NCBI RefSeq assembly: GCF_000507845.1
Contig: NZ_KI669454.1
Coordinates: 62,001 to 126,000, forward strand
Direction: 5' to 3'
Length of the DNA: 64,000 nt
Source: Helicobacter macacae MIT 99-5501
Lineage (GTDB): Bacteria; Campylobacterota; Campylobacteria; Campylobacterales; Helicobacteraceae
Shown here: in pieces, positions 1-64,000 of the stretch
How positions within the stretch are numbered: position 1 is the first letter of the stretch
How the letters are laid out: the number at the start of each line of letters is the position of its first letter
Notes under the pieces: generated by a model
Seen by the model: the letters and a program-made list of their open reading frames with translations, nothing else
Told to the model about the DNA's origin: nothing
The model's database searches: none
Translations under genes and position numbers: made by a program

Positions 1-1
1 T

Positions 2-1282
2 ACCGCATTTTATAATCCCCCTGTGTCAGAGCAAGAAATCAAGGAGGCTAGAGAAAATATCGCGTATTTGCTAGCACAAAACAAAAACCTTGAAGCAAAA
101 GATTTTAGTAATTTTGCTGATGAATGGCTGCGAGATAGAGTGATTTTGGGCGTTATGGGGAGGCTTGCCAAAATCGATTCTATGGATTATTTGGAAGTGA
201 TTTGTGAGATATTACAGAGGCGAGAAGAGTGTGTGTTTGTCGCGTGTGGTGCAGGAAATGAGGAAGTCATCAAGTCCAAAATCTCACAAATAAATCCTAG
301 TGTCTTGTCGCGGTTTTGCTTCACGGGGCAGATAGATAGTGCGGTGTATGGGCATATCATTGATGTGTGGCTAGATAGTTTTCCTATGGAGCAGGGGGAG
401 AGCAGAATCGAGTATATCGCCAAAGGTAAGGGGCTTGCGCTAAGGTATTATGCGTGCGATGAGGAGGAGTTTTTGAGCGAGGTGGGGGGGCAGGTAGATG
501 GTGTGGAGTGGGTGGTGAGGGAGGTTTTGAGTGATTTGTCTTTTGGTGGTTGGGGCAATTTATCTTTGGGGAGCGGGGGCAATTTGCCTGCGGGTATCCA
601 TTTGAGTGGTTGCAATTTGCCTTCGGGTGATTCATTTGAGAAATCTCACTGTCCCGCTTCGCTCGATGAACGCGAAATGTTCTATCTACGCTCGCAGGGC
701 AATGAGATTTCCCAAAGCAATACCGCAAATACTTCGATTGTGGTGGGGAATGGTGGGCAGAATTTGCAAAAAAACACAATCTCTTGTCATACTGAGGCTT
801 TAGCCGAAGTATCTCAAAAAAGCAAGCCTAGTGAAGCCTCTTTGGAAAGCGAAGATTCTTTAGAAAGCAAACACGACACGGATTCTTTGGAATCCAAGAA
901 CAAGGGATATTTCGCTAACACTCAATATGACGAAACTACTTGCAATGGTCAAAACAAAGAGAGCGAAACTACTAATGGAAATAAAGGGGACGGAAGCAAC
1001 ACATATTCCCCCTCCATTGCGGAGGGGGTTAGGGGGTGGGTAGGCTCTTACGCCAAAGATTTTACAAGCTATAAATCCCTTGTTTTGGGTTTTAGCCAAA
1101 CAAGAGCTTTTAGCAAAGAGCAATACCTCCAAAAAGCCCTAAATATCATAGATTCTACAAAAACAAAGAATAAAAACTTCCAAAATATGCTGCGCACACA
1201 AAGCCTTATTTTTGCTATGGGGGATTGCATAAAAGAGCGATTGGGCGTGAAATACTTTATGGACTTTGTAGATTATGTTTAA
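2..1282 (+). CDS. GT-B glycosyltransferase, C-terminal part (5' cut by window edge), with in-frame repeat insertion
   Basis: The frame is open from the first bases of the window, so the true start lies upstream; GTG at 23 is only an internal candidate. The N-terminal part has the look of a GT-B C-terminal half: a strand-turn segment RVILGVMGRLAKI, then FTGQID, then DSFPMEQGESRIEYIAKGKG, which matches the nucleotide-sugar binding loop (FP..GES..E..AKGK) of family 1/4/41-like enzymes. After about nucleotide 571 the protein runs through a hydrophilic segment of some 160 residues encoded by a dispersed repeat, then returns to a helical C-terminus ending at FMDFVDYV. It precedes a polysaccharide operon, so a role in glycan assembly is inferred. 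The acceptor and sugar are unknown. Confidence 0.7.
   Translation, partial: TAFYNPPVSEQEIKEARENIAYLLAQNKNLEAKDFSNFADEWLRDRVILGVMGRLAKIDSMDYLEVICEILQRREECVFVACGAGNEEVIKSKISQINPSVLSRFCFTGQIDSAVYGHIIDVWLDSFPMEQGESRIEYIAKGKGLALRYYACDEEEFLSEVGGQVDGVEWVVREVLSDLSFGGWGNLSLGSGGNLPAGIHLSGCNLPSGDSFEKSHCPASLDEREMFYLRSQGNEISQSNTANTSIVVGNGGQNLQKNTISCHTEALAEVSQKSKPSEASLESEDSLESKHDTDSLESKNKGYFANTQYDETTCNGQNKESETTNGNKGDGSNTYSPSIAEGVRGWVGSYAKDFTSYKSLVLGFSQTRAFSKEQYLQKALNIIDSTKTKNKNFQNMLRTQSLIFAMGDCIKERLGVKYFMDFVDYV
571..1043 (+). repeat. Translated dispersed repeat, copy 1
   Basis: This stretch is closely similar to 60751-61217 in the same orientation and the same reading phase. The best conserved core starts with GGTGGGCAGAATTTGCAA near 752 and includes the block encoding CHTEALAEVSQKS. 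It ends with a GC-rich palindrome (CCCCCTCC, short loop, GGAGGGGG) followed by TTAGGGGGTGGGT at 1029-1041. Copy 1 carries about 36 extra bases in its first third. Both strands remain largely open across it. It splits the glycosyltransferase without breaking the frame. Confidence 0.85.
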
Positions 1283-1407
1283 TTTTGTGCTAAAAACGAT
1301 AGATATTTTGGTGTGAAAATCCTAAATAATATTGAGGATTTTTAATGTTGATATGAATTTAAGGCATTTAAGAGTTAATAGCAGCATATACATAAATATT
1401 TTTTGGT

Positions 1408-1413
1408 TACAAT
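1408..1413 (+). promoter_or_regulatory. Candidate -10 box of the polysaccharide operon
   Basis: TACAAT preceded by a T-rich stretch (ATATTTTTTGGT) lies 27 bases before the start of the family 2 glycosyltransferase, in the only non-coding gap before rfbA. No -35 is visible, as is usual for Campylobacterota sigma-70 promoters. Confidence 0.45.
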
Positions 1414-1440
1414 ACAAGAATTTTATTTAAGGTTGCCAAA

Positions 1441-2295
1441 ATGCCAAAAGTTTCAGCACTAATGCCCGTGTATAACACAAATTTAGCTTATCTTAAAGAG
1501 ACGATAGAAAGCGTTTTAAACCAAACTTTCGCAGATTTTGAATTTTTAATTCTTAATGATTCGCCACAAAATTTAGAACTTGAAAATTTTATTTTAGAGT
1601 GTGCTAAGCAAGATAAGCGCATAAAGTATTTTAAAAATCCACGAAATTTAGGCATTAGCCCATCTCGCAATAAACTCATTGACTTGGCACAAGGCGAGTT
1701 TTTAGCCGTCATCGACCACGATGATATAAGCGTGAAAGAACGATTTGAAAAAGAAGTAGCGTTTTTAGAGGCAAATGAGGAGGTGGGCGTTGTGAGTGGC
1801 AATGCCTATAAACTCAAAAATTCTAAAGAGTGGTCTCCATTTAGGACAAGATTAGACATTAAAATCTGTTTAATGGTGCAAATGTGCTTGATTCACCCTG
1901 CATCTATGATTCGCAAAAGTGTTTTGGGCAATATTCGTTATAATGCACTTTATAGTCCGTGTGAGGACTATAAGCTATGGTGCGATTTGATTGACAAAAC
2001 TGAATTTGCTAATTTAGATGAAGTGATGATTCAATATAGGGACTATGAAAATACAAGTGCGCAAAATTCAATTCTAATGGATAGAATATCTGGCATTATA
2101 GTTAGTGAAAATCAAAAAAGCCACCCTGAACTTTTTAATATAGCCTCGCATTTATCTAGCGAAATCACACGCATTCGTTTTTTGGGAGTGCCATTTTTAA
2201 AAATTGTAAAAACTTATAATGAAAAACAATATTTTCTTTTTCATAAAATTTCTATATTAAAAATAAGAACGCAGACTTATTTTAAGCGATTTTAA
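1441..2295 (+). CDS. Family 2 glycosyltransferase
   Basis: 284 residues with the GT-A fold signature of GT2 enzymes: N-terminal [21 protein letters not shown], then [21 protein letters not shown], where the IDHDD run is the metal and nucleotide-sugar binding DxD-type motif near residue 98. A downstream [11 protein letters not shown] segment fits the acceptor-side part of the family. There are no membrane segments, so it is probably cytosolic and membrane-peripheral. The start has AAGG eight bases upstream. It is followed after 11 bases by rfbA and is probably co-transcribed with the rhamnose genes, suggesting it transfers a sugar, possibly rhamnose, onto a lipid-linked O-chain or capsule. Substrate is not readable from sequence. 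Confidence 0.85.
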
Positions 2296-2306
2296 AAAGG
2301 ACACAA

Positions 2307-3203
2307 ATGAAAGGCATAATCTTGGCAGGTGGCTCTGGGACAAGGCTTTACCCCATCACAAAGGGTATCAGCAAGCAGCTTTTGCCCCTTTATGACAAGC
2401 CGATGATTTACTATCCGCTTTCCGTGCTTATGCTGGCAGGTATCCGTGAGATTCTCATCATCACTACGCCACAAGATAGTGCGAATTTTAAGGCACTTTT
2501 GGGGAGTGGGGCAGATTTTGGCGTGGAGTTTAGCTATGTTACGCAGCCAAGCCCTGATGGACTAGCACAGGCTTTTATTTTGGGCGAGGAGTTTTTGGGT
2601 GATTCGCCATCTTGCCTCGTGCTGGGGGATAATATCTTTTATGGTAGTGGGCTTACACCGCTACTTGAAAATGGCGTGAAAAGCGCGGAGCAAGGCTTTG
2701 CTACGATTTTTGGCTACAAGGTGCGCGACCCACAGAGGTATGGCATAGCCGAGTTTAACGATAAATGCGAAGTCATCGGCTTGGAGGAAAAGCCAAGCGT
2801 GCCAAAGAGTGATTATGCGGTTACGGGGCTTTATTTTTATCCAAGCGGTGTGAGTGCCCTAGCTAAGCAAATCCGCCCAAGTGCGCGTGGCGAGCTAGAA
2901 ATCACCACGCTTAATCAAATGTATTTGGAGCAAAAAAAGCTCAAATGCGAGCTTATGGGGCGGGGATTTGCGTGGCTTGACACAGGCACGCACGATTCGC
3001 TACTTGAGGCAAGTAGCTTTATCCAAACACTGCAAAAAAGGCAAAATCTCAAAATCGCGTGTTTGGAGGAAATTGCCTTTTTACACGGGTGGATAGATGA
3101 AAAGAAACTGCGAGAGTTAGGCGAAAAAATGAATAAAAATGACTATGGAAAATACTTGTTGAATTTGGCTACAAATGAAGCAAATTCAAATTTGACAAGA
3201 TAA
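2307..3203 (+). CDS. rfbA: Glucose-1-phosphate thymidylyltransferase
   Basis: Makes dTDP-glucose from dTTP and glucose-1-phosphate, the first step of dTDP-L-rhamnose synthesis. The 298-residue length is normal for RmlA/RfbA. The N-terminus has the nucleotidyltransferase loop [14 protein letters not shown] followed by [27 protein letters not shown] carries the metal-binding Asp, and [13 protein letters not shown] near residue 220 is the typical C-terminal family motif. A clear AAAAGGA lies before the ATG. It leads the contiguous set rfbA-rfbC-rfbD-rfbB, each separated by only 12 to 30 bases, so one transcript is likely. Confidence 0.95.
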
Positions 3204-3215
3204 AAGGATTGAATC

Positions 3216-3773
3216 GTGAAATTTATAAAGACAGAATTAGAGGGTGTTATCATCTGCGAACCACAAATTTTCGCCGATGAGCGCGGGTATTTTTGCGAAA
3301 CTTTTCGGCTTGATTTGTTGGAGGATTTTTGTCGGCAAAAGTTTGATTTCGTGCAAGATAATGAGAGCCTCTCAAATGCTGGGGTTTTGCGAGGGCTACA
3401 CTTTCAGCTACCGCCTCACGCGCAAACAAAGCTCGTGCGCGTGGTGCGTGGACGTGTGCTTGATGTGGCGGTAGATATTCGCAAAAATTCAGCGACTTTT
3501 GGGAAATTTGTAGCAGTAGAACTAAGCGGGGAAAACAAACGCCAAATGCTTTTACCTAAGGGATTTGCGCACGGTTTTTTGGTGCTTGAAAATGACACCA
3601 TTTTTAGCTATAAAGTCGATAGCTATTACAATAAAGAATGCGATAGAGGGATTTTGTGGAATGACGCGCAAATTGGCATAAATTGGGGTGATTTTTATGA
3701 TTTAGATAAACTCATTTTGAGCCAAAAAGATTTGATTGCGCCAAAATTAAGCGAAATAAAAGAGCTATTTTAG
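3216..3773 (+). CDS. rfbC: dTDP-4-dehydrorhamnose 3,5-epimerase
   Basis: Third enzyme of the dTDP-L-rhamnose pathway; it epimerises C3 and C5 of dTDP-4-keto-6-deoxyglucose. The 185-residue length is normal. Visible family motifs are FADERGYFCETF, then NESLSNAGVLRGLHFQLPP with the catalytic His in GLHFQ, then RVVRGRVLDVAVDIRKNS, and the cupin-like GFAHGFLVLE. It follows rfbA after 12 bases, with AAAAGGA upstream of the ATG, and precedes rfbD after 29 bases. Confidence 0.95.
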   Translation: MKFIKTELEGVIICEPQIFADERGYFCETFRLDLLEDFCRQKFDFVQDNESLSNAGVLRGLHFQLPPHAQTKLVRVVRGRVLDVAVDIRKNSATFGKFVAVELSGENKRQMLLPKGFAHGFLVLENDTIFSYKVDSYYNKECDRGILWNDAQIGINWGDFYDLDKLILSQKDLIAPKLSEIKELF

Positions 3774-3802
3774 GTTTTGCGAACAATTAAAAAGAGGTAA
3801 AA

Positions 3803-4696
3803 TTGAAAGTTTTAGTAACAGGTGCGGGTGGGCAGTTAGGTAGTGAGATTCGCTTTATTAGTGGCGAATTTAAGGATTTAGAGTTTAGCTTTGTGGATAA
3901 AAATGCGGTGGATATTTGTGATTTTGAGGCGGTGCAAAAAGCGTTGCAAGGCTATGACGCACTTATAAATTGCGCTGCTTATACGGCTGTGGATAAGGCG
4001 CAAAGCGAGGAGGACAAAGCCTTTGAGATAAATGAAAAAGGTGCGCTCAACCTTGCCAAAGCTTGTGAAAAATTTGGCGTAAAGCTAGTGCATATCTCTA
4101 CGGATTATGTTTTTGATGGCAGGGCATATCAGCCTATGCTAGAAAATACGCCCACTGCGCCACTTGGCGTGTATGGGCAAAGCAAACTCGCGGGTGAGAA
4201 GGCGATTTTAAGCCAAAATTTGGCACATTCTTGCATTATCCGCACGAGTTGGCTTTGGAGTGAATTTGGCGCGAATTTCGTCAAAACCATAGCGCGTTTG
4301 ACAAAAGAGCGCAACGAAATTTCTGTGGTGAGCGACCAAATCGGCTCACCCACAAACGCAAGGGATTTGGCGCGGACGATTTGCACGATTTTGTCAAAAC
4401 TTAGCGATATAAAAGGAGTGGAAATTTTTCACTATGCCAATGTGGGTGTGGCGAGTTGGTATGACTTTGCTTATGAAATCGTGCGACTTTTGGAGCACAC
4501 TTATCCCACTATCTCTTGCAAAGTCCGCGCGATAAAAAGTAGCGAATATAAAACCGCTGCTATGCGCCCATTTTACTCCGTGCTTGATACAGATAAAATC
4601 AAAGCGTATTTTGGCATAGAAATTCCGCATTGGAGGGACAGCCTAGCAAAGGCGAATCTAAAAAATTTAATAGATTTTGATAAAATAAACGCATAA
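3803..4696 (+). CDS. rfbD: dTDP-4-dehydrorhamnose reductase
   Basis: Last step of dTDP-L-rhamnose synthesis: NAD(P)H reduction of dTDP-4-keto-L-rhamnose. An extended SDR of 297 residues with N-terminal GAGGQLGSE nucleotide-binding loop, NCAAYTAVDKAQSE, STDYVFDG, and the catalytic YGQSK (YxxxK) near residue 128. The start is a TTG at 3803, supported by AAGAGGT five bases upstream and by the family's usual N-terminus MKVLVTGAGGQLG directly after it. It is the third member of the rhamnose cluster. Confidence 0.95.
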   Translation: MKVLVTGAGGQLGSEIRFISGEFKDLEFSFVDKNAVDICDFEAVQKALQGYDALINCAAYTAVDKAQSEEDKAFEINEKGALNLAKACEKFGVKLVHISTDYVFDGRAYQPMLENTPTAPLGVYGQSKLAGEKAILSQNLAHSCIIRTSWLWSEFGANFVKTIARLTKERNEISVVSDQIGSPTNARDLARTICTILSKLSDIKGVEIFHYANVGVASWYDFAYEIVRLLEHTYPTISCKVRAIKSSEYKTAAMRPFYSVLDTDKIKAYFGIEIPHWRDSLAKANLKNLIDFDKINA

Positions 4697-4725
4697 AAAT
4701 TTTGGCATAAAAGGAGCGCGTAAAA

Positions 4726-5832
4726 ATGAAAAAAAGCATTCTCATTACGGGTGGAGCGGGATTTATTGGTAGCAATTTTGTAGAGCATTTTTTAGGGCAA
4801 AATGAGGATTGTTTTGTCGTGAATCTAGACTTGCTGACTTATGCGGGGAATTTGGCGAATCTAAAAGGCATAGAAAAGTATAAAAACTATCATTTTATAC
4901 AAGGCGATATTTGCGACTCTGCGCTGGTGGCTGAGATTTTTGCAAAGTATAATATTGATTGTGTCATTCACTTTGCCGCCGAATCGCATGTGGATAACTC
5001 CATATCTAGCCCCGAAATCTTTATCAAAACCAATGTCTATGGCACTTGGAATCTACTAAATTGTGCGTATAAACATTGGCTAGATTCGCCATTTTGCTAC
5101 AAAAAAGGCTTTGAGGGCGCACTTTTTCATCATATATCCACAGATGAAGTCTATGGCACTTTGGGTGCGGTAGGCAAATTTAGCGAATCCACGCCTTATG
5201 CGCCAAACTCGCCCTACTCTGCTTCAAAGGCGTCTAGCGATATGATTGTGCGAAGCTACGCGCATACTTATGGGCTACACGCGGTTATCACAAACTGCTC
5301 AAATAACTATGGTCCCAACCAGCACGATGAGAAGCTAATCCCCACTATTATCCGCAATGCTTTGGCTGGGAAGGAAATAGGAATCTATGGCGATGGCAAA
5401 AATGTGCGTGATTGGCTCTTTGTAAAAGACCATTGCGATGCGATTTGCGCGGTGTTTGAGTATGCGAGAGGCAAGATTGCAAGTGGCGATTCGATAGGGG
5501 GGGGGGAATTTCTAAATGAAGATGCGCACCCGCAAAATCCGCAAGTTTTCAATGAAAACAAAGTCTTTTTTGAGTGCTTTAATATCGGTGGTAACGAGGA
5601 AAAAGAAAATATTGATATTGCAAAGAAAATCTGCGCCTACTTAGATGAGCGAATGCCCAAAGAAAAATCTTACGCAGAGCAGATTCGCTTCATCAAAGAT
5701 AGGGCGGGACACGATAGGCGATATGCCATAGATTCAAGCAAACTTCAAAGCACACTAGGCTGGAAGCCAAAGCATAGCTTTGAGAGCGGCATAGAGAAGA
5801 CGATTGAGTGGTATTTGGGGAAATATCAGTAG
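4726..5832 (+). CDS. rfbB: dTDP-glucose 4,6-dehydratase containing a G10 tract
   Basis: Second step of dTDP-L-rhamnose synthesis: NAD-dependent conversion of dTDP-glucose to the 4-keto-6-deoxy sugar. Extended SDR of 368 residues with TGGAGFIGSNF, HFAAESHVDNSI, STDEVYGT and catalytic YSASK. The segment NCSNNYGPNQHDEKLIP and VYGDG-like IYGDGKNVRDWLFVKDH are diagnostic. It is somewhat longer than usual because the stretch between EYARGK and FECFNIGGNEE, normally only a few residues, is extended to roughly 38 residues. That extension holds ten consecutive G bases (5497-5506, residues about 258-260). As read, the gene is in frame; loss or gain of one G would truncate it before the C-terminal substrate-binding part. 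Confidence 0.95.
   Translation: MKKSILITGGAGFIGSNFVEHFLGQNEDCFVVNLDLLTYAGNLANLKGIEKYKNYHFIQGDICDSALVAEIFAKYNIDCVIHFAAESHVDNSISSPEIFIKTNVYGTWNLLNCAYKHWLDSPFCYKKGFEGALFHHISTDEVYGTLGAVGKFSESTPYAPNSPYSASKASSDMIVRSYAHTYGLHAVITNCSNNYGPNQHDEKLIPTIIRNALAGKEIGIYGDGKNVRDWLFVKDHCDAICAVFEYARGKIASGDSIGGGEFLNEDAHPQNPQVFNENKVFFECFNIGGNEEKENIDIAKKICAYLDERMPKEKSYAEQIRFIKDRAGHDRRYAIDSSKLQSTLGWKPKHSFESGIEKTIEWYLGKYQ
5497..5506 (+). repeat. G10 homopolymer inside rfbB
   Basis: Ten G bases encode Gly-Gly-Gly and the first base of the following Glu codon. Tracts of this length are slippery in Helicobacter and Campylobacter. The present length keeps rfbB intact. Confidence 0.8.
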
Positions 5833-5843
5833 GAGATGGATAA

Positions 5844-6095
5844 ATGAAAAATAACAAGCAAAGGCAGATGATGAAAAACATAGCAAAGTGGATTTTTTCC
5901 ATAGGCAATGACAATAGGAACTTCCAAAAAAATAAATTTATCATAATTTTTGGATTTAAAATTTATCTCACACTTCGGGTGGTGCAATCAAAACTATTTA
6001 GAAAACACTATTTAAACTACCTTGAAAATCATATCAATCAAGATAAGAGTGGCTTTGTAGATTTTGTTAATGGGGGGGGGGGGGAATCAAGATAG
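5844..6095 (+). CDS. WbsX-type glycosyltransferase, 5' part (phase-off as read)
   Basis: Begins 12 bases after rfbB with a strong AGGAG before the ATG. It encodes a basic N-terminal segment of about 75 residues, then enters a run of 13 G (6072-6084) and stops shortly after at TAG 6093-6095. Removing one G makes the reading frame continue as NGGGGNQDSDIKIIAFYLPQF, joining it to the large downstream frame. I therefore read it as the true start of the WbsX gene, currently out of frame. As read it would give only an 83-residue peptide without a catalytic region. Confidence 0.75.
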   Translation: MKNNKQRQMMKNIAKWIFSIGNDNRNFQKNKFIIIFGFKIYLTLRVVQSKLFRKHYLNYLENHINQDKSGFVDFVNGGGGESR

Positions 6096-7158
6096 CGATA
6101 TAAAGATTATCGCCTTTTATCTCCCACAATTTCACGCCATAGAGCTAAATGACAAAAATTTCGGCAAAGGCTTTACAGAATGGAGCAATGTAGCCAAAGC
6201 TATGCCACTTTTTAGCGGACACTATCAGCCACATTTGCCTTACGACATAGGATTTTATGATTTGAGTAGTGATAGCGTGATGTATAGGCAAGTAGAACTT
6301 GCTAAGGCATATAAAATCTATGGATTTTGCTTTCACTATTATTGGTTTTCGGGCAAAAGATTGCTAGAAAAGCCTATTTTCAACTACCTCAACAATAAAG
6401 ATTTGGATTTGCCGTTTTGTTTATGCTGGGCAAATGAAAATTGGTCTAGGCTATGGGACGGAGGCGACAAAGAAGTCATAGTCGAGCAAAAATTGCAAGA
6501 AAATGATGATGAAAAATTTTTCTATGATATTTTGCCATTTTTTAAAGATGAGCGATACATAAAGGTGGATAATAAGCCTATTTTGCTGATATATAATATG
6601 AAATTATTTGAAAAAGAAAGGATTTTGCGCTTTATAAAGATGCTAAAAAATTTAGCGAAAAAAGAGGGCTTAGCTGGGGTGTTTATACTTGGGGTGAAGT
6701 CATTTGACTTTGAGGAGCAATTAGAATTTGGTGCAGATGCAAAGGTAGAATTCCCACCGCTTAATATGTCAAATAAATTTGATTTTAGAATCTATCCAAA
6801 ATATGCAAATCAAAATGCTAATGGGCGCGTATTTGACATAAATGAGTATGTGAAAAAGGGTGAGTATGTCAAAGATAGCGATTCAAGCGTATTTAAAGGC
6901 GCGTTTCCTAGCTGGGATAATACCGCTAGAAAGGCAAAATCTGGCGCGGATATTTATCTATGCTCTCCTAGCTCGTATAAAGCGTGGCTAAAAAATCTCA
7001 TCACTTGGACAAGGGCAAATCATAAGCAAGATAGGCGGTTTATCTTTATCAATGCGTGGAATGAATGGGGCGAGGGAGCGCACTTAGAGCCTGATACGCG
7101 CTATGGCTATGCGTATTTGCAAGCGACAAGGGAAGCGTTAGGTGAAGCGAGGGAATAA
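6064..7158 (+). CDS. WbsX-type glycosyltransferase, catalytic part (phase-variable)
   Basis: The frame carries the signature of the glycosyltransferase WbsX family (Pfam Glyco_tran_WbsX): IIAFYLPQFHAIELND, KGFTEWSNV, HYQPHLPYDIGFYDLS, YGFCFHYYWFSGKRLLEKP, CWANENWSRLWDG and the C-terminal NAWNEWGEGAHLEPD. These enzymes act in O-antigen or capsule synthesis in the cytosol. The frame begins within or just before the G13 tract and its only upstream start codons (TTG 6064, ATG 6070) lack a ribosome site. The natural start is the ATG at 5844 when the tract has 12 or 15 G. The gene closes the rhamnose operon, so its switching should alter the surface glycan. Confidence 0.85.
   Translation: MLMGGGGNQDSDIKIIAFYLPQFHAIELNDKNFGKGFTEWSNVAKAMPLFSGHYQPHLPYDIGFYDLSSDSVMYRQVELAKAYKIYGFCFHYYWFSGKRLLEKPIFNYLNNKDLDLPFCLCWANENWSRLWDGGDKEVIVEQKLQENDDEKFFYDILPFFKDERYIKVDNKPILLIYNMKLFEKERILRFIKMLKNLAKKEGLAGVFILGVKSFDFEEQLEFGADAKVEFPPLNMSNKFDFRIYPKYANQNANGRVFDINEYVKKGEYVKDSDSSVFKGAFPSWDNTARKAKSGADIYLCSPSSYKAWLKNLITWTRANHKQDRRFIFINAWNEWGEGAHLEPDTRYGYAYLQATREALGEARE
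6072..6084 (+). repeat. G13 phase-variation tract of the WbsX gene
   Basis: Thirteen G bases sit 228 bases into the gene. Frame arithmetic shows that 12 or 15 G fuse the 5844 and 6064 frames into one protein of about 438 residues; 13 or 14 G give premature stops. The tract is OFF as read. Confidence 0.85.
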
Positions 7159-7522
7159 AATCTTTTTGTAATTTTTAAGCGAATCTTAAGCGCGTTGCCA
7201 TTTTGTTTCGCTATTGATTGCACCTGCTGCTGGTGCAGGTGCTAGCTATCATTTTTCGCGAACGGAATTTGCGCGAAATCTCTTGCGCCTAAGTGCGAAA
7301 GTGCGTTTTATACGGCGTGCTTATCTCAAACCATTTTAAAAATGGACTTAACCATTTTTTGCGCTAAAGTGCATAGAGTGGCTTACAAAAACACGAGACG
7401 CAGGCTTGCTCACCTCGCTTGTTTTTGTAGTAGCACGCTAGCGCACGCTTAGGGCTTATAAAAAAGAAAATGAATAAGTGAGTGAAAAAGCAGGAAAAAA
7501 AGAAAAGCTAACCTTTAAAAAT
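7159..7522. other. Gap between convergent genes with hairpins
   Basis: No gene is visible. A perfect 8-bp inverted repeat, GCACCTGC with GCAGGTGC and a 7-base loop, lies at 7220-7242. A longer imperfect one (ACAAAAACACGAG pairing with CTCGCTTGTTTTTGT) lies near 7385-7427. Either may end transcription of the converging glycosyltransferase and coiled-coil genes. Neither is followed by a convincing T-run on both strands. Confidence 0.4.
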
Positions 7523-7870
7523 CTAATGAAGTTTATTTTGTTCTTTATATTTTTTAATTTCTTTTTCAAGTTTTTCAGCCACCCTCGGATCTTCACCGCT
7601 TTCTTTAAAACGTTTTAAAAGCGCCTCCGCCCAACGAATGTCACGCCACACAAGCTCCTCTATTGTAAAACTATCTTTACGCTCAATACCTACTAAATCT
7701 TGTATTTGTCTTATACTTCCCCATAAATATTCAGTTTCTCTTTCTAAATCTTCCCTTAGCCATTCAATATCTTTCCTTAAATCTTCAATATCTTTCCTTA
7801 GATACTTAACTTCAAAGTCTAAATCTTCCCTTAGATACTTAACTTCAAGGTCTAAGTATTTACCAGCCAT
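7523..7870 (-). CDS. Small charged coiled-coil protein of unknown function
   Basis: 115 residues, very rich in Lys, Glu, Asp, Leu and Arg. Residues about 6-50 are made of repeated heptad-like units of the form YLREDLDFEV, YLRKDIEDL, LRKDIEWL, LREDLERE. The DNA shows matching near-tandem units on the complementary strand at 7743-7858. This predicts a long coiled coil; the C-terminal half (TIEELVWRDIRWAEALLKRFKE) is also helical. There is no signal peptide or membrane segment. AAAGGA precedes the ATG by 6 bases. A G10 tract lies in the promoter region, suggesting switched expression. I do not recognise a named family; unit number may vary between strains. Confidence 0.7.
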   Translation of the reverse strand: MAGKYLDLEVKYLREDLDFEVKYLRKDIEDLRKDIEWLREDLERETEYLWGSIRQIQDLVGIERKDSFTIEELVWRDIRWAEALLKRFKESGEDPRVAEKLEKEIKKYKEQNKLH

Positions 7871-7902
7871 ATTTAATCCTTTAATAAAACGAGTAAGTTG
7901 TA

Positions 7903-7918
7903 ATTCTACCCCCCCCCC
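7903..7918 (-). promoter_or_regulatory. Promoter with G10 tract next to the -10 box
   Basis: On the minus strand ten G (7918-7909) are followed directly by TAGAAT (7908-7903), a plausible -10 box 33 bases before the ATG of the coiled-coil gene. Length change in the tract would alter promoter geometry. Helicobacter is known to use homopolymer tracts in promoters this way. Confidence 0.5.
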
Positions 7919-8196
7919 TTATTAAAAAATGCTTAAATCCATAAATATTTTAAAAAAAAACACAAAAATTTTAAAAACCGTGTTTTAAAAATGATTTTTG
8001 GGGTGATTGAGGTGGAGATAAATTTAGCTGATTTTATGTGGATTTATTCCAAGCAAATCGCTATCTCAAAAATTTTTACGCGAAAATTTACAAAGATTTT
8101 TGTTTGTGAATTTTGCTGGGAGTGATTTTAGAGTGATTTTTAGCAAGATTTGCCTATGATTTGCTAGGCTACTTAGATGACTCTAGATTTTATAAT
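7919..8196. other. Non-coding gap
   Basis: Very AT-rich with runs of A; no open frame, RNA gene or clear hairpin seen. It contains the upstream region of the coiled-coil gene and the 3' flank of the secreted protein gene. Confidence 0.5.
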
Positions 8197-9258
8197 TTAT
8201 TGATTGCACCTACCACTAGCGCATTGATTTAGTGTGCTTGCACTTGGGATTCTAGCATTGCCGCGTCTGCTATCGCCCTCACCCGTGCAATCGCTAAAAG
8301 ATAGCGCACTTGCAAAAGGTATCGTATAGCTTCCATTTACTTGCGAAACGCCCACCATTATTAGCTGTGAGTTTGGCACGCCTACTTGGGTAAGCGATTC
8401 TTGCAAACTTTGTATAGTTGCATTTTCTCTAGCGATATGTCGCAGGTAATAATCTGGCGCACCTGTAACATTTGTTTGTATCACGCGCACACCACCACTT
8501 GTGCGCACAAGCAAGACGCTATGATGAGTATTTACCCCCGCACTGCTACGATGAGTCATTGAGGTAATATACAAGCTCCCCACATTTCCTTGCATTATTT
8601 GTCCCAAAATCTGCCTTATTTCACCTTGCGTTGTCCCATAGCCCAAAAATCGCCAATTATACTGCGGAAGTAGAGAGATGGCACTTGCATAAGCTACTCT
8701 TGCGGAGTTTGCAAACCGCTCTTGTGGATTGCTAGCAGGGATAACATAATATTCCACAATATCAACTAGCGTGGCGTATAAAATCGAATGTCTTTGGCGA
8801 AAATCTGTAAATGGATTTGTGCGTGGTGCGGGATTAAAAAAATAGCCATCTTGCGTGGGCGGAGTATTGCCGTAATGCAGGATTTCCGCAGCCATTTCAT
8901 AAGCCTGTAAAAGACAAGTCCCACACACTCCTACTGAAAAAAATGAACCATCTGTGCTATTTACAATCTGCACCAATCTAGGCAACCACGCCTCTAAGTC
9001 AAAGTTAAAATTATTCATCGTTAAAAGTGGGGTTTGTGGTGTTTTTGATTTGTTTTGTTTGTTGGTGGTAGTATCGTTTTTGCGCTCCATATTTCCCAAA
9101 CTAGCAGAATCCAAAGCATTAAAATCAACAAAGCGCATAGAGGTATTTCGGCTATTATCTTGGCTTTTTGCTGCGATGTTTTGGCACATAGGGATTGCTA
9201 CGATGCTAATGACTAGCAGGATTTTAGTTATTGCAATTTTCTTAGTTGTGTTTCTCAT
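8197..9258 (-). CDS. Secreted protein with Cys/His arrangement resembling a papain-like hydrolase, family not recognised
   Basis: The open frame reaches back to 9360, but I place the start at ATG 9258 because MRNTTKKIAITKILLVISIVA is a normal signal peptide directly there, with cleavage likely after CQNIAA. About 353 residues. After a low-complexity linker rich in Asn, Thr and Lys come a VGVCGTCLLQAYEMA helix start (Cys about 112 and 115), NTHHSVLLV (His about 245-246) and VIQTN (Asn about 263). The order Cys-helix, His-strand, Asn is that of papain-fold proteases and toxins; this is inference. The C-terminus holds further cysteines (DCTGEGD, CASGRCNQ) that could form disulphides in the periplasm or outside. 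Confidence 0.65.
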   Translation of the reverse strand: MRNTTKKIAITKILLVISIVAIPMCQNIAAKSQDNSRNTSMRFVDFNALDSASLGNMERKNDTTTNKQNKSKTPQTPLLTMNNFNFDLEAWLPRLVQIVNSTDGSFFSVGVCGTCLLQAYEMAAEILHYGNTPPTQDGYFFNPAPRTNPFTDFRQRHSILYATLVDIVEYYVIPASNPQERFANSARVAYASAISLLPQYNWRFLGYGTTQGEIRQILGQIMQGNVGSLYITSMTHRSSAGVNTHHSVLLVRTSGGVRVIQTNVTGAPDYYLRHIARENATIQSLQESLTQVGVPNSQLIMVGVSQVNGSYTIPFASALSFSDCTGEGDSRRGNARIPSASTLNQCASGRCNQ

Positions 9259-9364
9259 AAAAGTCCATATATTTTGGTTTTGCCACATTTTTGCCTTATT
9301 ATGATATTTGCCATATTTTGCAAATTTCATCATTGTGGTTTGTGTGATTTTATCATACAAAATC

Positions 9365-10513
9365 TTATTCTAATGAAATTTGATGAAAATTGTAGCAGTC
9401 TATGTCTTCTAGCGCGACTTTTATGCTGTGTGTGCGGTAGGTGGCGTAGATATTAGCGACTTCAGGGGTGAAGTCATCTTGGATTGCGCTAGGTTTGCAC
9501 TTCTTTTTGTTGTGTTTTTTATTGCACTTTGTGGTGGGGCTTTGCAGGCAAGGGCTTTGTGTGTTGGTTTTGTGTGTGAATAGTGGTGGAGCGATTTTTA
9601 GCGTGGAGCGAGAGTTTAGGCGAGCATAGATAAGTGCTAGGCTAGCTTCTCTCTCACGCAGTGGATAGACAAGTCGCAAAACTTCTGGGGTAAAGCCACT
9701 TTGCTTTAGCGTGGTAAATACCCGTGCTAGCTCGCTAGGGTGGTAGCAAAAGATAAGCCCGCCGCGTGGGGCTAGCACTCGCTTTGCTTGTGGTATCCAA
9801 AGCTCTAGTGGCATAGAGGTGGCGTAGCGGGCTTGGAGTAGGGCTGGGTTGCTTGAGCGCAGTGCGCCATCTGGGTAAAAAGGGGGATTGCTTATGCAGA
9901 AGTCGGCTTTGGGGTTGCTTGTATTTTGTGGCTTTGTGGATTGCGCTATTTTGGTTTTTGTAGTTTGGGTTTTTGTGTGGTGGGTTTGTTGGTGCTGGGA
10001 AAGCATTTGTGGCAGTATCTTTGGTAAGACAGAATCTAAAAAATCAATATTATACACTCGAGCTAATGGGACATTATTAGCATTTTTTGACAAAAAAGTT
10101 TGATTTTGTAAATCAGGGTGGATATGGGGGGTTGCAGTGATTTTGGCACTTTGTTGGATTTTGGCTGGCTTTGTTTGGGTGGGTTTGGTTTGTGGAGGCT
10201 TGGATTTAGTGTTGAGGAGGCATTCGCCATTTGTCGTGGCATTTATGTAGGCAAGGGTAGCCATAGATTTGTCTATCTCCATAAGATAGGAGTGCACGCC
10301 AAAGTGCTTGGCACACAGTAGCCCCACAATCCCACAGCCCGCACCGATGTCGATGATATTTAGTGGTTTTGATTTGTGTGGTTTGTAGTGGGGGTGTGAG
10401 GTGGGCAGCGTGTGAGGTGCTAGAAATGCTCTAGCAAAATCCACAAGCAGCAGACTATCGCTATTATATAGGTATCCATTGCGTGGCTGATATAGTCTTA
10501 GGAAATTTTTCAT
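9365..10513 (-). CDS. N6-adenine methyltransferase of the TrmN6 type
   Basis: 382 residues. The N-terminus NGYLYNSDSLLLVDFARAF resembles the start of tRNA1(Val) adenine-37 N6-methyltransferases. The SAM-binding motif is IIDIGAGCGIVGLLCAKHFG, and the catalytic N6-adenine motif is FCISNPPFYPDG. RVLAPRGGLIFCYHPSEL and RLVYPLREREASLALIYARL complete the fold. Two hydrophilic insertions (about residues 105-135 and 170-205, rich in Thr, Lys and Gln) make it much longer than the usual roughly 240 residues. AAGGCGG precedes the ATG. It follows ribD after 29 bases on the same strand, so an operon is likely. The exact RNA target is inferred. Confidence 0.75.
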   Translation of the reverse strand: MKNFLRLYQPRNGYLYNSDSLLLVDFARAFLAPHTLPTSHPHYKPHKSKPLNIIDIGAGCGIVGLLCAKHFGVHSYLMEIDKSMATLAYINATTNGECLLNTKSKPPQTKPTQTKPAKIQQSAKITATPHIHPDLQNQTFLSKNANNVPLARVYNIDFLDSVLPKILPQMLSQHQQTHHTKTQTTKTKIAQSTKPQNTSNPKADFCISNPPFYPDGALRSSNPALLQARYATSMPLELWIPQAKRVLAPRGGLIFCYHPSELARVFTTLKQSGFTPEVLRLVYPLREREASLALIYARLNSRSTLKIAPPLFTHKTNTQSPCLQSPTTKCNKKHNKKKCKPSAIQDDFTPEVANIYATYRTHSIKVALEDIDCYNFHQISLE

Positions 10514-10542
10514 CTACCGCCTTAGTTTGCTCTGATATGTGC

Positions 10543-12195
10543 TTAGCTAGGACTTATTGGCTTTAGCCATACTAGCAAATCTTGGGATTTTGCTTGGCTT
10601 TTTTGCGTTTCTTGTGTTTCTTGTGTGGATTTTTGCTGAAAATTCTGTGTGCAAGGTTTGGAATCTATTTTTGAAGTTTTTTTATTTTGTGTATTGTATT
10701 TTTGGGAATCTAAGGCAAAATCTTGCACAAAAAGTTCATTATTTGAATCATTTTGTGCTGTGTTTTTTGCGTCCCCTAACTCATCATCTAAAATCGTGGT
10801 GTGCAAAATCCTAAAATGTCGTAAAATCTGCTCTAACCTATTTTGCTCATTTGCTTTTTTATCTCCATATTTACTACCTTTCCACTTTGATATTTGCCCT
10901 TTTTTCTCCAAAGTGGCGGATAAAAGGCTAGGCGATATGTGCAAAAGCAGCATATCGACTTTGTCTATCAATACTTCCAAAAGAGGGAATCCACCCTCGA
11001 TGATAGTAAAGCCACTATTCAAACTTAGCGTGTCTATCGAGGTTTTTATGGATACTCGCTTTTGGGATAGGAGATTTGCTAGTTTAGAATCCTGCTTGGC
11101 TTTTGTGATTAAAGCCTCTTTATCACGCGTAAAAATCTCTATATTTGGTAGATTTTGCGCTAGGTTTTGTTGCTTTTGTGAGGGGCTTTGTGTGAGATTT
11201 CGCGTGAGGTTTTGGGCTAGACTTGCTAGAGGATTTTGCTGCGCAGCATTTGTGTCATCAAAATCTAAACCAAAATCATCTAAGCTAGATTGGCTTAAAC
11301 TTTTTGGGCTAGATTTTTGCGCGTAGAGGTTATCAGCATAGCGCGTGTCAAGTCGTGGGGTATCATTTATTGCGGTGTTTCCAGAGATGATTATGGTTTG
11401 GGCGATACATCGTTGATTGTGTGTGAATGTGCGCGAGGCTACGCCTGATATGCTCCCGCTTTTGTAGTCGCCATTTGCCCTCATCGCTAGTTTAAATAGA
11501 TTGAATCGTCCGTTTTCTTTTAAGCACAAAAACGGATAAAGTAAGTCTAGGATTTTTTCGTTGGTGGATTTTGGTAGCAAATTGTAAGTGTTTTTGGACG
11601 GATTTTGTGCTAGGTTTTGCTGCTTTTGAGTATCGGGGTTTTGATTTTTGCGTGAGTTTTGCAAATCTCTGCTTTGAAAATCGCTATCTTTTGAGTAATT
11701 TTGCAAATAAGCACTTTGAAAATCTTGCAAAAATTCCACTTTCACACCCGCGCTTTGAAGCCTTTGTGCGCCATTGCTAGATTCTCCCCATTTGTCTTTG
11801 AAAGCGATGATGACTTTGGTAGGTTTTAGCTCGCACAAAAGTTTGGCACAAGGTGGGGTTTTTCCATAGTGGTTGCAAGGCTCAAGGGTGATTAGCAGGA
11901 TTTTATCCCTAAAAAGTCCTTTATGATTCTTGCACAAAAACTCGTGGATTTTGCTAGGCTCGCTATTTTTGTCTAGAGCGCTTTTTTCCCCACTCATCGC
12001 CTCATATCCGCTAAGTAGTGCTAGCACTTCAGCGTGTGCTGTGCCTGCTTTTAGGTGGATTGCACTTGATATGATTTCGTAGTCTTTGTCTAGCAGTAGT
12101 GCGCCCACAGGTGGGTTTGGCAAGGTAAGCGTTTGGGCAAGCCACGCCAAGTCTATGCAGTGATTCATAAAGAGTGTATCTCTAGTGAGAAACAT
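10543..12195 (-). CDS. ribD: Riboflavin biosynthesis deaminase/reductase with low-complexity insertions
   Basis: Bifunctional enzyme of riboflavin synthesis. The N-terminal deaminase domain shows PNPPVGALLLD, the zinc site TAHAEVLALLSG, and LEPCNHYGKTPPC. The reductase half shows KLAMRANGDYKSGSISG and TFTHNQRCIAQTIIISGNTAINDTPRLDTRY, then GFTIIEGGFPLLEVLIDKVD. Total length of 550 is far above the usual 340-380 because of inserted Q/N/S/K-rich stretches. These lie between the two domains and inside the reductase, where two near copies of the segment KQQNLAQN occur, and there is a hydrophilic C-terminal tail. All catalytic motifs remain. Start ATG 12195 has AAAGGC upstream; ATG 12168 is an alternative without one. 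Confidence 0.85.
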   Translation of the reverse strand: MFLTRDTLFMNHCIDLAWLAQTLTLPNPPVGALLLDKDYEIISSAIHLKAGTAHAEVLALLSGYEAMSGEKSALDKNSEPSKIHEFLCKNHKGLFRDKILLITLEPCNHYGKTPPCAKLLCELKPTKVIIAFKDKWGESSNGAQRLQSAGVKVEFLQDFQSAYLQNYSKDSDFQSRDLQNSRKNQNPDTQKQQNLAQNPSKNTYNLLPKSTNEKILDLLYPFLCLKENGRFNLFKLAMRANGDYKSGSISGVASRTFTHNQRCIAQTIIISGNTAINDTPRLDTRYADNLYAQKSSPKSLSQSSLDDFGLDFDDTNAAQQNPLASLAQNLTRNLTQSPSQKQQNLAQNLPNIEIFTRDKEALITKAKQDSKLANLLSQKRVSIKTSIDTLSLNSGFTIIEGGFPLLEVLIDKVDMLLLHISPSLLSATLEKKGQISKWKGSKYGDKKANEQNRLEQILRHFRILHTTILDDELGDAKNTAQNDSNNELFVQDFALDSQKYNTQNKKTSKIDSKPCTQNFQQKSTQETQETQKSQAKSQDLLVWLKPISPS

Positions 12196-12385
12196 ATTTT
12201 GCCTTTGCTTGTGAAAATTTATGATAATTGTAAAAACTAAAAAATTATCTTACTATAAGTTTTTGCTATAAGTCCTTGTTGCAATCTTTGCTACAAAAAC
12301 GATAAAAGCCACACAAAAAAAGCCTAGAAAATTTTGGTATAAATCCCGCATTATAGCGCATTTGAAGTTTGGGGTTTGACAAATA

Positions 12386-12394
12386 TGCTATAAT
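12386..12394 (+). promoter_or_regulatory. Extended -10 promoter of magIII
   Basis: The extended -10 ATGCTATAAT, within AAATATGCTATAATCGCG, lies 37 bases before the chosen start. The same 18-base block recurs before rmuC at 38503-38520. Confidence 0.6.
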
Positions 12395-12430
12395 CGCGCT
12401 TAAAATTTGACAAAAGCACTAGGGGAAGCG

Positions 12431-13090
12431 ATGAATAGCATAGGTGATATAGATAGTATGTGGCTTTTGGAGCGACTAAAGAGGCTAGATTTACTGCGTG
12501 GTTTTGGAGAATGGTGGTGGGAGGGTGCGCCTAGTTTTTTGGTGGTTTGTGGGGCAGTGCTAGTGCAAAATAGCAGGTGGGAAGCCGTGCAAGCCTCTCT
12601 AAGCAATCTAAAAACCGCACGCATACTAAGCGATGATGATGAGGAAAGCCTAGATAATCTCTCAAAATGCGCTAGCATAGAATCTTTTATCACTCCAAGC
12701 GGGCTTTATCGGCAAAAATCTGCTAGGCTTATCGCCATAGCACGAGCGATAGTGGCGGATTTTGGTAGTTTTGCTGCATTTAGGAGTGAAGTAAGTCGTG
12801 AGTGGCTACTAGCTCAAAAGGGCATAGGCAAAGAGAGTGCTGATAGTATCCTAAACTACGCGTGTGAGAGGGAAATAATGGTGGTGGATAGATATAGCTA
12901 CAAGCTACTATGCGGGCTTGGCATAGAGATAGAGGAGTATGAGGAGCTACAAGCGTGGTTTATGGATTTGGGCAATACACAAAGACTATATGGAGAAATC
13001 AAGCTAGCAAAAATCTATGCTCGCTATCACGGCAAAATCGTAGAGTTTTCTAAAAGAAAAATGGGCTTAGATACGCTAATTGCGCACTAG
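12431..13090 (+). CDS. magIII: 3-methyladenine DNA glycosylase, MagIII type
   Basis: Removes alkylated adenine from DNA. The protein is a helix-hairpin-helix glycosylase of the endonuclease III superfamily with GAVLVQNSRWEAV, TPSGLYRQKSARLI, WLLAQKGIGKESADSILNYA (HhH), and VVDRYSYKLL, which contains the catalytic Asp. It lacks the C-terminal iron-sulphur cysteines of endonuclease III. The overall pattern, including the ending YARYHGKIVEFSKRK, closely matches Helicobacter pylori MagIII as I recall it. I take the ATG at 12431 with AGGGGAA six bases upstream; the in-frame TTG at 12407 has no ribosome site. Length is 219 residues, normal for the family. Confidence 0.88.
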   Translation: MNSIGDIDSMWLLERLKRLDLLRGFGEWWWEGAPSFLVVCGAVLVQNSRWEAVQASLSNLKTARILSDDDEESLDNLSKCASIESFITPSGLYRQKSARLIAIARAIVADFGSFAAFRSEVSREWLLAQKGIGKESADSILNYACEREIMVVDRYSYKLLCGLGIEIEEYEELQAWFMDLGNTQRLYGEIKLAKIYARYHGKIVEFSKRKMGLDTLIAH

Positions 13091-13190
13091 ATTTTACAAA
13101 AAGTGTTGCATAAAGAGTATTATAAAAAGTGCCGCGTAAAAAGTATTAAAAAGGCGAGCAAATCTAGCAAATCATCATAAAAGAAGCAAA

Positions 13191-15122
13191 ATGACAAATA
13201 AAACAGCGCATACTTCACAAAAATCCCCCACACTTCCCAAAGCATTGCTAGCTAAGAGGGCAAAATCAGCTACTTTGACTACATCGCTTACGCCATTGCA
13301 GATTTTTGAGCGACTTTGTGAGATTCCACATAAATCATATCATACGCAAGAAATGTTTGACTATCTTTGTGGTTTTTGTGAGAGCTTGGGGCTAGAAGTG
13401 CGCACAGATAGGGCTAGAAATATTTATATCTGCAAAAAACCTCTAAAATGTGAAGTTTCGCCCAAAATCTGCCTGCAAGCGCACTATGATATGGTGGGTG
13501 TGGGTAGGGCACAGCTTGGCGAAGCGATAACGCCTTATGTGGATTCTTGTGGATTTTTGCGTGCTAGGGAATCCTCTCTTGGTGCGGATAATGGCGTGGG
13601 TGTGGCAAGTATTTTGTGGCTATTTATGCAGGAGCGATACGCGCCATATATTGAAGCGATTTTGACAAATGATGAGGAGGTGGGATTGTGCGGGGCAAAC
13701 GAGCTAGAATTGCCGATAAAATCAAACTTTTTACTAAATCTTGATAGTGAATTTTTTGGCGAAATCATTATAGGCTGTGCTGGAGGGTTTGATGTGGAGT
13801 TTGATTTTTGTGCGCTAGATTTTGCTTGCGCGGATAGTGGGGTGGGTTTGGCAAAGGAGGATTTGGCGATAAAAAATGCGGTAGAGAAAGAAGCGAAAAA
13901 ATCTAAAAAACTATATGAAATAAAAGCATTTGGCTTTGAGGGTGGGCATAGTGGTGTGGATATTCATCGAAATATCCGCTCTAGTATCGTGGAGTTTGCG
14001 CGTTTGCTAGAAGTGATTTGTGAGTGCTGTGGGGAGGAGCTATGTGAGCTTTATGATTTGCGCTCTGGAGAGAAGCCAAACTCTATCCCTGTGGGACTAG
14101 AAGCGATAATGGGATTTTCTCTGCAAGGAGAGGACTTGCAGCGCGAACTACAAAAAGTCGGGCTTTTGGTAGAGTCTGGGCTAGAGAGAGGTAGTATTCA
14201 TATATATGTGGCTAAAAATTCTAACGACACAAAAAATGAGGAGAAAAATAATGGCATAAAAACGGGGTTTTTGCTAAAGCCTTATAGCAATACAAGGGAT
14301 TATAAGCAGATTTTAGAGCAAAAACCTTATGATAAAAGACTGCTATCAAAAGTGATTTTGGCACTAAATCACGGGGTGTGGGAGAGGGGAGAGAATGGTG
14401 AGGTGCTAAGCTCACTAAACATAGCGATGATAGAGCCCACACAAAAACCACTTCAAGCACAAAAATCAAAAGACAAAAGCAATAGCGACTTGTCCTCAAA
14501 AACGCCTTGCTTAAGCAAAGCAGACAAAGCCTGTGATAGTGGCGACAATAGTGCGCTACACTTCATACTAAAAGCTAGGGCAAATACAAATGCTTTGCTA
14601 AAATCTACAAAATCTCAAATTGTGCTTGTGCTACAAGGCTTGCTAGAAAACCACACACAAGACTTACACAAAGAATCAAGCAGAAATTTACACGAAGATT
14701 TACGCAAGGATTTGCAAACAGCATCAAATAATCTGCGCACCACTGAAACCTTATGCACTTCCAAAGGCTCACATATTTCCAAAAACGATTCTTGCGCAAA
14801 TATTGCTATTTCTAATGAATATGGCGCGTGGGAAAAGGAGCTAGATACACGCGCGAAATCCCCAATCTTGCAGATGATTATCCAAGCGTATAAATGGCGA
14901 CATTGTGAGGTGGGGAGTATCCACGCGGGGCTAGAGTGTGGGATTTTGCAAGAGAGGTTTGCCAAAATGGGGCTAGGACAAATCGCTATGGCGTCCATAG
15001 GTCCTACGATTTTGTCCCCACACTCTTTGCAAGAAAGGCTTGATTTGGGGAGTTTTGATGAGTTTGTAGCGGTGCTAGTGGATTTGCTTGATAGGATTTG
15101 TGCTAGTAAGCTAGAATCCTAG
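13191..15122 (+). CDS. pepD: Aminoacyl-histidine dipeptidase (M20 family)
   Basis: Cytosolic zinc dipeptidase. M20 metal ligands are visible in LQAHYDMVG, SLGADNGVGVA, TNDEEVGLCGA with the catalytic Glu, and NLDSE. EGGHSGVDIH opens the dimerisation domain, and SIHAGLECGILQERF with GPTILSPHSLQER gives the last ligands. The 643-residue length exceeds the usual 480-490 because of at least two hydrophilic insertions: about residues 340-360, and about 420-545, the latter rich in Lys, Ser, Asn and Thr. There is also an N-terminal extension of some 30 residues. The ribosome site is weak (AAAGAAG). A different strand and long gaps separate it from neighbours, so it is probably transcribed alone. Confidence 0.88.
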   Translation: MTNKTAHTSQKSPTLPKALLAKRAKSATLTTSLTPLQIFERLCEIPHKSYHTQEMFDYLCGFCESLGLEVRTDRARNIYICKKPLKCEVSPKICLQAHYDMVGVGRAQLGEAITPYVDSCGFLRARESSLGADNGVGVASILWLFMQERYAPYIEAILTNDEEVGLCGANELELPIKSNFLLNLDSEFFGEIIIGCAGGFDVEFDFCALDFACADSGVGLAKEDLAIKNAVEKEAKKSKKLYEIKAFGFEGGHSGVDIHRNIRSSIVEFARLLEVICECCGEELCELYDLRSGEKPNSIPVGLEAIMGFSLQGEDLQRELQKVGLLVESGLERGSIHIYVAKNSNDTKNEEKNNGIKTGFLLKPYSNTRDYKQILEQKPYDKRLLSKVILALNHGVWERGENGEVLSSLNIAMIEPTQKPLQAQKSKDKSNSDLSSKTPCLSKADKACDSGDNSALHFILKARANTNALLKSTKSQIVLVLQGLLENHTQDLHKESSRNLHEDLRKDLQTASNNLRTTETLCTSKGSHISKNDSCANIAISNEYGAWEKELDTRAKSPILQMIIQAYKWRHCEVGSIHAGLECGILQERFAKMGLGQIAMASIGPTILSPHSLQERLDLGSFDEFVAVLVDLLDRICASKLES

Positions 15123-15546
15123 AAAATACTTAAATTTCGCCACAAGAATACATAAAAATACAAGAATCTAAAAAATAATGGCATAGCAAAATCAGCCAAA
15201 AATGACAAAACAAGCCAAACTTCATATTTAAAAATACATACTAAGAAAATACACAAAAATCACAAGCGGATTTCACGCAAGTGATATGTGGTGATTTGCA
15301 AACAACGATTTGCAAGCTAATTTGACAAAAAGTAATAAAATTGAAAATTTTTGTGCGATTTTGATTTTATTTGGGATTTGCATACATTATCATAGATTTT
15401 AGGGTAGAATATACGATTTAGGTTTGGCACAAAATCTCTAAATGATTTTGCTTACTTTTGTGGAAACATTTGGGGATATATCTGTCGGGGAGCATTTGGC
15501 GCGATAAATACTAGCAAGCGCAAAATCAAAACATAAGGAGTAGAGA
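15123..15546. other. Non-coding gap before ppk
   Basis: AT-rich, no gene seen. AGAATATACGAT near 15406-15417 could contain a -10 box for ppk. Confidence 0.4.
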
Positions 15547-17637
15547 ATGGAAATAGTCGATACCAAATACTTCAATAGAGAACTATCTTGGCTACGATTT
15601 AACTCACGAGTGCTAAATGAAGCGCGTAGAGAGGGCTTGCCACTGCTTGATAGACTAAAGTTTTTGGCTATTTATGGGACAAATCTTGATGAGTTTTATA
15701 TGATTCGCGTGGCGGGGCTAAAGAAGCTCTATGCAAGCGGGATAACTAAAATAGGAGCAGATAAGCTAACTGCCGCACAGCAGCTAAAATCCATAAGAGA
15801 GTATTTGCACGCAGAGAAAGGCGAAGTGGCAAAACTTTTTAATGAGATTCGCACTTCGCTAGATAAGCAAGGGCTAAAAATCAAAAACTTTGATGAGCTA
15901 AACAAAACCCAAAAAATCGCTTTGCACGACTATTTCATACACTATCTTTATCCTGTGATTGTGCCTATCGTGGTGGATGCTACCCACCCATTTCCTCATC
16001 TAAACAATCTTAGCTTTGGTATCGTAATCGAGCTAAAAAACAACGAAACAAAAGAAATCAAATACGGAATCATACGCATTCCGCGCGTGCTAAAGCGGTT
16101 TGTAGAAATCGATAAAGGCGTGTTTGTCCCTGTGGAAAGCATAGTCGGGGAGTTTGCTTCAGAGCTGTTTTTGGGACATAGCGTGGAGCATTATATTCCT
16201 TTCCGCGTTACGCGCAATGCTGACTTTGAGATAGAGGAGGACGAAGCAGATGACTTTATGCAGCTGATGAGTGAGTCATTGCGAGCGCGCAAAAGGGGCG
16301 AAATCACAAGGCTTGAAGTGGGAGAGGGCAAAAAAGAGCTAAAAGATTTTGTCCAAAAGCAAGTGGATATTCCCATAGAGGACACTTATGCGTATAATAT
16401 CTTGCTAAATCTTGGCACACTTTGGGAGCTAGTGGGGGCAAAGGATTTTGCCCATCTTGGTTCTGCGCTATTTGTGCCAAAGTCTTTACCACCTATTGAT
16501 GCAGAATCCAATATTTTAGACACGATAGAATCTCAAGACATTGTGATGTTTCACCCTTATGAGAGCTTCGACCCTGTGGTGGAGTTTATCAAAACCGCAG
16601 CAAAAGACCCAAATGTGTTGTCTATACGAATGACACTCTATCGCGTGGGCAAAAACTCCCCCATAGTAAAAGCACTAATCCAAGCAGCAGAGGATAAGCA
16701 AGTAACAGTGCTTGTGGAGCTAAAGGCACGATTTGATGAGGAGAATAACTTGCATTGGGCGCGTGCGCTAGAATCTGCAGGTGCGCATGTCATCTATGGC
16801 GTGCCCGGGCTAAAGGTTCACGCCAAAATCGCCCTTGTCATCAAAAAAGTAGGCGATAAGCTAACTGAATATGTGCATCTAAGCACAGGGAATTACAACA
16901 CCGCTTCGGCAAAAATCTACACAGATATTAGCCTGCTTACTGTGAATAAAGACATTGGTAATGATGCGATTAAGTTTTTCCACTCGCTATCCACAGGTAG
17001 CTCGCACAAAAGCAAACTTCAAACGCTATTTACCGCGCCTACACAGATAAAGCCAAAGATTTTGGAGCTTATCAAAGCAGAATCTACATTTGGCAAAGAG
17101 GGTAGAATCATACTAAAGGCAAACGCGCTTGTGGATACTGATGTCATAGACGCGCTGTATGCAGCCTCTAAAGCAGGTGTGCAGATTGATTTAATCATTC
17201 GCGGGGTGTGCTGTCTGCGTCCAAATGTCAAAGGACTAAGCGATAATATCCGCGTGTTTTCTATCATCGGCAAGTATTTGGAGCACGCTAGAATCTACTA
17301 TTTTGCCCACTCAAAAGAAAAAGTGTTTTTTGCAAGTGCGGATTTGATGCCGCGCAATCTAGAGCGCAGAGTAGAGCTACTTACTCCTGCGACAAACAAG
17401 ACAATAGCTGACAAACTCATCGAAATCGTAAATATCCAGCTAAGCGATAATGTCCAAATCCACCAGCTTCAAAGCGATGGCGAGTATAAAAAAATCCCAA
17501 CGCCAAAAGAGAATCCCATCTCTTCGCAAGTGGTGTATGAGAGGTTTGTAAATGAAGCGAGCAAAAGCGTAAAAAAGGAATCCACTCAAAACACCAAAGC
17601 AAAAAAACTATTGCAACGAATGGTGGGAGAATCCTAA
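15547..17637 (+). CDS. ppk: Polyphosphate kinase
   Basis: Reversibly transfers the ATP gamma-phosphate into inorganic polyphosphate. 696 residues, normal for PPK1. The N-terminus YFNRELSWLRFNSRVLNEA and GTNLDEFYMIRVAGL are diagnostic. FHPYESFDPV and SIRMTLYRVG precede the phospholipase-D-like domains. VHAKIALV holds His about 425, corresponding to the autophosphorylated histidine, and FAHSKEKVFFASADLMPRNLERR gives the second active-site segment with His about 588. AAGGAG stands 8 bases before the ATG. A short Lys-rich C-terminal tail follows the core. Confidence 0.95.
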   Translation: MEIVDTKYFNRELSWLRFNSRVLNEARREGLPLLDRLKFLAIYGTNLDEFYMIRVAGLKKLYASGITKIGADKLTAAQQLKSIREYLHAEKGEVAKLFNEIRTSLDKQGLKIKNFDELNKTQKIALHDYFIHYLYPVIVPIVVDATHPFPHLNNLSFGIVIELKNNETKEIKYGIIRIPRVLKRFVEIDKGVFVPVESIVGEFASELFLGHSVEHYIPFRVTRNADFEIEEDEADDFMQLMSESLRARKRGEITRLEVGEGKKELKDFVQKQVDIPIEDTYAYNILLNLGTLWELVGAKDFAHLGSALFVPKSLPPIDAESNILDTIESQDIVMFHPYESFDPVVEFIKTAAKDPNVLSIRMTLYRVGKNSPIVKALIQAAEDKQVTVLVELKARFDEENNLHWARALESAGAHVIYGVPGLKVHAKIALVIKKVGDKLTEYVHLSTGNYNTASAKIYTDISLLTVNKDIGNDAIKFFHSLSTGSSHKSKLQTLFTAPTQIKPKILELIKAESTFGKEGRIILKANALVDTDVIDALYAASKAGVQIDLIIRGVCCLRPNVKGLSDNIRVFSIIGKYLEHARIYYFAHSKEKVFFASADLMPRNLERRVELLTPATNKTIADKLIEIVNIQLSDNVQIHQLQSDGEYKKIPTPKENPISSQVVYERFVNEASKSVKKESTQNTKAKKLLQRMVGES

Positions 17638-17775
17638 AGACAAATTCTGCTAAAGACAAAAACACAAAAGCAAAATCTCATAGTGTAGATTTGGCGTAAA
17701 TCCGCAGGATAAGCCCAATAATTGGCTTGCAAGTCGTTTGCAAAATCTACTAATCCCAATACAAAGGACAAACAA

Positions 17776-19080
17776 ATGAGCCTCTACCAAAAAATCCGCC
17801 CTGTGCTTTTTAAGCTAGACCCAGAGCGAGCGCATAGCCTCGTAAAAGCAGTGCTTCACAAGCTGCCAGATATTCCTTTTGCTGATGATTTGCTACTAAA
17901 AATCAGCGGTGGCTACAAAAGCGACAAGCTAAAAACAAAAGTGTGCGGGCTAGATTTTTATAATCCCGTAGGACTTGCTGCAGGGTTTGATAAAGACGGT
18001 GAAATGGTAAAAGCACTTGGTGCGCTAGGGTTTGGGTTTTTGGAGCTTGGCACGATAACCAAAATCCCTCAAGTGGGCAATCCAAAGCCGCGATTGTTTC
18101 GACATATCGATGAGCAAAGCCTCCAAAATGAAATGGGGTTTAACAACTGCGGGAGTAAGGAGTTTTCTCTAAATATCCAAAAACACTATCCATTTAGCAT
18201 ACCCATCGGAGTGAATATAGGCAAAAATAAAGATGTCCAAATCAAAGATTCTCTATACAACTATGAGGACGCCCTAAAAGATGTGCTAAAAGTGGGGGAT
18301 TATTATGTGTTTAATCTCTCTTCGCCAAACACTCCAAAACTACGCGATTTGCAAAATGAAAAATTTGTCAAAGAGCTTTTTGAAATGGCAAAAACACACA
18401 CCAAAAAGCCTGTGTTTTTAAAAATCGCGCCAGATATAGAGATAGACAAAATGCTAAAAGTATGTGATAGTGCGCTATCAAGCGGTGCTAGCGGAATCGT
18501 AGCGACAAATACTACGGTGGATTCTACCCTTGTGGCTAGCCCTAGAAATGGCGGAATCAGTGGTGAGGTGCTAAAGCAAAAGAGTTTGGAGATTTTGAGC
18601 GAGCTTACAAAGGCGTTTTTTGGCAGGGGTGTGATAATGTCAGTAGGTGGCATATCTAGTGCTAGAGATGTCTATGAGCGAATGCAGATGGGAGCTAGCC
18701 TCGTGCAGGTTTATACGGCGTTTATTTATGAGGGACCTACTCTTTGCTCGACTATCAACAAAGAGCTAGAGATATTTTTGAAAGCCGATGGATTTAGCAA
18801 CATAGGCGAGGCTGTGGGCGTGGCACTTGGCAAGATGAAAGGCAAGAAAAAATACGAGAAATTCCAAGAAAAAGATAAAAAAGAGGATAAGGAAGACAAA
18901 AAGAAAAAGGGCAAAAAAGACAAAAAAGAAGACAAAGAGGAAAGCAAAGCACAAAAAGAATCTGCCAAAGCTCCTACGACTCGCGCTAGAGCTACTACAA
19001 GGACGCGAGCTACTCGCACAACCACCACAAGAAGCACAAGGAGTAGAGCAAGCACAAAAAGTGCTAAGCCCGCTAAATAA
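17776..19080 (+). CDS. pyrD: Dihydroorotate dehydrogenase (quinone) with long basic tail
   Basis: Class 2 enzyme of pyrimidine synthesis, membrane-associated through its N-terminal helices (YQKIRPVLFKLDPERAHSLV). Motifs: NPVGLAAGFDKDGE, LELGTITKIPQVGNPKPRLFR, NEMGFNNCGS, and the catalytic-Ser region YYVFNLSSPNTP. KIAPDIE, ATNTTVD, GGISGEVLK and SVGGISSARDVYERMQMGASLVQVYTA form the FMN site. I start at ATG 17776 (AAAGGA upstream) instead of the TTG at 17722. The enzyme core ends near residue 350; about 80 more residues follow, first Lys/Asp/Glu-rich, then Thr/Arg/Ala/Ser repeats, strongly basic and unlike PyrD elsewhere. The tail could bind nucleic acid or phospholipid, but that is a guess. 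Confidence 0.92.
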   Translation: MSLYQKIRPVLFKLDPERAHSLVKAVLHKLPDIPFADDLLLKISGGYKSDKLKTKVCGLDFYNPVGLAAGFDKDGEMVKALGALGFGFLELGTITKIPQVGNPKPRLFRHIDEQSLQNEMGFNNCGSKEFSLNIQKHYPFSIPIGVNIGKNKDVQIKDSLYNYEDALKDVLKVGDYYVFNLSSPNTPKLRDLQNEKFVKELFEMAKTHTKKPVFLKIAPDIEIDKMLKVCDSALSSGASGIVATNTTVDSTLVASPRNGGISGEVLKQKSLEILSELTKAFFGRGVIMSVGGISSARDVYERMQMGASLVQVYTAFIYEGPTLCSTINKELEIFLKADGFSNIGEAVGVALGKMKGKKKYEKFQEKDKKEDKEDKKKKGKKDKKEDKEESKAQKESAKAPTTRARATTRTRATRTTTTRSTRSRASTKSAKPAK

Positions 19081-19481
19081 ATGCGCAAGCTAGTCTTTGT
19101 GCTTAACATAGTGTAGCTAGCTTGCATAGGGAATCTGGCTCTAGGCGAAATCACTCTACCAAAAATGCGAGGTTTTTATTTGCATTGTGATAAATGAGCT
19201 ATTTGGCTTATGGTGCTTATTTGCTTTTGCGTGGCTATTAGTGTGGCAGTTTAGGGGGTTTGTGCTTGTGGCGATTGTGGATAGAGGGGCTACTATGCTT
19301 GTTAGCAGTTGGTATAAGTATTTGGAGGGTTGCTTAAGGGAGGATTTGGCAGAGCTAGCCAAAAATGCCTGCTAGGCAATGCTAGCGGTTTTATCATATT
19401 TGTTTTGTGCGATTACATTTGCGCTTTGTTTTAGATTTTGATTTACAAGATTTTGACTTTTTTTGCGTAAAGACATAGTTT
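19081..19481. other. Gap between convergent pyrD and gpt with a long inverted repeat
   Basis: GCAAGCTAG at 19085-19093 pairs with CTAGCTTGC at 19117-19125 around a 23-base loop just after pyrD; there is no T-run, so termination is only possible. An open frame at 19187-19375 with one hydrophobic stretch has no ribosome site and was not called. Confidence 0.45.
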
Positions 19482-19958
19482 TTAAGAATCTAGCATATCC
19501 ACTTCCCAAAAAAAGTCTATCCATTCTTTATTTTCTCGCACATAAAAATCCGCCACCACACTTGCGCCTGATTTTTGAAATATCACTGCACTTGCAAATT
19601 CTTTGCCAAATTTATCGCGCGGATATGCTTTGTTTAGAGAGCGCATAACCGCGCTTAAGCTCCGTCCGCTATCTACTATCTCATCAACTATTAGCACGCG
19701 ATTTTGCTCTATGTGGGGGATTTCCCCAAGTGTTAGGGAGTGCTTTGCTTCTCTATCTGCGTAAGAAGTGGCGTTTATGGTGTAGATAGATTCTGCGCGT
19801 AGATTCCACTTCAGTGCTAGAAAATGGCTCATACACATTCCACCTCGTGCGATGCACACGATAGCTTGAGGAATGCCAAACTCCGCTTCTATGCGTGCAC
19901 TCAAAGCTTTCATATCATCTAAAAAATCTGCATAAGCATAATAGATTGTCTTTTTCAT
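19482..19958 (-). CDS. gpt: Purine phosphoribosyltransferase (xanthine-guanine type)
   Basis: 158 residues of the type I phosphoribosyltransferase fold. VLIVDEIVDSGRSL near residue 90 is the PRPP-binding motif, IVCIARGGMCMSHFLA the N-terminal loop, and KEWIDFFWE the family's C-terminal signature. It salvages xanthine or guanine with PRPP. The length matches Gpt of Helicobacter and Escherichia. Base specificity is inferred from family, not readable. The ribosome site is weak (AGAAG). The aminotransferase gene lies 179 bases upstream on the same strand. Confidence 0.82.
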   Translation of the reverse strand: MKKTIYYAYADFLDDMKALSARIEAEFGIPQAIVCIARGGMCMSHFLALKWNLRAESIYTINATSYADREAKHSLTLGEIPHIEQNRVLIVDEIVDSGRSLSAVMRSLNKAYPRDKFGKEFASAVIFQKSGASVVADFYVRENKEWIDFFWEVDMLDS

Positions 19959-20136
19959 CGCTTCTTTTAAATACTACCAAATCTACTTATAGCCACTCAC
20001 TGCCACCACAACAATGGCATACAACTAGCCAAAATCACCACAAAATCATCAATAAATCGCTCAAAAATCACAGCAAAATATCTTCTCAAGGCTTATTTTG
20101 ATTTCCCACGCAAAATCTGTAAAAATCTAGCCAAAT

Positions 20137-21315
20137 CTAGTCCGCATAAAATTCCTGCATAAATGCCCTATTTCCCGCGCCATCAAATTTGCGTAGCCCT
20201 AACCTATCTAGGGCGATTTCTAGCGCGTTTATCACCCACGCAGCTTCATACACTTCTATAAGCCCCATATGATTTATGCGGAAAATCTGCTCTTTTATGT
20301 GGTCTTGTCCAGCGGCGACATTCACTCCTAGTGCTTTTAGCTCGGAGCGGATTTTCACAGCATTTTCTTTGTCATATACCGCGCTCATCGCTAGCGCGGG
20401 GGATTTGGGGTAGAGGGGAAGTCCTAGTGCTTTTAGCGCGGCTTTGGTGGATAGGCTTAGCTTTTTGCTGTGCTCATAGACTGCTTGTATGCCTGCTTGC
20501 AAGGCTTGCGTGTCAAACTCGCTAGGATTTTGGATAAATGAGTCTTTGCCAAGTTTTTTTGCTCCCATAGATTCTACTATCTCAAAGTATTTGAGAAGTC
20601 CTTGTGTGATTGTCGTGGGTGCAGTCCAAGCAGTCGTGTTTTTGCGCTGATTTTTTAGCTCAATAGCAAGGTTGAAATAAAGCCCAAGATTGCGCTCCTC
20701 TATGCGCTCTATGGCTTTGCTAGATAGCCCTATGATACTCATTGCAGGTGGTAGCATAAACGCCTTTTGGCTTCCGCCAATGAGTGCGTCTATGTGCGTG
20801 GTGTCGATTTTTTCTACTCCCATAGCGGTGATTCCATCTGCGATTATCATTATGCTAGGGTTGTGCTGCTTGATAGATTTTGCGATAGATTCTATATCTA
20901 TCCTAAGCCCGCCTGCAGACTCGCACACCTGCAAAGCAATCGCATCAATGCTAGAATCAGCTTTTATTGCATCTAGCACTTCATTTGGGCTTGGTGGCGT
21001 GTCCCACTCGTGCTTTATCTCTTGGTAAGGGAGATTGTGTGCTTTGGCGATTTTTCCCCATCGCTCGCCAAATTTACCGCAATTTATCGTTAGAATCTTT
21101 GAAGTAGTAAGGCTTAGCAAGCACGCCTCCATAGCTCCCGTGCCACTGCTAGCAAGTAGTAGCACTTCAGGCATATCTAGCATTAGCTTTAGCCCTGCTT
21201 TTGTTTTGGCAAAAATGGCTTCAAACTCTTTGGTGCGGTGATGAAGTGTGGGTGTAGCCATAGCTTGACGAATGGACTCGGGGATAGGGGTGGGACCGGG
21301 AGTGAAAAGTAGCAT
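20137..21315 (-). CDS. Class V aminotransferase (alanine-glyoxylate/serine-pyruvate type)
   Basis: PLP enzyme of 392 residues. N-terminal LLFTPGPTPIPESIRQAM and LLASSGTGAMEACLLSL are typical of the alanine-glyoxylate / serine-glyoxylate group. IIADGITAMGVEKI gives the cofactor-binding Asp, and GGSQKAFMLPPAMSII carries the Schiff-base Lys. The C-terminal VAAGQDHIKEQIFRINHMG is also conserved in the group. AAGGAGAATCAA precedes the ATG. Cytosolic; donor and acceptor are not readable. The C-terminus extends some 20 residues beyond the usual end. Confidence 0.85.
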   Translation of the reverse strand: MLLFTPGPTPIPESIRQAMATPTLHHRTKEFEAIFAKTKAGLKLMLDMPEVLLLASSGTGAMEACLLSLTTSKILTINCGKFGERWGKIAKAHNLPYQEIKHEWDTPPSPNEVLDAIKADSSIDAIALQVCESAGGLRIDIESIAKSIKQHNPSIMIIADGITAMGVEKIDTTHIDALIGGSQKAFMLPPAMSIIGLSSKAIERIEERNLGLYFNLAIELKNQRKNTTAWTAPTTITQGLLKYFEIVESMGAKKLGKDSFIQNPSEFDTQALQAGIQAVYEHSKKLSLSTKAALKALGLPLYPKSPALAMSAVYDKENAVKIRSELKALGVNVAAGQDHIKEQIFRINHMGLIEVYEAAWVINALEIALDRLGLRKFDGAGNRAFMQEFYAD

Positions 21316-21583
21316 TTGATTCTCCTTTGGGTAGGTGTGCTTATGTAGTGGGGTTAGAAACCGAAAAATCTAAGCGTGAAAATCTAACGAAGTTATACAA
21401 AAAGCGGATTATACAATTTTTCGTATTATTTGGTGTAAATCAACATTGCTTTATATGTGATTTATAAAATTTTTGCTACAATTACACCCGCCTCCTTTCT
21501 TGGAGATAAGATTTTGATTTGTGCGCGGGGCGTTTGGCTTCGCGCATAGATTTTGATTTTGTCTTTGATTTTGTGATTTTTGT

Positions 21584-21659
21584 GGAGGTGTAGCTCAGTT
21601 GGTAGAGCAACTGACTCTTAATCAGTGGGTCCAGAGTTCGAGCCTCTGCACCTCCACCA
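21584..21659 (+). tRNA. tRNA-Lys (anticodon CTT)
   Basis: A full cloverleaf can be folded: acceptor GGAGGTG with CACCTCC, D-arm GCTCAGTTGGTAGAGC, anticodon stem ACTGA/TCAGT with loop CTCTTAA (anticodon CTT), variable loop, T-arm CCAGAGTTCGAGCCTCTG-like, discriminator A and an encoded CCA. It lies alone between the aminotransferase and purH, reading away from both. Confidence 0.95.
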
Positions 21660-21841
21660 CTCCTATTACCCTCCGCTTTTACTACCTTTTATTTTTATTA
21701 CTTTGTAACTTTGTGGTTTTCCCCTCTTTCCCCCACCTTGATTTCATTATTTCTTTTGATTCTCTAGCTTTGGATTTTGGGCTTAAGCTAAATTGCAACT
21801 CCTCCCCTTAAGTCAAAAATAGTGAAAATCTAGCCCAAAAT

Positions 21842-23428
21842 CTAGTGCAAAAAGTGCCTAACTCCCGTGAAATATAGCGCGATATTGTGCTGATTTGCCG
21901 CTTCTATCACTTCGCTATCTCGCATACTTCCCCCCGGACAGATTACTGCGCTTACTCCTGCGCTTGCTGCTAAGTCAATACTATCTCTAAAAGGGAAAAA
22001 TGCCTCGCTAGCTAGCACGCACCCGCGCACATCTAGCCCCATATCATTTGCCTTTGCCAATGCTGCCCTAGAGGCATCCACGCGACTTGTCATACCCATA
22101 CCTATGGCGACTAACGCGCTGTCTTTGACATAAGCGACACAATTTGACTTAGTAAGTGCGGCTATGGTGTAGGCGATTTCTAAGTCGATTTGCTCTTCTT
22201 TTGTGGCTTTTTTGTGGCTTTTTTGCTGCGCGTTTGCTACCTCATCTGTTTTCACACTATCGCTTTGCTGATAGACAAACCCACCCTCGATTCGCTTAAA
22301 ATCATAGCTAGATTTTGGCAAGGATAGTTTATCTTGCTTGGTGATAAAAATCTTTTGGCGTTTTTTGGTGGATAAAATCTCTAGCGCACCTTGCGTGATG
22401 TCGCACGCTACAAGCACTTCTATGTATGTTTTAGACATTTCTTGCGCTAGCTCTTCATTGATTGTGCCATTTATTGCTACTACGCCTCCATAAGCACTTA
22501 CGCTATCGCATTTTAGTGCCGAAGTGTAGGCTTCAAGCGGTGTAGGCTTTAGGGCGAATCCACAGGGATTGCCGTGCTTGATGATAGAGATAGCGTGTAG
22601 ATTTTGCTTGGTGTTAAAAGCACTTGCTAGCTTGATTGCTGCATTCATATCTGTTAGGTTATTGAAGCTTGCTTCGCCTTTTAGCGTGTAAAAATGCTTC
22701 GTGTAAAAATCGCTTATATGTGGCATTTCATAGAGTGCGCCTTTTTGGTGTGGATTTTCGCCATAGCGCGTTTGGCATACTTTGCGCCCATAGATAAACT
22801 CCCACTCCCCAAATCCCTCATTAAATCGCTCATTCATATAGTTTGCTATCATCGCGTCATAGTGCGCTGTGTGGCAAAAAGCCTTTATCATCATTTCTTT
22901 GCGAAACTCTATGGTGTTTTGATTGGATTTTAGCTTTTCTAGGGCTAGGGGATAATCGCTAGGACTTGTAAGCACTAGCACGCTAGCATATCCTTTGGCA
23001 CTAGAGCGCACAAGCGTTGGCCCGCCTATGTCGATATTTTCGATGATTTCGCTAAAGTCATCGGTGCGCTGTGTCGTGGCAAAAAACGGATATAGATTCA
23101 CACACACTAGGCTAATGTCTTCTATGCCGTTTTGTAGTGCGGCTTTGCAGTCGCTTTCATTATCACGCCGATAGAGTATGCCCCCGTGAATCTTTGGGTG
23201 GAGGGTTTTTACCCGCCCATCAAAAAGCTCGGGGCTTTTTGTGTATTCACTCACTTCAGTAGCTTGCAAGCCTGCTTGCTTGAGTGTGGATAGCGTGCCT
23301 CCTGTGGATAGTATCTCATAGCCTAGTTTTATTAGCTCGCTAGCAAAATCTACTATTCCTGATTTATCGCTTACACTTAGGAGTGCTTTTGGTTTTGTAG
23401 TATTTTTCGCGTTTTTGTTAGAATCCAT
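21842..23428 (-). CDS. purH: Bifunctional AICAR transformylase / IMP cyclohydrolase
   Basis: Last two steps of IMP synthesis. 528 residues, as usual. The N-terminal MGS-like cyclohydrolase domain starts [18 protein letters not shown] and has [13 protein letters not shown] and [18 protein letters not shown]. The transformylase domain has [24 protein letters not shown] (catalytic Lys-His), YGGVVAING and [26 protein letters not shown] short hydrophilic insertion (around Gln-Gln-Lys-Ser-His-Lys-Lys) precedes the latter. It starts 9 bases after aspA ends on the same strand, with AAAGGC upstream, so the two genes are probably co-transcribed. Confidence 0.95.
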
Positions 23429-23437
23429 TTTTTGCCT

Positions 23438-24859
23438 TTATTTCTTTTTTGTAATCTCATCACGGCTTAGGTGTGGATTTAGCATATTTTGTGGGGTTAG
23501 GATATTATCTAGCTCCTCTTTGCTTAGCAGTCCTCGCTCCAAAGCCAAGTCATATACGCGTTTGCCCGTATTTAGTGCTTCTTTGGCGATAGAGGCGGAA
23601 TTCTCATAGCCTATGTAGGGGTTTAGCGCGGTTACGATTCCTATGGAATTATAAACAAAATCACTGCAGATTTGCTCATTTGCGGTGATTCCGTCAATGC
23701 ACTTATCCGCGAGTGTTTTCATTGCCTTTTCAAGCATAACGATGCTGTTAAAGAGGCTATATGCGATGACAGGCTCAAAGACATTTAGCTGGAGCTGTCC
23801 GCCCTCGCTCGCAAAGGTAACGGTAACATCAGAGCCGATGACAAAAAAGCACACTTGATTTACCACTTCGGGAATCACAGGATTTACCTTGCCCGGCATT
23901 ATGGAGCTTCCGGGCTGCATTTTTGGCAAATTGATTTCATTTAGCCCGCATTTAGGACCGCTACTTAGCAAGCGCAAGTCGTTGCAGACTTTGGATAGCT
24001 TAGCACTTACGCGCTTTAGCACGCCACTGATTTGGACATACGCGCCTGTATCTTGGGTAGCTTCTATCAAGTCGCCCGCCACGATATAGTCGTGCCCGCT
24101 TACTTCACGGAGCTTTTTTTCTACCACTTTTGGGTAGTCGGGGTGAGAGTTTATGCCCGTGCCGATAGCTGTGCCTCCCATATTGATTTCAAGGACGAGC
24201 TTTCTAGCCTCTAGCACGCGCTGTATGTCCTCGCCCATCATCACTGCAAATGTCTGAAATTCTCGACCTAAAGTCATAGGCACGGCGTCTTGGAGCTGGG
24301 TGCGCCCCATTTTTAGCACATTTTCAAACTCTTTTGCCTTGCGCTCGTAAGCCTTTTTTAAATGCTCCATAGCCTTTGCCAAATCGCTTAGATAATCGTG
24401 CAATGCCATTCTTAGCGCGGTAGGATAGGCGTCATTGGTGCTTTGGCTTAAGTTCACATGGTCATTTGGGTGGAGGTATTGATACTCGCCCTTTTTGTGT
24501 CCCAAAATCTCTAGCCCAATGTTTGCGATGACTTCATTTGCATTCATATTGGTGCTTGTGCCCGCACCGCCTTGAAACATATCCACCACAAATTGGTCAT
24601 AATATCCTCCCTGTATGATTTTATCACACGCACTCACAATGGCGTCTTTGATAGATTTATCAAGTAGCCCTAGCTCGAAGTTTGCAAGCGCAGCTGCCTT
24701 TTTCACGCGGGCGAGATTTCGCACAAAGCGCGGGAAATTCCCGAGTCTGTCGTGAGAAATGTTGAAATTCTCAACCGCTCTAAAAGTCTGCACCCCATAA
24801 TACACACTATCATCAATCTCTAGCTCGCCGATAAAATCGTGCTCTTTTCGTGTCGCCAT
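23438..24859 (-). CDS. aspA: Aspartate ammonia-lyase
   Basis: Converts aspartate to fumarate and ammonia. 473 residues, normal length. Motifs: RKEHDFIGELEIDDSVYYGVQT at the start, STNDAYPTALRMAL, GRTQLQDAVPMTLG, and the fumarase/aspartase signature GSSIMPGKVNPVIPEVVNQV. The aspartase type over fumarase is supported by GGTAIGTGINSHPDYP and the N-terminus. AAGGAG precedes the ATG. A dicarboxylate carrier is divergently encoded upstream, which fits a fumarate supply and exchange role for fumarate respiration. Confidence 0.95.
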   Translation of the reverse strand: MATRKEHDFIGELEIDDSVYYGVQTFRAVENFNISHDRLGNFPRFVRNLARVKKAAALANFELGLLDKSIKDAIVSACDKIIQGGYYDQFVVDMFQGGAGTSTNMNANEVIANIGLEILGHKKGEYQYLHPNDHVNLSQSTNDAYPTALRMALHDYLSDLAKAMEHLKKAYERKAKEFENVLKMGRTQLQDAVPMTLGREFQTFAVMMGEDIQRVLEARKLVLEINMGGTAIGTGINSHPDYPKVVEKKLREVSGHDYIVAGDLIEATQDTGAYVQISGVLKRVSAKLSKVCNDLRLLSSGPKCGLNEINLPKMQPGSSIMPGKVNPVIPEVVNQVCFFVIGSDVTVTFASEGGQLQLNVFEPVIAYSLFNSIVMLEKAMKTLADKCIDGITANEQICSDFVYNSIGIVTALNPYIGYENSASIAKEALNTGKRVYDLALERGLLSKEELDNILTPQNMLNPHLSRDEITKKK

Positions 24860-24920
24860 TTTTACTCCTTAAAATTTGCTTTTTGAAAGCCTAAAAACCA
24901 CATAGTATAGTAAAGATTCT

Positions 24921-24926
24921 ATTATA
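24921..24926 (-). promoter_or_regulatory. Candidate -10 box of aspA-purH
   Basis: On the minus strand GCGCTATAATAG places a perfect TATAAT 62 bases before the aspA start. No -35 is evident. Confidence 0.5.
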
Positions 24927-25172
24927 GCGCGTAAATCTGTGTAGAAATCCTATCTCAAAAGTTTTCTATTTTTGCCTTTTGATTTTGTTGCTTTGGATTT
25001 TATCGCTTGTGCTTTAGAATTGATAAAAATCACAAAAACCACAAAGAATCGCCAAAACCACCAAAACAAAAGGTTAAAAAATTTTTTACACAAAGGTTAC
25101 AAAATCTCTCAAAGCTAGAAAAAATCCTCATTTTTCATTGAATATGTCCAAAAACAATGAAATAAAAGCGCG

Positions 25173-25197
25173 TTTTTTTTTTTTTTGTAGATATAAT
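25173..25197 (+). promoter_or_regulatory. T14 tract and -10 box upstream of the DASS carrier
   Basis: Fourteen T (25173-25186) are followed by GTAGA and TATAAT (25192-25197). The tract occupies the spacer where a -35 would stand. The ATG is 138 bases downstream, so a long untranslated leader is predicted. The remaining gap 24860-25334 shows no gene. Confidence 0.5.
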
Positions 25198-25334
25198 TTG
25201 CCTGCGTTTTTGTAAGCACCGCACCTTAGTAGCCACTAGCACAAAAACATAAAAGTTTTTGATTGTTTTAAGCGAGCTATAAGCTGTGGTTTTACAAATC
25301 GCAAAATCTTTGGATAGAGAAAGGAGACTCCCTT

Positions 25335-26861
25335 ATGGAAAAGGACAAAGTGGCGTTTTTTGCTAAGCTCTTTGCACCTGTGGTGTTTGGGCTTATCATA
25401 TTTATTTTGCCAAAATTTTGGGGCGTAGATGCGCCTGAAGGCTGCTCTTATAACGCGTGGATTTATTTCTCCGTGTTTATGGGGCTTATTTTGGGGCTGA
25501 TTTTAGAGCCCATTCCGCCTGCGTTTATCGGCGTGATAGCTATTGTCATAGCAGTGGTGCTTCGACTTGGACCAAAAGATTCTGGACTTGTCGATGCCAA
25601 AATCACTGCGGCAGCTGCGCTAAATTGGGGCATTAGTGGATTTTCTAACGCGGTTGTGTGGCTTATCTTTGCTGCATTTACCATTGGCTTAGGATTTTCT
25701 AAAACAGGGCTTGGCGAGCGACTAGCACTATATCTTGTAAGCAAGCTAGGACGAAGCACACTAGGGCTAGGCTATGCCATTGCGCTAGTGGATTTAATCC
25801 TCGCTCCATTTATCCCAAGCAATGCGGCTAGAAGCGGTGGCTCTGTGTATCCTGTCGTAACGAGTATCGCGCCTATGTTTGACTCTCACCCTGATAAAAA
25901 TCCGCGCAAAATCGGTGCATATCTCATCTGGGTAGGACTAGCAAGTGCGTGCGTATCTAGCTCCATCTTCCTTACAGGGCAAGCTCCAAACCCACTCGCA
26001 CTTACTCAAATCGAAAAGGGTGGTGCGCAAGTGGTGGATTGGGTAAGCTGGTTTTTAGCGTTTTTGCCTGTGGGGATTATTTTGTTCCTCATTACGCCGA
26101 TTTTGGCTTATGTCATCTATCCGCCTGAAGTAAAGGGAAGTAAAGAAGTCGTTACTTGGGCGAAAGAAAAATATGACGCGCTTGGCAAAATCACTCGTCC
26201 GCAGATTTTTATGATTATCATCGCACTTATCGGGCTTGTGCTATGGGTAGGCGGGAGCTTTTTCCCAAAGAGTGCGCTTTATAACCTAAACGCGACAACT
26301 ACCGCACTGCTAATGATAGTGCTAATGGTGGCGGCTAAGTGTATCACTTGGCAGGATTTCTTAGGGAATAAGCCTGCGTGGAATACGCTAGTGTGGTTTG
26401 CTACGCTTGTGGCTATGGCTGGTGGGCTAAACAATGTGGGCTTTATCTCTTGGCTAGCAAATCTTTTTGATGGCAAGTTTGATGGCGTAGAGCCTATTGT
26501 GGCGATTATCGCACTTGTGTTGGTGTTTTCTTGGCTACGATATTTCTTTGCCTCTGGGACAGCGTATGTAACAGCGGTAATGCTTATCTTTGTAACGCTC
26601 GTGCAATCAATCCCCGGACTAGATGTCAATAAAACACTCTTGCTTCTTATCTTGCCTATGGGCTTTATGGGGATTATCACTCCGTATGGCACAGGGTGCA
26701 GCCCGCTATGGTTTGGTAGCCACTATATCAAAGGACCGACATTTTTCTTGCTTGGCGGTATCTTTGCAGCGATTTATATGGTAATCTATCTGCTTGTAGG
26801 AATTCCTTGGATAGATTTCATTATGCCAAATCTTAGCTTGCACGGCGGCGGCGGTGCTTAA
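25335..26861 (+). CDS. Dicarboxylate carrier of the DASS family
   Basis: Inner-membrane transporter of 508 residues with about twelve hydrophobic segments. The pattern PPAFIGVIAIVIAVVL, FTIGLGFSKTGLGERLALYLVSKLG, LILAPFIPSNAARSGGSVYPV and the C-terminal LLILPMGFMGIITPYGTGCSPLWFGSHYIKGPTFFLLGG identifies the divalent anion:sodium symporter family, 2-oxoglutarate/malate or citrate/succinate type. SNAARSGG and ITPYGTGCSP correspond to the duplicated SNT-like substrate and sodium loops. AAAGGAG precedes the ATG. Divergent from aspA; likely exchanges C4 dicarboxylates or 2-oxoglutarate, but substrate is inferred. Confidence 0.9.
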   Translation: MEKDKVAFFAKLFAPVVFGLIIFILPKFWGVDAPEGCSYNAWIYFSVFMGLILGLILEPIPPAFIGVIAIVIAVVLRLGPKDSGLVDAKITAAAALNWGISGFSNAVVWLIFAAFTIGLGFSKTGLGERLALYLVSKLGRSTLGLGYAIALVDLILAPFIPSNAARSGGSVYPVVTSIAPMFDSHPDKNPRKIGAYLIWVGLASACVSSSIFLTGQAPNPLALTQIEKGGAQVVDWVSWFLAFLPVGIILFLITPILAYVIYPPEVKGSKEVVTWAKEKYDALGKITRPQIFMIIIALIGLVLWVGGSFFPKSALYNLNATTTALLMIVLMVAAKCITWQDFLGNKPAWNTLVWFATLVAMAGGLNNVGFISWLANLFDGKFDGVEPIVAIIALVLVFSWLRYFFASGTAYVTAVMLIFVTLVQSIPGLDVNKTLLLLILPMGFMGIITPYGTGCSPLWFGSHYIKGPTFFLLGGIFAAIYMVIYLLVGIPWIDFIMPNLSLHGGGGA

Positions 26862-26884
26862 AGGCTTTTAAGACAACGCATTTA

Positions 26885-26909
26885 GCTAGAATTTGATTCT
26901 AGCTTTTTC
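26885..26909 (+). terminator. Rho-independent terminator of the DASS gene
   Basis: AGCTAGAAT, loop TTG, ATTCTAGCT, then a T-run: a 9-bp perfect stem 24 bases after the stop codon. Confidence 0.85.
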
Positions 26910-26920
26910 TAGTTTTGGTA

Positions 26921-26962
26921 GGCACTAGGCGCAAAAGATTTGTGTCTAGTGCCTTTTTTTTG
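26921..26962 (+). terminator. Second terminator in tandem
   Basis: AGGCACTAG pairs with CTAGTGCCT across a 17-base loop and is followed by seven further T. It stands directly behind the first terminator. Transcription from the left is probably stopped before the convergent gene. The rest of the gap to 27148 is G/T-rich and shows nothing else. Confidence 0.8.
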
Positions 26963-27148
26963 CCCATTTTTTGGCTGGGCTTAGAGTAGTGGGATTTGAC
27001 TCAAGAGGTTTTGTGAGGGGTTTTGTATGATTGGTTTTTGTGGGATTGGATTTTGTGCAAGAGATTTTATGTGGGGGGGCTTTGGTGTTTGGGCGTTTAG
27101 ATTGTGTGGCTTTTAGTGCGCTTGGAGGGGTGCGCTTTTAGATTTGGT

Positions 27149-28402
27149 TTAGGCGAAATCTCTCTCATAGATTCTAAGCAATGCGATAAAAAACACGCTA
27201 ATAGCAGGACCAAAGATAATCCCCCAAAATCCAAACGCTCCAAGCCCCGCAAAAATGGCAAAAAATATCACAAATTCACTCACTTCTAGTGGCTTATCAA
27301 GCAGTTTTTTATTTACTATGCGAATCAAAAATGGCTTGACTACGCTATCGATGATAAATGCTATAAACACCACGCTATACACTGCCAAAAACACCGCAGC
27401 AAAAAGATTTCCCTGCGCAAAAAGCACAGCACAAGTAGGAAGCCACACTAGCACACCACCGATGATAGGGATAAGGGAGCAAATCCCATAAAGCAGTCCC
27501 AAAAGCACTCCATCAAGCCCAAATGCCCACGCACACACTCCAAAAGCAACACCTTGTAAGCAGACATTTAGAATCGTAGAGAAAAACACCACTCTAAGCA
27601 CGCCATTTATCTCGCCTGCGACAAGGGCGATTTGCTCGCTTTTGAATGGCAAAATCCGCTCCATATACTTATAAATCCGCCCTCCATAATAAAAAAACAC
27701 AAACAAAAACACCGCGATAAAACAAATATCTATGACAAAGCTTACACTGCTCATAAGCACATAAGAGGCGATTTTGGTGGCATTTGCCACGATAGAGGAT
27801 AGAGAAAACTTTGATAAGAGATTTTCTTCTAATGGTAGATTTACTTTAATCGGTATGAGGGATAAAATCTGGGTGATTTTGTCATTTGCTTGGCTATATA
27901 GCGATTGGGCTTGTAGCCAATCAACGCTAAGAAGCGATAACGCCCCAAGATGAATGATAAAAAACAGCGGCACGATGATTAGCAAAAGTAGCACACATAC
28001 GCTAAGGAGCGAAGACAAAGCATTGCTTTTGATAAAGGTAGAAAACCACTGCTTGATAAAATAGCTAGCGATACATAGTAGTGCTGCTATACAAAGGGCG
28101 TTTAAAAACGCATAATAAAGCCACGCCATAAGGGCTAGCGAGACACAAAAAGCAAGCCCAAAAAACACTTGCGCGCGAAAAGAGTGATGAGGGTTTTTTG
28201 CTAGATTTTGCGCACTTTTTGTGGGCTGTGAAGTTTGTGGTGGTTGGTTTGGTGTGTTGTCTTTTGGTGTGCTTTGCGTCAAATCTTGCGTGTTTTGCTC
28301 TTCTTGCGATTTTTGTGTGCTTGGTAGATTTTGGGATTTTGGCTGGGGGTTGTTGTAAATTTTGCTTGAGATTTTGTCCAAAATTTTGTTTAGGATTTTC
28401 AT
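27149..28402 (-). CDS. AI-2E transporter (PerM/YdiK) family membrane protein
   Basis: 417 residues. After a cytosolic N-terminus of about 70 residues that is low complexity (Gln, Asn, Thr, Pro, Ser), there are paired hydrophobic segments (FFGLAFCVSLALMAWLYYAF, ALCIAALLCIASYFI). A soluble middle loop follows, then the family C-terminus GVLRVVFFSTILNVCLQGVAFG, GLLYGICSLIPIIGGVLVWLPT and FVIFFAIFAGLGAFGFWGIIFGP. The family includes proteins linked to autoinducer export and to sodium/proton antiport, so function is open. AAGGAATCTT precedes the ATG. The N-terminal extension fits the general pattern of low-complexity insertions in this genome. Confidence 0.82.
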   Translation of the reverse strand: MKILNKILDKISSKIYNNPQPKSQNLPSTQKSQEEQNTQDLTQSTPKDNTPNQPPQTSQPTKSAQNLAKNPHHSFRAQVFFGLAFCVSLALMAWLYYAFLNALCIAALLCIASYFIKQWFSTFIKSNALSSLLSVCVLLLLIIVPLFFIIHLGALSLLSVDWLQAQSLYSQANDKITQILSLIPIKVNLPLEENLLSKFSLSSIVANATKIASYVLMSSVSFVIDICFIAVFLFVFFYYGGRIYKYMERILPFKSEQIALVAGEINGVLRVVFFSTILNVCLQGVAFGVCAWAFGLDGVLLGLLYGICSLIPIIGGVLVWLPTCAVLFAQGNLFAAVFLAVYSVVFIAFIIDSVVKPFLIRIVNKKLLDKPLEVSEFVIFFAIFAGLGAFGFWGIIFGPAISVFFIALLRIYERDFA

Positions 28403-28541
28403 AAGATTCCTTTTTATGTTCTTTTGGTTATTTTGGCTGTTGTTTTAGCATTGCTTTATTTGTAGCTTGCTTGCTGTTTAGCTTTAGCCTTGCTTTTGTA
28501 AGTCGTTTTTGTGGTGGTTTTTTGGATTTTTACAAAGACTT

Positions 28542-29216
28542 TTAGGGCTTAGATTTTGGTTTTATACTTTGCTTTAGATTTTGTGCACTTTGCTTTGGAT
28601 TTGGCGAGTTCATTATCGCGCTTATCACTGCTACTCCTGCTATGTTTGTGTTTGCTAGAGAGTGGATATTTGCCTCATTTATCCCACCGATAGCTACTAT
28701 GGGCAAGTCTTTTGAGATTTTTTGGGCGACTTGCTCTATGATACTAGCTAGCCCATCTATACCTATGGTAAGTGCGTCTGCTTTGCTTTGCGTAGGGTAT
28801 ATCGCGCCCACTCCTAGATAGTCTGCATAAAGCAAATCTTTTGCTAGCTCATCTACTTCATTTAGCTGATTTACACTCACACCCAAAATCTTATCCTCAC
28901 CCAAAATCCTCCTAGCCACTTGGGCTGGCAAATCGTTTTTGACACCGATATGCACTCCGCTTGCACCACACGCTAGGGCTATGTCTATCCTGTCATTGAT
29001 GATAAGCGGGGTGGAGTGTCTATCACAAAGTGCCTTTAGCTTGCAAGCAAGAGCGTAAAATTCTCTTGAGCTAAGGTGCTTTTGCCGTAGTTGCACTACA
29101 CTTACCCCACCTTGCAGTGCATCACCAACTATGCCCAAAAACTCCTCATCGCTCCTCTCCCCCCTGCTAGCGACAAGATATAGGCTAAGATTTTGCGTGA
29201 TATTTTTTCGTGCCAA
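28542..29216 (-). CDS. thiE: Thiamine-phosphate synthase
   Basis: Joins the pyrimidine and thiazole halves of thiamine. 224 residues with a TIM-barrel pattern: LYLVASRG, GDALQGGVSVVQLRQKHLSSREF, LIINDRIDIALACGASGVHIG, DYLGVGAIYPTQSKAD and IVAIGGINEANI. The phosphate and pyrophosphate contacts are in VQLRQK, NDR and GAIYPT. The start is TTG at 29216 with AGGGA some distance upstream; no better ATG exists before the first strand. A short hydrophilic Lys/Gln/Ser tail follows. No other thiamine genes are nearby. Confidence 0.9.
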   Translation of the reverse strand: MARKNITQNLSLYLVASRGERSDEEFLGIVGDALQGGVSVVQLRQKHLSSREFYALACKLKALCDRHSTPLIINDRIDIALACGASGVHIGVKNDLPAQVARRILGEDKILGVSVNQLNEVDELAKDLLYADYLGVGAIYPTQSKADALTIGIDGLASIIEQVAQKISKDLPIVAIGGINEANIHSLANTNIAGVAVISAIMNSPNPKQSAQNLKQSIKPKSKP

Positions 29217-29335
29217 AGGATTCCCTAGATTTTGGATTGCGTGATTTTGGGGCTTTTAGGAGTAGATTTTTTGATTTTCTACTTTTGTGGCGTATTTGTC
29301 TTGTTTTTTGGATTTGGTTTGCCAAAGATTTTGGC

Positions 29336-29851
29336 TTAGATTCCAAGTGCGCCGTTAAAGTCGTTTTGCACGCCTAGTGTGTCAAGCACGGAGGCTATCA
29401 TACCTCTATGGTGCGTGCCGTGATTGAGTATCCCAAAGATGAATTGATACACAGGCTTTTTCATCGCTCCCCACGGGAAAGCTAGCTCTTTTATCGCGCT
29501 AAAATCGCCTATCCCCTCAATCACTTGCAAAATGTAGCTATCGATTTCCTCCCTTGCGGCAAAAAGATTTGTCGCGTCATTTGCTATCTCGCTTTTGAGG
29601 GCAAAGGGAGATTCTAGCATTGCCTCGATTTTGCTTGCACTTGGTGGATTCTCACAAAAGGACGCAAAATAGTCTTTGAAAAAACTCGCATCGCCTGCGG
29701 TGTAATGCACCATAGTGCCGATAATGGACTTGTAATAAAGCCCCCTATCTTTGTGCAATGCCACCTCATCTAAATCCTCAAGCACCTCTATCATCGCGCT
29801 ATTTGCGCTTTGGTTATACCTGCCCATAAGTAGCAGTATGTCTTTTTGCAT
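29336..29851 (-). CDS. DinB-family metal-binding protein
   Basis: 171 residues forming a predicted four-helix bundle. MQKDILLLMGRYNQSANSAM, the segment SIIGTMVHYTAGDASFFKDYF, and FIFGILNHGTHHRGMIASVLDTLG carry the three histidines (about 49, 143 and 147) that bind a divalent metal in DinB/YfiT-like proteins. Activity is unknown; relatives include thiol transferases. AAGGAGAAACA precedes the ATG. It shares its strand with thiE but is 119 bases away. Confidence 0.85.
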   Translation of the reverse strand: MQKDILLLMGRYNQSANSAMIEVLEDLDEVALHKDRGLYYKSIIGTMVHYTAGDASFFKDYFASFCENPPSASKIEAMLESPFALKSEIANDATNLFAAREEIDSYILQVIEGIGDFSAIKELAFPWGAMKKPVYQFIFGILNHGTHHRGMIASVLDTLGVQNDFNGALGI

Positions 29852-30040
29852 TGTTTCTCCTTAATTTTCTACACTTGGTATTTCTATGAAAGGCGCACAA
29901 AACACACCAAAAACACTCAAATACGCTACAATTCTAACACCTAAAACTTAAATATTGGACGAATTTTGTAAATTTATATGCCAAGAATGATAAAAAAGCG
30001 CGAAAAGTAACAACAAAAACTTAAAACAAGGAGCGATACG

Positions 30041-31090
30041 ATGAGCAAAACCCTCCAAATGCAAACAATCACTCTGCATAAATACTGCGCAAATGGCAAT
30101 GATTTCCTTATCTTTCACACGATTGTAGAAGCGGATTTTAGCTCGCTTGCTGTGAGGCTTTGTGATAGATTTCGCGGTATAGGAGCAGATGGGCTAGTGG
30201 TGGTGCTTCCAAATGACACAAGCACACAAAATACCGCGTATAAGTGGGATTTTTATAACTCTGATGGGAGCAGGGCAAATATGTGTGGCAGTGCGAGCAG
30301 ATGCGTGGGGCATTATGCCTTTGGAGCGGGGCTAGCAAAGCAAAGGCACAGCTTCCTAAGTGGCGCAGGTGTCATAGACATAGAAGTAAATGGCGAAATC
30401 GTGCAGGCAAATCTAGGGAAATTTCACAGCCTAAAAAAACTTGGCACGCTAAAAGAGATTGTGCTTTTGCGGGATATTACCGAGTATATGACAAAGATTC
30501 AGACTTCGCAGACTTCACTAAAGGCGATAAAAGAATCCAAAGATTCTAGTATGGATATGGCACTGCGATGGGCGATAGGGGATTTTGGCGGGGAGGAGCT
30601 AGATGGAGAGTTTGGGAGGGATTTTGTAGAGGAGAGTGAAAAGCTAGCTAGAGATTGCCTTGATACGCTTGAGACACTCAAAAATAGCCAATGGTTTTCT
30701 CTAAACACAGGCGTGCCTCATCTTGTGTGCTTTTTGCCAGCGCACTTGCTGCCAAAGGCTAGAGATACCGCGCAAGCAAAGCCGATTTTAGCCATACTTA
30801 GAGATAAATTTGATGCAAATATCACTATCGCACACAAAATCGATGATAAGCGCGTGGAGTTTGCTACTTATGAGCGGGGCGTAGAGGGAGTAACGCTATC
30901 TTGTGGTAGTGGTATGGCAGCCGCGCTTGTGGTGGGGTATCGGTTTTATGGAGTGGATAGCAGTGCTAGGCTTATCCCACCTAGTGGAGAGCCAGCGCAA
31001 GCTAGCGAGGATAGCAATGGCTGCGTATCTCTAAGGGGTGCGGTATCTCATATCGCTACCTGCATAGTAGATGAAGCATTGCTAAAGTGA
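30041..31090 (+). CDS. dapF: Diaminopimelate epimerase
   Basis: Converts LL- to meso-diaminopimelate for lysine and peptidoglycan. The two catalytic cysteines are visible in RANMCGSASRC (Cys 82) and GVTLSCGSGMAAALVV (Cys 288). LHKYCANGNDFLIF and NTGVPHLVCF are also typical. At 349 residues it is about 75-100 longer than usual. Much of the excess is a hydrophilic insertion of about 60-70 residues (about residues 148-218, rich in Lys, Glu, Asp and Ser) between the two lobes. AAGGAGCGATACG precedes the ATG. Confidence 0.93.
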   Translation: MSKTLQMQTITLHKYCANGNDFLIFHTIVEADFSSLAVRLCDRFRGIGADGLVVVLPNDTSTQNTAYKWDFYNSDGSRANMCGSASRCVGHYAFGAGLAKQRHSFLSGAGVIDIEVNGEIVQANLGKFHSLKKLGTLKEIVLLRDITEYMTKIQTSQTSLKAIKESKDSSMDMALRWAIGDFGGEELDGEFGRDFVEESEKLARDCLDTLETLKNSQWFSLNTGVPHLVCFLPAHLLPKARDTAQAKPILAILRDKFDANITIAHKIDDKRVEFATYERGVEGVTLSCGSGMAAALVVGYRFYGVDSSARLIPPSGEPAQASEDSNGCVSLRGAVSHIATCIVDEALLK

Positions 31091-31327
31091 ATTTAGAATA
31101 TTTGATAGTTTAGAAATTTGAGAGTGAATATTTAGCGCGTTTTTGCAAAAAATATCGTGCAAATCCAAACCAAAATCGCCACAAAAAACCAAAAATATCG
31201 CGAAATACTACAAAAACAGCACCAAAAACACCACTAAGTAATGTGATATTTGTGATTTTTTGTAAAAAAAGTGTTAGAATCTGGTTTTTGGCTAGAAAGC
31301 TAAATACAACAACCAAAGGAGTAAGTA

Positions 31328-31942
31328 ATGAAAAAGTCAGGCAGAATCTCTATGTTTGCAGGAGTGGCGTTTGGAGTGGCACTTGCAGGAAGTCTAGCTA
31401 GCTTGCAAGCCCTCACTACCGAGCAATCAGCCCAAATCCAAAAACACAAGCAAGACCAAACGCAAAAATATATCCAAGATATACAAAACGCGTTTAAATC
31501 AAGGATAAGCTCCCTAGAATCTATCCTAAAGGTTATCCTAAAAGCCGAGCAGAAAAATCGCTCAAAAACTGACAACCTTATCGGCAGTGGTTATGAGCAT
31601 TTTTATAGCAAGTTTAAAGACAAAAATGAAAATATGAAAGAGATAGAGAAATGGCACAACGAAACTATGCAGCAAACAAAAACAAAGGCTAGAGAATCAG
31701 CGCAAAAATATGGAATTATAAGCGATTTTGGTGCGTTTGAAGCTGCTCTAGCAAAAATCTCTAGCCCGTTTTTGGCTAAACTAGAGGAGGCAAAAAAAGA
31801 GCTACAATCTAGCCAAGAGCAAGAATCCATATATAGAGAAAAAATGGGGTGGATTTTGCAAGAGTTTGAAAACGAGCATACAGAGATTATGGCTGGTGCT
31901 TATGACGCATTTAGCGAGAAAATCGAAGCGATTCATAAATAG
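31328..31942 (+). CDS. Secreted helical protein of unknown function
   Basis: 204 residues. MKKSGRISMFAGVAFGVALAGS is a clear signal peptide, with cleavage probably near SLQA. The mature part is hydrophilic and predicted almost entirely helical, rich in Lys, Gln and Glu (for example QKHKQDQTQKYIQDIQNAF, LEEAKKELQSSQEQE), so a periplasmic coiled coil is likely. There are no cysteines or recognised domain. AAAGGAGTAAGTA precedes the ATG. The gene ends just before a palindromic repeat in a convergent gap. I do not recognise a family. Confidence 0.75.
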   Translation: MKKSGRISMFAGVAFGVALAGSLASLQALTTEQSAQIQKHKQDQTQKYIQDIQNAFKSRISSLESILKVILKAEQKNRSKTDNLIGSGYEHFYSKFKDKNENMKEIEKWHNETMQQTKTKARESAQKYGIISDFGAFEAALAKISSPFLAKLEEAKKELQSSQEQESIYREKMGWILQEFENEHTEIMAGAYDAFSEKIEAIHK

Positions 31943-32011
31943 GCTTTTGTTTTTTGTGGCTTGTTTTTGCGTGGGCTTGGCTTGTTTGTCAAGTCCGCTT
32001 AGATTTGGGAC

Positions 32012-32101
32012 TTTGTCATATTGAGCGTAGCGAAATATCTCAAAAAATAACCCCAAAAAATATGCGAATAGAGATATTTCGCTACGCTTAAGTATGACAA
32101 A
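32012..32101. repeat. Palindromic dispersed repeat in a convergent gap
   Basis: Left arm TTGTCATATTGAGCGTAGCG continuing AAATATCTC (32013-32041) pairs with the right arm 32071-32100, with one or two mismatches over about 29 bases. The loop of 29 bases contains AAAAAATAACCCCAAAAAAT. The same element, inverted, is at 41797-41885. The left arm is related to the translated block encoding CHTEALAEVSQKS. The rest of 31943-32274 shows no gene. Confidence 0.85.
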
Positions 32102-32274
32102 AAGCAAAGTATGACAAAAACACCTCTTAAACACGACAGATTCCCCTACCAAATACGACAAAGCACCTTTTGATATGATAAACCCCGCTTCTCCCAACTT
32201 CAAGCGATAAAATCGCTCAAACACTAGAAGGCTTCTTAAAGCCTAATTAGACATTGCAAAACCTCAATTTGCCA

Positions 32275-33303
32275 CTATTTTGTCGCGCTATCTAGCGTGG
32301 TTTTTAAGTCTTTTATGCCATCTACTATGGTGGGGCTTACGCGCAGTAGCCTATGTGCCTTTGGGTATGTAAAAATCGCGTTGTTTTTGTAGGCTTTTAG
32401 GTTTTTTAGTGCTGGATTTTGGGCGATGAGGGTGGATATATCATTTGCTTGCACGCCAAGTATGAGTATGTCTGGGTCGGCTTTTAGCAGAAATTCATTT
32501 GAGAGTATGGGGCGGGCGACATTGGTAGTGATAGTTTTGTTTTGTAGCCCTAGCAAGCGCAAAATATCTGCGATTACGGAGTTGTCATTAAACGCCATTA
32601 GGGGATTGCTACTATATAGAAATATCACGCTTTTTTGTGGCTTTTGGTTTTGCTGTGTGGCTTGGAGGGATTTTATCTCGCGCTTTGTTTTGTCTATGAG
32701 CTGCGCTCCTTTTGCTTCCTCGCCTAGCAGGGTAGCGATTTTGGCGATATTTTCATACATATCTTCTAGCCTATCTGCTTGTAGATATGCCGTTTGAATC
32801 CCTAGATTTTCTAGCCTCTCTTTTAGCCCGAGAGAGTATAGGCTCAAAATCACAAGAGTGGGCTTAAATGATAAAATCTTTTCTACCGATGGGTTAGAAA
32901 AGCTCCCTACACTTGGTAGCTTTGAAGTGTGCTCTTGGGGGTAGATATGGGATTGCTGCATTGTAGCGATTGCTTTTATGCTATCTTGCTTGCCAAGCAG
33001 GTAGATGATTTCGATACTTGCGGGGTCTAGCACGACTAGCCTCATCTCTTTTGCTTGCTCTAGGCTAAAATCTTTGGCTTTAGTATTTGTAGCGAGATTT
33101 TGAAGTGCTAATGCGTGCGTGCCAAATGCCCAAAGCAGTGCCACTACCAAAATCTGCCATAGCTTTTTGTGCGATTTATTGCGCGATTTTTTGCAAAAGT
33201 CCGTGTGCAAGTGTTTGTGCAGGTTTTGCAAGCCTTTAGGCAAAATCTGCACAAATATATTGCCTATATTGTTTTTTGTGTCGTTTGTGTTTTTATCACT
33301 CAT
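32275..33303 (-). CDS. Iron-complex ABC transporter substrate-binding protein
   Basis: 342 residues of the FecB/BtuF class (cluster A-2). The N-terminus is unusually long: about 45 polar residues before the hydrophobic core KLWQILVVALLWAFGTHALA, which I read as signal peptide or anchor. RLVVLDPASIEIIYLLG, PSVGSFSNPSVEKILSFKPTLVI, IQTAYLQADRLEDMYENIAKIA and a final LLRVSPTIVDGIKDL are family features. No lipobox cysteine is evident. The gene overlaps the ATPase gene by 4 bases (ATGA), so the two are translationally coupled. Cargo could be a siderophore, haem, nickel chelate or cobalamin. Confidence 0.85.
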   Translation of the reverse strand: MSDKNTNDTKNNIGNIFVQILPKGLQNLHKHLHTDFCKKSRNKSHKKLWQILVVALLWAFGTHALALQNLATNTKAKDFSLEQAKEMRLVVLDPASIEIIYLLGKQDSIKAIATMQQSHIYPQEHTSKLPSVGSFSNPSVEKILSFKPTLVILSLYSLGLKERLENLGIQTAYLQADRLEDMYENIAKIATLLGEEAKGAQLIDKTKREIKSLQATQQNQKPQKSVIFLYSSNPLMAFNDNSVIADILRLLGLQNKTITTNVARPILSNEFLLKADPDILILGVQANDISTLIAQNPALKNLKAYKNNAIFTYPKAHRLLRVSPTIVDGIKDLKTTLDSATK

Positions 33304-34103
33304 TGTTGATTCTCCTTATTTGGTTTTAGAGGTAGGACAAATGGAATTTCTTTGCCGTAAGCTACTTCATAAATCACTTTGCAATCTAGCCCATACACTT
33401 CCTGTAAAATCTTAGGGGTAAAAAGCTCTTTTGGGCTACCTTGCGCGTAGATTTGCCCATCTTTTAGCAAGATGATATTTTTGCAAAAAAGCGAGGCGAG
33501 ATTTAAATCGTGCAGGACTGCTATGATAGCGATACTGCGTGATAAAAGTCCCTCACAAAGCCCTAGCAATTCTAGCGCATAGCTCATATCTAGTGCGCTT
33601 GTTGGCTCATCTAGTAGCAAAATCTTTGGATTTTTTAGCAGTGCCCTGCCAAGTAGGACACGCTGAAACTCCCCACCGCTAAGGCTTAAAATATCACGCT
33701 CTAAAAACCGCTCTATATCCAAATCCCTAGCTACTGATTCTACTTGTGATTTGTCGTGGCTATCATAGTCGCCAAACGCCTTCTTAAGCGCACTATATCG
33801 CCCCATAAGCAAAAAGTCCATTACAAGCAGTGGAGAGTTTATGGCGGATTTTTGAGGGACAAAGCCGATAAGGGAAGCTAGGGATTTTATGTCATACTCT
33901 TTTATGTTTTTGCCCAAAATCTCTATCTCGCCTTTGGCAGGGGCTAAAAATCCTAGTATGTTTTTTATAAGCGTGCTTTTGCCCGAGCCATTTGCACCCA
34001 AAATCCCTACAAAATCCCCACTTCGCACGGCAAAGCTAATGTCTTGCAAAATCGGGCTTTTGCCATAAGAAAAACTTAGATTTTTTACAGATATGGATTC
34101 CAT
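33300..34103 (-). CDS. Iron-complex ABC transporter ATPase
   Basis: 267 residues with Walker A GILGANGSGKSTL, Q-loop GFVPQKS, signature LSLSGGEFQRVLLGRALL, Walker B KILLLDEPTSALD and switch His in AVLHDLNLA. This order and spacing are typical of FecE/FhuC-type ATPases. It energises the permease encoded upstream and works with the binding protein encoded downstream. An 82-base gap separates it from the permease gene. Confidence 0.9.
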   Translation of the reverse strand: MESISVKNLSFSYGKSPILQDISFAVRSGDFVGILGANGSGKSTLIKNILGFLAPAKGEIEILGKNIKEYDIKSLASLIGFVPQKSAINSPLLVMDFLLMGRYSALKKAFGDYDSHDKSQVESVARDLDIERFLERDILSLSGGEFQRVLLGRALLKNPKILLLDEPTSALDMSYALELLGLCEGLLSRSIAIIAVLHDLNLASLFCKNIILLKDGQIYAQGSPKELFTPKILQEVYGLDCKVIYEVAYGKEIPFVLPLKPNKENQQ

Positions 34104-34185
34104 AAGATTTGCTATTTCCTTGCCATTTCTTTAATCACTGCCTTATCACTTGCGCAAATCATTTGCAAAATCTTAAATGCGACTT

Positions 34186-35259
34186 CTAAAGCCTAGCTGA
34201 CTTTAGCGCGAGATACAAAAATATAGGCGCACCAAAAAACGCTGTGATGATTCCTATGGGAATCTCAAATGATTGCACACTTCGCGCGATAGTGTCGCAA
34301 AAAAGCAAAAATAGCCCACCAAGTGCGCTGCATAGTGGCAGGACAAGAGCATTGCTATAATCGCGCAGGGCAAGCCGAACAATGTGAGGGATAATAAGCC
34401 CCACAAAGCCGATAAGCCCGCTAAAAGCCACGCCAAAGCTCACACTTAAGCTAGAGATGATGAGTAGATTTCGCTTTAGCTTTTTTGCATCTAATCCTAG
34501 ATTTTTTGCCTCCTCATCGCCACTTAGGATTATGTTTAGTCCATTTCTATGGGCGTAGAAATACCCTAGACACACCACAAGCACCGCGCTTAAAATCCAC
34601 ACTTTATACCACGCACTCAATCCCAGATAGCCCATAAGCCACGCGATGATTTTGAAGCTTGACTCACCGATGATATACATAAATAGCGAGCTAATCGCAC
34701 CCAAAAACGAGCTAATGGCGATGCCAATGATTAGCAGCGTAGTGATATTTGTCCTCTCTTGCAGGGCAAAGATAAGTAGTGAGAATGTAGCACAGCATAC
34801 AAACCCAACCACACCGTAATACACATCATCAAGCCCGATAAAATGCGCTAGCACCGCCCCAAAAGTCGCAGCAGAAGCGATACCGATGATATATGGGTCT
34901 GCGATTGGGTTTGCAAAGATGCTCTGCGTAACCGCGCCAGATGAAGCTAGAAGCGCACCGATAAGCACTGCTAGGAGGATTCTAGGCATTCTCACTTCCC
35001 ACAAAATCCTAGAATCCAAATTCTCATTTACAGGCGGGCTAAAATCAAATGCTTTGCTAAAATATCCAAAATCTATGCCAAAAATCGCCCTGCAAAGCCT
35101 AGCCACTCCCCACACCTCATCACTATCGCCAAACACAAGTGCCACCAAGCCACATAGACAAAATCCTAGCGCAATACAAACGCTCAAAATCCAAACGCGC
35201 TTGTGGCTGTGGCGGGTGGGTGTTTTTGTGGTGGCTTGCTTGGTTTGTGGTGGCTGCAT
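34186..35259 (-). CDS. Iron-complex ABC transporter permease
   Basis: 357 residues with about nine to ten membrane segments. The FecCD signatures RMPRILLAVLIGALLASSGAVTQSIFANPIADPYIIG, LIIGIAISSFLGAISSLFMY, GLIGFVGLIIPHIVRL and the terminal IPIGIITAFFGAPIFLYL are clear. It forms the inner-membrane channel of the transporter with the next two genes. AAGGAAAAAT precedes the ATG. A polar N-terminal segment (Gln, Thr, Lys, His) of about 20 residues precedes the first helix. Confidence 0.92.
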   Translation of the reverse strand: MQPPQTKQATTKTPTRHSHKRVWILSVCIALGFCLCGLVALVFGDSDEVWGVARLCRAIFGIDFGYFSKAFDFSPPVNENLDSRILWEVRMPRILLAVLIGALLASSGAVTQSIFANPIADPYIIGIASAATFGAVLAHFIGLDDVYYGVVGFVCCATFSLLIFALQERTNITTLLIIGIAISSFLGAISSLFMYIIGESSFKIIAWLMGYLGLSAWYKVWILSAVLVVCLGYFYAHRNGLNIILSGDEEAKNLGLDAKKLKRNLLIISSLSVSFGVAFSGLIGFVGLIIPHIVRLALRDYSNALVLPLCSALGGLFLLFCDTIARSVQSFEIPIGIITAFFGAPIFLYLALKSARL

Positions 35260-35835
35260 ATTTTTCCTTATGTTTTTGTTTGGCTTTGATGAGGTTTTGG
35301 TAGATTTTGGCTTGGTTTCTCTTTTTTGGTTATTCGCATTTTTGGTGTGATTATGAGAAAAACAAAAAATGATACAAAATATTATTTATAACTCTCTTAT
35401 AATTTGCTTAAATTTTGATTTAAATTTTGCAAAATGTTGGATTTGTGATTGGATTTTGTGAAGTGATTTGGGTGAGTTTTACCAAAAAAGCAAAGCCAAA
35501 AACAAAGCAAGCGCAAAAAGCACAAATAAAATCAAGTGGGATAAAAAAGAGTATCAAATAAAGTGTGGAGAAGTATAAAAAGCGCAAGAAAAAGCTAAAA
35601 TCTGTAAGAATCAAAAGAGGTAGTTTTGTGGATTTTGCTTGTGGATTTTGGTGGCCTTAGTAATTTGTCCTAAATAAAGGCTTTTACTAGGGTTTTCACT
35701 AGATTTTGTCTAAAGGCTAGCAAAAACGACTTAAATAGCCACGACAAATACAACAACAAATCCGCCAAATATTTCAAAAGGCTAACAAAAAGATTTTGGC
35801 AAAATCTTGCCAAATCACTCAAATCCTATTTAAGC
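35260..35835. other. Non-coding gap, promoter region of the iron transporter
   Basis: 576 bases, very AT-rich. The patch AAAATATTATTTATA at 35376-35390 could be a Fur-type site and -10 region for the minus-strand operon, but is not distinctive in such AT-rich DNA. The frame at 35420-35614 is hydrophobic low-complexity and was not called. Confidence 0.3.
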
Positions 35836-36651
35836 CTACTTAAATGTCGTGCCACCATCAATTACGATTGTTTGTCCTGTGAGCCACGCACTTTGGGCAT
35901 TATCACAGAGGAAATACGCCGCACCTGCCAAATCTTGTGGCGTCCCCATTCGATTTAGCGGGGATTGTTCCTCGACTTTGGCTCGCACTTCGGCATAGTC
36001 TGGGAATGCCCTAAGCGCGTCTGTATCGATAGGACCACCACTTACGGCATTTACGCGGATTCCCCATTCGCCTAGCTCGGCTGCTGCGTATTTCACCATT
36101 GTTTCTACGGCGTTTTTAGAGTTGCCGTGCCCTGCGTAGTTTGGCATATACACGAGATTGCCCGTAGAGCTTAGCGACACGATTGCCCCGCCTCCTACTT
36201 CTTTCATTCGCTTTGCCGCTTCTTGCGCACCTACGACAAACGCTAGCACGGTAGCAGTGTAGATATTATTGAGTCCTCTTGGACGCAATCGCATAAAAGG
36301 ACCAAACCCGCCTGCCACGCTTTTGCCATAAATGATTGCATTGGAGACAAAAAAATCCACGCGTGAAAAATCCGCATCAATCTTGCTAAAAAGCTCAACA
36401 TACTGCTCTGGCTCAAGCACATTTAGCGGGTAAAATCGCGCTTTTATGCCGTATTTGGATTCTACATCGCTAGCGATTTTGCTTGCTTCTTCTTCGTTTT
36501 TGTTGTAAGTGAAAGCCACATTCACGCCGTTTTGGGCGAATTTATACAAAATCGCCTTGCCTATGCCTCTTGTCGCTCCACTTATGACAAGCGTCTTGCC
36601 TTTCATCTCGCTTGCGCCACAGCAGGCATTTTTATTAGAATCTACACTCAT
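35836..36651 (-). CDS. Short-chain reductase resembling FabL enoyl-ACP reductase
   Basis: 271 residues. [17 protein letters not shown] is the cofactor loop. The active site reads [21 protein letters not shown]: the Tyr and Lys are separated by six residues (Y-x6-K), as in FabI and FabL enoyl-ACP reductases, not the usual SDR Y-x3-[20 protein letters not shown] and the ending [12 protein letters not shown] match Bacillus FabL. I infer an NADPH-dependent enoyl-acyl carrier reductase; older annotation of similar Helicobacter proteins as steroid dehydrogenases is less consistent with this active site. The start is ATG 36651, overlapping the dapA stop (ATGA), with GAGGTG upstream. Confidence 0.78.
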
Positions 36652-37529
36652 TTGCACACCTCATATTGTTGTAAAATCTGCTCAATCAAACGCATATTTT
36701 CCACGCTAGGAGCGACCAAAGGTAGCCGATACTCTAGTGTGGGTATAAGCCCGCTCAAAAACATCGCAGCTTTGATAGGTATAGGATTGCTTTCGCAAAA
36801 TAATACCGAATTTATATCATAAAGTTCATTATTTATCGCTTTAGATTCCAATATTTTGCCCTCAAGCGCGTAGTGTGTGAGCTGGGCGATTTTGTCTGGC
36901 AAAAGATTGCCCGTTACACTGATTACACCTTTTCCGCCGTTTGCTAGGATTGGGTAGTTTATAGCGTCTTCTCCGCTAAAGATTGCTAGCCCCTGCGCGT
37001 GGGTGTTTAGCTCGATGATTCTCTCCATAGAGCCGCTGGCTTCTTTTATCGCAGTGATATTTGGCACTTCTTCAAATAGCCTTATAGCTGTGCTTGTTTC
37101 GATATTTACTCCTGTGCGGGAGGGGACATTGTATAGCACAAGTGGGATTTCTACGGACTTCGCTACGGCTTTGTAGTGCTGATATAGCCCCTCTTGGCTT
37201 GGCTTATTGTAGTAGGGCGATACGCATAGTATGCCATCAGCCCCACACTCTTGGGCAAATTTGGCTAGCTCGATAGCCTCGCTTGTGGCATTACTCCCCG
37301 CTCCTGCTAGGACTTTTGTCTTGCTTCCTTTGCAGACGCTTACTGCCATTTCTATGCACTGCTTATGCTCGCTGTGGCTTAGTGTGGCGGATTCTCCCGT
37401 AGTCCCCACAGGCACACACGCGTCCATTCCACAGCGGATTTGTCTGCGCAACAGGCTCATAAATGTCGCTTCATCTACCTTGCCGTCTTTAAATGGCGTG
37501 ATAAGCGCACTCATCGCTCCTTGCATCAT
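36648..37529 (-). CDS. dapA: 4-hydroxy-tetrahydrodipicolinate synthase
   Basis: First committed step of lysine/diaminopimelate synthesis from pyruvate and aspartate semialdehyde. 293 residues, usual length. [59 protein letters not shown] (catalytic Tyr) and [13 protein letters not shown] (Schiff-base Lys) are all present, followed by [15 protein letters not shown] stands before the ATG, and again before an in-frame ATG at residue 6. It overlaps the reductase gene by 4 bases. Confidence 0.95.
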
Positions 37530-37953
37530 CGCTCCTTTTGGCTTATATTTGCTATTTTAGATTTTGTTTTTAGGGCTTTTTAAAGCATTGTTTTTGGATT
37601 TTGAGTGGTGTATTTTAGCATATTTTGTTGATTTTTCTTATTTTGATTATTTTTTGGCTTTTGACTTGCAAAATCTATTTTGGTAGCAAAAAATTGGGTG
37701 GCAAAAATGAAGTGGCAAGAGGTGGCAGAAAGTTTTACAAAATTTACACAAAAAATGACAAAGGTTAAAAATCCGTTTTTTTTTTTTTTGTAGTATTGAG
37801 TTGCTTTGCTGATTTTTGATTGATTTTTGTGATTTGTGAAATATGTCGGGTGTGGAGCAAATCTATCAAGCAATCTCTAATGCAAAATCTAAAAATCTTT
37901 TTATTAGATTTTGCTTGCAAAAGCGGTGGAGCGATTTTTTACAAGGAGTTTGA
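37530..37953. other. Non-coding gap with T14 tract
   Basis: AT-rich. Fourteen T at 37776-37789 are followed by GTAGTAT, the same tract-plus-GTAG arrangement as before the DASS gene at 25173-25190. It may be the old promoter of the outer-membrane remnant downstream. Confidence 0.45.
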
Positions 37954-38244
37954 GATGTTAGCAAATGCTTACAAGAGGGGAGCTACGCGCTCTCTTTCAC
38001 GCTTGGTGCGGGCTATCAGCTAAGCTATGGTGGAAATGGAGCGACTACAAATCGTGTGGCTATCACTCAAGCGGTGGCAAATGAGTTTGTCCACAGCCAC
38101 AAAATCTCTTTCCAAGTCCCCTACAAAGTCTCCAAAAATTTTACCATAGTCCCACATATATGCTGGTATAACTCCTACTTGCGCAAAGCCGATAGACAGC
38201 AGGGCGGTATCACAGGCGTTGTGCGCTTCCGCTATGATATATAG
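37954..38244 (+). pseudogene. C-terminal remnant of an outer-membrane beta-barrel protein
   Basis: The frame from 37954 to TAG 38244 reads as the end of a Helicobacter-type outer-membrane protein. It starts SYALSFTLGAGYQLSYGG and alternates polar and hydrophobic residues (KISFQVPYKVSKNFTIVPHI). The last strand is GVVRFRYDI, close to the aromatic C-terminal beta signature. A TGA at 37951 blocks the frame upstream, there is no ATG, and no N-terminal signal peptide or barrel is present. A frame ending at 38023 (open from 37820) overlaps in another phase, so a frameshift or deletion is likely. Confidence 0.6.
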
Positions 38245-38510
38245 TGGTGTTGTCATAGCTAGGCTTATAGTCGGCTAGCGCATTTTCTAACTTGCGTGGT
38301 GGTTTAGTGTGGATTTGCTAGATTTTAGCAATCTAGTCGCCACGCAAATATTTGTGTCTACTTTGTTTTGGAATCTATCTTTTGCTTACTTAACTTTTTT
38401 TGCTTGCTTTTTACTTTACTTGTTTTTTGACTTGCTCTTTACTTGTCCCCTGCTTTTTAATTGCGTGCTTGGCTTTTGATTCTTGTTTAAGCCAAAGATT
38501 CTAAATATGC

Positions 38511-38516
38511 TATAAT
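38511..38516 (+). promoter_or_regulatory. -10 box of rmuC
   Basis: AAATATGCTATAATCGCGTT contains an extended -10 (TGCTATAAT) 41 bases before the rmuC start. It is nearly identical to the promoter block before magIII. Confidence 0.6.
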
Positions 38517-38557
38517 CGCGTTTGCTAAATTTGCCAAAAATCAAAAAAGGAACTACG

Positions 38558-40138
38558 ATGTTTGATATGCTTGATATATCTTCTTGGCTACTTGTGCTTG
38601 TAGCTTTCATCTGCGCTCTAGCACTACTGAAAGTAAAATCCCTAAAATCACTCCTAGCAAATACCCAAAACCTACTCTACTCCGCACAGCTAGAAGCCAA
38701 AGAAAAATCCCAATCCCTAGCACAGCTAGAAGCCAAACTAGAATCCTCCAACCACTTCTATGCCCAAGCCCTAAAGGATAAATCAACCCAACTAGATGAG
38801 CTAAAGCAAAACCAAAAAGGCGAGCTAGAAAAGCTAGAAAAACGATATGAAAATAGCCTAAAAACACTCAAAGAGGAGCTAGAAAAAAACCTAGAAATCC
38901 AAAAAACTGCCTTGCTAAATCAAAACAAAGTAATGCTAAATAAAGATTCTAGGGAATTGCTAGAAGAGATTTTCACCCCGCTAAAAAAGGAAATGGAAGG
39001 CTATTCTAAAAACTTGATTGCAAATGAAGCAAGCCTAAAAGAGAATATCTCGCATATCTTTACCTACTCGCGTAAGTTGGGCGAGGACGCAAACAAGCTA
39101 GCCCAAGTCCTGCAAGGCGAAAAAAAGGTGCGGGGGAATTTTGGCGAGCTACAACTAAAAGCCGTGCTAGAATCAAGCGGTTTGCAAGAGGGGGTAAACT
39201 ATGAACTTCAAAGTAGCTTTAGCGATGATGATAGTGGGGTAAGCAAGCGGTTTGTTCCCGATGCAGTGGTGTATTTTGATACCAAAAGCGGGATTGTGAT
39301 AGATTCTAAATTTTCACTGCCAAATCTGCCAAGTGCGGACTCTACACATTCTTTAGATTCAAATATGGGGCTTGAGAGTGATTCTCTGCCAAAAGGCGAA
39401 ACCCCAAGTGATATACAAAATCTACCAAACAATTCTACAAATGCCACAAATATCACAAACACTACAAATCCCGCACCAAACGCGCTCTCAAACTCGCTTC
39501 TACAAGCCCAAATCGCCAAAAATCTAAAATCTCGCATAGATGAGCTAGCAAAAAAGAACTATCAGAGATTTCGCTCTAGCAATCCTAGATTTAAAAATGC
39601 CAAAATGCACGAGTTTGTATTGCTTTTTGTGCCATATCAAAACATACTAGATATGGCATTGGAAGCGGACGCGTATATCTATCAATATGCTTATCAAAAG
39701 GGAATCTACCTCACCACGCCACACACGCTTTTTATGGCTCTAAAAACTATAAGCATAGGCTGGGTGCATATACAGAGTGATGAGAAAGTGCAGAGGGCGT
39801 TTGAAGAGATTGGCAGATTTTATGATAAGTTTGCTTCGTTTTATGAGGACTTTGAGCGGCTAAAAAAGACACTCAAGCAAGCCCAAAACACAAGCGATGA
39901 AATGGAGACAAAGATAAATGGCAAAGGTGGGCTTAGCTCGCGAGCAGAGACACTAAAAGAGCTAGGTGCAAAAACCAAAAAATCCCTACCAAAAATCAGA
40001 GAAGCTCAAGATGAAGACCAAGACTTAGATAAGCTGGACAAAACAAAAATCATTGATAATGATGAGAAATGGGAGCTAGTGGTAGACTCTAAAGAGATAG
40101 ATGAGCTTAGCCAATCTAGGGATATGCCTGAAGTGTAG
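38558..40138 (+). CDS. rmuC: RmuC-type DNA recombination protein
   Basis: 526 residues from ATG 38558 (AAAGGAACTACG upstream; an in-frame TTG at 38522 lies too close to the promoter). An N-terminal membrane anchor (WLLVLVAFICALALLKV) is followed by a long coiled coil (about residues 35-140, EAKEKSQSLAQLEAKLE). The RmuC nuclease-like domain follows: GNFGELQLKAVLESSGLQ, KRFVPDAVVYFDTKSGIVIDSKFSL (PD-(D/E)xK-like), HEFVLLFVPYQNILDMAL and ITTPHTLFMAL-like YLTTPHTLFMALKTI. A Ser/Asn/Thr-rich insertion splits the domain at about residues 258-310. RmuC limits inversion between short repeats, which is notable in this repeat-rich DNA. Confidence 0.88.
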   Translation: MFDMLDISSWLLVLVAFICALALLKVKSLKSLLANTQNLLYSAQLEAKEKSQSLAQLEAKLESSNHFYAQALKDKSTQLDELKQNQKGELEKLEKRYENSLKTLKEELEKNLEIQKTALLNQNKVMLNKDSRELLEEIFTPLKKEMEGYSKNLIANEASLKENISHIFTYSRKLGEDANKLAQVLQGEKKVRGNFGELQLKAVLESSGLQEGVNYELQSSFSDDDSGVSKRFVPDAVVYFDTKSGIVIDSKFSLPNLPSADSTHSLDSNMGLESDSLPKGETPSDIQNLPNNSTNATNITNTTNPAPNALSNSLLQAQIAKNLKSRIDELAKKNYQRFRSSNPRFKNAKMHEFVLLFVPYQNILDMALEADAYIYQYAYQKGIYLTTPHTLFMALKTISIGWVHIQSDEKVQRAFEEIGRFYDKFASFYEDFERLKKTLKQAQNTSDEMETKINGKGGLSSRAETLKELGAKTKKSLPKIREAQDEDQDLDKLDKTKIIDNDEKWELVVDSKEIDELSQSRDMPEV

Positions 40139-40366
40139 CAAGCGCAAAGTAAGTGCAGAGGTGTAGCGCAGAGGGAAGCGCATAAGGTTGGGTGCAATGC
40201 AAGAATAATCAAGGCAAGTAAGAGATAATGTGTGATAAAAGTCTATTAACGCTTTTTTTGTCTTTGTGGATTACAATGCGATTTTAATAAATCTTAAGAA
40301 AATCAGCGATTGGAGCAAAATCTAAAATCTAGCCCAAAAAAATCTCAAAAAAAAGGAGAATCCAAA

Positions 40367-41206
40367 ATGATACAAAAATGTCTTTTTCCAGCAGCAGGCT
40401 ATGGCACGCGCTTCCTCCCTGCTACAAAGGCTATGCCAAAAGAAATGCTCCCCGTGCTTGCAAAGCCACTTATCCAATACGGCGTAGAGGAAGCTCTAAG
40501 TGCTGGCTGTCATACGATGGCGATTGTTACGGGGCGGGGTAAGCGCAGTATCGAAGACCACTTTGACATAAGCTATGAGCTAGAGCACCAAATCAAAGGA
40601 ACGGATAAGGAGTTTTTGCTAAATGAGGTGCGCTCTCTCATCACGCAATGCACTTTTTCCTACACTCGCCAAAACGAAATGAAAGGGCTTGGGCACGCGA
40701 TTTTGACAGGGGAAACGCTCATAGGTAATGAGCCTTTTGCAGTGATTTTGGCTGATGACTTGTGCTACAACGATGGCGATGGCGTGCTAGCCCAAATGAC
40801 AAAACTCTATGCCAAGCATAAATGCTCTATTGTCGCTATCGAGGAAGTGCCACTAAGCGAGGTGGACAAATACGGTGTAATCGCAGGGGAGGAAATCTCT
40901 CCAAATGTCTATCGCGTAAGCAAGATGATAGAAAAGCCAAGCCAAAAAGAAGCCCCATCAAATCTCGCAGTCATCGGCAGATATATACTCACACCTGATA
41001 TTTTTGACATTTTGCGAGTAACGCCACCCGGCAAAAAGGGCGAAATCCAAATCACAGACGCGCTAATGGAGCAGGCAAAAAACGGACGCGTGCTTGCGTA
41101 TAAATTTCAAGGGAAGCGATATGATTGCGGGAGCTTAGATGGGTTTGTCGAAGCGATAAATGCGTTTTATCAGCACCAAAAGGCAAACAAGCAAAAAGAC
41201 AAATAG
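40367..41206 (+). CDS. galU: UTP-glucose-1-phosphate uridylyltransferase
   Basis: Makes UDP-glucose for surface polysaccharide. I start at ATG 40367, where the family N-terminus MIQKCLFPAAGYGTRFLPATKAMPKEMLPV begins and AAGGAG lies 8 bases upstream. This gives 279 residues, the usual length. Other motifs: KSIEDHFDISYELE-like RSIEDHFDISYELE, TRQNEMKGLGHAI, VILADDLCYN, KYGVIAGEE, MIEKPSQKEAPSNLAVIGRYIL and GKRYDCGSLDGFVEA. TACAAT at 40266-40271 is a candidate -10. Confidence 0.95.
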   Translation: MIQKCLFPAAGYGTRFLPATKAMPKEMLPVLAKPLIQYGVEEALSAGCHTMAIVTGRGKRSIEDHFDISYELEHQIKGTDKEFLLNEVRSLITQCTFSYTRQNEMKGLGHAILTGETLIGNEPFAVILADDLCYNDGDGVLAQMTKLYAKHKCSIVAIEEVPLSEVDKYGVIAGEEISPNVYRVSKMIEKPSQKEAPSNLAVIGRYILTPDIFDILRVTPPGKKGEIQITDALMEQAKNGRVLAYKFQGKRYDCGSLDGFVEAINAFYQHQKANKQKDK

Positions 41207-41375
41207 CGGTGGGATAAAGGTGGTGCGAAATAATAGCCACGCGTGCAAAAGGCAAAAAAGCACAAAATGCTAAAACTCAAGCAAAACCAAAGGATAAACC
41301 AAAAGATAAAGCAAAAAGCCGTTTGTGCTAAAATATTTATACTAAAAAAGGGCATTTACATTCTAAGGAGTAGCA

Positions 41376-41777
41376 ATGTTTAATCACGGGTTTTTCGCGC
41401 TATTTTTGATTTTGGCATTTGGGCTTGGCTCGGTGCTACTTGTGTTTGGGCTTGTGGCGCGTTCGGCGTTTGGCGTGCGTCCTCCTAAGCCAAAGCAATT
41501 TACCATAAAGGATTTTCGCGCACTTATCCCTGATGCCAAAACTCAAGCCAAAGCCTTAGAGCTAGTGGATATGTTTATCAAAAAGTTTAATATCATCGCA
41601 CCGCAATCCCCTCAAAGACAAGAATGGCTTGATGCGGTAAAAGAGCTAGTATCGCTAGATAGTATAGACACGGACAAAGCCGCTGAAATACGCGAGCGGC
41701 TCATATCTAAAAATCCTAATTTGCAAAATGATATAACGCAACTTGTCGGCAATGCTTTGAAAAATAAGAAAAGCTAG
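41376..41777 (+). CDS. Small membrane-anchored protein of unknown function
   Basis: 133 residues. One N-terminal membrane helix (GFFALFLILAFGLGSVLLVFGLVARSAF) is followed by a short Pro/Lys linker and a soluble helical domain (FTIKDFRALIPDAKTQAKALELVDMFIKKF, then QRQEWLDAVKELVSLDSID). The orientation is probably N-out/C-in. CTAAGGAGTAGCA precedes the ATG. It lies behind galU on the same strand, 169 bases away, and converges on the TonB receptor gene across a palindromic repeat. Family not recognised. Confidence 0.75.
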   Translation: MFNHGFFALFLILAFGLGSVLLVFGLVARSAFGVRPPKPKQFTIKDFRALIPDAKTQAKALELVDMFIKKFNIIAPQSPQRQEWLDAVKELVSLDSIDTDKAAEIRERLISKNPNLQNDITQLVGNALKNKKS

Positions 41778-41796
41778 GGGTTTTGTATTTCACTTT

Positions 41797-41885
41797 TTGT
41801 CATACTTAATCGAAGCGAAATATCTCTATCTGCATATTTTTGGGGGTTATTTTTTGAGATATTTCGCTTTACTCAAATATGACAA
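41797..41885. repeat. Palindromic dispersed repeat in a convergent gap (inverted copy)
   Basis: Arms at 41797-41826 (TTGTCATACTTAATCGAAGC followed by GAAATATCTC) and 41856-41885 pair around a 29-base loop. The loop is the reverse complement, with a few mismatches, of the loop at 32042-32070. So this is the same element in the opposite orientation. Confidence 0.85.
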
Positions 41886-41920
41886 GAAGTCGCTACGATT
41901 TTACTTGCGAAGTTTTTTAC

Positions 41921-44632
41921 TTACAGCTTGTAGCCGATTTGGAGGTAGAAGCTAGCCCCTGCTACTTTATAATAGTCCCAATATCTATTGTTTGTCATAT
42001 TTAGAAATTGCGCGGATATGTCAATCCCATTTGCAAAGGCATAGCCCGCTTTGGCGTTTAGGGTAAATTGCTCATCATAGCTATAAAGAGAACCCCAAAG
42101 CCTTGTGTTTGCATCATCGTAGAAAAACGCGCTTGTATAGTGTGCCCACAAAGAGCCATAAAATCCGTATTTTGGTGCGTAAGATAGAGTGAAGTTTGCG
42201 CTATGTTTGGGGATAGCTGGGAGGGCGTTGCCTTTGGTGTTTTGGTTTGGGTTAGCACTTGTGTTGGTTAGGAATTGTGTATTTGTAAGCGTGTAGTTTG
42301 CGCTAAAGGCTAGGGCGCGATAGATGGGAATCTCTAGGGCGTATTCTATGCCATTGATTCTAGCTCTGCCTGCGTTTTTTCGCATTATAGGCGTGTTTTG
42401 AGTGCCATCGCCTGTTTGGTATATCATATCAAACATTTCTATGTTGTAGAAATAAAGGCTTGTGTTTATCCATTTGCTTTGGTATTGCGCACCGATTTCA
42501 AAGCTTAGTGCTTGCTCGTGCTTTAGGTTTGGATTGTGCGCTCTTTGCTCAGTGCTTCCACTGCCGAAGTTGAAAAAGTATTTCTCTCTCATCGTTGGCA
42601 TACGAAATCCATATCCTACGCTAGTTTTTAGGGTAAGGTTTTGCTGCGTGGTGGAGCTAAGTAGTGGAGTGTAGTGCAAGGCTAGATTGGGACTAAAGAT
42701 AGGCAAGTAGGTGGTGGCAAAGTTTCTATTTAGCTCTGCGTTGCTAGCATTTTCTTTGTCTTCTATGTAGTTGTCGAAATTTACCCAATTATCAAACCTG
42801 CCTGCTAGAGTAGAGCCAAATTTGCCATACTTGCTAGAATCTACCCAAAGAGAATTAAGAGAGCCATATATTGAGCCTATGAATGTTTCTCCTCCGTATT
42901 TGTTGTAGTAGCCACTTCTTGTGCTAGAATCACGCCAATTTGTAAGAATGGGCGTTGTCTGCACTATATGGTGGTAGCGAAACTGCGCTCCTAGCGTGAA
43001 TTTTTGCCTATCATAGTGCAAATCCTCATAGATGAAGTCTAGATAGTTGTTGCTTGTGTCGATGTCTTGCCCTCTACCTTTCCCGCTAGAGAAGTTTCTA
43101 TTTGTATCGCTATTTTCTGCGTCCTGCCACTTGCTAAGGAGATTTAGACTAGAGGCTTGGATACGAAATATGCCATCATCAAAGCTATGGAGGTAGTTTA
43201 GGCTAGCTAGTATGTGTGAGTAAGTGCCTAGCCCTGTTTGTCCGCTACCGATGAAGTAGTTTTGGTTGTTTATGGTGTAGGTGGGATTTCCGCTGGTATC
43301 TCTTAGGTAGGTTTTGTAGTTTTTGGTGTCGTAGTTGTGGTTTGAGAAGCGAAATGTCGCGCTTAGCTCATCTCTCTCTCCTAGCTCATAGCTAGCTTTT
43401 ATGCCTATGTCGTAGGTGTTTACCTCTCTTTCGCCATTTGTGCCTATGATATATCTACCTTTGTTGTCTATATAGTAGCCACTTAAGCTATTTGTTTGTC
43501 CATTCATCGTTGTGGCATTTACATAAGCGGGCGAGTTGGCATATACTTCACTTCGCTTAAACCCTCCGTGAATCTTCACTTTTAGCTTTTTCTCCAAAAA
43601 GGCATTGCCCACGCTTAAGTAAGCACTCGCGACATTTCTATCTGCCTCGCCGTCTATGAAAGCACTTCCATAGCCTGCGTTAGCCTTTATCTCTAGCTTT
43701 TTTGGCATAGCGGTGATGAAATTTATCGCACCACCTATCGCGCCTGTGCCATACACCGCAGAGGACGCTCCTCTAGCGATTTCTACTCGCTCTACTTCGT
43801 TTAGGAATATTTGGTTTAGGATTCTAGCTTCGCCCTCCAAATCGCTAAGTATAACGCCATCTAGCAAGACTAGCGTGCCGTAGTTTATCCCGCGTATTTT
43901 TACCTTTGGGCGGGGGTTGAAGCTGGTGTTGTTGTCGATATGGACACCTGCTTGCTTGGAGATAATGTCTGTGATTTTGGTATTTGCTTGCGTAGAAATC
44001 GCTTTAGAATCGATGATTGAGACATTGCCCGGAATGCTAGCTATATCGCTTGCAAGCGCAGAACCTGTGGTAACCACTCTATCAAGCTCTTTTGTCTCTA
44101 TGGGGTTTTGGGTGGATTTGGGTGGCTTTGGCTGTGCTGGTGTCGGCGGTGTGTGTGGCGTGTCGGTGGATTGTTGGGTGTGTTGCGTAGAATCTAGTGA
44201 GGGGCTTTGTGTAGCTTGTGTGGGCTTTTGTGTGGAATCTAGTGGGGGTTCTTGTGTGTCTTGCGTCTTATCTTCTGTTTGCATTCCTTGCCCCGCTTGC
44301 TCTGTGTGGCTTGCTTGGGCTTCTTGTCTTGCTTGTGCGCTTTGGGATTGTGGAAAATCTTGTGTGCTTGTTATGGATTGTGTAGTTTGCGTGGTTTGTG
44401 CTTGCGTGGGTTGCGCAGGTTGGGTAGAATGTGCTTGATTTTGCTCAAGTTGATTTTGCGAGGGTTGATTTTGTGTGGCTTGTGGATTGGCATTTAGCGA
44501 GCACAGATAGCTAGAAGCGATTATGCTTAGGGCTATGCGGGGTAGATTTGTGGCTTTGTATTTTTGGGTGGTGTTTGGAGGGTTTTTGTGGTAAGAGTGG
44601 CGATTGGAGCGGTGGCTTGGGTTTGAGTTCAT
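41921..44632 (-). CDS. TonB-dependent outer-membrane receptor with Gln/Thr-rich N-terminal linker
   Basis: I start at ATG 44632 because AAAGGAAACGCAA lies upstream and the next residues lead into a signal peptide (LPRIALSIIASSYLCSLNA); the open frame reaches 44782. About 903 residues. After the signal peptide come roughly 140 residues of Gln, Thr, Ser and Pro-rich low complexity, then the TonB-box-like region ELDRVVTTGSALASDIA. The plug follows: PGNVSIIDSKAI, RPKVKIRGINYGTLVLLDGV, EVERVEIARGASSAVYGTGAIGGAINFIT. A 22-strand type barrel ends in ASFYLQIGYKL. It is divergent from a nickel/peptide-type binding protein, so metal chelate uptake is plausible. Haem or siderophore cannot be excluded. 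Confidence 0.9.
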   Translation of the reverse strand: MNSNPSHRSNRHSYHKNPPNTTQKYKATNLPRIALSIIASSYLCSLNANPQATQNQPSQNQLEQNQAHSTQPAQPTQAQTTQTTQSITSTQDFPQSQSAQARQEAQASHTEQAGQGMQTEDKTQDTQEPPLDSTQKPTQATQSPSLDSTQHTQQSTDTPHTPPTPAQPKPPKSTQNPIETKELDRVVTTGSALASDIASIPGNVSIIDSKAISTQANTKITDIISKQAGVHIDNNTSFNPRPKVKIRGINYGTLVLLDGVILSDLEGEARILNQIFLNEVERVEIARGASSAVYGTGAIGGAINFITAMPKKLEIKANAGYGSAFIDGEADRNVASAYLSVGNAFLEKKLKVKIHGGFKRSEVYANSPAYVNATTMNGQTNSLSGYYIDNKGRYIIGTNGEREVNTYDIGIKASYELGERDELSATFRFSNHNYDTKNYKTYLRDTSGNPTYTINNQNYFIGSGQTGLGTYSHILASLNYLHSFDDGIFRIQASSLNLLSKWQDAENSDTNRNFSSGKGRGQDIDTSNNYLDFIYEDLHYDRQKFTLGAQFRYHHIVQTTPILTNWRDSSTRSGYYNKYGGETFIGSIYGSLNSLWVDSSKYGKFGSTLAGRFDNWVNFDNYIEDKENASNAELNRNFATTYLPIFSPNLALHYTPLLSSTTQQNLTLKTSVGYGFRMPTMREKYFFNFGSGSTEQRAHNPNLKHEQALSFEIGAQYQSKWINTSLYFYNIEMFDMIYQTGDGTQNTPIMRKNAGRARINGIEYALEIPIYRALAFSANYTLTNTQFLTNTSANPNQNTKGNALPAIPKHSANFTLSYAPKYGFYGSLWAHYTSAFFYDDANTRLWGSLYSYDEQFTLNAKAGYAFANGIDISAQFLNMTNNRYWDYYKVAGASFYLQIGYKL

Positions 44633-44854
44633 TTGCGTTTCCTTTTTATGTGTTGCGCCTTTATGTATTGCGTTTTTATACATTTTGCTTTTTGCGCGGT
44701 TTTTTTTTGGCATCGCTTGTGTGGCGATGAAAAAGCAGTGTAGCCAAAGTTTTTCCATTTTGATACAAATTTGTAAAATCAAAACGATAAATTCTTAGAA
44801 AATTTACAAAACTACACAATTTTTGTTCATTTTTGACATTCTAGCCATTTTTTG

Positions 44855-44888
44855 ATTAACAAAATATTACCAAATAGATTTTGTTAAT
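44855..44888. promoter_or_regulatory. Perfect inverted repeat over the transporter promoter (candidate operator)
   Basis: ATTAACAAAAT (44855-44865) and ATTTTGTTAAT (44878-44888) form an 11-bp perfect dyad with a 12-base centre. TACAAT at 44898-44903 follows at the distance of a -10 box for the binding-protein gene. A dimeric metal regulator such as NikR or Fur is a reasonable guess. The rest of 44633-44976 shows no gene. Confidence 0.55.
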
Positions 44889-44976
44889 ATTTTTGGATAC
44901 AATTTAGCAGAATCGCAAAAAAAAGACATATTTTTTGTGAAATTTTGGGAATTTTGCAAATATTTTAAGGGACGCA

Positions 44977-47472
44977 GTGGGACAGAAAATGTGGCAAAAA
45001 GTGGAAAAAATGAAATCTTTTCTCAAGTCTATAATCACGTTTACTAGGGCTAGTGTGGATAGGTTTGAGGGCGCACTTGGGAGCGTGATTGGAAGTGGGG
45101 TGAAAGTCCTAGCTATGTTTGGGCTAGCACTTGGTGTTTTTTCTTTGTGCGTGTTTTTTAGCGTGTCGCTTTTGAGAGAAAATCTAAGCCAAAACATCGC
45201 TTCAAAATCCGCCCAAAATCTTACAGCAAGTCCCAAAGTCCTAAAAATTGCATATAGCCAAAATGTCGGTGCGCTAAATCCGCAGGGATATAACAAAAAC
45301 GCTATGTTTGCCCAAAATCTGCTTTATGAGGGACTGCTAAAGGCGGATAAAAACGGTGCGATTATCCCAAGCCTAGCGACTTCTTTTGCCCTTGATACAA
45401 GTGGCAAAGTCTATATTTTTTCCCTGCGCAAGGGCGTGAGATTCTCTAATGGCGAGGAGTTCAACGCCGATGCGGTGGTGCTAAATTTTGCCTCGATTCT
45501 CAAAAATCGCGCTAGGCATTCGTGGAGCGGGCTAGCTAGGGCTTTGGAGCGGGCAGAAAAGGTAGATGACTACCGCGTAAAAATCGTGCTAAAAGAGCCC
45601 TACGCACCCACGCTAAATGAGCTTGCATTGCCTCGTCCTTTTAGATTTCTAGCCCCTAGCGCGTTCCCGCCTGATTTAGACTTAGTCGCGCAAAACCCAC
45701 AGCCCATAGGCACGGGCTCATATATGCTCGTAGAATCCAAGCTCGGCTCTTATGATAAATTCGCCAAAAATCCGCACTATTGGGACGCTAAGCGACTAGA
45801 GGAGCAGGGCGGGCTATACTATGATGAGGTGGTAGTCAAAGTCATATTTGAGCCAAACTCCAAGCTAAGTGCGCTACGGGCGGGGCAGGTGGATATGATA
45901 TATGGCGCAGATGAGATTCCTACAAGGATTTTCCAAGAGATAAGAAATGAGGAGCTAAAAAGTGCGGTGGCACAGGGCTTGAGCGTGCAAAATGGAGTGT
46001 CGGAAAATGCAGGTGGAAATGGGGGGGCGAGAAATGATAGCGCGCAAAATAAAGTAGTGGAAAGTGCGGGCAAAATCAATGCCGTGCGTGGCGATAGTGG
46101 CAAAAGCCCAAAGTTTCGGGCGTATCTTGGGCAGGCTTCTTTCGCCACAAGCCTTATGCTAAATTCCACGCGCATAAAGCAAGCCCAAATCCGCAGGGCA
46201 ATAGCCCTAAGCATAGACAAAGATACACTGATAAACGCGGTGTATGGCACAAGTGGTGGTGTAAGCGGTGGCGATAGTGGCGAAATCGGTGCGAGTGGCA
46301 AGAGTGGTAATGGCGGTGGTGGGGATTGTAGTGTGGATTGTGGTGCAAATCGTAGCGATGAAAGCGGTGCAAGCCCTACAAACACCACAACAAACACCGT
46401 ATCAAGCCCCATAGCAAGTGTCGCGGAGAGCATTTTTGTGCATACGCGCGTTGTTCCCCCCTTGCTTGCAGATAATATGCACATTGCCCCCTCCTCGCCA
46501 AACATAAATGGAGCTAGTGCGGAGGATAAGCACACTATTTCCCCCTCGCTAGCGACAAATGCGCCAAATCACGCTACAAATACCCCTCCCCAAGCCCTTT
46601 CTCAAATATCTTCTGCAAGGGGAGGGGCTTCCTCTATTTCCCCCTCCTTTGCGGAGGGAGCTAGGGGGTGGGTGGATTCTAGTCCAAAAGATATTGCCAC
46701 ACAGCCACAAACTCGCCAAAATCCCCACCACAATCCAGAATTTAAACCCCAAAATCCTAAAAACCAAGCCCCACAAAACCAAATTTCGCCAACTAAAGCC
46801 AACTCAAGCCAACCCGCGCAAAGCAAGCAAAATCTAATCACTCAAAACAATGCTTCACAAAAAGAGCAAAATCTCTATCAGCAAAATCTCACAAAAGCCC
46901 GTGAGATTCTCGCCTCATTTGGCTACACGGCGGAAAATCCACTAAAGCTAGAGCTGTTTTTTTTCGGTGATAAGCCAAGCCAAAAAATGCTTTCCCAAAT
47001 CCTCCAATCCCAGCTAAAAGAGGCAAATATCGCTCTCTCCGTGCGCGGGCTTGAGCCAAGTATGTATGCTAATGCGCTAAGGAAGGGCGAGTTTGATATG
47101 GCGTTTGTTGATTCGTGGGGTGCGCCTTATGAGCCGCTATCCCAGCTCTATTCCTACACCAAGCCGCTTGGGCACGGGGACTATATCGCCCAAAGTGGTT
47201 TGAAAGAGAAGTCGCGCATTGACGCGCTTATCTTACAGGCTATCAAAGAGTCCGCTTCTGTGGCAAACTCCGTGCAAAATCCACAAAATCTAGGGAAAAA
47301 ATCGCGAGCACAAGCCCTAAGCGATGAGGCGATAGAGCTGCTTATCCAAAGTGGCGTGTATATCCCGCTGCTGATTGAGCGAAGCAAAGCAGTCGCACAC
47401 TCGCGCATAAGGGGCGTGGAGAGCGTGAGTAGCCTAAGCTATGAGATTCCTATATGGGATTTTTATGAGTGA
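44977..47472 (+). CDS. Nickel/peptide-type ABC transporter substrate-binding protein with large insertions
   Basis: Family 5 extracellular solute-binding protein: LKIAYSQNVGALNPQGY, YEGLLKADKNGAIIPSLATSF, FSLRKGVRFSNGEEFNADAVVLNF, PIGTGSYMLVESK and YDEVVVKVIFEPNSKLSALRAGQVDMI. The C-terminal lobe has FDMAFVDSWGAPYEPLSQLYSY. This resembles NikA/NikZ proteins of Helicobacter and Campylobacter. Start GTG 44977 (AAGGGACGCA upstream). A membrane anchor VLAMFGLALGVFSLCVFFSVSLL follows about 40 residues. At 831 residues it is far longer than the usual 500. A Gly/Asn-rich insertion lies at about 338-377, and one of some 210 residues at about 422-631 includes the translated-repeat fragment SPSFAEGARGWVDS. 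Confidence 0.85.
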   Translation: MGQKMWQKVEKMKSFLKSIITFTRASVDRFEGALGSVIGSGVKVLAMFGLALGVFSLCVFFSVSLLRENLSQNIASKSAQNLTASPKVLKIAYSQNVGALNPQGYNKNAMFAQNLLYEGLLKADKNGAIIPSLATSFALDTSGKVYIFSLRKGVRFSNGEEFNADAVVLNFASILKNRARHSWSGLARALERAEKVDDYRVKIVLKEPYAPTLNELALPRPFRFLAPSAFPPDLDLVAQNPQPIGTGSYMLVESKLGSYDKFAKNPHYWDAKRLEEQGGLYYDEVVVKVIFEPNSKLSALRAGQVDMIYGADEIPTRIFQEIRNEELKSAVAQGLSVQNGVSENAGGNGGARNDSAQNKVVESAGKINAVRGDSGKSPKFRAYLGQASFATSLMLNSTRIKQAQIRRAIALSIDKDTLINAVYGTSGGVSGGDSGEIGASGKSGNGGGGDCSVDCGANRSDESGASPTNTTTNTVSSPIASVAESIFVHTRVVPPLLADNMHIAPSSPNINGASAEDKHTISPSLATNAPNHATNTPPQALSQISSARGGASSISPSFAEGARGWVDSSPKDIATQPQTRQNPHHNPEFKPQNPKNQAPQNQISPTKANSSQPAQSKQNLITQNNASQKEQNLYQQNLTKAREILASFGYTAENPLKLELFFFGDKPSQKMLSQILQSQLKEANIALSVRGLEPSMYANALRKGEFDMAFVDSWGAPYEPLSQLYSYTKPLGHGDYIAQSGLKEKSRIDALILQAIKESASVANSVQNPQNLGKKSRAQALSDEAIELLIQSGVYIPLLIERSKAVAHSRIRGVESVSSLSYEIPIWDFYE
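46590..46678 (+). repeat. Fragment of the translated repeat inside the binding-protein gene
   Basis: CCCCCTCCTTTGCGGAGG followed by AGCTAGGGGGTGGGTGG matches the GC-rich 3' end of the repeats at 571-1043 and 60751-61217 and is read in the same phase (SPSFAEGARGWV). The upstream part is only loosely similar. Confidence 0.7.
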
Positions 47473-47642
47473 GTGGGTTTGGGGATTTTGGGGGATTTTG
47501 TCGCAATGTTTTAGAATTTGTGACAAATCTTTGGCTAGAATTGCCCTTTTGCGTTAGAAGCAAAGCACGACAAAAAGCGTGGCACGAATAGGTGCGGATA
47601 AGTCCAAAGAGGTGTGAAAACCACAAAAATATAAGGATAAAA

Positions 47643-48290
47643 ATGTTAGATTTTAGTGCGCTTAGCCTGCAAGAAACACAAAGACTTTTTTCAAAAGAGC
47701 GCGTTGCAAGCTATGAGAGCCCAAAGCAGCACTTTGATAATCTCGCGCTTATCGGCGCGATAAGTCAAAATCTAGGTATCTCTGAAATCTTGCTACGCAA
47801 CAAAATCGATAGTATAATGAGTGGCAATATGCCTAATTTGCTATGGCTAGAGAGATTGCCAAGCGAGCTACAATCCCACATAGACAAATCCCTCTCAAAG
47901 CACAAAATCATCTCCACGCAAAGTCTAGGATTTTGGCTAAAAGTCATCGATGCGCATAAAATCCACAGCAAGTTATTTAGCTATGATTTTTTGGAGAATT
48001 TAAATTTTAAAAAGTATTATGAGAGGAATGCAAATCGTTTCAAAAACGGCGTGAGGCTAAGGCGGTATCACAAAGCAAGCCTGCTACTGCACCTCCTGCG
48101 CAATCTACGAAACCGTGCATTTCACTTTGAAAATCTCTACAAACTTAATGAGGACAATAAGCCAAGACTAATGGCTTCGATAAAAAGTGAGAAAAATTCG
48201 CTAGCTGTGATAAATCTACAAACCGATAAGATTGAAGTGCTTTTAGAGGATTTGATAGGGGAGTTTTACAAAGAAGCGGAAAACACATAA
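47643..48290 (+). CDS. Abi-like protein with HEPN motif
   Basis: 215 residues from ATG 47643 (AAGGATAAAA upstream; the frame opens at 47592). The protein is helical. FSKERVASYESPKQHFDNLALI begins the Abi_2 (AbiD/AbiF) type fold, WLERLPSELQSHIDKSL is in the middle, and LLHLLRNLRNRAFHFENLYKLN ends it. The last segment contains Arg-x4-His (RNRAFH), the catalytic pattern of HEPN ribonucleases in Abi_2 proteins. It would act as a phage-abortive RNase in the cytosol; this is inference. It sits at the left end of the defence block inside the transporter locus. Confidence 0.7.
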   Translation: MLDFSALSLQETQRLFSKERVASYESPKQHFDNLALIGAISQNLGISEILLRNKIDSIMSGNMPNLLWLERLPSELQSHIDKSLSKHKIISTQSLGFWLKVIDAHKIHSKLFSYDFLENLNFKKYYERNANRFKNGVRLRRYHKASLLLHLLRNLRNRAFHFENLYKLNEDNKPRLMASIKSEKNSLAVINLQTDKIEVLLEDLIGEFYKEAENT

Positions 48291-48624
48291 AAGTTTGAGA
48301 AAAGTGGCGGAAAAGGATCCGCCAAAAACGAGTGGATTATACCACAAAATCGCACAAAAACTCCAAACACACACCAAAATCGCTAAACACTTACACATTT
48401 TGAGGGATTTTGAGTAAAAAGTAAGTAAAAATTCGCGTGGTTTTTTGGGGGGTTAGGTTTTAAAGTTTTGGGGCTAAGTTTGGGATTTGGGGGATTTTGC
48501 TTGAAAGGGATTTTGGGTAATGTTTTTAGATTTTACGCTTTAGTTAGAATTATCCAACTTAAAGAGAGAACTTTAGCGCAAAACATATTATAATTATCCC
48601 CTTAAATCTAAATCTAAAAAGGCA
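48291..48624. other. Non-coding gap before the first restriction gene
   Basis: A short perfect hairpin GGCGGA-AAAGGA-TCCGCC lies at about 48306-48323, 16 bases after the Abi-like gene; no T-run follows. TATTATAATTATCC at 48588-48601 holds a TATAAT-like -10 for the restriction gene. Confidence 0.4.
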
Positions 48625-49389
48625 ATGCAAATGAGCGCGACAAAGCAAGACTTTTATTTCCTAAAAAACAATCTTTTTAGTCAATACAGCTTGCAAGTGG
48701 ATTTTAGAGCGGAATTTAATGAGAAGTTTAGAGATGAAGCAAGGCAAACCTTTGAAAAAATCACCGCGATTTGTCCCAAGCACCCCAACAAGTCTCCCTT
48801 GCAATCGTTTGCAAATCTAAATGAGCATCAGTTTGAAGATGACTTCATAGCCAAAGTCGCCCACGCACTAGGCTATCACTTTGTGCGACAAGAGGAGAAA
48901 ATCATTCAAGGTAAGCTAGAAAAGCCAGATTTTTTGCTTTTTGCTTCGGCACAAGATAAGGCGGACTATGAGTCTATCCCCAAAGATTCACGCAAGGGGA
49001 GCAATGCGCATATCGCTGTGATTTTAGAATCAAAAGCCTATAATGTAGAAATTGACAACAACAAAATCAAAGACAATCCCCACCACCAAATCCTGCGCTA
49101 TTTAAGCAATCTCAAACTTGATTTTGGATTCCTTAGCAATGGCAGATTGTGGCGATTTTATGACAACTCCACACTTCATAGCAACAAAGTCTTTTATGAA
49201 ATCAATTTAGAAGCTATAATAGCGCAAAACGACTTAGAAGCGTTTTATTATTTTTTCTATATTTTCCGCTCCGAGCGATATGCCCCAAGCGTAAGGGCAA
49301 ACTCTGCTCTAAACCCTGCGTTTGCGATAAAGACTACTTCTTTCATTTCGCCCCCCCCCCCCCATTTATACAATCTTACAGAAAAATAA
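48625..49389 (+). CDS. Type IIG restriction-modification enzyme 1, nuclease part (phase-off as read)
   Basis: 254 residues. The segment HQFEDDFIAKVAHALGYHFVRQEEK, then KPDFLLFA and HIAVILESKAYNVEID form a PD-(D/E)xK nuclease pattern (Asp in PDF, Glu and Lys in ESK). AAAAAGGCA precedes the ATG; ATG 48631 is an equally good start. The frame runs into 13 C (49351-49363) and stops at 49389. With 12 C it would read SPPPPIYTILQKNNQ and continue into the methyltransferase frame, giving one protein of about 1,420 residues. Defence block inside the nickel/peptide transporter locus. Confidence 0.8.
   Translation: MQMSATKQDFYFLKNNLFSQYSLQVDFRAEFNEKFRDEARQTFEKITAICPKHPNKSPLQSFANLNEHQFEDDFIAKVAHALGYHFVRQEEKIIQGKLEKPDFLLFASAQDKADYESIPKDSRKGSNAHIAVILESKAYNVEIDNNKIKDNPHHQILRYLSNLKLDFGFLSNGRLWRFYDNSTLHSNKVFYEINLEAIIAQNDLEAFYYFFYIFRSERYAPSVRANSALNPAFAIKTTSFISPPPPHLYNLTEK
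49351..49363 (+). repeat. C13 phase-variation tract of restriction enzyme 1
   Basis: Thirteen C split the enzyme. Frame arithmetic: 12 or 15 C restore one continuous protein; 13 or 14 do not. The gene is OFF as read. Confidence 0.85.
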
Positions 49390-49417
49390 CCAAGCAAAAA
49401 TCACCCTTGAAGATGAT

Positions 49418-52400
49418 TTGCAAAATATCATCTATGGCATAAATGGGCAAGATTCACTCTTTGAGTTTATCGGCGCAAAGATTTTTGAGAAAAATCCAAA
49501 TGCCACGCTTAAAGAAGTCTATGAAAACGCGCTTTATTTTATCTTTCGCTTACTTTTTATTGCGTATTTTGAGGATAAGTTTGGCGATATTTTGCAAAGC
49601 CACGAGTATTTCACAGATGAGATTAGCCTAAGCAATCTAATTGGGAATCTAGAGGACAAAGAGGAAAGTTTCAGGGGCTTTGTGAAGTTAAGCAGAATCT
49701 TTGCTATGTATGATAAAGGCGAGCCAAACTACAATATGCCCGTGTTTAATGGAGGGCTTTTTGATAGCACAAAAGCCCCGCTTTTATCCACCCAAAAGCT
49801 TTTTAGTGATAAAAGTCTAAAAGAGATTTTGGGGAAGTTTTTTTATTTTGATGATGGGCAGGTGCTTTTTAGGCGTGATTATAAATCTTTGAGCGTGGCG
49901 CATTTGGGCACGATTTATGAGGGATTGCTAGGGTATTTTTTTGTCATCGCAGATGAGGACTTGTGGTATGTGAAATACTCTGCCAAAGGCAAAAAAGGCG
50001 AGGTGCAAAAAGAAATCGAAAGCTATGTGGATAGCTATGATTTTGCAGAGTTGCAAAAGAAAGAGAAACTAAACAAAGCTAAAATCATCGGTGCGCCAAA
50101 GCACTATGCAAAAGGGCAGATTTATCTCAAAAACACGAGCAATTCACGCAAATCAAGCGCGAGCTTTTATACGCCTCAAAGCATTACGAGCTTTTTAGTC
50201 GCACAAAGCCTAAAAGATGAGAACGGTAAGCATAAGCTAGACAATGATAATATTTTGCACTTTAAGATTTTGGATAATGCCTGTGGGAGCGGACACTTTC
50301 TCATCGAAGCCCTAAATCAAATCACGCAAATCGTATTAAAGGATTTTGACTCCTTTTCTAACTTAAAGCAAATCTATGAAGCCGAAAAGCAAGAAATCCA
50401 AGCCAACACCACGCACTATATCAAAGGCTATGAAGTCGATGAAAGCGATATTTTGAAGCGACTTTTGCTAAAGCGCGTAATCTTTGGCGTGGATATAAAT
50501 CCCTTTTCAGTAGAGCTTACCAAACTTTCCCTTTGGATAGATAGCTTTATCTTTGGCACGCCACTTAGCTTCATAGAACATCATATCAAGTGTGGCAACG
50601 CGCTTGTGGGTAGCACTATCGCTGAGTTTAGGGCGCATTATGATACTATCAAAAACAAAGGCTCGCTTTTTATGAATGAGTTTTTGAAAGATTTTGGGGC
50701 TTTAAGCGAAGTGTTTGACAAGCTAGACTGCCTAAAGGACACTTCAGAGGCGCAAATCACCCAATCTAAGCGCATTTATACAGATGAGATTCTCCCCACG
50801 CTAGATAAGCTCAATCTCTATCTAAACTTTTTCACCGCATTTCGCTTTGCTACTCCTAGTGAGTGCAAAAAGTTTGCAAGCCTAATAGAGCTAGAAAATC
50901 TCCTAAGTGAGCAAAAGGGCGACTACAAAGACGCTGCAGACTTCACGCGTGAAAAGGCAAAAGATTTTAGCTTTTTTAATTATGAAATCGAGTTCCCAGA
51001 GATTGTGCTAAATGGCGAATTGCAGGGATTCCAAGCCATAGTTGGCAATCCCCCGTGGGATAAAACCAAATTTAGCGATAATGACTTTTTCCCACAATAC
51101 AAAAGCGACTACCGCACACTAGGCAACAAACAAAAAGCCGAGTTTGAGGCAAATATGCTTGTCAAACCCACGATAAGAGAGGACTATGAAGCACAAAAGC
51201 AAAGCATAGAGAGGATAAATGCCTACTACAAAACGCGCTTTGGCTTAAGTAGGGGCAAGGGCGATGGCAATCTTTTCCGCTTCTTTGTCGAGCGCAATTT
51301 AGGGCTTTTAGCTCACGATGCCACGCTTAATTATGTCTTGCCAAGTGCGTTAATGCTAGAAGAGGGAAGCTATACTTTACGCAAAGAGATTTTACAAGAG
51401 CGCACACTTACGCACTTCTATGCTTTTGAAAATAGAGAGGGGATTTTTAATAGCGTTCATCGTAGCTACAAATTCGCGCTAATGCAGGTAAAAAATGCCA
51501 AGCCACCCCAAAACCACCGCATAAAGACAATGTTTTATAAAACAAAGATTGATGAAATCTATGAGCGCGATAATGTCATAGAGCTTAGCCTTGCGGATAT
51601 AGAGGGCTTAAGCCCTGCTCATCTTGCCCTCCAAGAAGTGCGAGATAAAAGGGATTTGGAGATTTTGGGGAAATGCTATGGGCGATTTGCCCCGCTAGAA
51701 TCTTCGTGGCTTGATTTTCGCAATGAATTGCATATGACAAAGGATGAGAATTTGTTTATCGATGAGGCGGATATTGATGATTTGTATATATCTCATTTTG
51801 AGGTTGCAAAGCAACCGAAAAATCTAAATGATAGCGCGGACTCTGTGGATTCTTCGCTCCACGCTATGCGCTACGCTCAGAATGACAAAAACTTAGCAAA
51901 GCATTATCTCCCACTCTATGAGGGCAAAAGGATTCATCAATACAACGCCGAGTTTGAAAACCCTACTAAAAAATCCAGCGATAAGCGGTATTTTTTGGAA
52001 ATCACTTCCTTTGATGAGCGACTAAAAAGCAAGGAAATCTCGCGTCTAAAAGATGATTTGGGTATAAAAGGCGAGGAGTATAAAGCCCTTTTGAAATCGC
52101 TTTTTGCAAAGCATTGTGAGGATAGCAAAGCTCACAAAACAGCCCATTGTCATTCTGAGGGAGCAAAGGAGGCGAAGAATCCAAACAGCGCAAATTCTAC
52201 CCACCCCCAAACCCCCTCCGCCACAATTTCATCATCTAGGGAGGAGGATTTTGATTCGTTAGATGCGTTTGAATCTAGCCTTATCTCTTATGATAGAGAG
52301 TATATTCGGCTTGGATCTCGCGCTATTGCGAGTGATACAAATGAGCGGACACTGATTTTTAGCCTTTTGCCAAGAAATATTGGGGTTGGAAATAGCGCGT

Positions 52401-52888
52401 GGAGCAGTATCACAAAATCTTATGTTCTAGATTCAGGACGGATTTGCACTAAGCCTATAAGCCACATAAGGCTTTGCTTTGCGCTAGGGATTTTAAACGC
52501 TTTGGTTGTGGATTTTATCGCTAGGATGATGATACAAATGAATGTGAATAAGACTTACTTGGAGCGACTGCCACTCCCACAGCCTAGCGATGATGAGATT
52601 TTGGCTAATGAGTGCTATGTCTTTATCGCTAGAAGTGCGCTTATCTTGCAGCTCTATAATGACAAGGCGGGCTACTTTGATGAGCTAAAGTGTGAGTTTG
52701 GGATAAAAAATGATGAGATACCAAGCACCAATAAGCTCTACCTCACGCTAAAAGCGCGACTAGACATCGCGGTGGCAAAGCTCTATGGGCTAGACTTTGA
52801 GGACTTTTGCTACCTTTTAGAATCTTTCCAAGTCCTAAAGACAAACCAACCCGAATACATCGCTTTGCTAAAAGGGGAGTGGAAGTAG
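49418..52888 (+). CDS. Type IIG restriction-modification enzyme 1, methyltransferase and specificity part
   Basis: 1,156 residues counted from TTG 49418, which has no ribosome site; the natural start is 48625 with a 12-C tract. ASFYTPQSITSFLVAQSL and LDNACGSGHFLIEALNQI (SAM motif I, about residue 286) and GNPPWDKTKF (motif IV, about 544) mark an N6-adenine methylase of the Eco57I class. The C-terminal third should hold the target recognition domain (INPLERLPLPQ-like VNKTYLERLPLPQP). Two dispersed-repeat fragments are translated inside it, at 51847-51890 and 52148-52223. It would methylate and cut an unknown site when in frame. Confidence 0.85.
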   Translation: MQNIIYGINGQDSLFEFIGAKIFEKNPNATLKEVYENALYFIFRLLFIAYFEDKFGDILQSHEYFTDEISLSNLIGNLEDKEESFRGFVKLSRIFAMYDKGEPNYNMPVFNGGLFDSTKAPLLSTQKLFSDKSLKEILGKFFYFDDGQVLFRRDYKSLSVAHLGTIYEGLLGYFFVIADEDLWYVKYSAKGKKGEVQKEIESYVDSYDFAELQKKEKLNKAKIIGAPKHYAKGQIYLKNTSNSRKSSASFYTPQSITSFLVAQSLKDENGKHKLDNDNILHFKILDNACGSGHFLIEALNQITQIVLKDFDSFSNLKQIYEAEKQEIQANTTHYIKGYEVDESDILKRLLLKRVIFGVDINPFSVELTKLSLWIDSFIFGTPLSFIEHHIKCGNALVGSTIAEFRAHYDTIKNKGSLFMNEFLKDFGALSEVFDKLDCLKDTSEAQITQSKRIYTDEILPTLDKLNLYLNFFTAFRFATPSECKKFASLIELENLLSEQKGDYKDAADFTREKAKDFSFFNYEIEFPEIVLNGELQGFQAIVGNPPWDKTKFSDNDFFPQYKSDYRTLGNKQKAEFEANMLVKPTIREDYEAQKQSIERINAYYKTRFGLSRGKGDGNLFRFFVERNLGLLAHDATLNYVLPSALMLEEGSYTLRKEILQERTLTHFYAFENREGIFNSVHRSYKFALMQVKNAKPPQNHRIKTMFYKTKIDEIYERDNVIELSLADIEGLSPAHLALQEVRDKRDLEILGKCYGRFAPLESSWLDFRNELHMTKDENLFIDEADIDDLYISHFEVAKQPKNLNDSADSVDSSLHAMRYAQNDKNLAKHYLPLYEGKRIHQYNAEFENPTKKSSDKRYFLEITSFDERLKSKEISRLKDDLGIKGEEYKALLKSLFAKHCEDSKAHKTAHCHSEGAKEAKNPNSANSTHPQTPSATISSSREEDFDSLDAFESSLISYDREYIRLGSRAIASDTNERTLIFSLLPRNIGVGNSAWSSITKSYVLDSGRICTKPISHIRLCFALGILNALVVDFIARMMIQMNVNKTYLERLPLPQPSDDEILANECYVFIARSALILQLYNDKAGYFDELKCEFGIKNDEIPSTNKLYLTLKARLDIAVAKLYGLDFEDFCYLLESFQVLKTNQPEYIALLKGEWK
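51847..51890 (-). repeat. Translated fragment of the dispersed repeat in restriction enzyme 1
   Basis: On the minus strand it reads TTGTCATTCTGAGCGTAGCG, then a few bases, then GAGCGAAGAATC, the same layout as the palindromic repeats. It is in frame in the host gene (DSSLHAMRYAQNDK). Confidence 0.7.
52148..52223 (+). repeat. Second translated repeat fragment in restriction enzyme 1
   Basis: TTGTCATTCTGAGGGAGC and GGCGAAGAATCC (52148-52182) are followed at 52198 by TACCCACCCCCAAACCCCCT, the reverse complement of the GC-rich end of the repeats at 1021-1043 and 61196-61217. So the GC-rich end is inserted here in the opposite orientation and is still open in frame. Confidence 0.7.
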
Positions 52889-52907
52889 CGAATATTATTT
52901 AAAAAAG

Positions 52908-53183
52908 CTAGTAATTTTTGAATAAATCTTGATGTCTGCCTATCCTATAAAGTGTCAATGTTTGTTTATCTCGTTTATACACTATGACTAAATCGCCAAA
53001 TATATGACACTCTCTAAAATCTTTGTATTCGCCCAGAAGTGCGTGGTCTTTTAGCTTTGGCTCTAAAATATCACAGGTTTGTAGCGTGATGACTACTTCT
53101 TTGATTTTCTCTAAATCCCAGCCTTGCTTTTTTACAAGTTTGAAATCTTTTAGATAGGTATTTTGGAAATGTATTTCACGCAC
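52908..53183 (-). CDS. YafQ-type mRNA interferase toxin
   Basis: 91 residues of the RelE/YafQ toxin family: FQNTYLKDFKLVKKQGWDLEKIKEVV at the start, LKDHALLGEYKDFRECHIFGDLVIVYKRD and TLTLYRIGRHQDLF at the end. The histidines of DHAL, ECHIF and GRHQDLF and the final aromatic match the catalytic residues of YafQ, a ribosome-dependent RNase. The start is GTG 53183, overlapping the antitoxin stop by one base (TAGTG), which couples their translation. It sits between the restriction gene and the first permease gene. An intact toxin of normal length. Confidence 0.88.
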   Translation of the reverse strand: MREIHFQNTYLKDFKLVKKQGWDLEKIKEVVITLQTCDILEPKLKDHALLGEYKDFRECHIFGDLVIVYKRDKQTLTLYRIGRHQDLFKNY

Positions 53184-53392
53184 TATTGTTCATTTTCTAG
53201 CATTTTTTCAAAGTCTTTGTAATCGCTTGTTTTTAGCACGGTGTGAGAGTTTTCTAATGCTTGTATGGTTTCTTTTGTCGGCATATCCAAAGACTCGCCA
53301 CTTTGCGTGCTTAGCCTTGCGTTTATCACTTCTGCAAGCCCCTTAAATGCTGGTAAAAACTCTTCTTTGACATTTTCGATAATAAGCGTCAT
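53183..53392 (-). CDS. Antitoxin partner of the YafQ-type toxin
   Basis: 69 residues from ATG 53392 with GGAGAGGCAG upstream; the open frame reaches 53656 but the upstream part has no start signal and looks random. TLIIENVKEEFLPAFKGLAEVINARL is followed by an acidic helical C-terminus ending KDFEKMLENEQ, typical of a small antitoxin with an N-terminal DNA-binding or dimerisation part and a C-terminal toxin-wrapping part. The family is not recognised; the call rests on size, gene order and the one-base overlap with the toxin. Confidence 0.72.
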   Translation of the reverse strand: MTLIIENVKEEFLPAFKGLAEVINARLSTQSGESLDMPTKETIQALENSHTVLKTSDYKDFEKMLENEQ

Positions 53393-53667
53393 CTGCCTCT
53401 CCAAAATGTGAATTTCCCTAGCATTATAGCGTAAAATTGTGCAATGCTTTGGATTGTGGCGAAATAGATAGCCAAATATCAAGCAATGACAAAAATACGC
53501 TAGAATGTAGCGATATGAATTATCAAATGCTTTGTGGATACAACGCAAAATCGCTAAATTGCCACGAAAAAATATCGCAAGAATAGCGCAAAAAACAACG
53601 CCAAAAAAAAGCATAAAAAGTAGCCAAATAGCGCGAAGTCCAAAAAAGAAGCCCAAAAGGAGTAAGT

Positions 53668-54603
53668 TTGAAAAAATATATCGCCCTGCGCCTGCTTTCC
53701 ACTATCCCTATCGTGCTTGTTACTTCGTTTGTGATTTTTGTGCTTTTGCGCGTTTGTGGGAGCGACCCTGTGGCGAGCTACTTGCTAAACTCCCAGCTTC
53801 CTGCCACGCCAGAGATTATCGCGCAGCTTCGTGCGGAGTTTGGGCTTGATAAGCCGATTTTGCAGCAGTATGCCGCGTGGCTAGGGGGCGCGATAAAGCT
53901 AGATTTTGGCACTAGCTATATGAGCGGACGGGCGGTGGCTAGCGACTTTGCGGAGTTTTTGCCCGTGAGTGCGGCACTTATCGCGTGTGGGCTTGGTATC
54001 GTTTGTCTTGGCTCGGTGGTGCTAGGAATCCTAAGTGCGAGGTTTGCAAACACCGCGCTAGATTTCATAATCCGCGCGTTTTGCTTCATCGGCGTGTCTA
54101 TGCCCAATTTTTGGCTTGCGTTTTTGCTTATGCTTTTTTTTAGCTTGCACTTGGGGTGGCTAGCCCCGCTTGGGCTTGAGGAGGGGGCTAGGAGCTTTAT
54201 CCTCCCTGCGATAAGCATCTCGCTAATGTCGCTTTGCATAAACACGCGCCTTGTGCGGGCAAATATGCTCGAAGTGGCTAAAGAGCGACATATCCTCTAT
54301 GCGAGGCTTCGCGGGCTTCCTAGTGGCGTTATCACTATTAAGCATATTTTTTATAACGCCTCGCTTCCCATCATCACGGCTATGGGTATGCACTTAGGCG
54401 AGCTGCTAGGCGCGGCACTCGTGGTGGAGAATATCTATGCCCTGCCCGGTATCGGGCTGTATGCTATCCAAGCTATCGCAAACCACGACTACCCCGTGAT
54501 AGAGTGCTTTTTTGTGCTTATGTGCGTGGTGTTTGTGCTAAGCAACGCACTTATCGACATCATCTACGCGCTACTAGACCCAAGACTTGCTAGGGAGAGG
54601 TAA
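53668..54603 (+). CDS. Nickel/peptide ABC transporter permease (NikB/DppB type)
   Basis: 311 residues with six membrane segments. N-terminal MKKYIALRLLSTIPIVLVTSFVIFVLLRVCGSDPV, FGLDKPILQQYAAWLGGAIKLDFGTSY, FCFIGVSMPNFWLAFLLMLFFSL, and the ATPase-contacting loop KERHILYARLRGLPSGVITIKHIFYNASLPII identify the DppB/NikB family. The C-terminus ends in NALIDIIYALLDPRL. The start is TTG 53668 with AAAAGGAG upstream. It should pair with the second permease at 58969, from which a reverse-strand restriction gene separates it, and with the binding protein at 44977, likewise separated. Confidence 0.9.
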   Translation: MKKYIALRLLSTIPIVLVTSFVIFVLLRVCGSDPVASYLLNSQLPATPEIIAQLRAEFGLDKPILQQYAAWLGGAIKLDFGTSYMSGRAVASDFAEFLPVSAALIACGLGIVCLGSVVLGILSARFANTALDFIIRAFCFIGVSMPNFWLAFLLMLFFSLHLGWLAPLGLEEGARSFILPAISISLMSLCINTRLVRANMLEVAKERHILYARLRGLPSGVITIKHIFYNASLPIITAMGMHLGELLGAALVVENIYALPGIGLYAIQAIANHDYPVIECFFVLMCVVFVLSNALIDIIYALLDPRLARER

Positions 54604-54653
54604 GGGGGCGGTGGTTTTTGCTGTTTTTGGGCTTTTATAATCTTGTTGTTTCT

Positions 54654-54791
54654 TTGTCATTTTGAACATTCGCAAAAATGCGAAAAAATCTCTATGTGGC
54701 TTTTGTCATTCTTGGTTTTCGTAAGAAAACGAAGAATCCACTAAATCTATGCCCTTTGAGATACTTCGGGCTTTGCCCTCAGTATGACAAG
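54654..54791. repeat. Cluster of dispersed-repeat units in a convergent gap
   Basis: Three units lie side by side. TTGTCATTTTGAACATTCGC is at 54654. TTGTCATTCTTGGTTTTCG followed by GAAAACGAAGAATCCA is at 54703-54740. The minus-strand unit CTTGTCATACTGAGGGCAAA plus GCCCGAAGTATCTC is at 54791-54758. The last closely matches the translated block encoding CHTEALAEVSQ in the glycosyltransferase and ABC ATPase. The rest of the gap 54604-54937 has no gene. Confidence 0.75.
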
Positions 54792-54937
54792 ATAAAGTGT
54801 TGTATGTCAAAAGTGGAAAGCGTTATGACAAGGTGGAGTGTCAAGTGATAAAAAAACCTTAATTATGGCAAGAAGTGGTGTGTCAGTATGACAAAATAGT
54901 ATGCTTTGGTTTGTGAGTCTTAATTTGCCTTAGTTTT

Positions 54938-56734
54938 TTAGTCTTTGGAATTTGTGCGGAATTCTAGCTCGTAGTTTATGATAAACTCCATTTCCTCCGT
55001 GCTTAAGCCATAGAGTGGGCAAATGAGCCTATCGATTTCATCTATGATATGTTTTGATTTTCTTATTTTGTAGGTTTTCACGCCGTTGCTATAATCGTGG
55101 TTTTTCTCAATATCTTTTTCGTATTTGCTACCTAGCTTTTCCAATAGCTTGATTTGTTCATTGCTAAATTTTGGTATAGGGAATCTCTCAAACTCGTAAA
55201 TATAACTATCTCTATTGTTTGAATAAGCATTTCTAAACCAATAAAAAAGTGTGCTTGAAAGAATCGCTACAATAGCCTTAGAATTTATCGCGCTAAAGTT
55301 TGACTCGGTAGTTGATTTTATCGTTGAATAGCTTGTGTATAAATCGTAATATCCACCGCCTGTATTTCTAAAATACACCTTTTGTTTTCCACTCATAAGT
55401 TTCTTAAGCGTTTGTTTTTGGGCATAAACTTTTTGCATTATATCTTTTTCAATCGGCAATCCTATTTTGCAAAACGCTCCGTCTTGGACAAAATCAAGCG
55501 AATTTACAAAACTCATATCTTTCATAACATTTTCTATTGATTGGTTTGAGTATCGCCTATTTACTTTTGTCGTCATTAGATTTTTTGTCTTTGAAAATGT
55601 TTTTGTGCAACTTATGATAGAGGTTCTTTGCTCGGCGTGAGGAAATATTTTAACAGGGCGATGTCCATAGCTACTTACTTTTATAAACTCGCAATTTTCT
55701 AAAAGCATTTTATGCAAATCAATGTTTGATTTACTGCTTGTTATGGTAATTGGCACAATATAGCCAAGATTGCGATTTTGCGCTAGCAGAGTAAAGCCCT
55801 TTTCGATAAATAGCTTGTAAGTATCGCCCGTATCGGCGTATAGATAGCGTTTTTGTTTTTTGCAAAAGTCTTTTTGCTCCTTGCTAAGTAGATTTCCATA
55901 AGGCGGATTGCCGATGATTAAGTCAAACCCCATAAAATCGCCATTTGCGTCTAATACTTCGGGGAATTCAAATCGCCATTCAAAGTATTCTTTTGCTTGT
56001 GTTTTGATAGTTTCATAAGATTTCATAGACTCTACTAGGGCGATGAAGTCTTTTTCTGCAAATCCGCGCGGGTCATCTTGCTTGGGAATATCAAGGGTTT
56101 TGTGAAACTCAAATGCCTTAAACAAGTAGTCATTGAGCTTTTCTATCCATTCTTGTAGCTCTTTTTTGTTGGCATTTGGCACTTTTGCGTTATCCACTCC
56201 ATTATAACCATAAGTCTTTAGATAGCTTGCAAAAATGCTTTTAAATTCTCGATATGTCGGGTGGGTTTTGACAAAGAGATTGAGTATGAAGCCTTTGGCA
56301 GAATTTATCTCACTCTTTAGTGAAGCCCTCAAATCATCGTCTTTTTCGTCTTTGTAGGCATTTGTCGCTTTTTTGTATTTCTCTATTTCTCTGGGGAGTT
56401 TGACTTTTAGGTCGTTTAGAATCGCTTTTATTTCAAGGGCGTTTATTTTGTGTCCCTCACCGCCTGATAATAGTGTGGCGTTGTCTTTGCTAAGCAGGTC
56501 TTTAAGCTGTGCTTCTAGCTTGTCTTTGCTGATGTTTAGCTCAATGTTTGAGATAAGGCTATTGCCACACTTTATGTTTATGTCGATATTTGGCAGGGTT
56601 TGCATTTGATGAATGCTTGAATCAAGATTTTTTGTGTAGCCTTTGTCATTTGGCAGTAGATAGTAGCTGTTTTTAAGCAATTCAATCCAAAGTCGCAATT
56701 TGCAGATTTCTACGGAATTTGGATTTATATCCAC
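54938..56734 (-). CDS. Type IIG restriction-modification enzyme 2, C-terminal part (frame broken)
   Basis: 598 residues. The first Met lies inside the motif VDINPNSVEICKLRLWIELL that normally sits well inside Eco57I-type methylases, so this is not a natural start. LIIGNPPYGNLLSKEQKDFC is the catalytic N6-adenine motif IV (about residue 276 here). DFVQDGAFCKIGLP and FERFPIPKFSNEQIKLLEKL belong to the recognition domain. The upstream part is the overlapping frame ending at 56682. The two join if the A8 run on the minus strand (56769-56762) loses one base, reading LKKSIIENNLFGVDINPN. Confidence 0.8.
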   Translation of the reverse strand: MDINPNSVEICKLRLWIELLKNSYYLLPNDKGYTKNLDSSIHQMQTLPNIDINIKCGNSLISNIELNISKDKLEAQLKDLLSKDNATLLSGGEGHKINALEIKAILNDLKVKLPREIEKYKKATNAYKDEKDDDLRASLKSEINSAKGFILNLFVKTHPTYREFKSIFASYLKTYGYNGVDNAKVPNANKKELQEWIEKLNDYLFKAFEFHKTLDIPKQDDPRGFAEKDFIALVESMKSYETIKTQAKEYFEWRFEFPEVLDANGDFMGFDLIIGNPPYGNLLSKEQKDFCKKQKRYLYADTGDTYKLFIEKGFTLLAQNRNLGYIVPITITSSKSNIDLHKMLLENCEFIKVSSYGHRPVKIFPHAEQRTSIISCTKTFSKTKNLMTTKVNRRYSNQSIENVMKDMSFVNSLDFVQDGAFCKIGLPIEKDIMQKVYAQKQTLKKLMSGKQKVYFRNTGGGYYDLYTSYSTIKSTTESNFSAINSKAIVAILSSTLFYWFRNAYSNNRDSYIYEFERFPIPKFSNEQIKLLEKLGSKYEKDIEKNHDYSNGVKTYKIRKSKHIIDEIDRLICPLYGLSTEEMEFIINYELEFRTNSKD

Positions 56735-58670
56735 GCCAAAGAGGTTGTTTTCGATTATGGATTTTTTTTAAGCTAAAAAGTTCTTTTTGGATTTTGTGGC
56801 TTGGCTCAGTTTCGCTTTTGGGTTTAGTGTAGGAAAAATCGCTCAAGTAGAGCTCATCACCGATAATTTGTAGCTTGTTTTTCAAAATCTCATTGCTTAA
56901 AAGCCCCAAATCATAGTGGATTTTAATCATTTGGTTTAGGACAGAAACGAGGAAATGCCCGCTTCCCACCGCAGGGTCGCAAATAAGCGTGGTTTTTAGA
57001 AAATCTTTGTATTTTTGCTTTATGCTCTCTCTATCGCGACTTTGCCTCATTTCTCTTGTGATTTCAGACTCTATGTCGGCTATATTTTTGCACTGCCACT
57101 GCGGGTTTGCTTCGTTAAATTTGCGCAAAATGACTTGCTCTAGATTTTCCTCACACATATAGCTTGTAATCGCACTTGGCGTGTAAAAACTCCCGTCTTT
57201 ATAAGCGTTTATGCGCTCAAAGACATTGCCTAGCACGCTTGCATTTATCAGCGTATCGGCTTCGTATTCTTCCCCACTACCGAAGTCATATCTATCCAAA
57301 AAGTCCAAAAGATAGCGCAAAAGCGGGATTTTATTTTGCACTTGGTGCTTTTGCCTTTTGTTGTATTCTTTGTAGGGGAGGAGTTCTTTATCGTTGCTTA
57401 GGGTTTGTATGCGGATAAGTTTGTGCTCTATTTGGCTTGGATTGAACAGCGATGAGTTGAGGTAGGGGAGATGAAAAAATGGCGAATCTTTATCGCGCTC
57501 ATCGTGAGGCTTGGCAAATACCTTGAAAAATAGATTTTCTAGCGTTTGAAAATCTTGTATGTTTTTGGTGTTTAGAAACCTAGCGTTTGCTTTGCGGGAT
57601 TCTTTGCCAGAAGTGGTTGGGCTAAAGCGAATGAGATTTGCCTCGATGAGTTTAAGAAAGAGGATTCTATTTAACCAAACGATGATAAGTGAGATAATGT
57701 TTTCTTGGGTTTTGTCCTCTTGGTGTGGTATGTTTTCATAGATATTTTCATACAACGCGCCACTTACATTGTTGGGGATAATTTTGTTTGTTTCTTTGTT
57801 GTCTTTTGTTTTTTCTACTTCTAAGCCAAGAATGTAGAGCAACTCTTTATAAAACGCTTCGTTAATCTCGCTTTTGTGGATATATTTATCAAGCAAAAAT
57901 TCAGGCGCAAATGCTTTGAAAAAGGGCTTAATATTGCATTTATCATCTTTTAGGTGTTGCAGATTTAGTAGTAGGGGCTTAAGCTGTGCGCTGAAATTCT
58001 CGCTACCAAAATATTGCTTAAGCTCGGCATAAAAATCTTTGTTGCGCTTTTGGGATTCTTGGTCTAAATCGTTTTTGATTAAGGATTTGTATCGCTCATA
58101 AAAGCCCTTGATATAGTCATTTTGATAAAAATATTTTTCAAATTCTGCTTCATCAAAAAAGAAAAACTCATAAAAATCTGTGATGATGATATATTTCACT
58201 TCAGATCGTTTGTGTAGCTCTTTGGCTCGCTCCTTTTCTCGCAGATAATACAAAACGCACTCGTGCAAGGCAGTTGTGTTGGCATTATTTGCGCTTATCA
58301 TTTCGCTACTTTTGGGCTTTTTGGCTTCAAGTATGCACGCGACATTCTCATCTTTTTTAAGCACAAAATCCACACTTCCCGCCACGCTACCAAAGTAATT
58401 TTGCTTATACCCTGCTTCAAACTCATCGCTTTGGTAATGGCTTAGCTTAAATGCTCTAAGTTTGCCAAAAAGCTCATCTATGAGGGTGTCTTTTAGTATG
58501 TCTGGCTCATCTTTGTGCAAGACTTGCTCTAGTTTTGGGAGATAGTGCTTTGTTATAAGTTCTTTGAAAGATTGTTGCTGCTGCTCGGGGATTTTTGAAT
58601 TATAATACAGCTCGCCACCAAGAAAACTTTGGACTTCTTGTGGGCTTAGTCTAGGATTTATTTGCAACAT
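56682..58670 (-). CDS. Type IIG restriction-modification enzyme 2, nuclease and SAM-binding part (frame broken)
   Basis: 662 residues from ATG 58670 (AAAGGGCGC upstream). VDFVLKKDENVACILEAKKPK gives a PD-(D/E)xK nuclease pattern (Asp, Glu-x-Lys). GSFYTPSAITSYMCEENLEQ and LICDPAVGSGHFLVSVLNQM (SAM motif I, about residue 565) follow. After LFSLKK the frame passes an A8 run and ends in a nonsensical tail at 56682, while the true continuation lies in the overlapping frame. Together they would make about 1,240 residues. It is coded against the surrounding transporter genes and separates the two permeases. Confidence 0.8.
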   Translation of the reverse strand: MLQINPRLSPQEVQSFLGGELYYNSKIPEQQQQSFKELITKHYLPKLEQVLHKDEPDILKDTLIDELFGKLRAFKLSHYQSDEFEAGYKQNYFGSVAGSVDFVLKKDENVACILEAKKPKSSEMISANNANTTALHECVLYYLREKERAKELHKRSEVKYIIITDFYEFFFFDEAEFEKYFYQNDYIKGFYERYKSLIKNDLDQESQKRNKDFYAELKQYFGSENFSAQLKPLLLNLQHLKDDKCNIKPFFKAFAPEFLLDKYIHKSEINEAFYKELLYILGLEVEKTKDNKETNKIIPNNVSGALYENIYENIPHQEDKTQENIISLIIVWLNRILFLKLIEANLIRFSPTTSGKESRKANARFLNTKNIQDFQTLENLFFKVFAKPHDERDKDSPFFHLPYLNSSLFNPSQIEHKLIRIQTLSNDKELLPYKEYNKRQKHQVQNKIPLLRYLLDFLDRYDFGSGEEYEADTLINASVLGNVFERINAYKDGSFYTPSAITSYMCEENLEQVILRKFNEANPQWQCKNIADIESEITREMRQSRDRESIKQKYKDFLKTTLICDPAVGSGHFLVSVLNQMIKIHYDLGLLSNEILKNKLQIIGDELYLSDFSYTKPKSETEPSHKIQKELFSLKKIHNRKQPLWRGYKSKFRRNLQIATLD
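56762..56769 (-). repeat. A8 tract at the frameshift of restriction enzyme 2
   Basis: Eight A on the coding strand; seven would restore the frame. It is shorter than the G/C tracts in this window, so it may be a slippery site, a fixed mutation or a sequencing error. Confidence 0.6.
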
Positions 58671-58968
58671 TTTTTGCGCCCTTTTGTCAAGTTTTGCGCA
58701 TTATAGCATTATTTTGTATGCTTTATTGGCTTTATGAGAGTTTGCTTTTTGCGTGTGGTTATGGCGGGTGAGCTTAGATGAGGTGGTGGGGTATTGTGGC
58801 TTAGGTAAAGTGATTTATTGTGGGGTGATTTTGCGGAGGCGTTGCTGTGGTGTGTTTTGATTTTGTGATTTTTGTATAGTAAAATGATGATTTTGTTTTG
58901 CAAAATTTGGCTCTAAATATGGCAAATAAACTCCCAAAAGCACAAACAAAGGCAATAAAAGGCAAGAA

Positions 58969-60027
58969 ATGATACAACCAAACACACCGCAATCTAGCAC
59001 ACAAAGCACAAATCCCCCCGATAGTCCCAACAGCCCACATAGTCAAAAGGCTACACCCACACAAAATAAGCCCACAAATCCCACGCCACGCAAATCCTCG
59101 CAAAGCAAAATCGTGCAAGACAAAATCCCACCCAAAGCCACAAAAACCACACAAACTATGCTCCCCAAAACGCAAGCTAAAGCCACGACAAAAACAAATC
59201 ACACCAAAGTAAAGCGGCTTAGCCTGCTTGGCAAATGCGCGTTTTTCGCGCTCGCAGTTATCGTGCTTGGTGCGGTGTTTTTGCCATTTTTTGCGCCTTA
59301 TTCGCCTGATTTTATGGATTTGGATAGCATACTCTCTCCCGCCTCAAGTGCGCATATTCTGGGCACTGACCATTTGGGGAGGGATATTTATACGCGGCTT
59401 ATTTTTGGTGCTAGGCTCTCACTTGGCTCGGTGGCGATTATCCTAGCACTTGTGCTAGCACTTGGCATCGGTATCGGCTCGGCTTGCGCGCTCTATGGTG
59501 GGCGCGTAGATAGTGTGGTTATGCGGGTGTGTGATATGTTTTTGTCTATGCCTACGGCGGTTTTGTCCCTGCTTTTTATCGCTGCTCTTGGCGTGGGGCT
59601 AGCAAATGTCATCATCGCCATCGCGCTTACGCACTGGGCGTGGTATGCCCGCCTTGTGCACTCACTTTGCTTAAGCCTAAAAAGCAAGGAGTTTGTGGCA
59701 CTTTTCGCCGTGCAGGGGGCGAGCAAATGGCAAAGCTACAAGGCAAATATGCTTACTCCCATAGCGAGCCAATGCCTAGTGCTTGCCACAATGGATATAG
59801 GGCATTTTATGCTGCATATCGCGGGGCTGTCCTTTCTAGGGCTTGGCGTGCAAGCACCGCAGGCAGAATGGGGCGTAATGCTAAGCGAGGGCAAGGAGTA
59901 TATGTGGAGCAATGCCGAGCTGCTGCTCTATCCCGGGCTAGCACTCTTTGTGTGCGTGGCGGTGTGCAATGTGCTGGGTGATAGCTTGAGGGATTACTTT
60001 GATGTGAATGTGTGGGAATCAAAATGA
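58969..60027 (+). CDS. Nickel/peptide ABC transporter permease (NikC/DppC type)
   Basis: 352 residues. A cytosolic N-terminus of about 85 residues is low complexity (Thr, Pro, Lys, Ser, Gln), unlike the usual short one. The DppC/NikC core follows: FFALAVIVLGAVFLPFFAPYSPDFMDL, HILGTDHLGRDIYTRLIFGARLSL, VIIAIALTHWAWYARLVHSL, and the signature HIAGLSFLGLGVQAPQAEWGVMLSEG. AAAAGGCAAGAA precedes the ATG. It overlaps the ATPase gene by 4 bases (ATGA), so they are co-translated. Partner permease is at 53668. Confidence 0.92.
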   Translation: MIQPNTPQSSTQSTNPPDSPNSPHSQKATPTQNKPTNPTPRKSSQSKIVQDKIPPKATKTTQTMLPKTQAKATTKTNHTKVKRLSLLGKCAFFALAVIVLGAVFLPFFAPYSPDFMDLDSILSPASSAHILGTDHLGRDIYTRLIFGARLSLGSVAIILALVLALGIGIGSACALYGGRVDSVVMRVCDMFLSMPTAVLSLLFIAALGVGLANVIIAIALTHWAWYARLVHSLCLSLKSKEFVALFAVQGASKWQSYKANMLTPIASQCLVLATMDIGHFMLHIAGLSFLGLGVQAPQAEWGVMLSEGKEYMWSNAELLLYPGLALFVCVAVCNVLGDSLRDYFDVNVWESK

Positions 60028-62402
60028 GAAAATCTAATAACTGCGCGGTGCGAAGTGAGAGTGCGACTAAGGGTGCAAATTCGCCCAAAAGCCTAGAGTT
60101 GCGCAATCTCTGCATAGCAAATGGCGATAGGATTTTGCTAGAGGGTGTGGGGTTTGAGATAGTCGCGGGGCAGACTACCGCGCTTATTGGTGCTAGCGGT
60201 TCTGGCAAATCCCTAAGTGCGCTCGCCCTGCAAGGAATCATAGCGCGAAACCTTAGGCGCATAAGTGGCGAGGTGCTACTAGATGGGCGTGTGCTAAATG
60301 AGCGCGAGATAGCGCAGGGGCGCGGGAAGCTCTACTCAAGTATCTTGCAAAATCCGCGCACTTGCTTCAATCCGCTTCTAAGCCTAAAATCCCACATAAA
60401 AGAGAGCCTAAACGCGCTAGGCAGGGAGTATGTGAGCGATGAGGTGGAGTCTGCCCTGCGCGAGGTGGGGCTAGAGAGTAGCGCACTTTTCCACTATCCG
60501 CACGAGCTAAGCGGGGGAATGCTGCAAAGGGCGATGATAGCTATCTCGCTACTTAGCGGGGCGCGATATATCATCGCTGATGAGGCGACTACGGACTTGG
60601 ATATGGTGGTGGAGAGGAGGATTTTGGAACTACTAAAGAGGCTGCAAAAAGCGCGAGGACTAGGCGTGCTGCTGATAAGCCACGATAAGAAAGTAGTAGA
60701 GTTTATGAGCGATAGGGTGTGTAGGATTGAGCGGGGGAGAATGTGTGGGAGTGGGGGCAATTTGTCTGCGGGTATCCATTTGGCAAATCCCTCCGCCCCG
60801 CTTCACTGCGGCGCACACTTAAGTGCGCCTCATTCGCAAGGCGAAGCGATTTACCAAAGCAACACCTCACATACTTCGATTGTGGCGGGGGATGGTGGGC
60901 AGAATTTGCAAAAAAACACAATCTCTTGTCATACTGAGGCTTTAGCCGAAGTATCTCAAAAAAGCAAATCTAGTGAAGCCTCTTTGGAAAGCGAAGATTC
61001 TTTAGAAAGCAAACACGGCACGGATTTTTTGGAAGCCAAAAATAAGAGATATTTCACTAACACTCAATATGACGAAATTATTTGTTGCAATAGCGGAAAC
61101 AAGGAGAGCGAAACTGCTAATGGAAATAAAGGGGACGGAAATAACACGCATTCTAGCCCCTCTGTGCGGGGGCTACACTCTTCCCCCTCCCTTGCGGAGG
61201 GGGTTAGGGGGTGGGTAAAATCCTGTGATAACAAGCAAAACGCACTCATCGCGCATAATGTAAGCAAATCTTTTTCGCGCTACACACTCTTTGGCAAGAG
61301 AGAAAAGCGCGTGCTGTCCTCCGTGTCTTTGCGCGTGGGGGAGAGGGAGCGTGTGGCACTGCTAGGCAAAAGTGGCTCGGGCAAAAGCACGCTAGCAAAG
61401 ATTTTAAGCGGGCTAGAGGGCGTGGATTTTATGCCAAATACGCCTAAAAATGACAGCGCGAAATCTGCAAAATCTAGTGCGAAGTGTGAAGCCAAAACTC
61501 ACGGTCTGCATAATGAAGATTCAGAATTTAAAGCAGATTTTGGTGGGGTTGCCCGTGAGTTTAGACAGAATTTTGGCAAGGAGTTTAGCGGGGGTTTGAG
61601 TGCGGATTGTTGCGCGGGACTAGGTGGAGAATTTAGCGCGGATTTGCGCGGTGGGGTGTATCTCAATGGCAAAGAGATTTGGCACACAAAGCCTCGATTT
61701 GCGCGGACAAAAAACACAGGGCGGAAAAACACAGGGCTGGAAAATGCGAGCGTAAAAAATGCGTGGATAGAAAATCCTAAAAATCTGCTGGCAAAGATTT
61801 TTAGCCCGATAAACGCGAGCACAAATAACGCCGATAAAAGCGAGCAAAGCAACGCGATTAACCTCTCAAACCTCGCACAGCGTAGGGAGTTTTATAAGCA
61901 AGTGCAAATCCTTTTCCAAGACCCGATAGGCTCGCTAAATCCGCGCCTAAAATTGCGCGAGTCGCTATGCGTGCCACTGCGCTACTTGCTAGGCTTGCAA
62001 GATAGGCAGGCACAAGAATCGCGGATTTTGCCTTTGCTAGCGCGTCTAGGGCTAGATGAGGGACTGCTAGAGGCTTATCCTGCTATGCTTTCTGGCGGGC
62101 AGGCGGCGAGATTTTGCCTAGCGCGTGCGCTGCTAGCGCGTCCCAAATACATCATACTTGATGAGAGCACTTCTAGCCTAGATGAGCGCGTGGAGGGCGA
62201 GATACTCGCACTTCTAAAAGAGCTGCAAGAGGAGGAGGGGCTAGGTGTGTTGCTTATCACACATAGTGCGAGGCTTGCGAGGAAGTTTTGTGAGAAAATC
62301 TACATAATGGAGTGCGGGGAAATCATCGAGGAAGTGCATAGTAGCGGGGCTTTTAGGAGTGATTTTGGGGCACAGCTTGATAGGCTTAGTGGGTTTGTGT
62401 AA
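60024..62402 (+). CDS. Fused double ATPase of the nickel/peptide ABC transporter, with translated repeat in the linker
   Basis: 792 residues from ATG 60024 (ATGA overlap with the permease). Domain 1 (about 1-240) has ALIGASGSGKSLSA, HELSGGMLQRAMIAISLL and YIIADEATTDLD. Domain 2 (about 405-792) has ALLGKSGSGKSTLAK, LSGGQAARFCLARALLARP and YIILDESTSSLDERVEGE, plus LFQDPIGSLNPRL. It thus corresponds to NikD-NikE or DppD-DppF in one chain. The linker is replaced by about 155 residues encoded by the dispersed repeat 60751-61217. A second hydrophilic insertion of roughly 130 residues (61430-61860) sits between Walker A and the Q-loop of domain 2. All ATPase motifs remain, so the protein may still work. 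Confidence 0.88.
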   Translation: MRKSNNCAVRSESATKGANSPKSLELRNLCIANGDRILLEGVGFEIVAGQTTALIGASGSGKSLSALALQGIIARNLRRISGEVLLDGRVLNEREIAQGRGKLYSSILQNPRTCFNPLLSLKSHIKESLNALGREYVSDEVESALREVGLESSALFHYPHELSGGMLQRAMIAISLLSGARYIIADEATTDLDMVVERRILELLKRLQKARGLGVLLISHDKKVVEFMSDRVCRIERGRMCGSGGNLSAGIHLANPSAPLHCGAHLSAPHSQGEAIYQSNTSHTSIVAGDGGQNLQKNTISCHTEALAEVSQKSKSSEASLESEDSLESKHGTDFLEAKNKRYFTNTQYDEIICCNSGNKESETANGNKGDGNNTHSSPSVRGLHSSPSLAEGVRGWVKSCDNKQNALIAHNVSKSFSRYTLFGKREKRVLSSVSLRVGERERVALLGKSGSGKSTLAKILSGLEGVDFMPNTPKNDSAKSAKSSAKCEAKTHGLHNEDSEFKADFGGVAREFRQNFGKEFSGGLSADCCAGLGGEFSADLRGGVYLNGKEIWHTKPRFARTKNTGRKNTGLENASVKNAWIENPKNLLAKIFSPINASTNNADKSEQSNAINLSNLAQRREFYKQVQILFQDPIGSLNPRLKLRESLCVPLRYLLGLQDRQAQESRILPLLARLGLDEGLLEAYPAMLSGGQAARFCLARALLARPKYIILDESTSSLDERVEGEILALLKELQEEEGLGVLLITHSARLARKFCEKIYIMECGEIIEEVHSSGAFRSDFGAQLDRLSGFV
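60751..61217 (+). repeat. Translated dispersed repeat, copy 2
   Basis: Aligns with 571-1043 from the block GGGGGCAATTTG and TGCGGGTATCCATTTG to TTAGGGGGTGGGTA, in the same reading phase. A stretch of about 70 bases starting GGGCAGAATTTGCAAAAAAA at 60897 is identical to the one at 755. It includes the unit TTGTCATACTGAGGCTTTAG linked to CGAAGTATCTCAAAAAA, which is related to the intergenic palindromes. Confidence 0.88.
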
Positions 62403-62545
62403 GCGGGACTTGAAGTATAGAATTTAAAGGCAAGGCTTTGAAGTGCAAAATCGCTTTAAGTGCGAAAAAATCGCGTAAAAATTGCTTTGAGTGCGAAAAT
62501 CAACCACCCCAAAACAATCAGCCTTAAGAAATCAGCCAAAACCCA

Positions 62546-62677
62546 CTAAAAATCAGCTTTTTTAGAATCGGTGTCTTTTGGCTTTGGCATTCCTGTGGGG
62601 AACGCGAATGTTTTGACAATGATAGCAGACATAATCGCAAACATTGCAAGGCAAAACCATAGTGAAAAGGTTACCAT
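62546..62677 (-). CDS. Tiny single-span membrane protein (43 residues)
   Basis: An excellent ribosome site AAAGGAGGACTA stands directly before the ATG, and the ATG overlaps the stop of the upstream gene (TAATG). The peptide begins MVTFSLWFCLAMFAIMSAII, one membrane helix, then KTFAFPTGMPKPKDTDSKKADF, a short polar tail. It probably acts with the two-helix protein encoded just upstream. Function unknown. It converges on the ABC ATPase gene. Confidence 0.7.
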   Translation of the reverse strand: MVTFSLWFCLAMFAIMSAIIVKTFAFPTGMPKPKDTDSKKADF

Positions 62678-62895
62678 TAGTCCTCCTTTAGTTGATTTAG
62701 GTATTTGTTATACCATAGGCATAGCACGGCTATCACAGCGCAAGCAAGCACCATACCGACCCACAAAATCACAAGTTTGGTAAGCGTGAGGTTTTCGGCA
62801 TTGACAAAGAGATATGAAATCATACCAAGCAGGGCAAGCCCAAAGGCAGATATAACTTTCTCTAGGTTGTTTAGGATTCTCTCAAGTTTTTTCAT
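62677..62895 (-). CDS. Small membrane protein with two helices
   Basis: 72 residues from ATG 62895: MKKLERILNNLEKVISAFGL, then two hydrophobic segments (LALLGMISYLFV; LVILWVGMVLACAVIAVLCLW), and a charged end NKYLNQLKED. The open frame reaches 62961, but the upstream part encodes the -10 box TATAAT (62908-62903). That lies only 7 bases before this ATG and would make the message practically leaderless. Translation of the tiny downstream gene is coupled through TAATG. Family not recognised. Confidence 0.65.
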   Translation of the reverse strand: MKKLERILNNLEKVISAFGLALLGMISYLFVNAENLTLTKLVILWVGMVLACAVIAVLCLWYNKYLNQLKED

Positions 62896-62902
62896 AAGCG
62901 CG

Positions 62903-62908
62903 ATTATA
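62903..62908 (-). promoter_or_regulatory. -10 box of the small membrane protein pair
   Basis: GCGCTATAATCGCGCTT on the minus strand; TATAAT ends 7 bases before the ATG, so transcription would start at or next to the start codon. Confidence 0.5.
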
Positions 62909-63005
62909 GCGCAGTTTTGAGTTTGATAGGATAATAAATTTGCGACTTTATTCACAAGCAAAATCTATCAGCGCACGCGGGATTTTGACAAAAATAGACA
63001 AAAAC

Positions 63006-63076
63006 GGACAATCAAATGTCCATCTGCAATGCCACCAAAAAAGCACACAAAAATTTTAGCGGACAATCAAATGTCC
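63006..63076 (+). promoter_or_regulatory. Two copies of a 16-bp palindrome upstream of the DUF2779 gene
   Basis: GGACAATCAAATGTCC occurs at 63006-63021 and again at 63061-63076, 55 bases apart. Arms GGACA/TGTCC are perfect with a 6-base centre. The second copy covers the -35 region of a promoter whose -10 TATAAT is at 63088-63093. Likely operator for an unknown regulator. Confidence 0.6.
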
Positions 63077-63087
63077 GTTTTGCTCGG

Positions 63088-63093
63088 TATAAT
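63088..63093 (+). promoter_or_regulatory. -10 box of the DUF2779 gene
   Basis: TCGGTATAATG, 27 bases before the ATG, with AAAGGAG in between. Confidence 0.6.
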
Positions 63094-63120
63094 GTCTCTC
63101 ACAAAAACAAAGGAGAGCAA

Positions 63121-64000
63121 ATGCCACGCACAATACACACTCACAGCGCAACCAAACAAGTAGAAAACACCACAGCAAGTAAGACACACAATGCAAAGGC
63201 ACGCGCAACCGTGATAGATAAAAGTAACCACGACAAGCAAACCCACGCAACAATCACAAACAAAAATCTAAGCCAATCAAATCAAGCCCACACAATAAAG
63301 GACACAACAAAACCCACAAAACCCACAAGCCAAATGCCAACCACCAAACCCCACTCCTTGCACCTCTCCAAGTCCCAATACCTGCGTGGCGTGCAGTGCC
63401 ACAAGCGACTTTGGCTGTATAAATACAAGCGCGAACTGCTAGATGAGCCCACGCCCTCCCAACTAGCGCGATTTCAAGCGGGCAATGAAGTGGGCGAGCT
63501 TGCCCTAAAATTATTTGATTGCAAAGAAAAAATCGCCTTTAGCGAGGGGGACTTTAGCGCGAAAATCGCTAGGACAAAAGAGCTTGTGAAAAGCGGTGCG
63601 CACTCCATTGCCGAAGCAACTTTTTCGCACAACGGCGTTCTAGTAATGGTGGATATTTTGCAAATCACGGCGGACGGGCTTATCATAAACGAAGTCAAAT
63701 CTAGCACGGGACTAAAGAGCGTGCATATCGATGATTTGGCGGTGCAGTATTTCGTGCTAAGTGGCGCGGGGCATAAAGTCATCGGTGCAAATCTCGTGCA
63801 TATCGATAGCACATACACACGCAAAGGTGTGCTTGAAGTGGAAAAGCTATTTGCTAAAATCGATTGCCTGCAAGCCGTGCTTGAGAAGCAAAGCGAGGTA
63901 GAGCAAAATCTGTGTGAATTTGAGAAGATTCTAGAAGACAGCACAAACGCGCCAAACATAGCGATAGGCACGCAGTGTGATTGCCCTTATGAGTGCGATT
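63121..64000 (+). CDS. DUF2779 / Cas4-like PD-(D/E)xK protein, 5' part (cut by window edge)
   Basis: Starts at ATG 63121 with AAAGGAGAGCAA upstream and is open to the end of the window (293 codons). The first 80 residues are low complexity (Thr, Lys, Asn, Gln, His). Then LHLSKSQYLRGVQCHKRLWLYKYKRELLDE and LARFQAGNEVGELALKLF begin the DUF2779 family. SIAEATFSHNGVLVMVDILQI and LIINEVKSSTGLKSVHIDDLAVQYFVL give the Cas4/RecB-like nuclease pattern (Asp, Glu-x-Lys, Gln-x2-Tyr equivalent). TQCDCPYECD near the edge may start the cysteine cluster. No CRISPR genes are near. Possible repair or defence nuclease. Confidence 0.82.
   Translation, partial: MPRTIHTHSATKQVENTTASKTHNAKARATVIDKSNHDKQTHATITNKNLSQSNQAHTIKDTTKPTKPTSQMPTTKPHSLHLSKSQYLRGVQCHKRLWLYKYKRELLDEPTPSQLARFQAGNEVGELALKLFDCKEKIAFSEGDFSAKIARTKELVKSGAHSIAEATFSHNGVLVMVDILQITADGLIINEVKSSTGLKSVHIDDLAVQYFVLSGAGHKVIGANLVHIDSTYTRKGVLEVEKLFAKIDCLQAVLEKQSEVEQNLCEFEKILEDSTNAPNIAIGTQCDCPYECD

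Follow-up and report, generated by a model that had tools for sequence, protein, structure and literature searches.

Two blocks of similar DNA, each lying in frame within an unrelated gene of the window (the whole 64,000-nucleotide stretch of Helicobacter macacae DNA analysed here), are very probably nests of small palindromic elements that occupy protein linkers and belong to a dispersed family, a nest or part of one having presumably been copied from one gene to the other. We propose that several such elements, the main one an inverted pair of REP-like hairpins often with a spacer of preferred length, would have inserted in frame into protein linkers and become dispersed, between as well as inside genes, in a subset of Helicobacteraceae. 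Copies landing in a linker in an open phase would encode a hydrophilic stretch and, since folding of the host protein is not prevented, would be kept; filled linkers would gather further elements and therefore become nests; and a nest, or part of one, may be copied from gene to gene by recombination between shared modules. The elements would thus move as DNA, and their products would presumably be tolerated as disordered linkers.

By blastn within the window, positions 569-604 match 60747-60782 at 94% identity, 604-1014 match 60749-61162 at 84.5% over 418 aligned columns (E ~1e-125), and the 26 bases of 1017-1042 are identical to 61192-61217. The sequence-only reading of this DNA had reported a long similar block in a glycosyltransferase and a fused ABC ATPase, with about 70 identical bases, in the same orientation and phase, in hosts that remain intact on both sides, and with the ATPase copy in an inter-domain linker. 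It proved correct on each point: the longest identical run in the alignment is 76 bases (window 750-825), the two blocks share orientation and codon phase (785 and 60927 are first codon positions of their respective ORFs), the six glycosyltransferase relatives that were aligned resume on both sides of the insert, and ABC domains flank the second block on either side (Table 1). Its further remark that both strands are largely open across the block stood in part, with a minus-strand ORF of at least 100 aa listed over 384-779, whereas 780-1043 and 60750-61220 have no such ORF listed. The glycosyltransferase-like host had no Pfam match at 0.01, and of its 46 relatives found one (P0134) carries PF13844; relatives of the ATPase bear names of the peptide/nickel type. 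The left part of the block, module A, is a different variant in each gene, and the shared block is therefore a mosaic. Identity runs through the spacers as well, which argues for a common descent of the nests in block form; the simplest route would be recombination between genes that had a module in common beforehand. With the insert region alone as query, a protein search returned six proteins, all already among the relatives found, and a first scan of the insert peptide against named genomes gave two loci, in H. muridarum and H. magdeburgensis. Plasmid and phage records held nothing matching 569-1043, and the sole window match to known RNA families at the gathering threshold was a tRNA, with none at the repeats. 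A second in-frame insertion, bearing a 10-base inverted repeat (AAACTCACGG/CCGTGAGTTT), occupies 61495-61562 inside the second ATPase domain of the ABC host and is missing in P0012 and P0013.

Table 1. Hosts, nests and repeat modules located in the window
Feature	Positions	Strand	Basis or remark
Host 1, glycosyltransferase-like ORF	2..1282	+	named by relatives; N-terminus outside window
Host 2, fused double ABC ATPase	60012..62402	+	PF00005 in 3 stretches; relatives P0004-P0030
In-frame palindromic module nest, host 1	569..1042	+	blastn and alignment; missing from six aligned relatives
Module nest, inter-domain linker of host 2	60747..61217	+	blastn and alignment; ortholog linker comparison
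Module A palindrome (..SFEKSHCPASLDEREMFYLRSQGNEISQS..)	640..718	+	fold of 630-728, z -2.1; 3/200 shuffles as good
Variant palindrome at module A position, host 2	60775..60865	+	z -3.5; similar peptide in P0006
Hairpin arm B, host 1, read as CHTEALAEVS	785..814	+	arm pattern
Hairpin arm C, host 1, inverted partner of B, read as YFANTQYDE	905..932	-	arm pattern
Module D hairpin (CCCCCTCC-attgc-GGAGGGGG + tail), host 1, read as SPSIAEGVRGWV	1008..1040	+	z -3.0
Arm B, host 2	60927..60956	+	arm pattern
Arm C, host 2	61047..61074	-	arm pattern
Module D hairpin, host 2	61183..61215	+	sequence
Intergenic complete inverted doublet of B-C arms	32013..32099	.	DNA fold z -8.7
Second intergenic doublet, opposite orientation, 90% identical to first	41796..41885	.	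z -6.2
Intergenic arm	54759..54789	-	inside cluster of arm-like sites 54655-54893
In-frame arm pair, Eco57I-type restriction-modification ORF (49418-52888)	51791..51887	.	51791-51825 (+) by pattern
In-frame arm (CHSEGAKEAKNP), same restriction-modification ORF (49418-52888)	52148..52221	+	module D tail reversed at 52194-52221
Module D in frame (SPSFAEGARGWV), solute-binding protein ORF (44977-47472)	46638..46673	+	blastn

The simplest form of B-C is that of the two intergenic doublets, in which two inverted arms make one long hairpin. Intragenic copies in the window are more diverged than these doublets, and those that fold better than shuffled sequence are module A, its variant and module D of host 1. 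The B-C doublets of both nests, in pieces cut to 150 bases, fold like shuffled DNA (z 0.01 and -1.5); the fold of the restriction-modification arm at 52148-52221 is not above shuffles (z +1.5), nor are those of 46600-46680, around module D of the solute-binding ORF (z -0.1), and of 51848-51890 (z -0.1), where the arm pattern misses a reverse arm with a long apical loop near 51848-51887. The blastn search within the window also matches module D at 46638-46673 and 52194-52221 and arm-like sequence at 54755-54801, 32013-32047 and 41850-41887. The same or a nearly identical module A peptide occurs in ABC proteins P0004, P0005, P0008 and P0010-P0013 and in M16 peptidases P0129 and P0148. Between two convergent ORFs, 54640-54893 forms an intergenic cluster of several arm-like sites. 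The solute-binding ORF encodes 831 aa with SBP_bac_5 in three stretches, and long low-complexity stretches flank its module D.

Two REP-like hairpins in inverted orientation make up the core module, each arm having the form TGTCAT-NN-TGAG-(apical stem-loop)-CGAA-N'N'-ATCT. A hairpin spans about 27-39 bases and comprises the TGTC tag, AT as first stem pairs, a covarying dinucleotide, a tandem G.A step and the apical stem-loop, whose length is 5-13 bases in sampled arms and up to 17, the limit of the pattern, in the genome scan; the tail is CT and then variable. The dinucleotides NN/N'N' covary (AT/AT, TT/AA, TC/GA, AC/GT, GT/AC) and are complementary in 108 of 124 arms, against 30 on average and at most 50 in 10,000 shuffles, and in 53 of 66 unique arms, against a shuffle maximum of 29. 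A relaxed search that freed four inner positions per side and required NN pairing found TGAG/CGAA in 74 of 113 unique matches and TGAA/TGAA in 8, the latter being a compensated change beside the G.A step. Tandem G.A is stable in DNA in a Py-GA-Pu setting. The hairpin unit is under constraint. Its TGTC tag and AT stem start largely follow from how the search pattern was written; when the first base was freed, T was found in 192 of 192 arms (five groups, two overlapping), and the window's arms C carry CGTC. Inverted pairs have preferred spacers, of 17 bases in genome G041, 20 in G055, 26 in G060 and 90 in both window nests, and in most pairs of the first three genomes the tags point outward. Genome G086 favours the opposite orientation, the tags pointing inward in most pairs, with spacers of 7-12 bases in 10 of 19.

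Orthologs of the host genes differ in whether they are filled, and by what. Between two fixed marks, the ABC linker is 83 residues long in P0026-P0029; it spans 108-220 residues in 22 other relatives, P0004-P0025, and modules were located in 15 of these 22 by motif search, and related or other repeat-like peptides were recognised by eye in the linkers of the other seven. Nor do all relatives carry the segment, the prospect that the sequence-only reading had set against mobility: the glycosyltransferase insert is absent in 6 of 6 relatives aligned, and the ATPase linker is short in P0026-P0029. The ABC orthologs hold differing module sets in the same linker, with B-C absent from P0005, P0006, P0008, P0010 and P0011 and A absent from P0009. 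The polyprenyl synthase genes of G041, G042 and G038 have a net 192-bp stretch next to the arms that the gene of G039 lacks; in G039 the arm pair has decayed with the frame kept. The HypF linker has one arm pair common to G041 and G039, and the large palindrome next to it differs. Modules A, B and C are found together once more at the N-terminus of M16 peptidase P0129, and as variants in P0148 and P0164.

It is this last arrangement, with A, B and C in the same order and with related spacers in the glycosyltransferase, the ABC ATPase and P0129, that would be expected if A plus B-C, perhaps with D, formed one compound mobile element of about 400-470 bp that inserted as a unit. Such an element is unlikely, however, in view of orthologs of one gene that at one site have A without B-C (P0005, P0008, P0010, P0011) or B-C without A (P0009), of B-C doublets that stand alone between genes, and of D alone in another host. 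The single 470-bp mobile repeat envisaged in the sequence-only reading was thus abandoned, since modules A, B-C and D occur apart and, among orthologs, each may be present or missing whatever the state of the others.

Among forward arms in which frames 0 and 1 are both open, frame 0 is used in 52 and frame 1 in 1, a count that treats arms singly, those in one gene not being independent. Part of this bias is imposed by the spacer, because 31 of 38 intragenic doublets have one frame open throughout, which is the frame used; of the remainder, 5 are open in two frames, of which frame 0 is the one used, and 2 use frame 1. Intergenic doublets have no forward open frame in 12 of 16 cases. By inspection, the frame used is the hydrophilic one (e.g. 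CHxERSExS, DISxxAQYDK). Between the window nests dN/dS is 0.65 in frame versus 0.52 in shifted frames, so that the frame is kept while the peptide sequence seems free, and selection on the insert peptide found no support. An AlphaFold model of the ABC host, of low confidence (mean pLDDT 38.7) even in conserved parts, was left unused. The strong preference for one hydrophilic frame (52:1), together with retention in housekeeping genes across sister species, might be taken to mean that the added peptide gives its host some function in spacing, regulation or binding; we consider this very unlikely, as in-frame dN/dS is no lower than in shifted frames, unrelated modules swap at the same linker, and the hosts are without evident common function.

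The elements are enriched between genes per base, yet more than one third lie inside ORFs in the samples of G041 and G060. An even sample of 400 kb from G041 (20 x 20 kb; ORFs of at least 120 aa, called by length only and covering 78%) contained 45 arms, 19 internal, 25 intergenic and 1 at an edge; ten chosen stretches of G060 (185 kb) contained 54, of which 21 were internal, 32 intergenic and 1 at an edge. A seeded sample of 190 arms came from regions around matches to one intergenic element of the window, ten genomes being searched and G041, G055 and G086 read, with sites in G043, G081, G054 and G060 left out of the ORF count. Arms were here 6 internal and 2 intergenic in the window, 58 internal, 7 edge and 31 intergenic in G041, 23, 0 and 6 in G055, and 11, 8 and 38 in G086, for ORFs of at least 80 aa that were called by length only and some of which may be spurious. 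A scan for Pfam domains covered 30 host ORFs (20 of 25 from G041 and 10 of 11 from G055, three G086 hosts being left out) and found them in 29. The proteins, named from these domains, include HypF, polyprenyl synthase, P-type ATPases, MurJ, DXS, a RadA-like ATPase, a CmoB-like methyltransferase, FolP, a HolB-like subunit, Der, glycosyltransferases and restriction-modification enzymes.

Housekeeping hosts are filled without losing their frame, as two of them illustrate. Each of 8 genomes has a single Der C-terminal domain and one DXS match above 300 bits, weaker DXS matches reaching at most 64 bits. Arms inside Der, which sit between its two GTPase domains, number one each in G041, G038 and G042 and two in G039; DXS contains three in each of these four genomes. 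No arms lie inside Der or DXS in G003, G060, G055 or G043. In the arm-filled genomes the Der ORFs are of 679-690 aa and the DXS ORFs of 820-851 aa, compared with 468 and 485 aa for Der and 619 and 623 aa for DXS in arm-free G003 and G060. The arms explain only part of this extra length and other insertions contribute, because the Der of G055 (536 aa) and the Der and DXS of G043 (637 and 758 aa) are arm-free yet longer than those of G003. The hosts are, judging from their sequences, probably working genes. That they are instead pseudogenes or misassemblies, in which palindromic arms happen to keep ORFs open, is highly improbable: most forward arms do have two open frames, and proteins P0141 and P0153 look like joins at repeats, but module-bearing orthologs of the window's ABC protein lie on many separate contigs, single-copy Der and the one strong DXS match stay open in the four genomes where they hold arms, and the polyprenyl synthase insert is the same in three sister genomes, while a fourth keeps a decayed arm pair at that site. 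P0141 joins a UvrC part, repeats and a glycosyltransferase C-terminus, and P0153 a peptidase part, repeats and the same C-terminus; these could be products of recombination at nests, or assembly errors.

Similarity to the block is not limited to the two genes of the window, a restriction that in the sequence-only reading would have pointed to gene conversion and not to a family. Parts of 571-1043 match in at least 36 of 121 Helicobacteraceae genomes (E <= 0.001; a lower bound, with five candidates scored per genome), nearly all of the matches listed covering one module, and the exact arm pattern occurs in 42 of 120 genomes of the family, while the reversed control gave 0 in every genome. Arm copies number 352 in G060, 152 in G041, 138 in G038, 127 in G039 and 118 in G119, followed by G042 (113), G117 (85), G047 (70), G048 (68) and G037 (68). 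Among 298 genomes drawn from the order the pattern was present in 10, four of them also in the family search and six new to it (G138, G169, G239, G313, G331 and G353, with 1-6 arm copies each). Module D, found by exact pattern in 6 of 120 genomes, is less widespread than the arms. Gene conversion or recombination alone, copying a chance linker from gene to gene with no mobile family behind it, would account for identity that spans the spacers between modules, the 76 identical bases included, and so for the likeness of the nests, but not for arms dispersed through many genomes and hosts; as a full account it is scarcely credible and was rejected on the ground of that dispersal, and it is retained as a step within the favoured explanation.

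Among known systems, translated palindromic repeats are described above all from Rickettsia (PMC2229807, PMC10969869), and the sequence-only reading had drawn this comparison. In mode of working the likeness holds: as described for the Rickettsia palindromic elements, and also for coding palindromes of Wolbachia and Methanocaldococcus, copies are found both in frame within many unrelated conserved genes and in the DNA between genes, a genome can have several families, and the sites are described as typically non-structured segments (PMC2229807, PMC10969869, PMC2996958). Here, likewise, a palindromic family is dispersed in relatives (the window's own genome being represented by 64 kb only), and copies stand in frame in unrelated conserved genes, both in the scanned hosts with Pfam domains and in those of the window, within linkers. 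The Helicobacter elements differ, in a comparison made by description only, in belonging to another phylum, in having as core two paired hairpins whose stems covary, and in that different palindromes fill the same linker in orthologs. The CGTC-tagged REP class, to which RPE-4 and RPE-6 of R. conorii are assigned, offers a second likeness, in that TGTC is a stated variant of its tag, stems start with AT, hairpins are short, and intragenic dimers and clusters are described, with no dedicated transposase reported (PMC3733652). Its members are, however, characterised by stems of 8-9 bp, loops of 4-5 bases and a tail that is mostly CCA (PMC3733652), whereas the Helicobacter stems are interrupted by the tandem G.A, the apical part is of 5-13 bases in sampled arms and the tail is CT plus variable bases. 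Dimers of that class are predominantly head-to-head (PMC3733652). Because stem, loop and tail do not fit, membership was not assigned, although tag and stem start agree; the main text of that paper has 0 occurrences of Helicobacter (PMC3733652). By analogy, then, the Helicobacter repeats would work like Rickettsia palindromic elements or intragenic CGTC REPs.

Other comparisons are looser. PARCEL sequences are also palindromic coding DNA, with Helicobacter hepaticus among the carriers described, but they form tandem arrays of an amphipathic repeat in particular ORFs and not dispersed single inserts in linkers (PMC2996958). That tandem repeat of H. hepaticus is the nearest Helicobacter report found (PMC2996958) in a literature search in which, in keeping with the sequence-only reading, dispersed in-frame palindromes in Helicobacter were not found; subscription papers lay mostly outside its scope, and it is weak evidence of absence. 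Small non-autonomous repeats such as Correia/NEMIS, ERIC and YPAL have open frames that can be fused to genes (PMC2229807); for the Helicobacter arms, by contrast, no parent insertion sequence was identified. Comparison with orthologs, from which the sequence-only reading had hoped for target-site duplications, did separate filled from empty sites, and the single filled/empty pair aligned (polyprenyl synthase) had no clean duplication. With REPINs the arms share inverted REP doublets with preferred spacers (here peaking at 17, 20 and 26 bases) that look like units of spread (PMC3116915, PMC2817692). They differ in the many copies inside genes and in their relation to the Y1 transposase domain of RAYTs (PF01797), which was detected in 28 of 120 genomes and, among the ten richest in arms, only in G119, as one weak match (44 bits, model positions 19-120); PF01797-positive G116, G045 and G065 have 1-3 arms. 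A RAYT-driven REPIN is thus unsupported, and filing the elements under REPIN/RAYT was rejected because no transposase is consistently alongside. Across the 120 genomes of the PF01797 scan, no dedicated mobiliser consistently accompanies the arms. Genomes G007, G012 and G033 have 15-23 Y1 transposase matches and no exact arm pattern.

Part of the Helicobacteraceae thus appears, by analogy, to tolerate mobile-looking DNA inside proteins much as Rickettsia does. If so, a second lineage with REP-type hairpins in Der, DXS, MurJ, a HolB-like subunit and numerous other genes would provide an independent case for asking by what means such DNA moves, what makes proteins tolerant of it, and whether new linkers or fusions arise from it. 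A wider reading, which we advance only tentatively, is that in some Helicobacteraceae linkers are zones of turnover, in which those of many single-copy housekeeping proteins would be filled, swapped and re-filled by several palindromic families through a non-Y1 activity, while recombination between nests of different genes would spread blocks and, as P0141 and P0153 suggest, fuse gene ends; new protein architecture would then keep arising from the repeats. For annotation, the strings CHxERSExS, xYFANAQYDK and SPSLAEGVRGWV in Helicobacter proteins should be taken as repeat DNA and not as domains. A further repeat of about 180 bp lies in the HypF gene of G041 (L107:2211-2400), and dozens of copies, mostly at 75-88% identity, are listed in G038, G039 and G042. 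The window itself contains other short repeat pairs of 86-93% identity, at 14582-14615/35042-35074, 11151-11178/11601-11628, 12381-12415/38503-38539 and 50481-50514/56709-56742.
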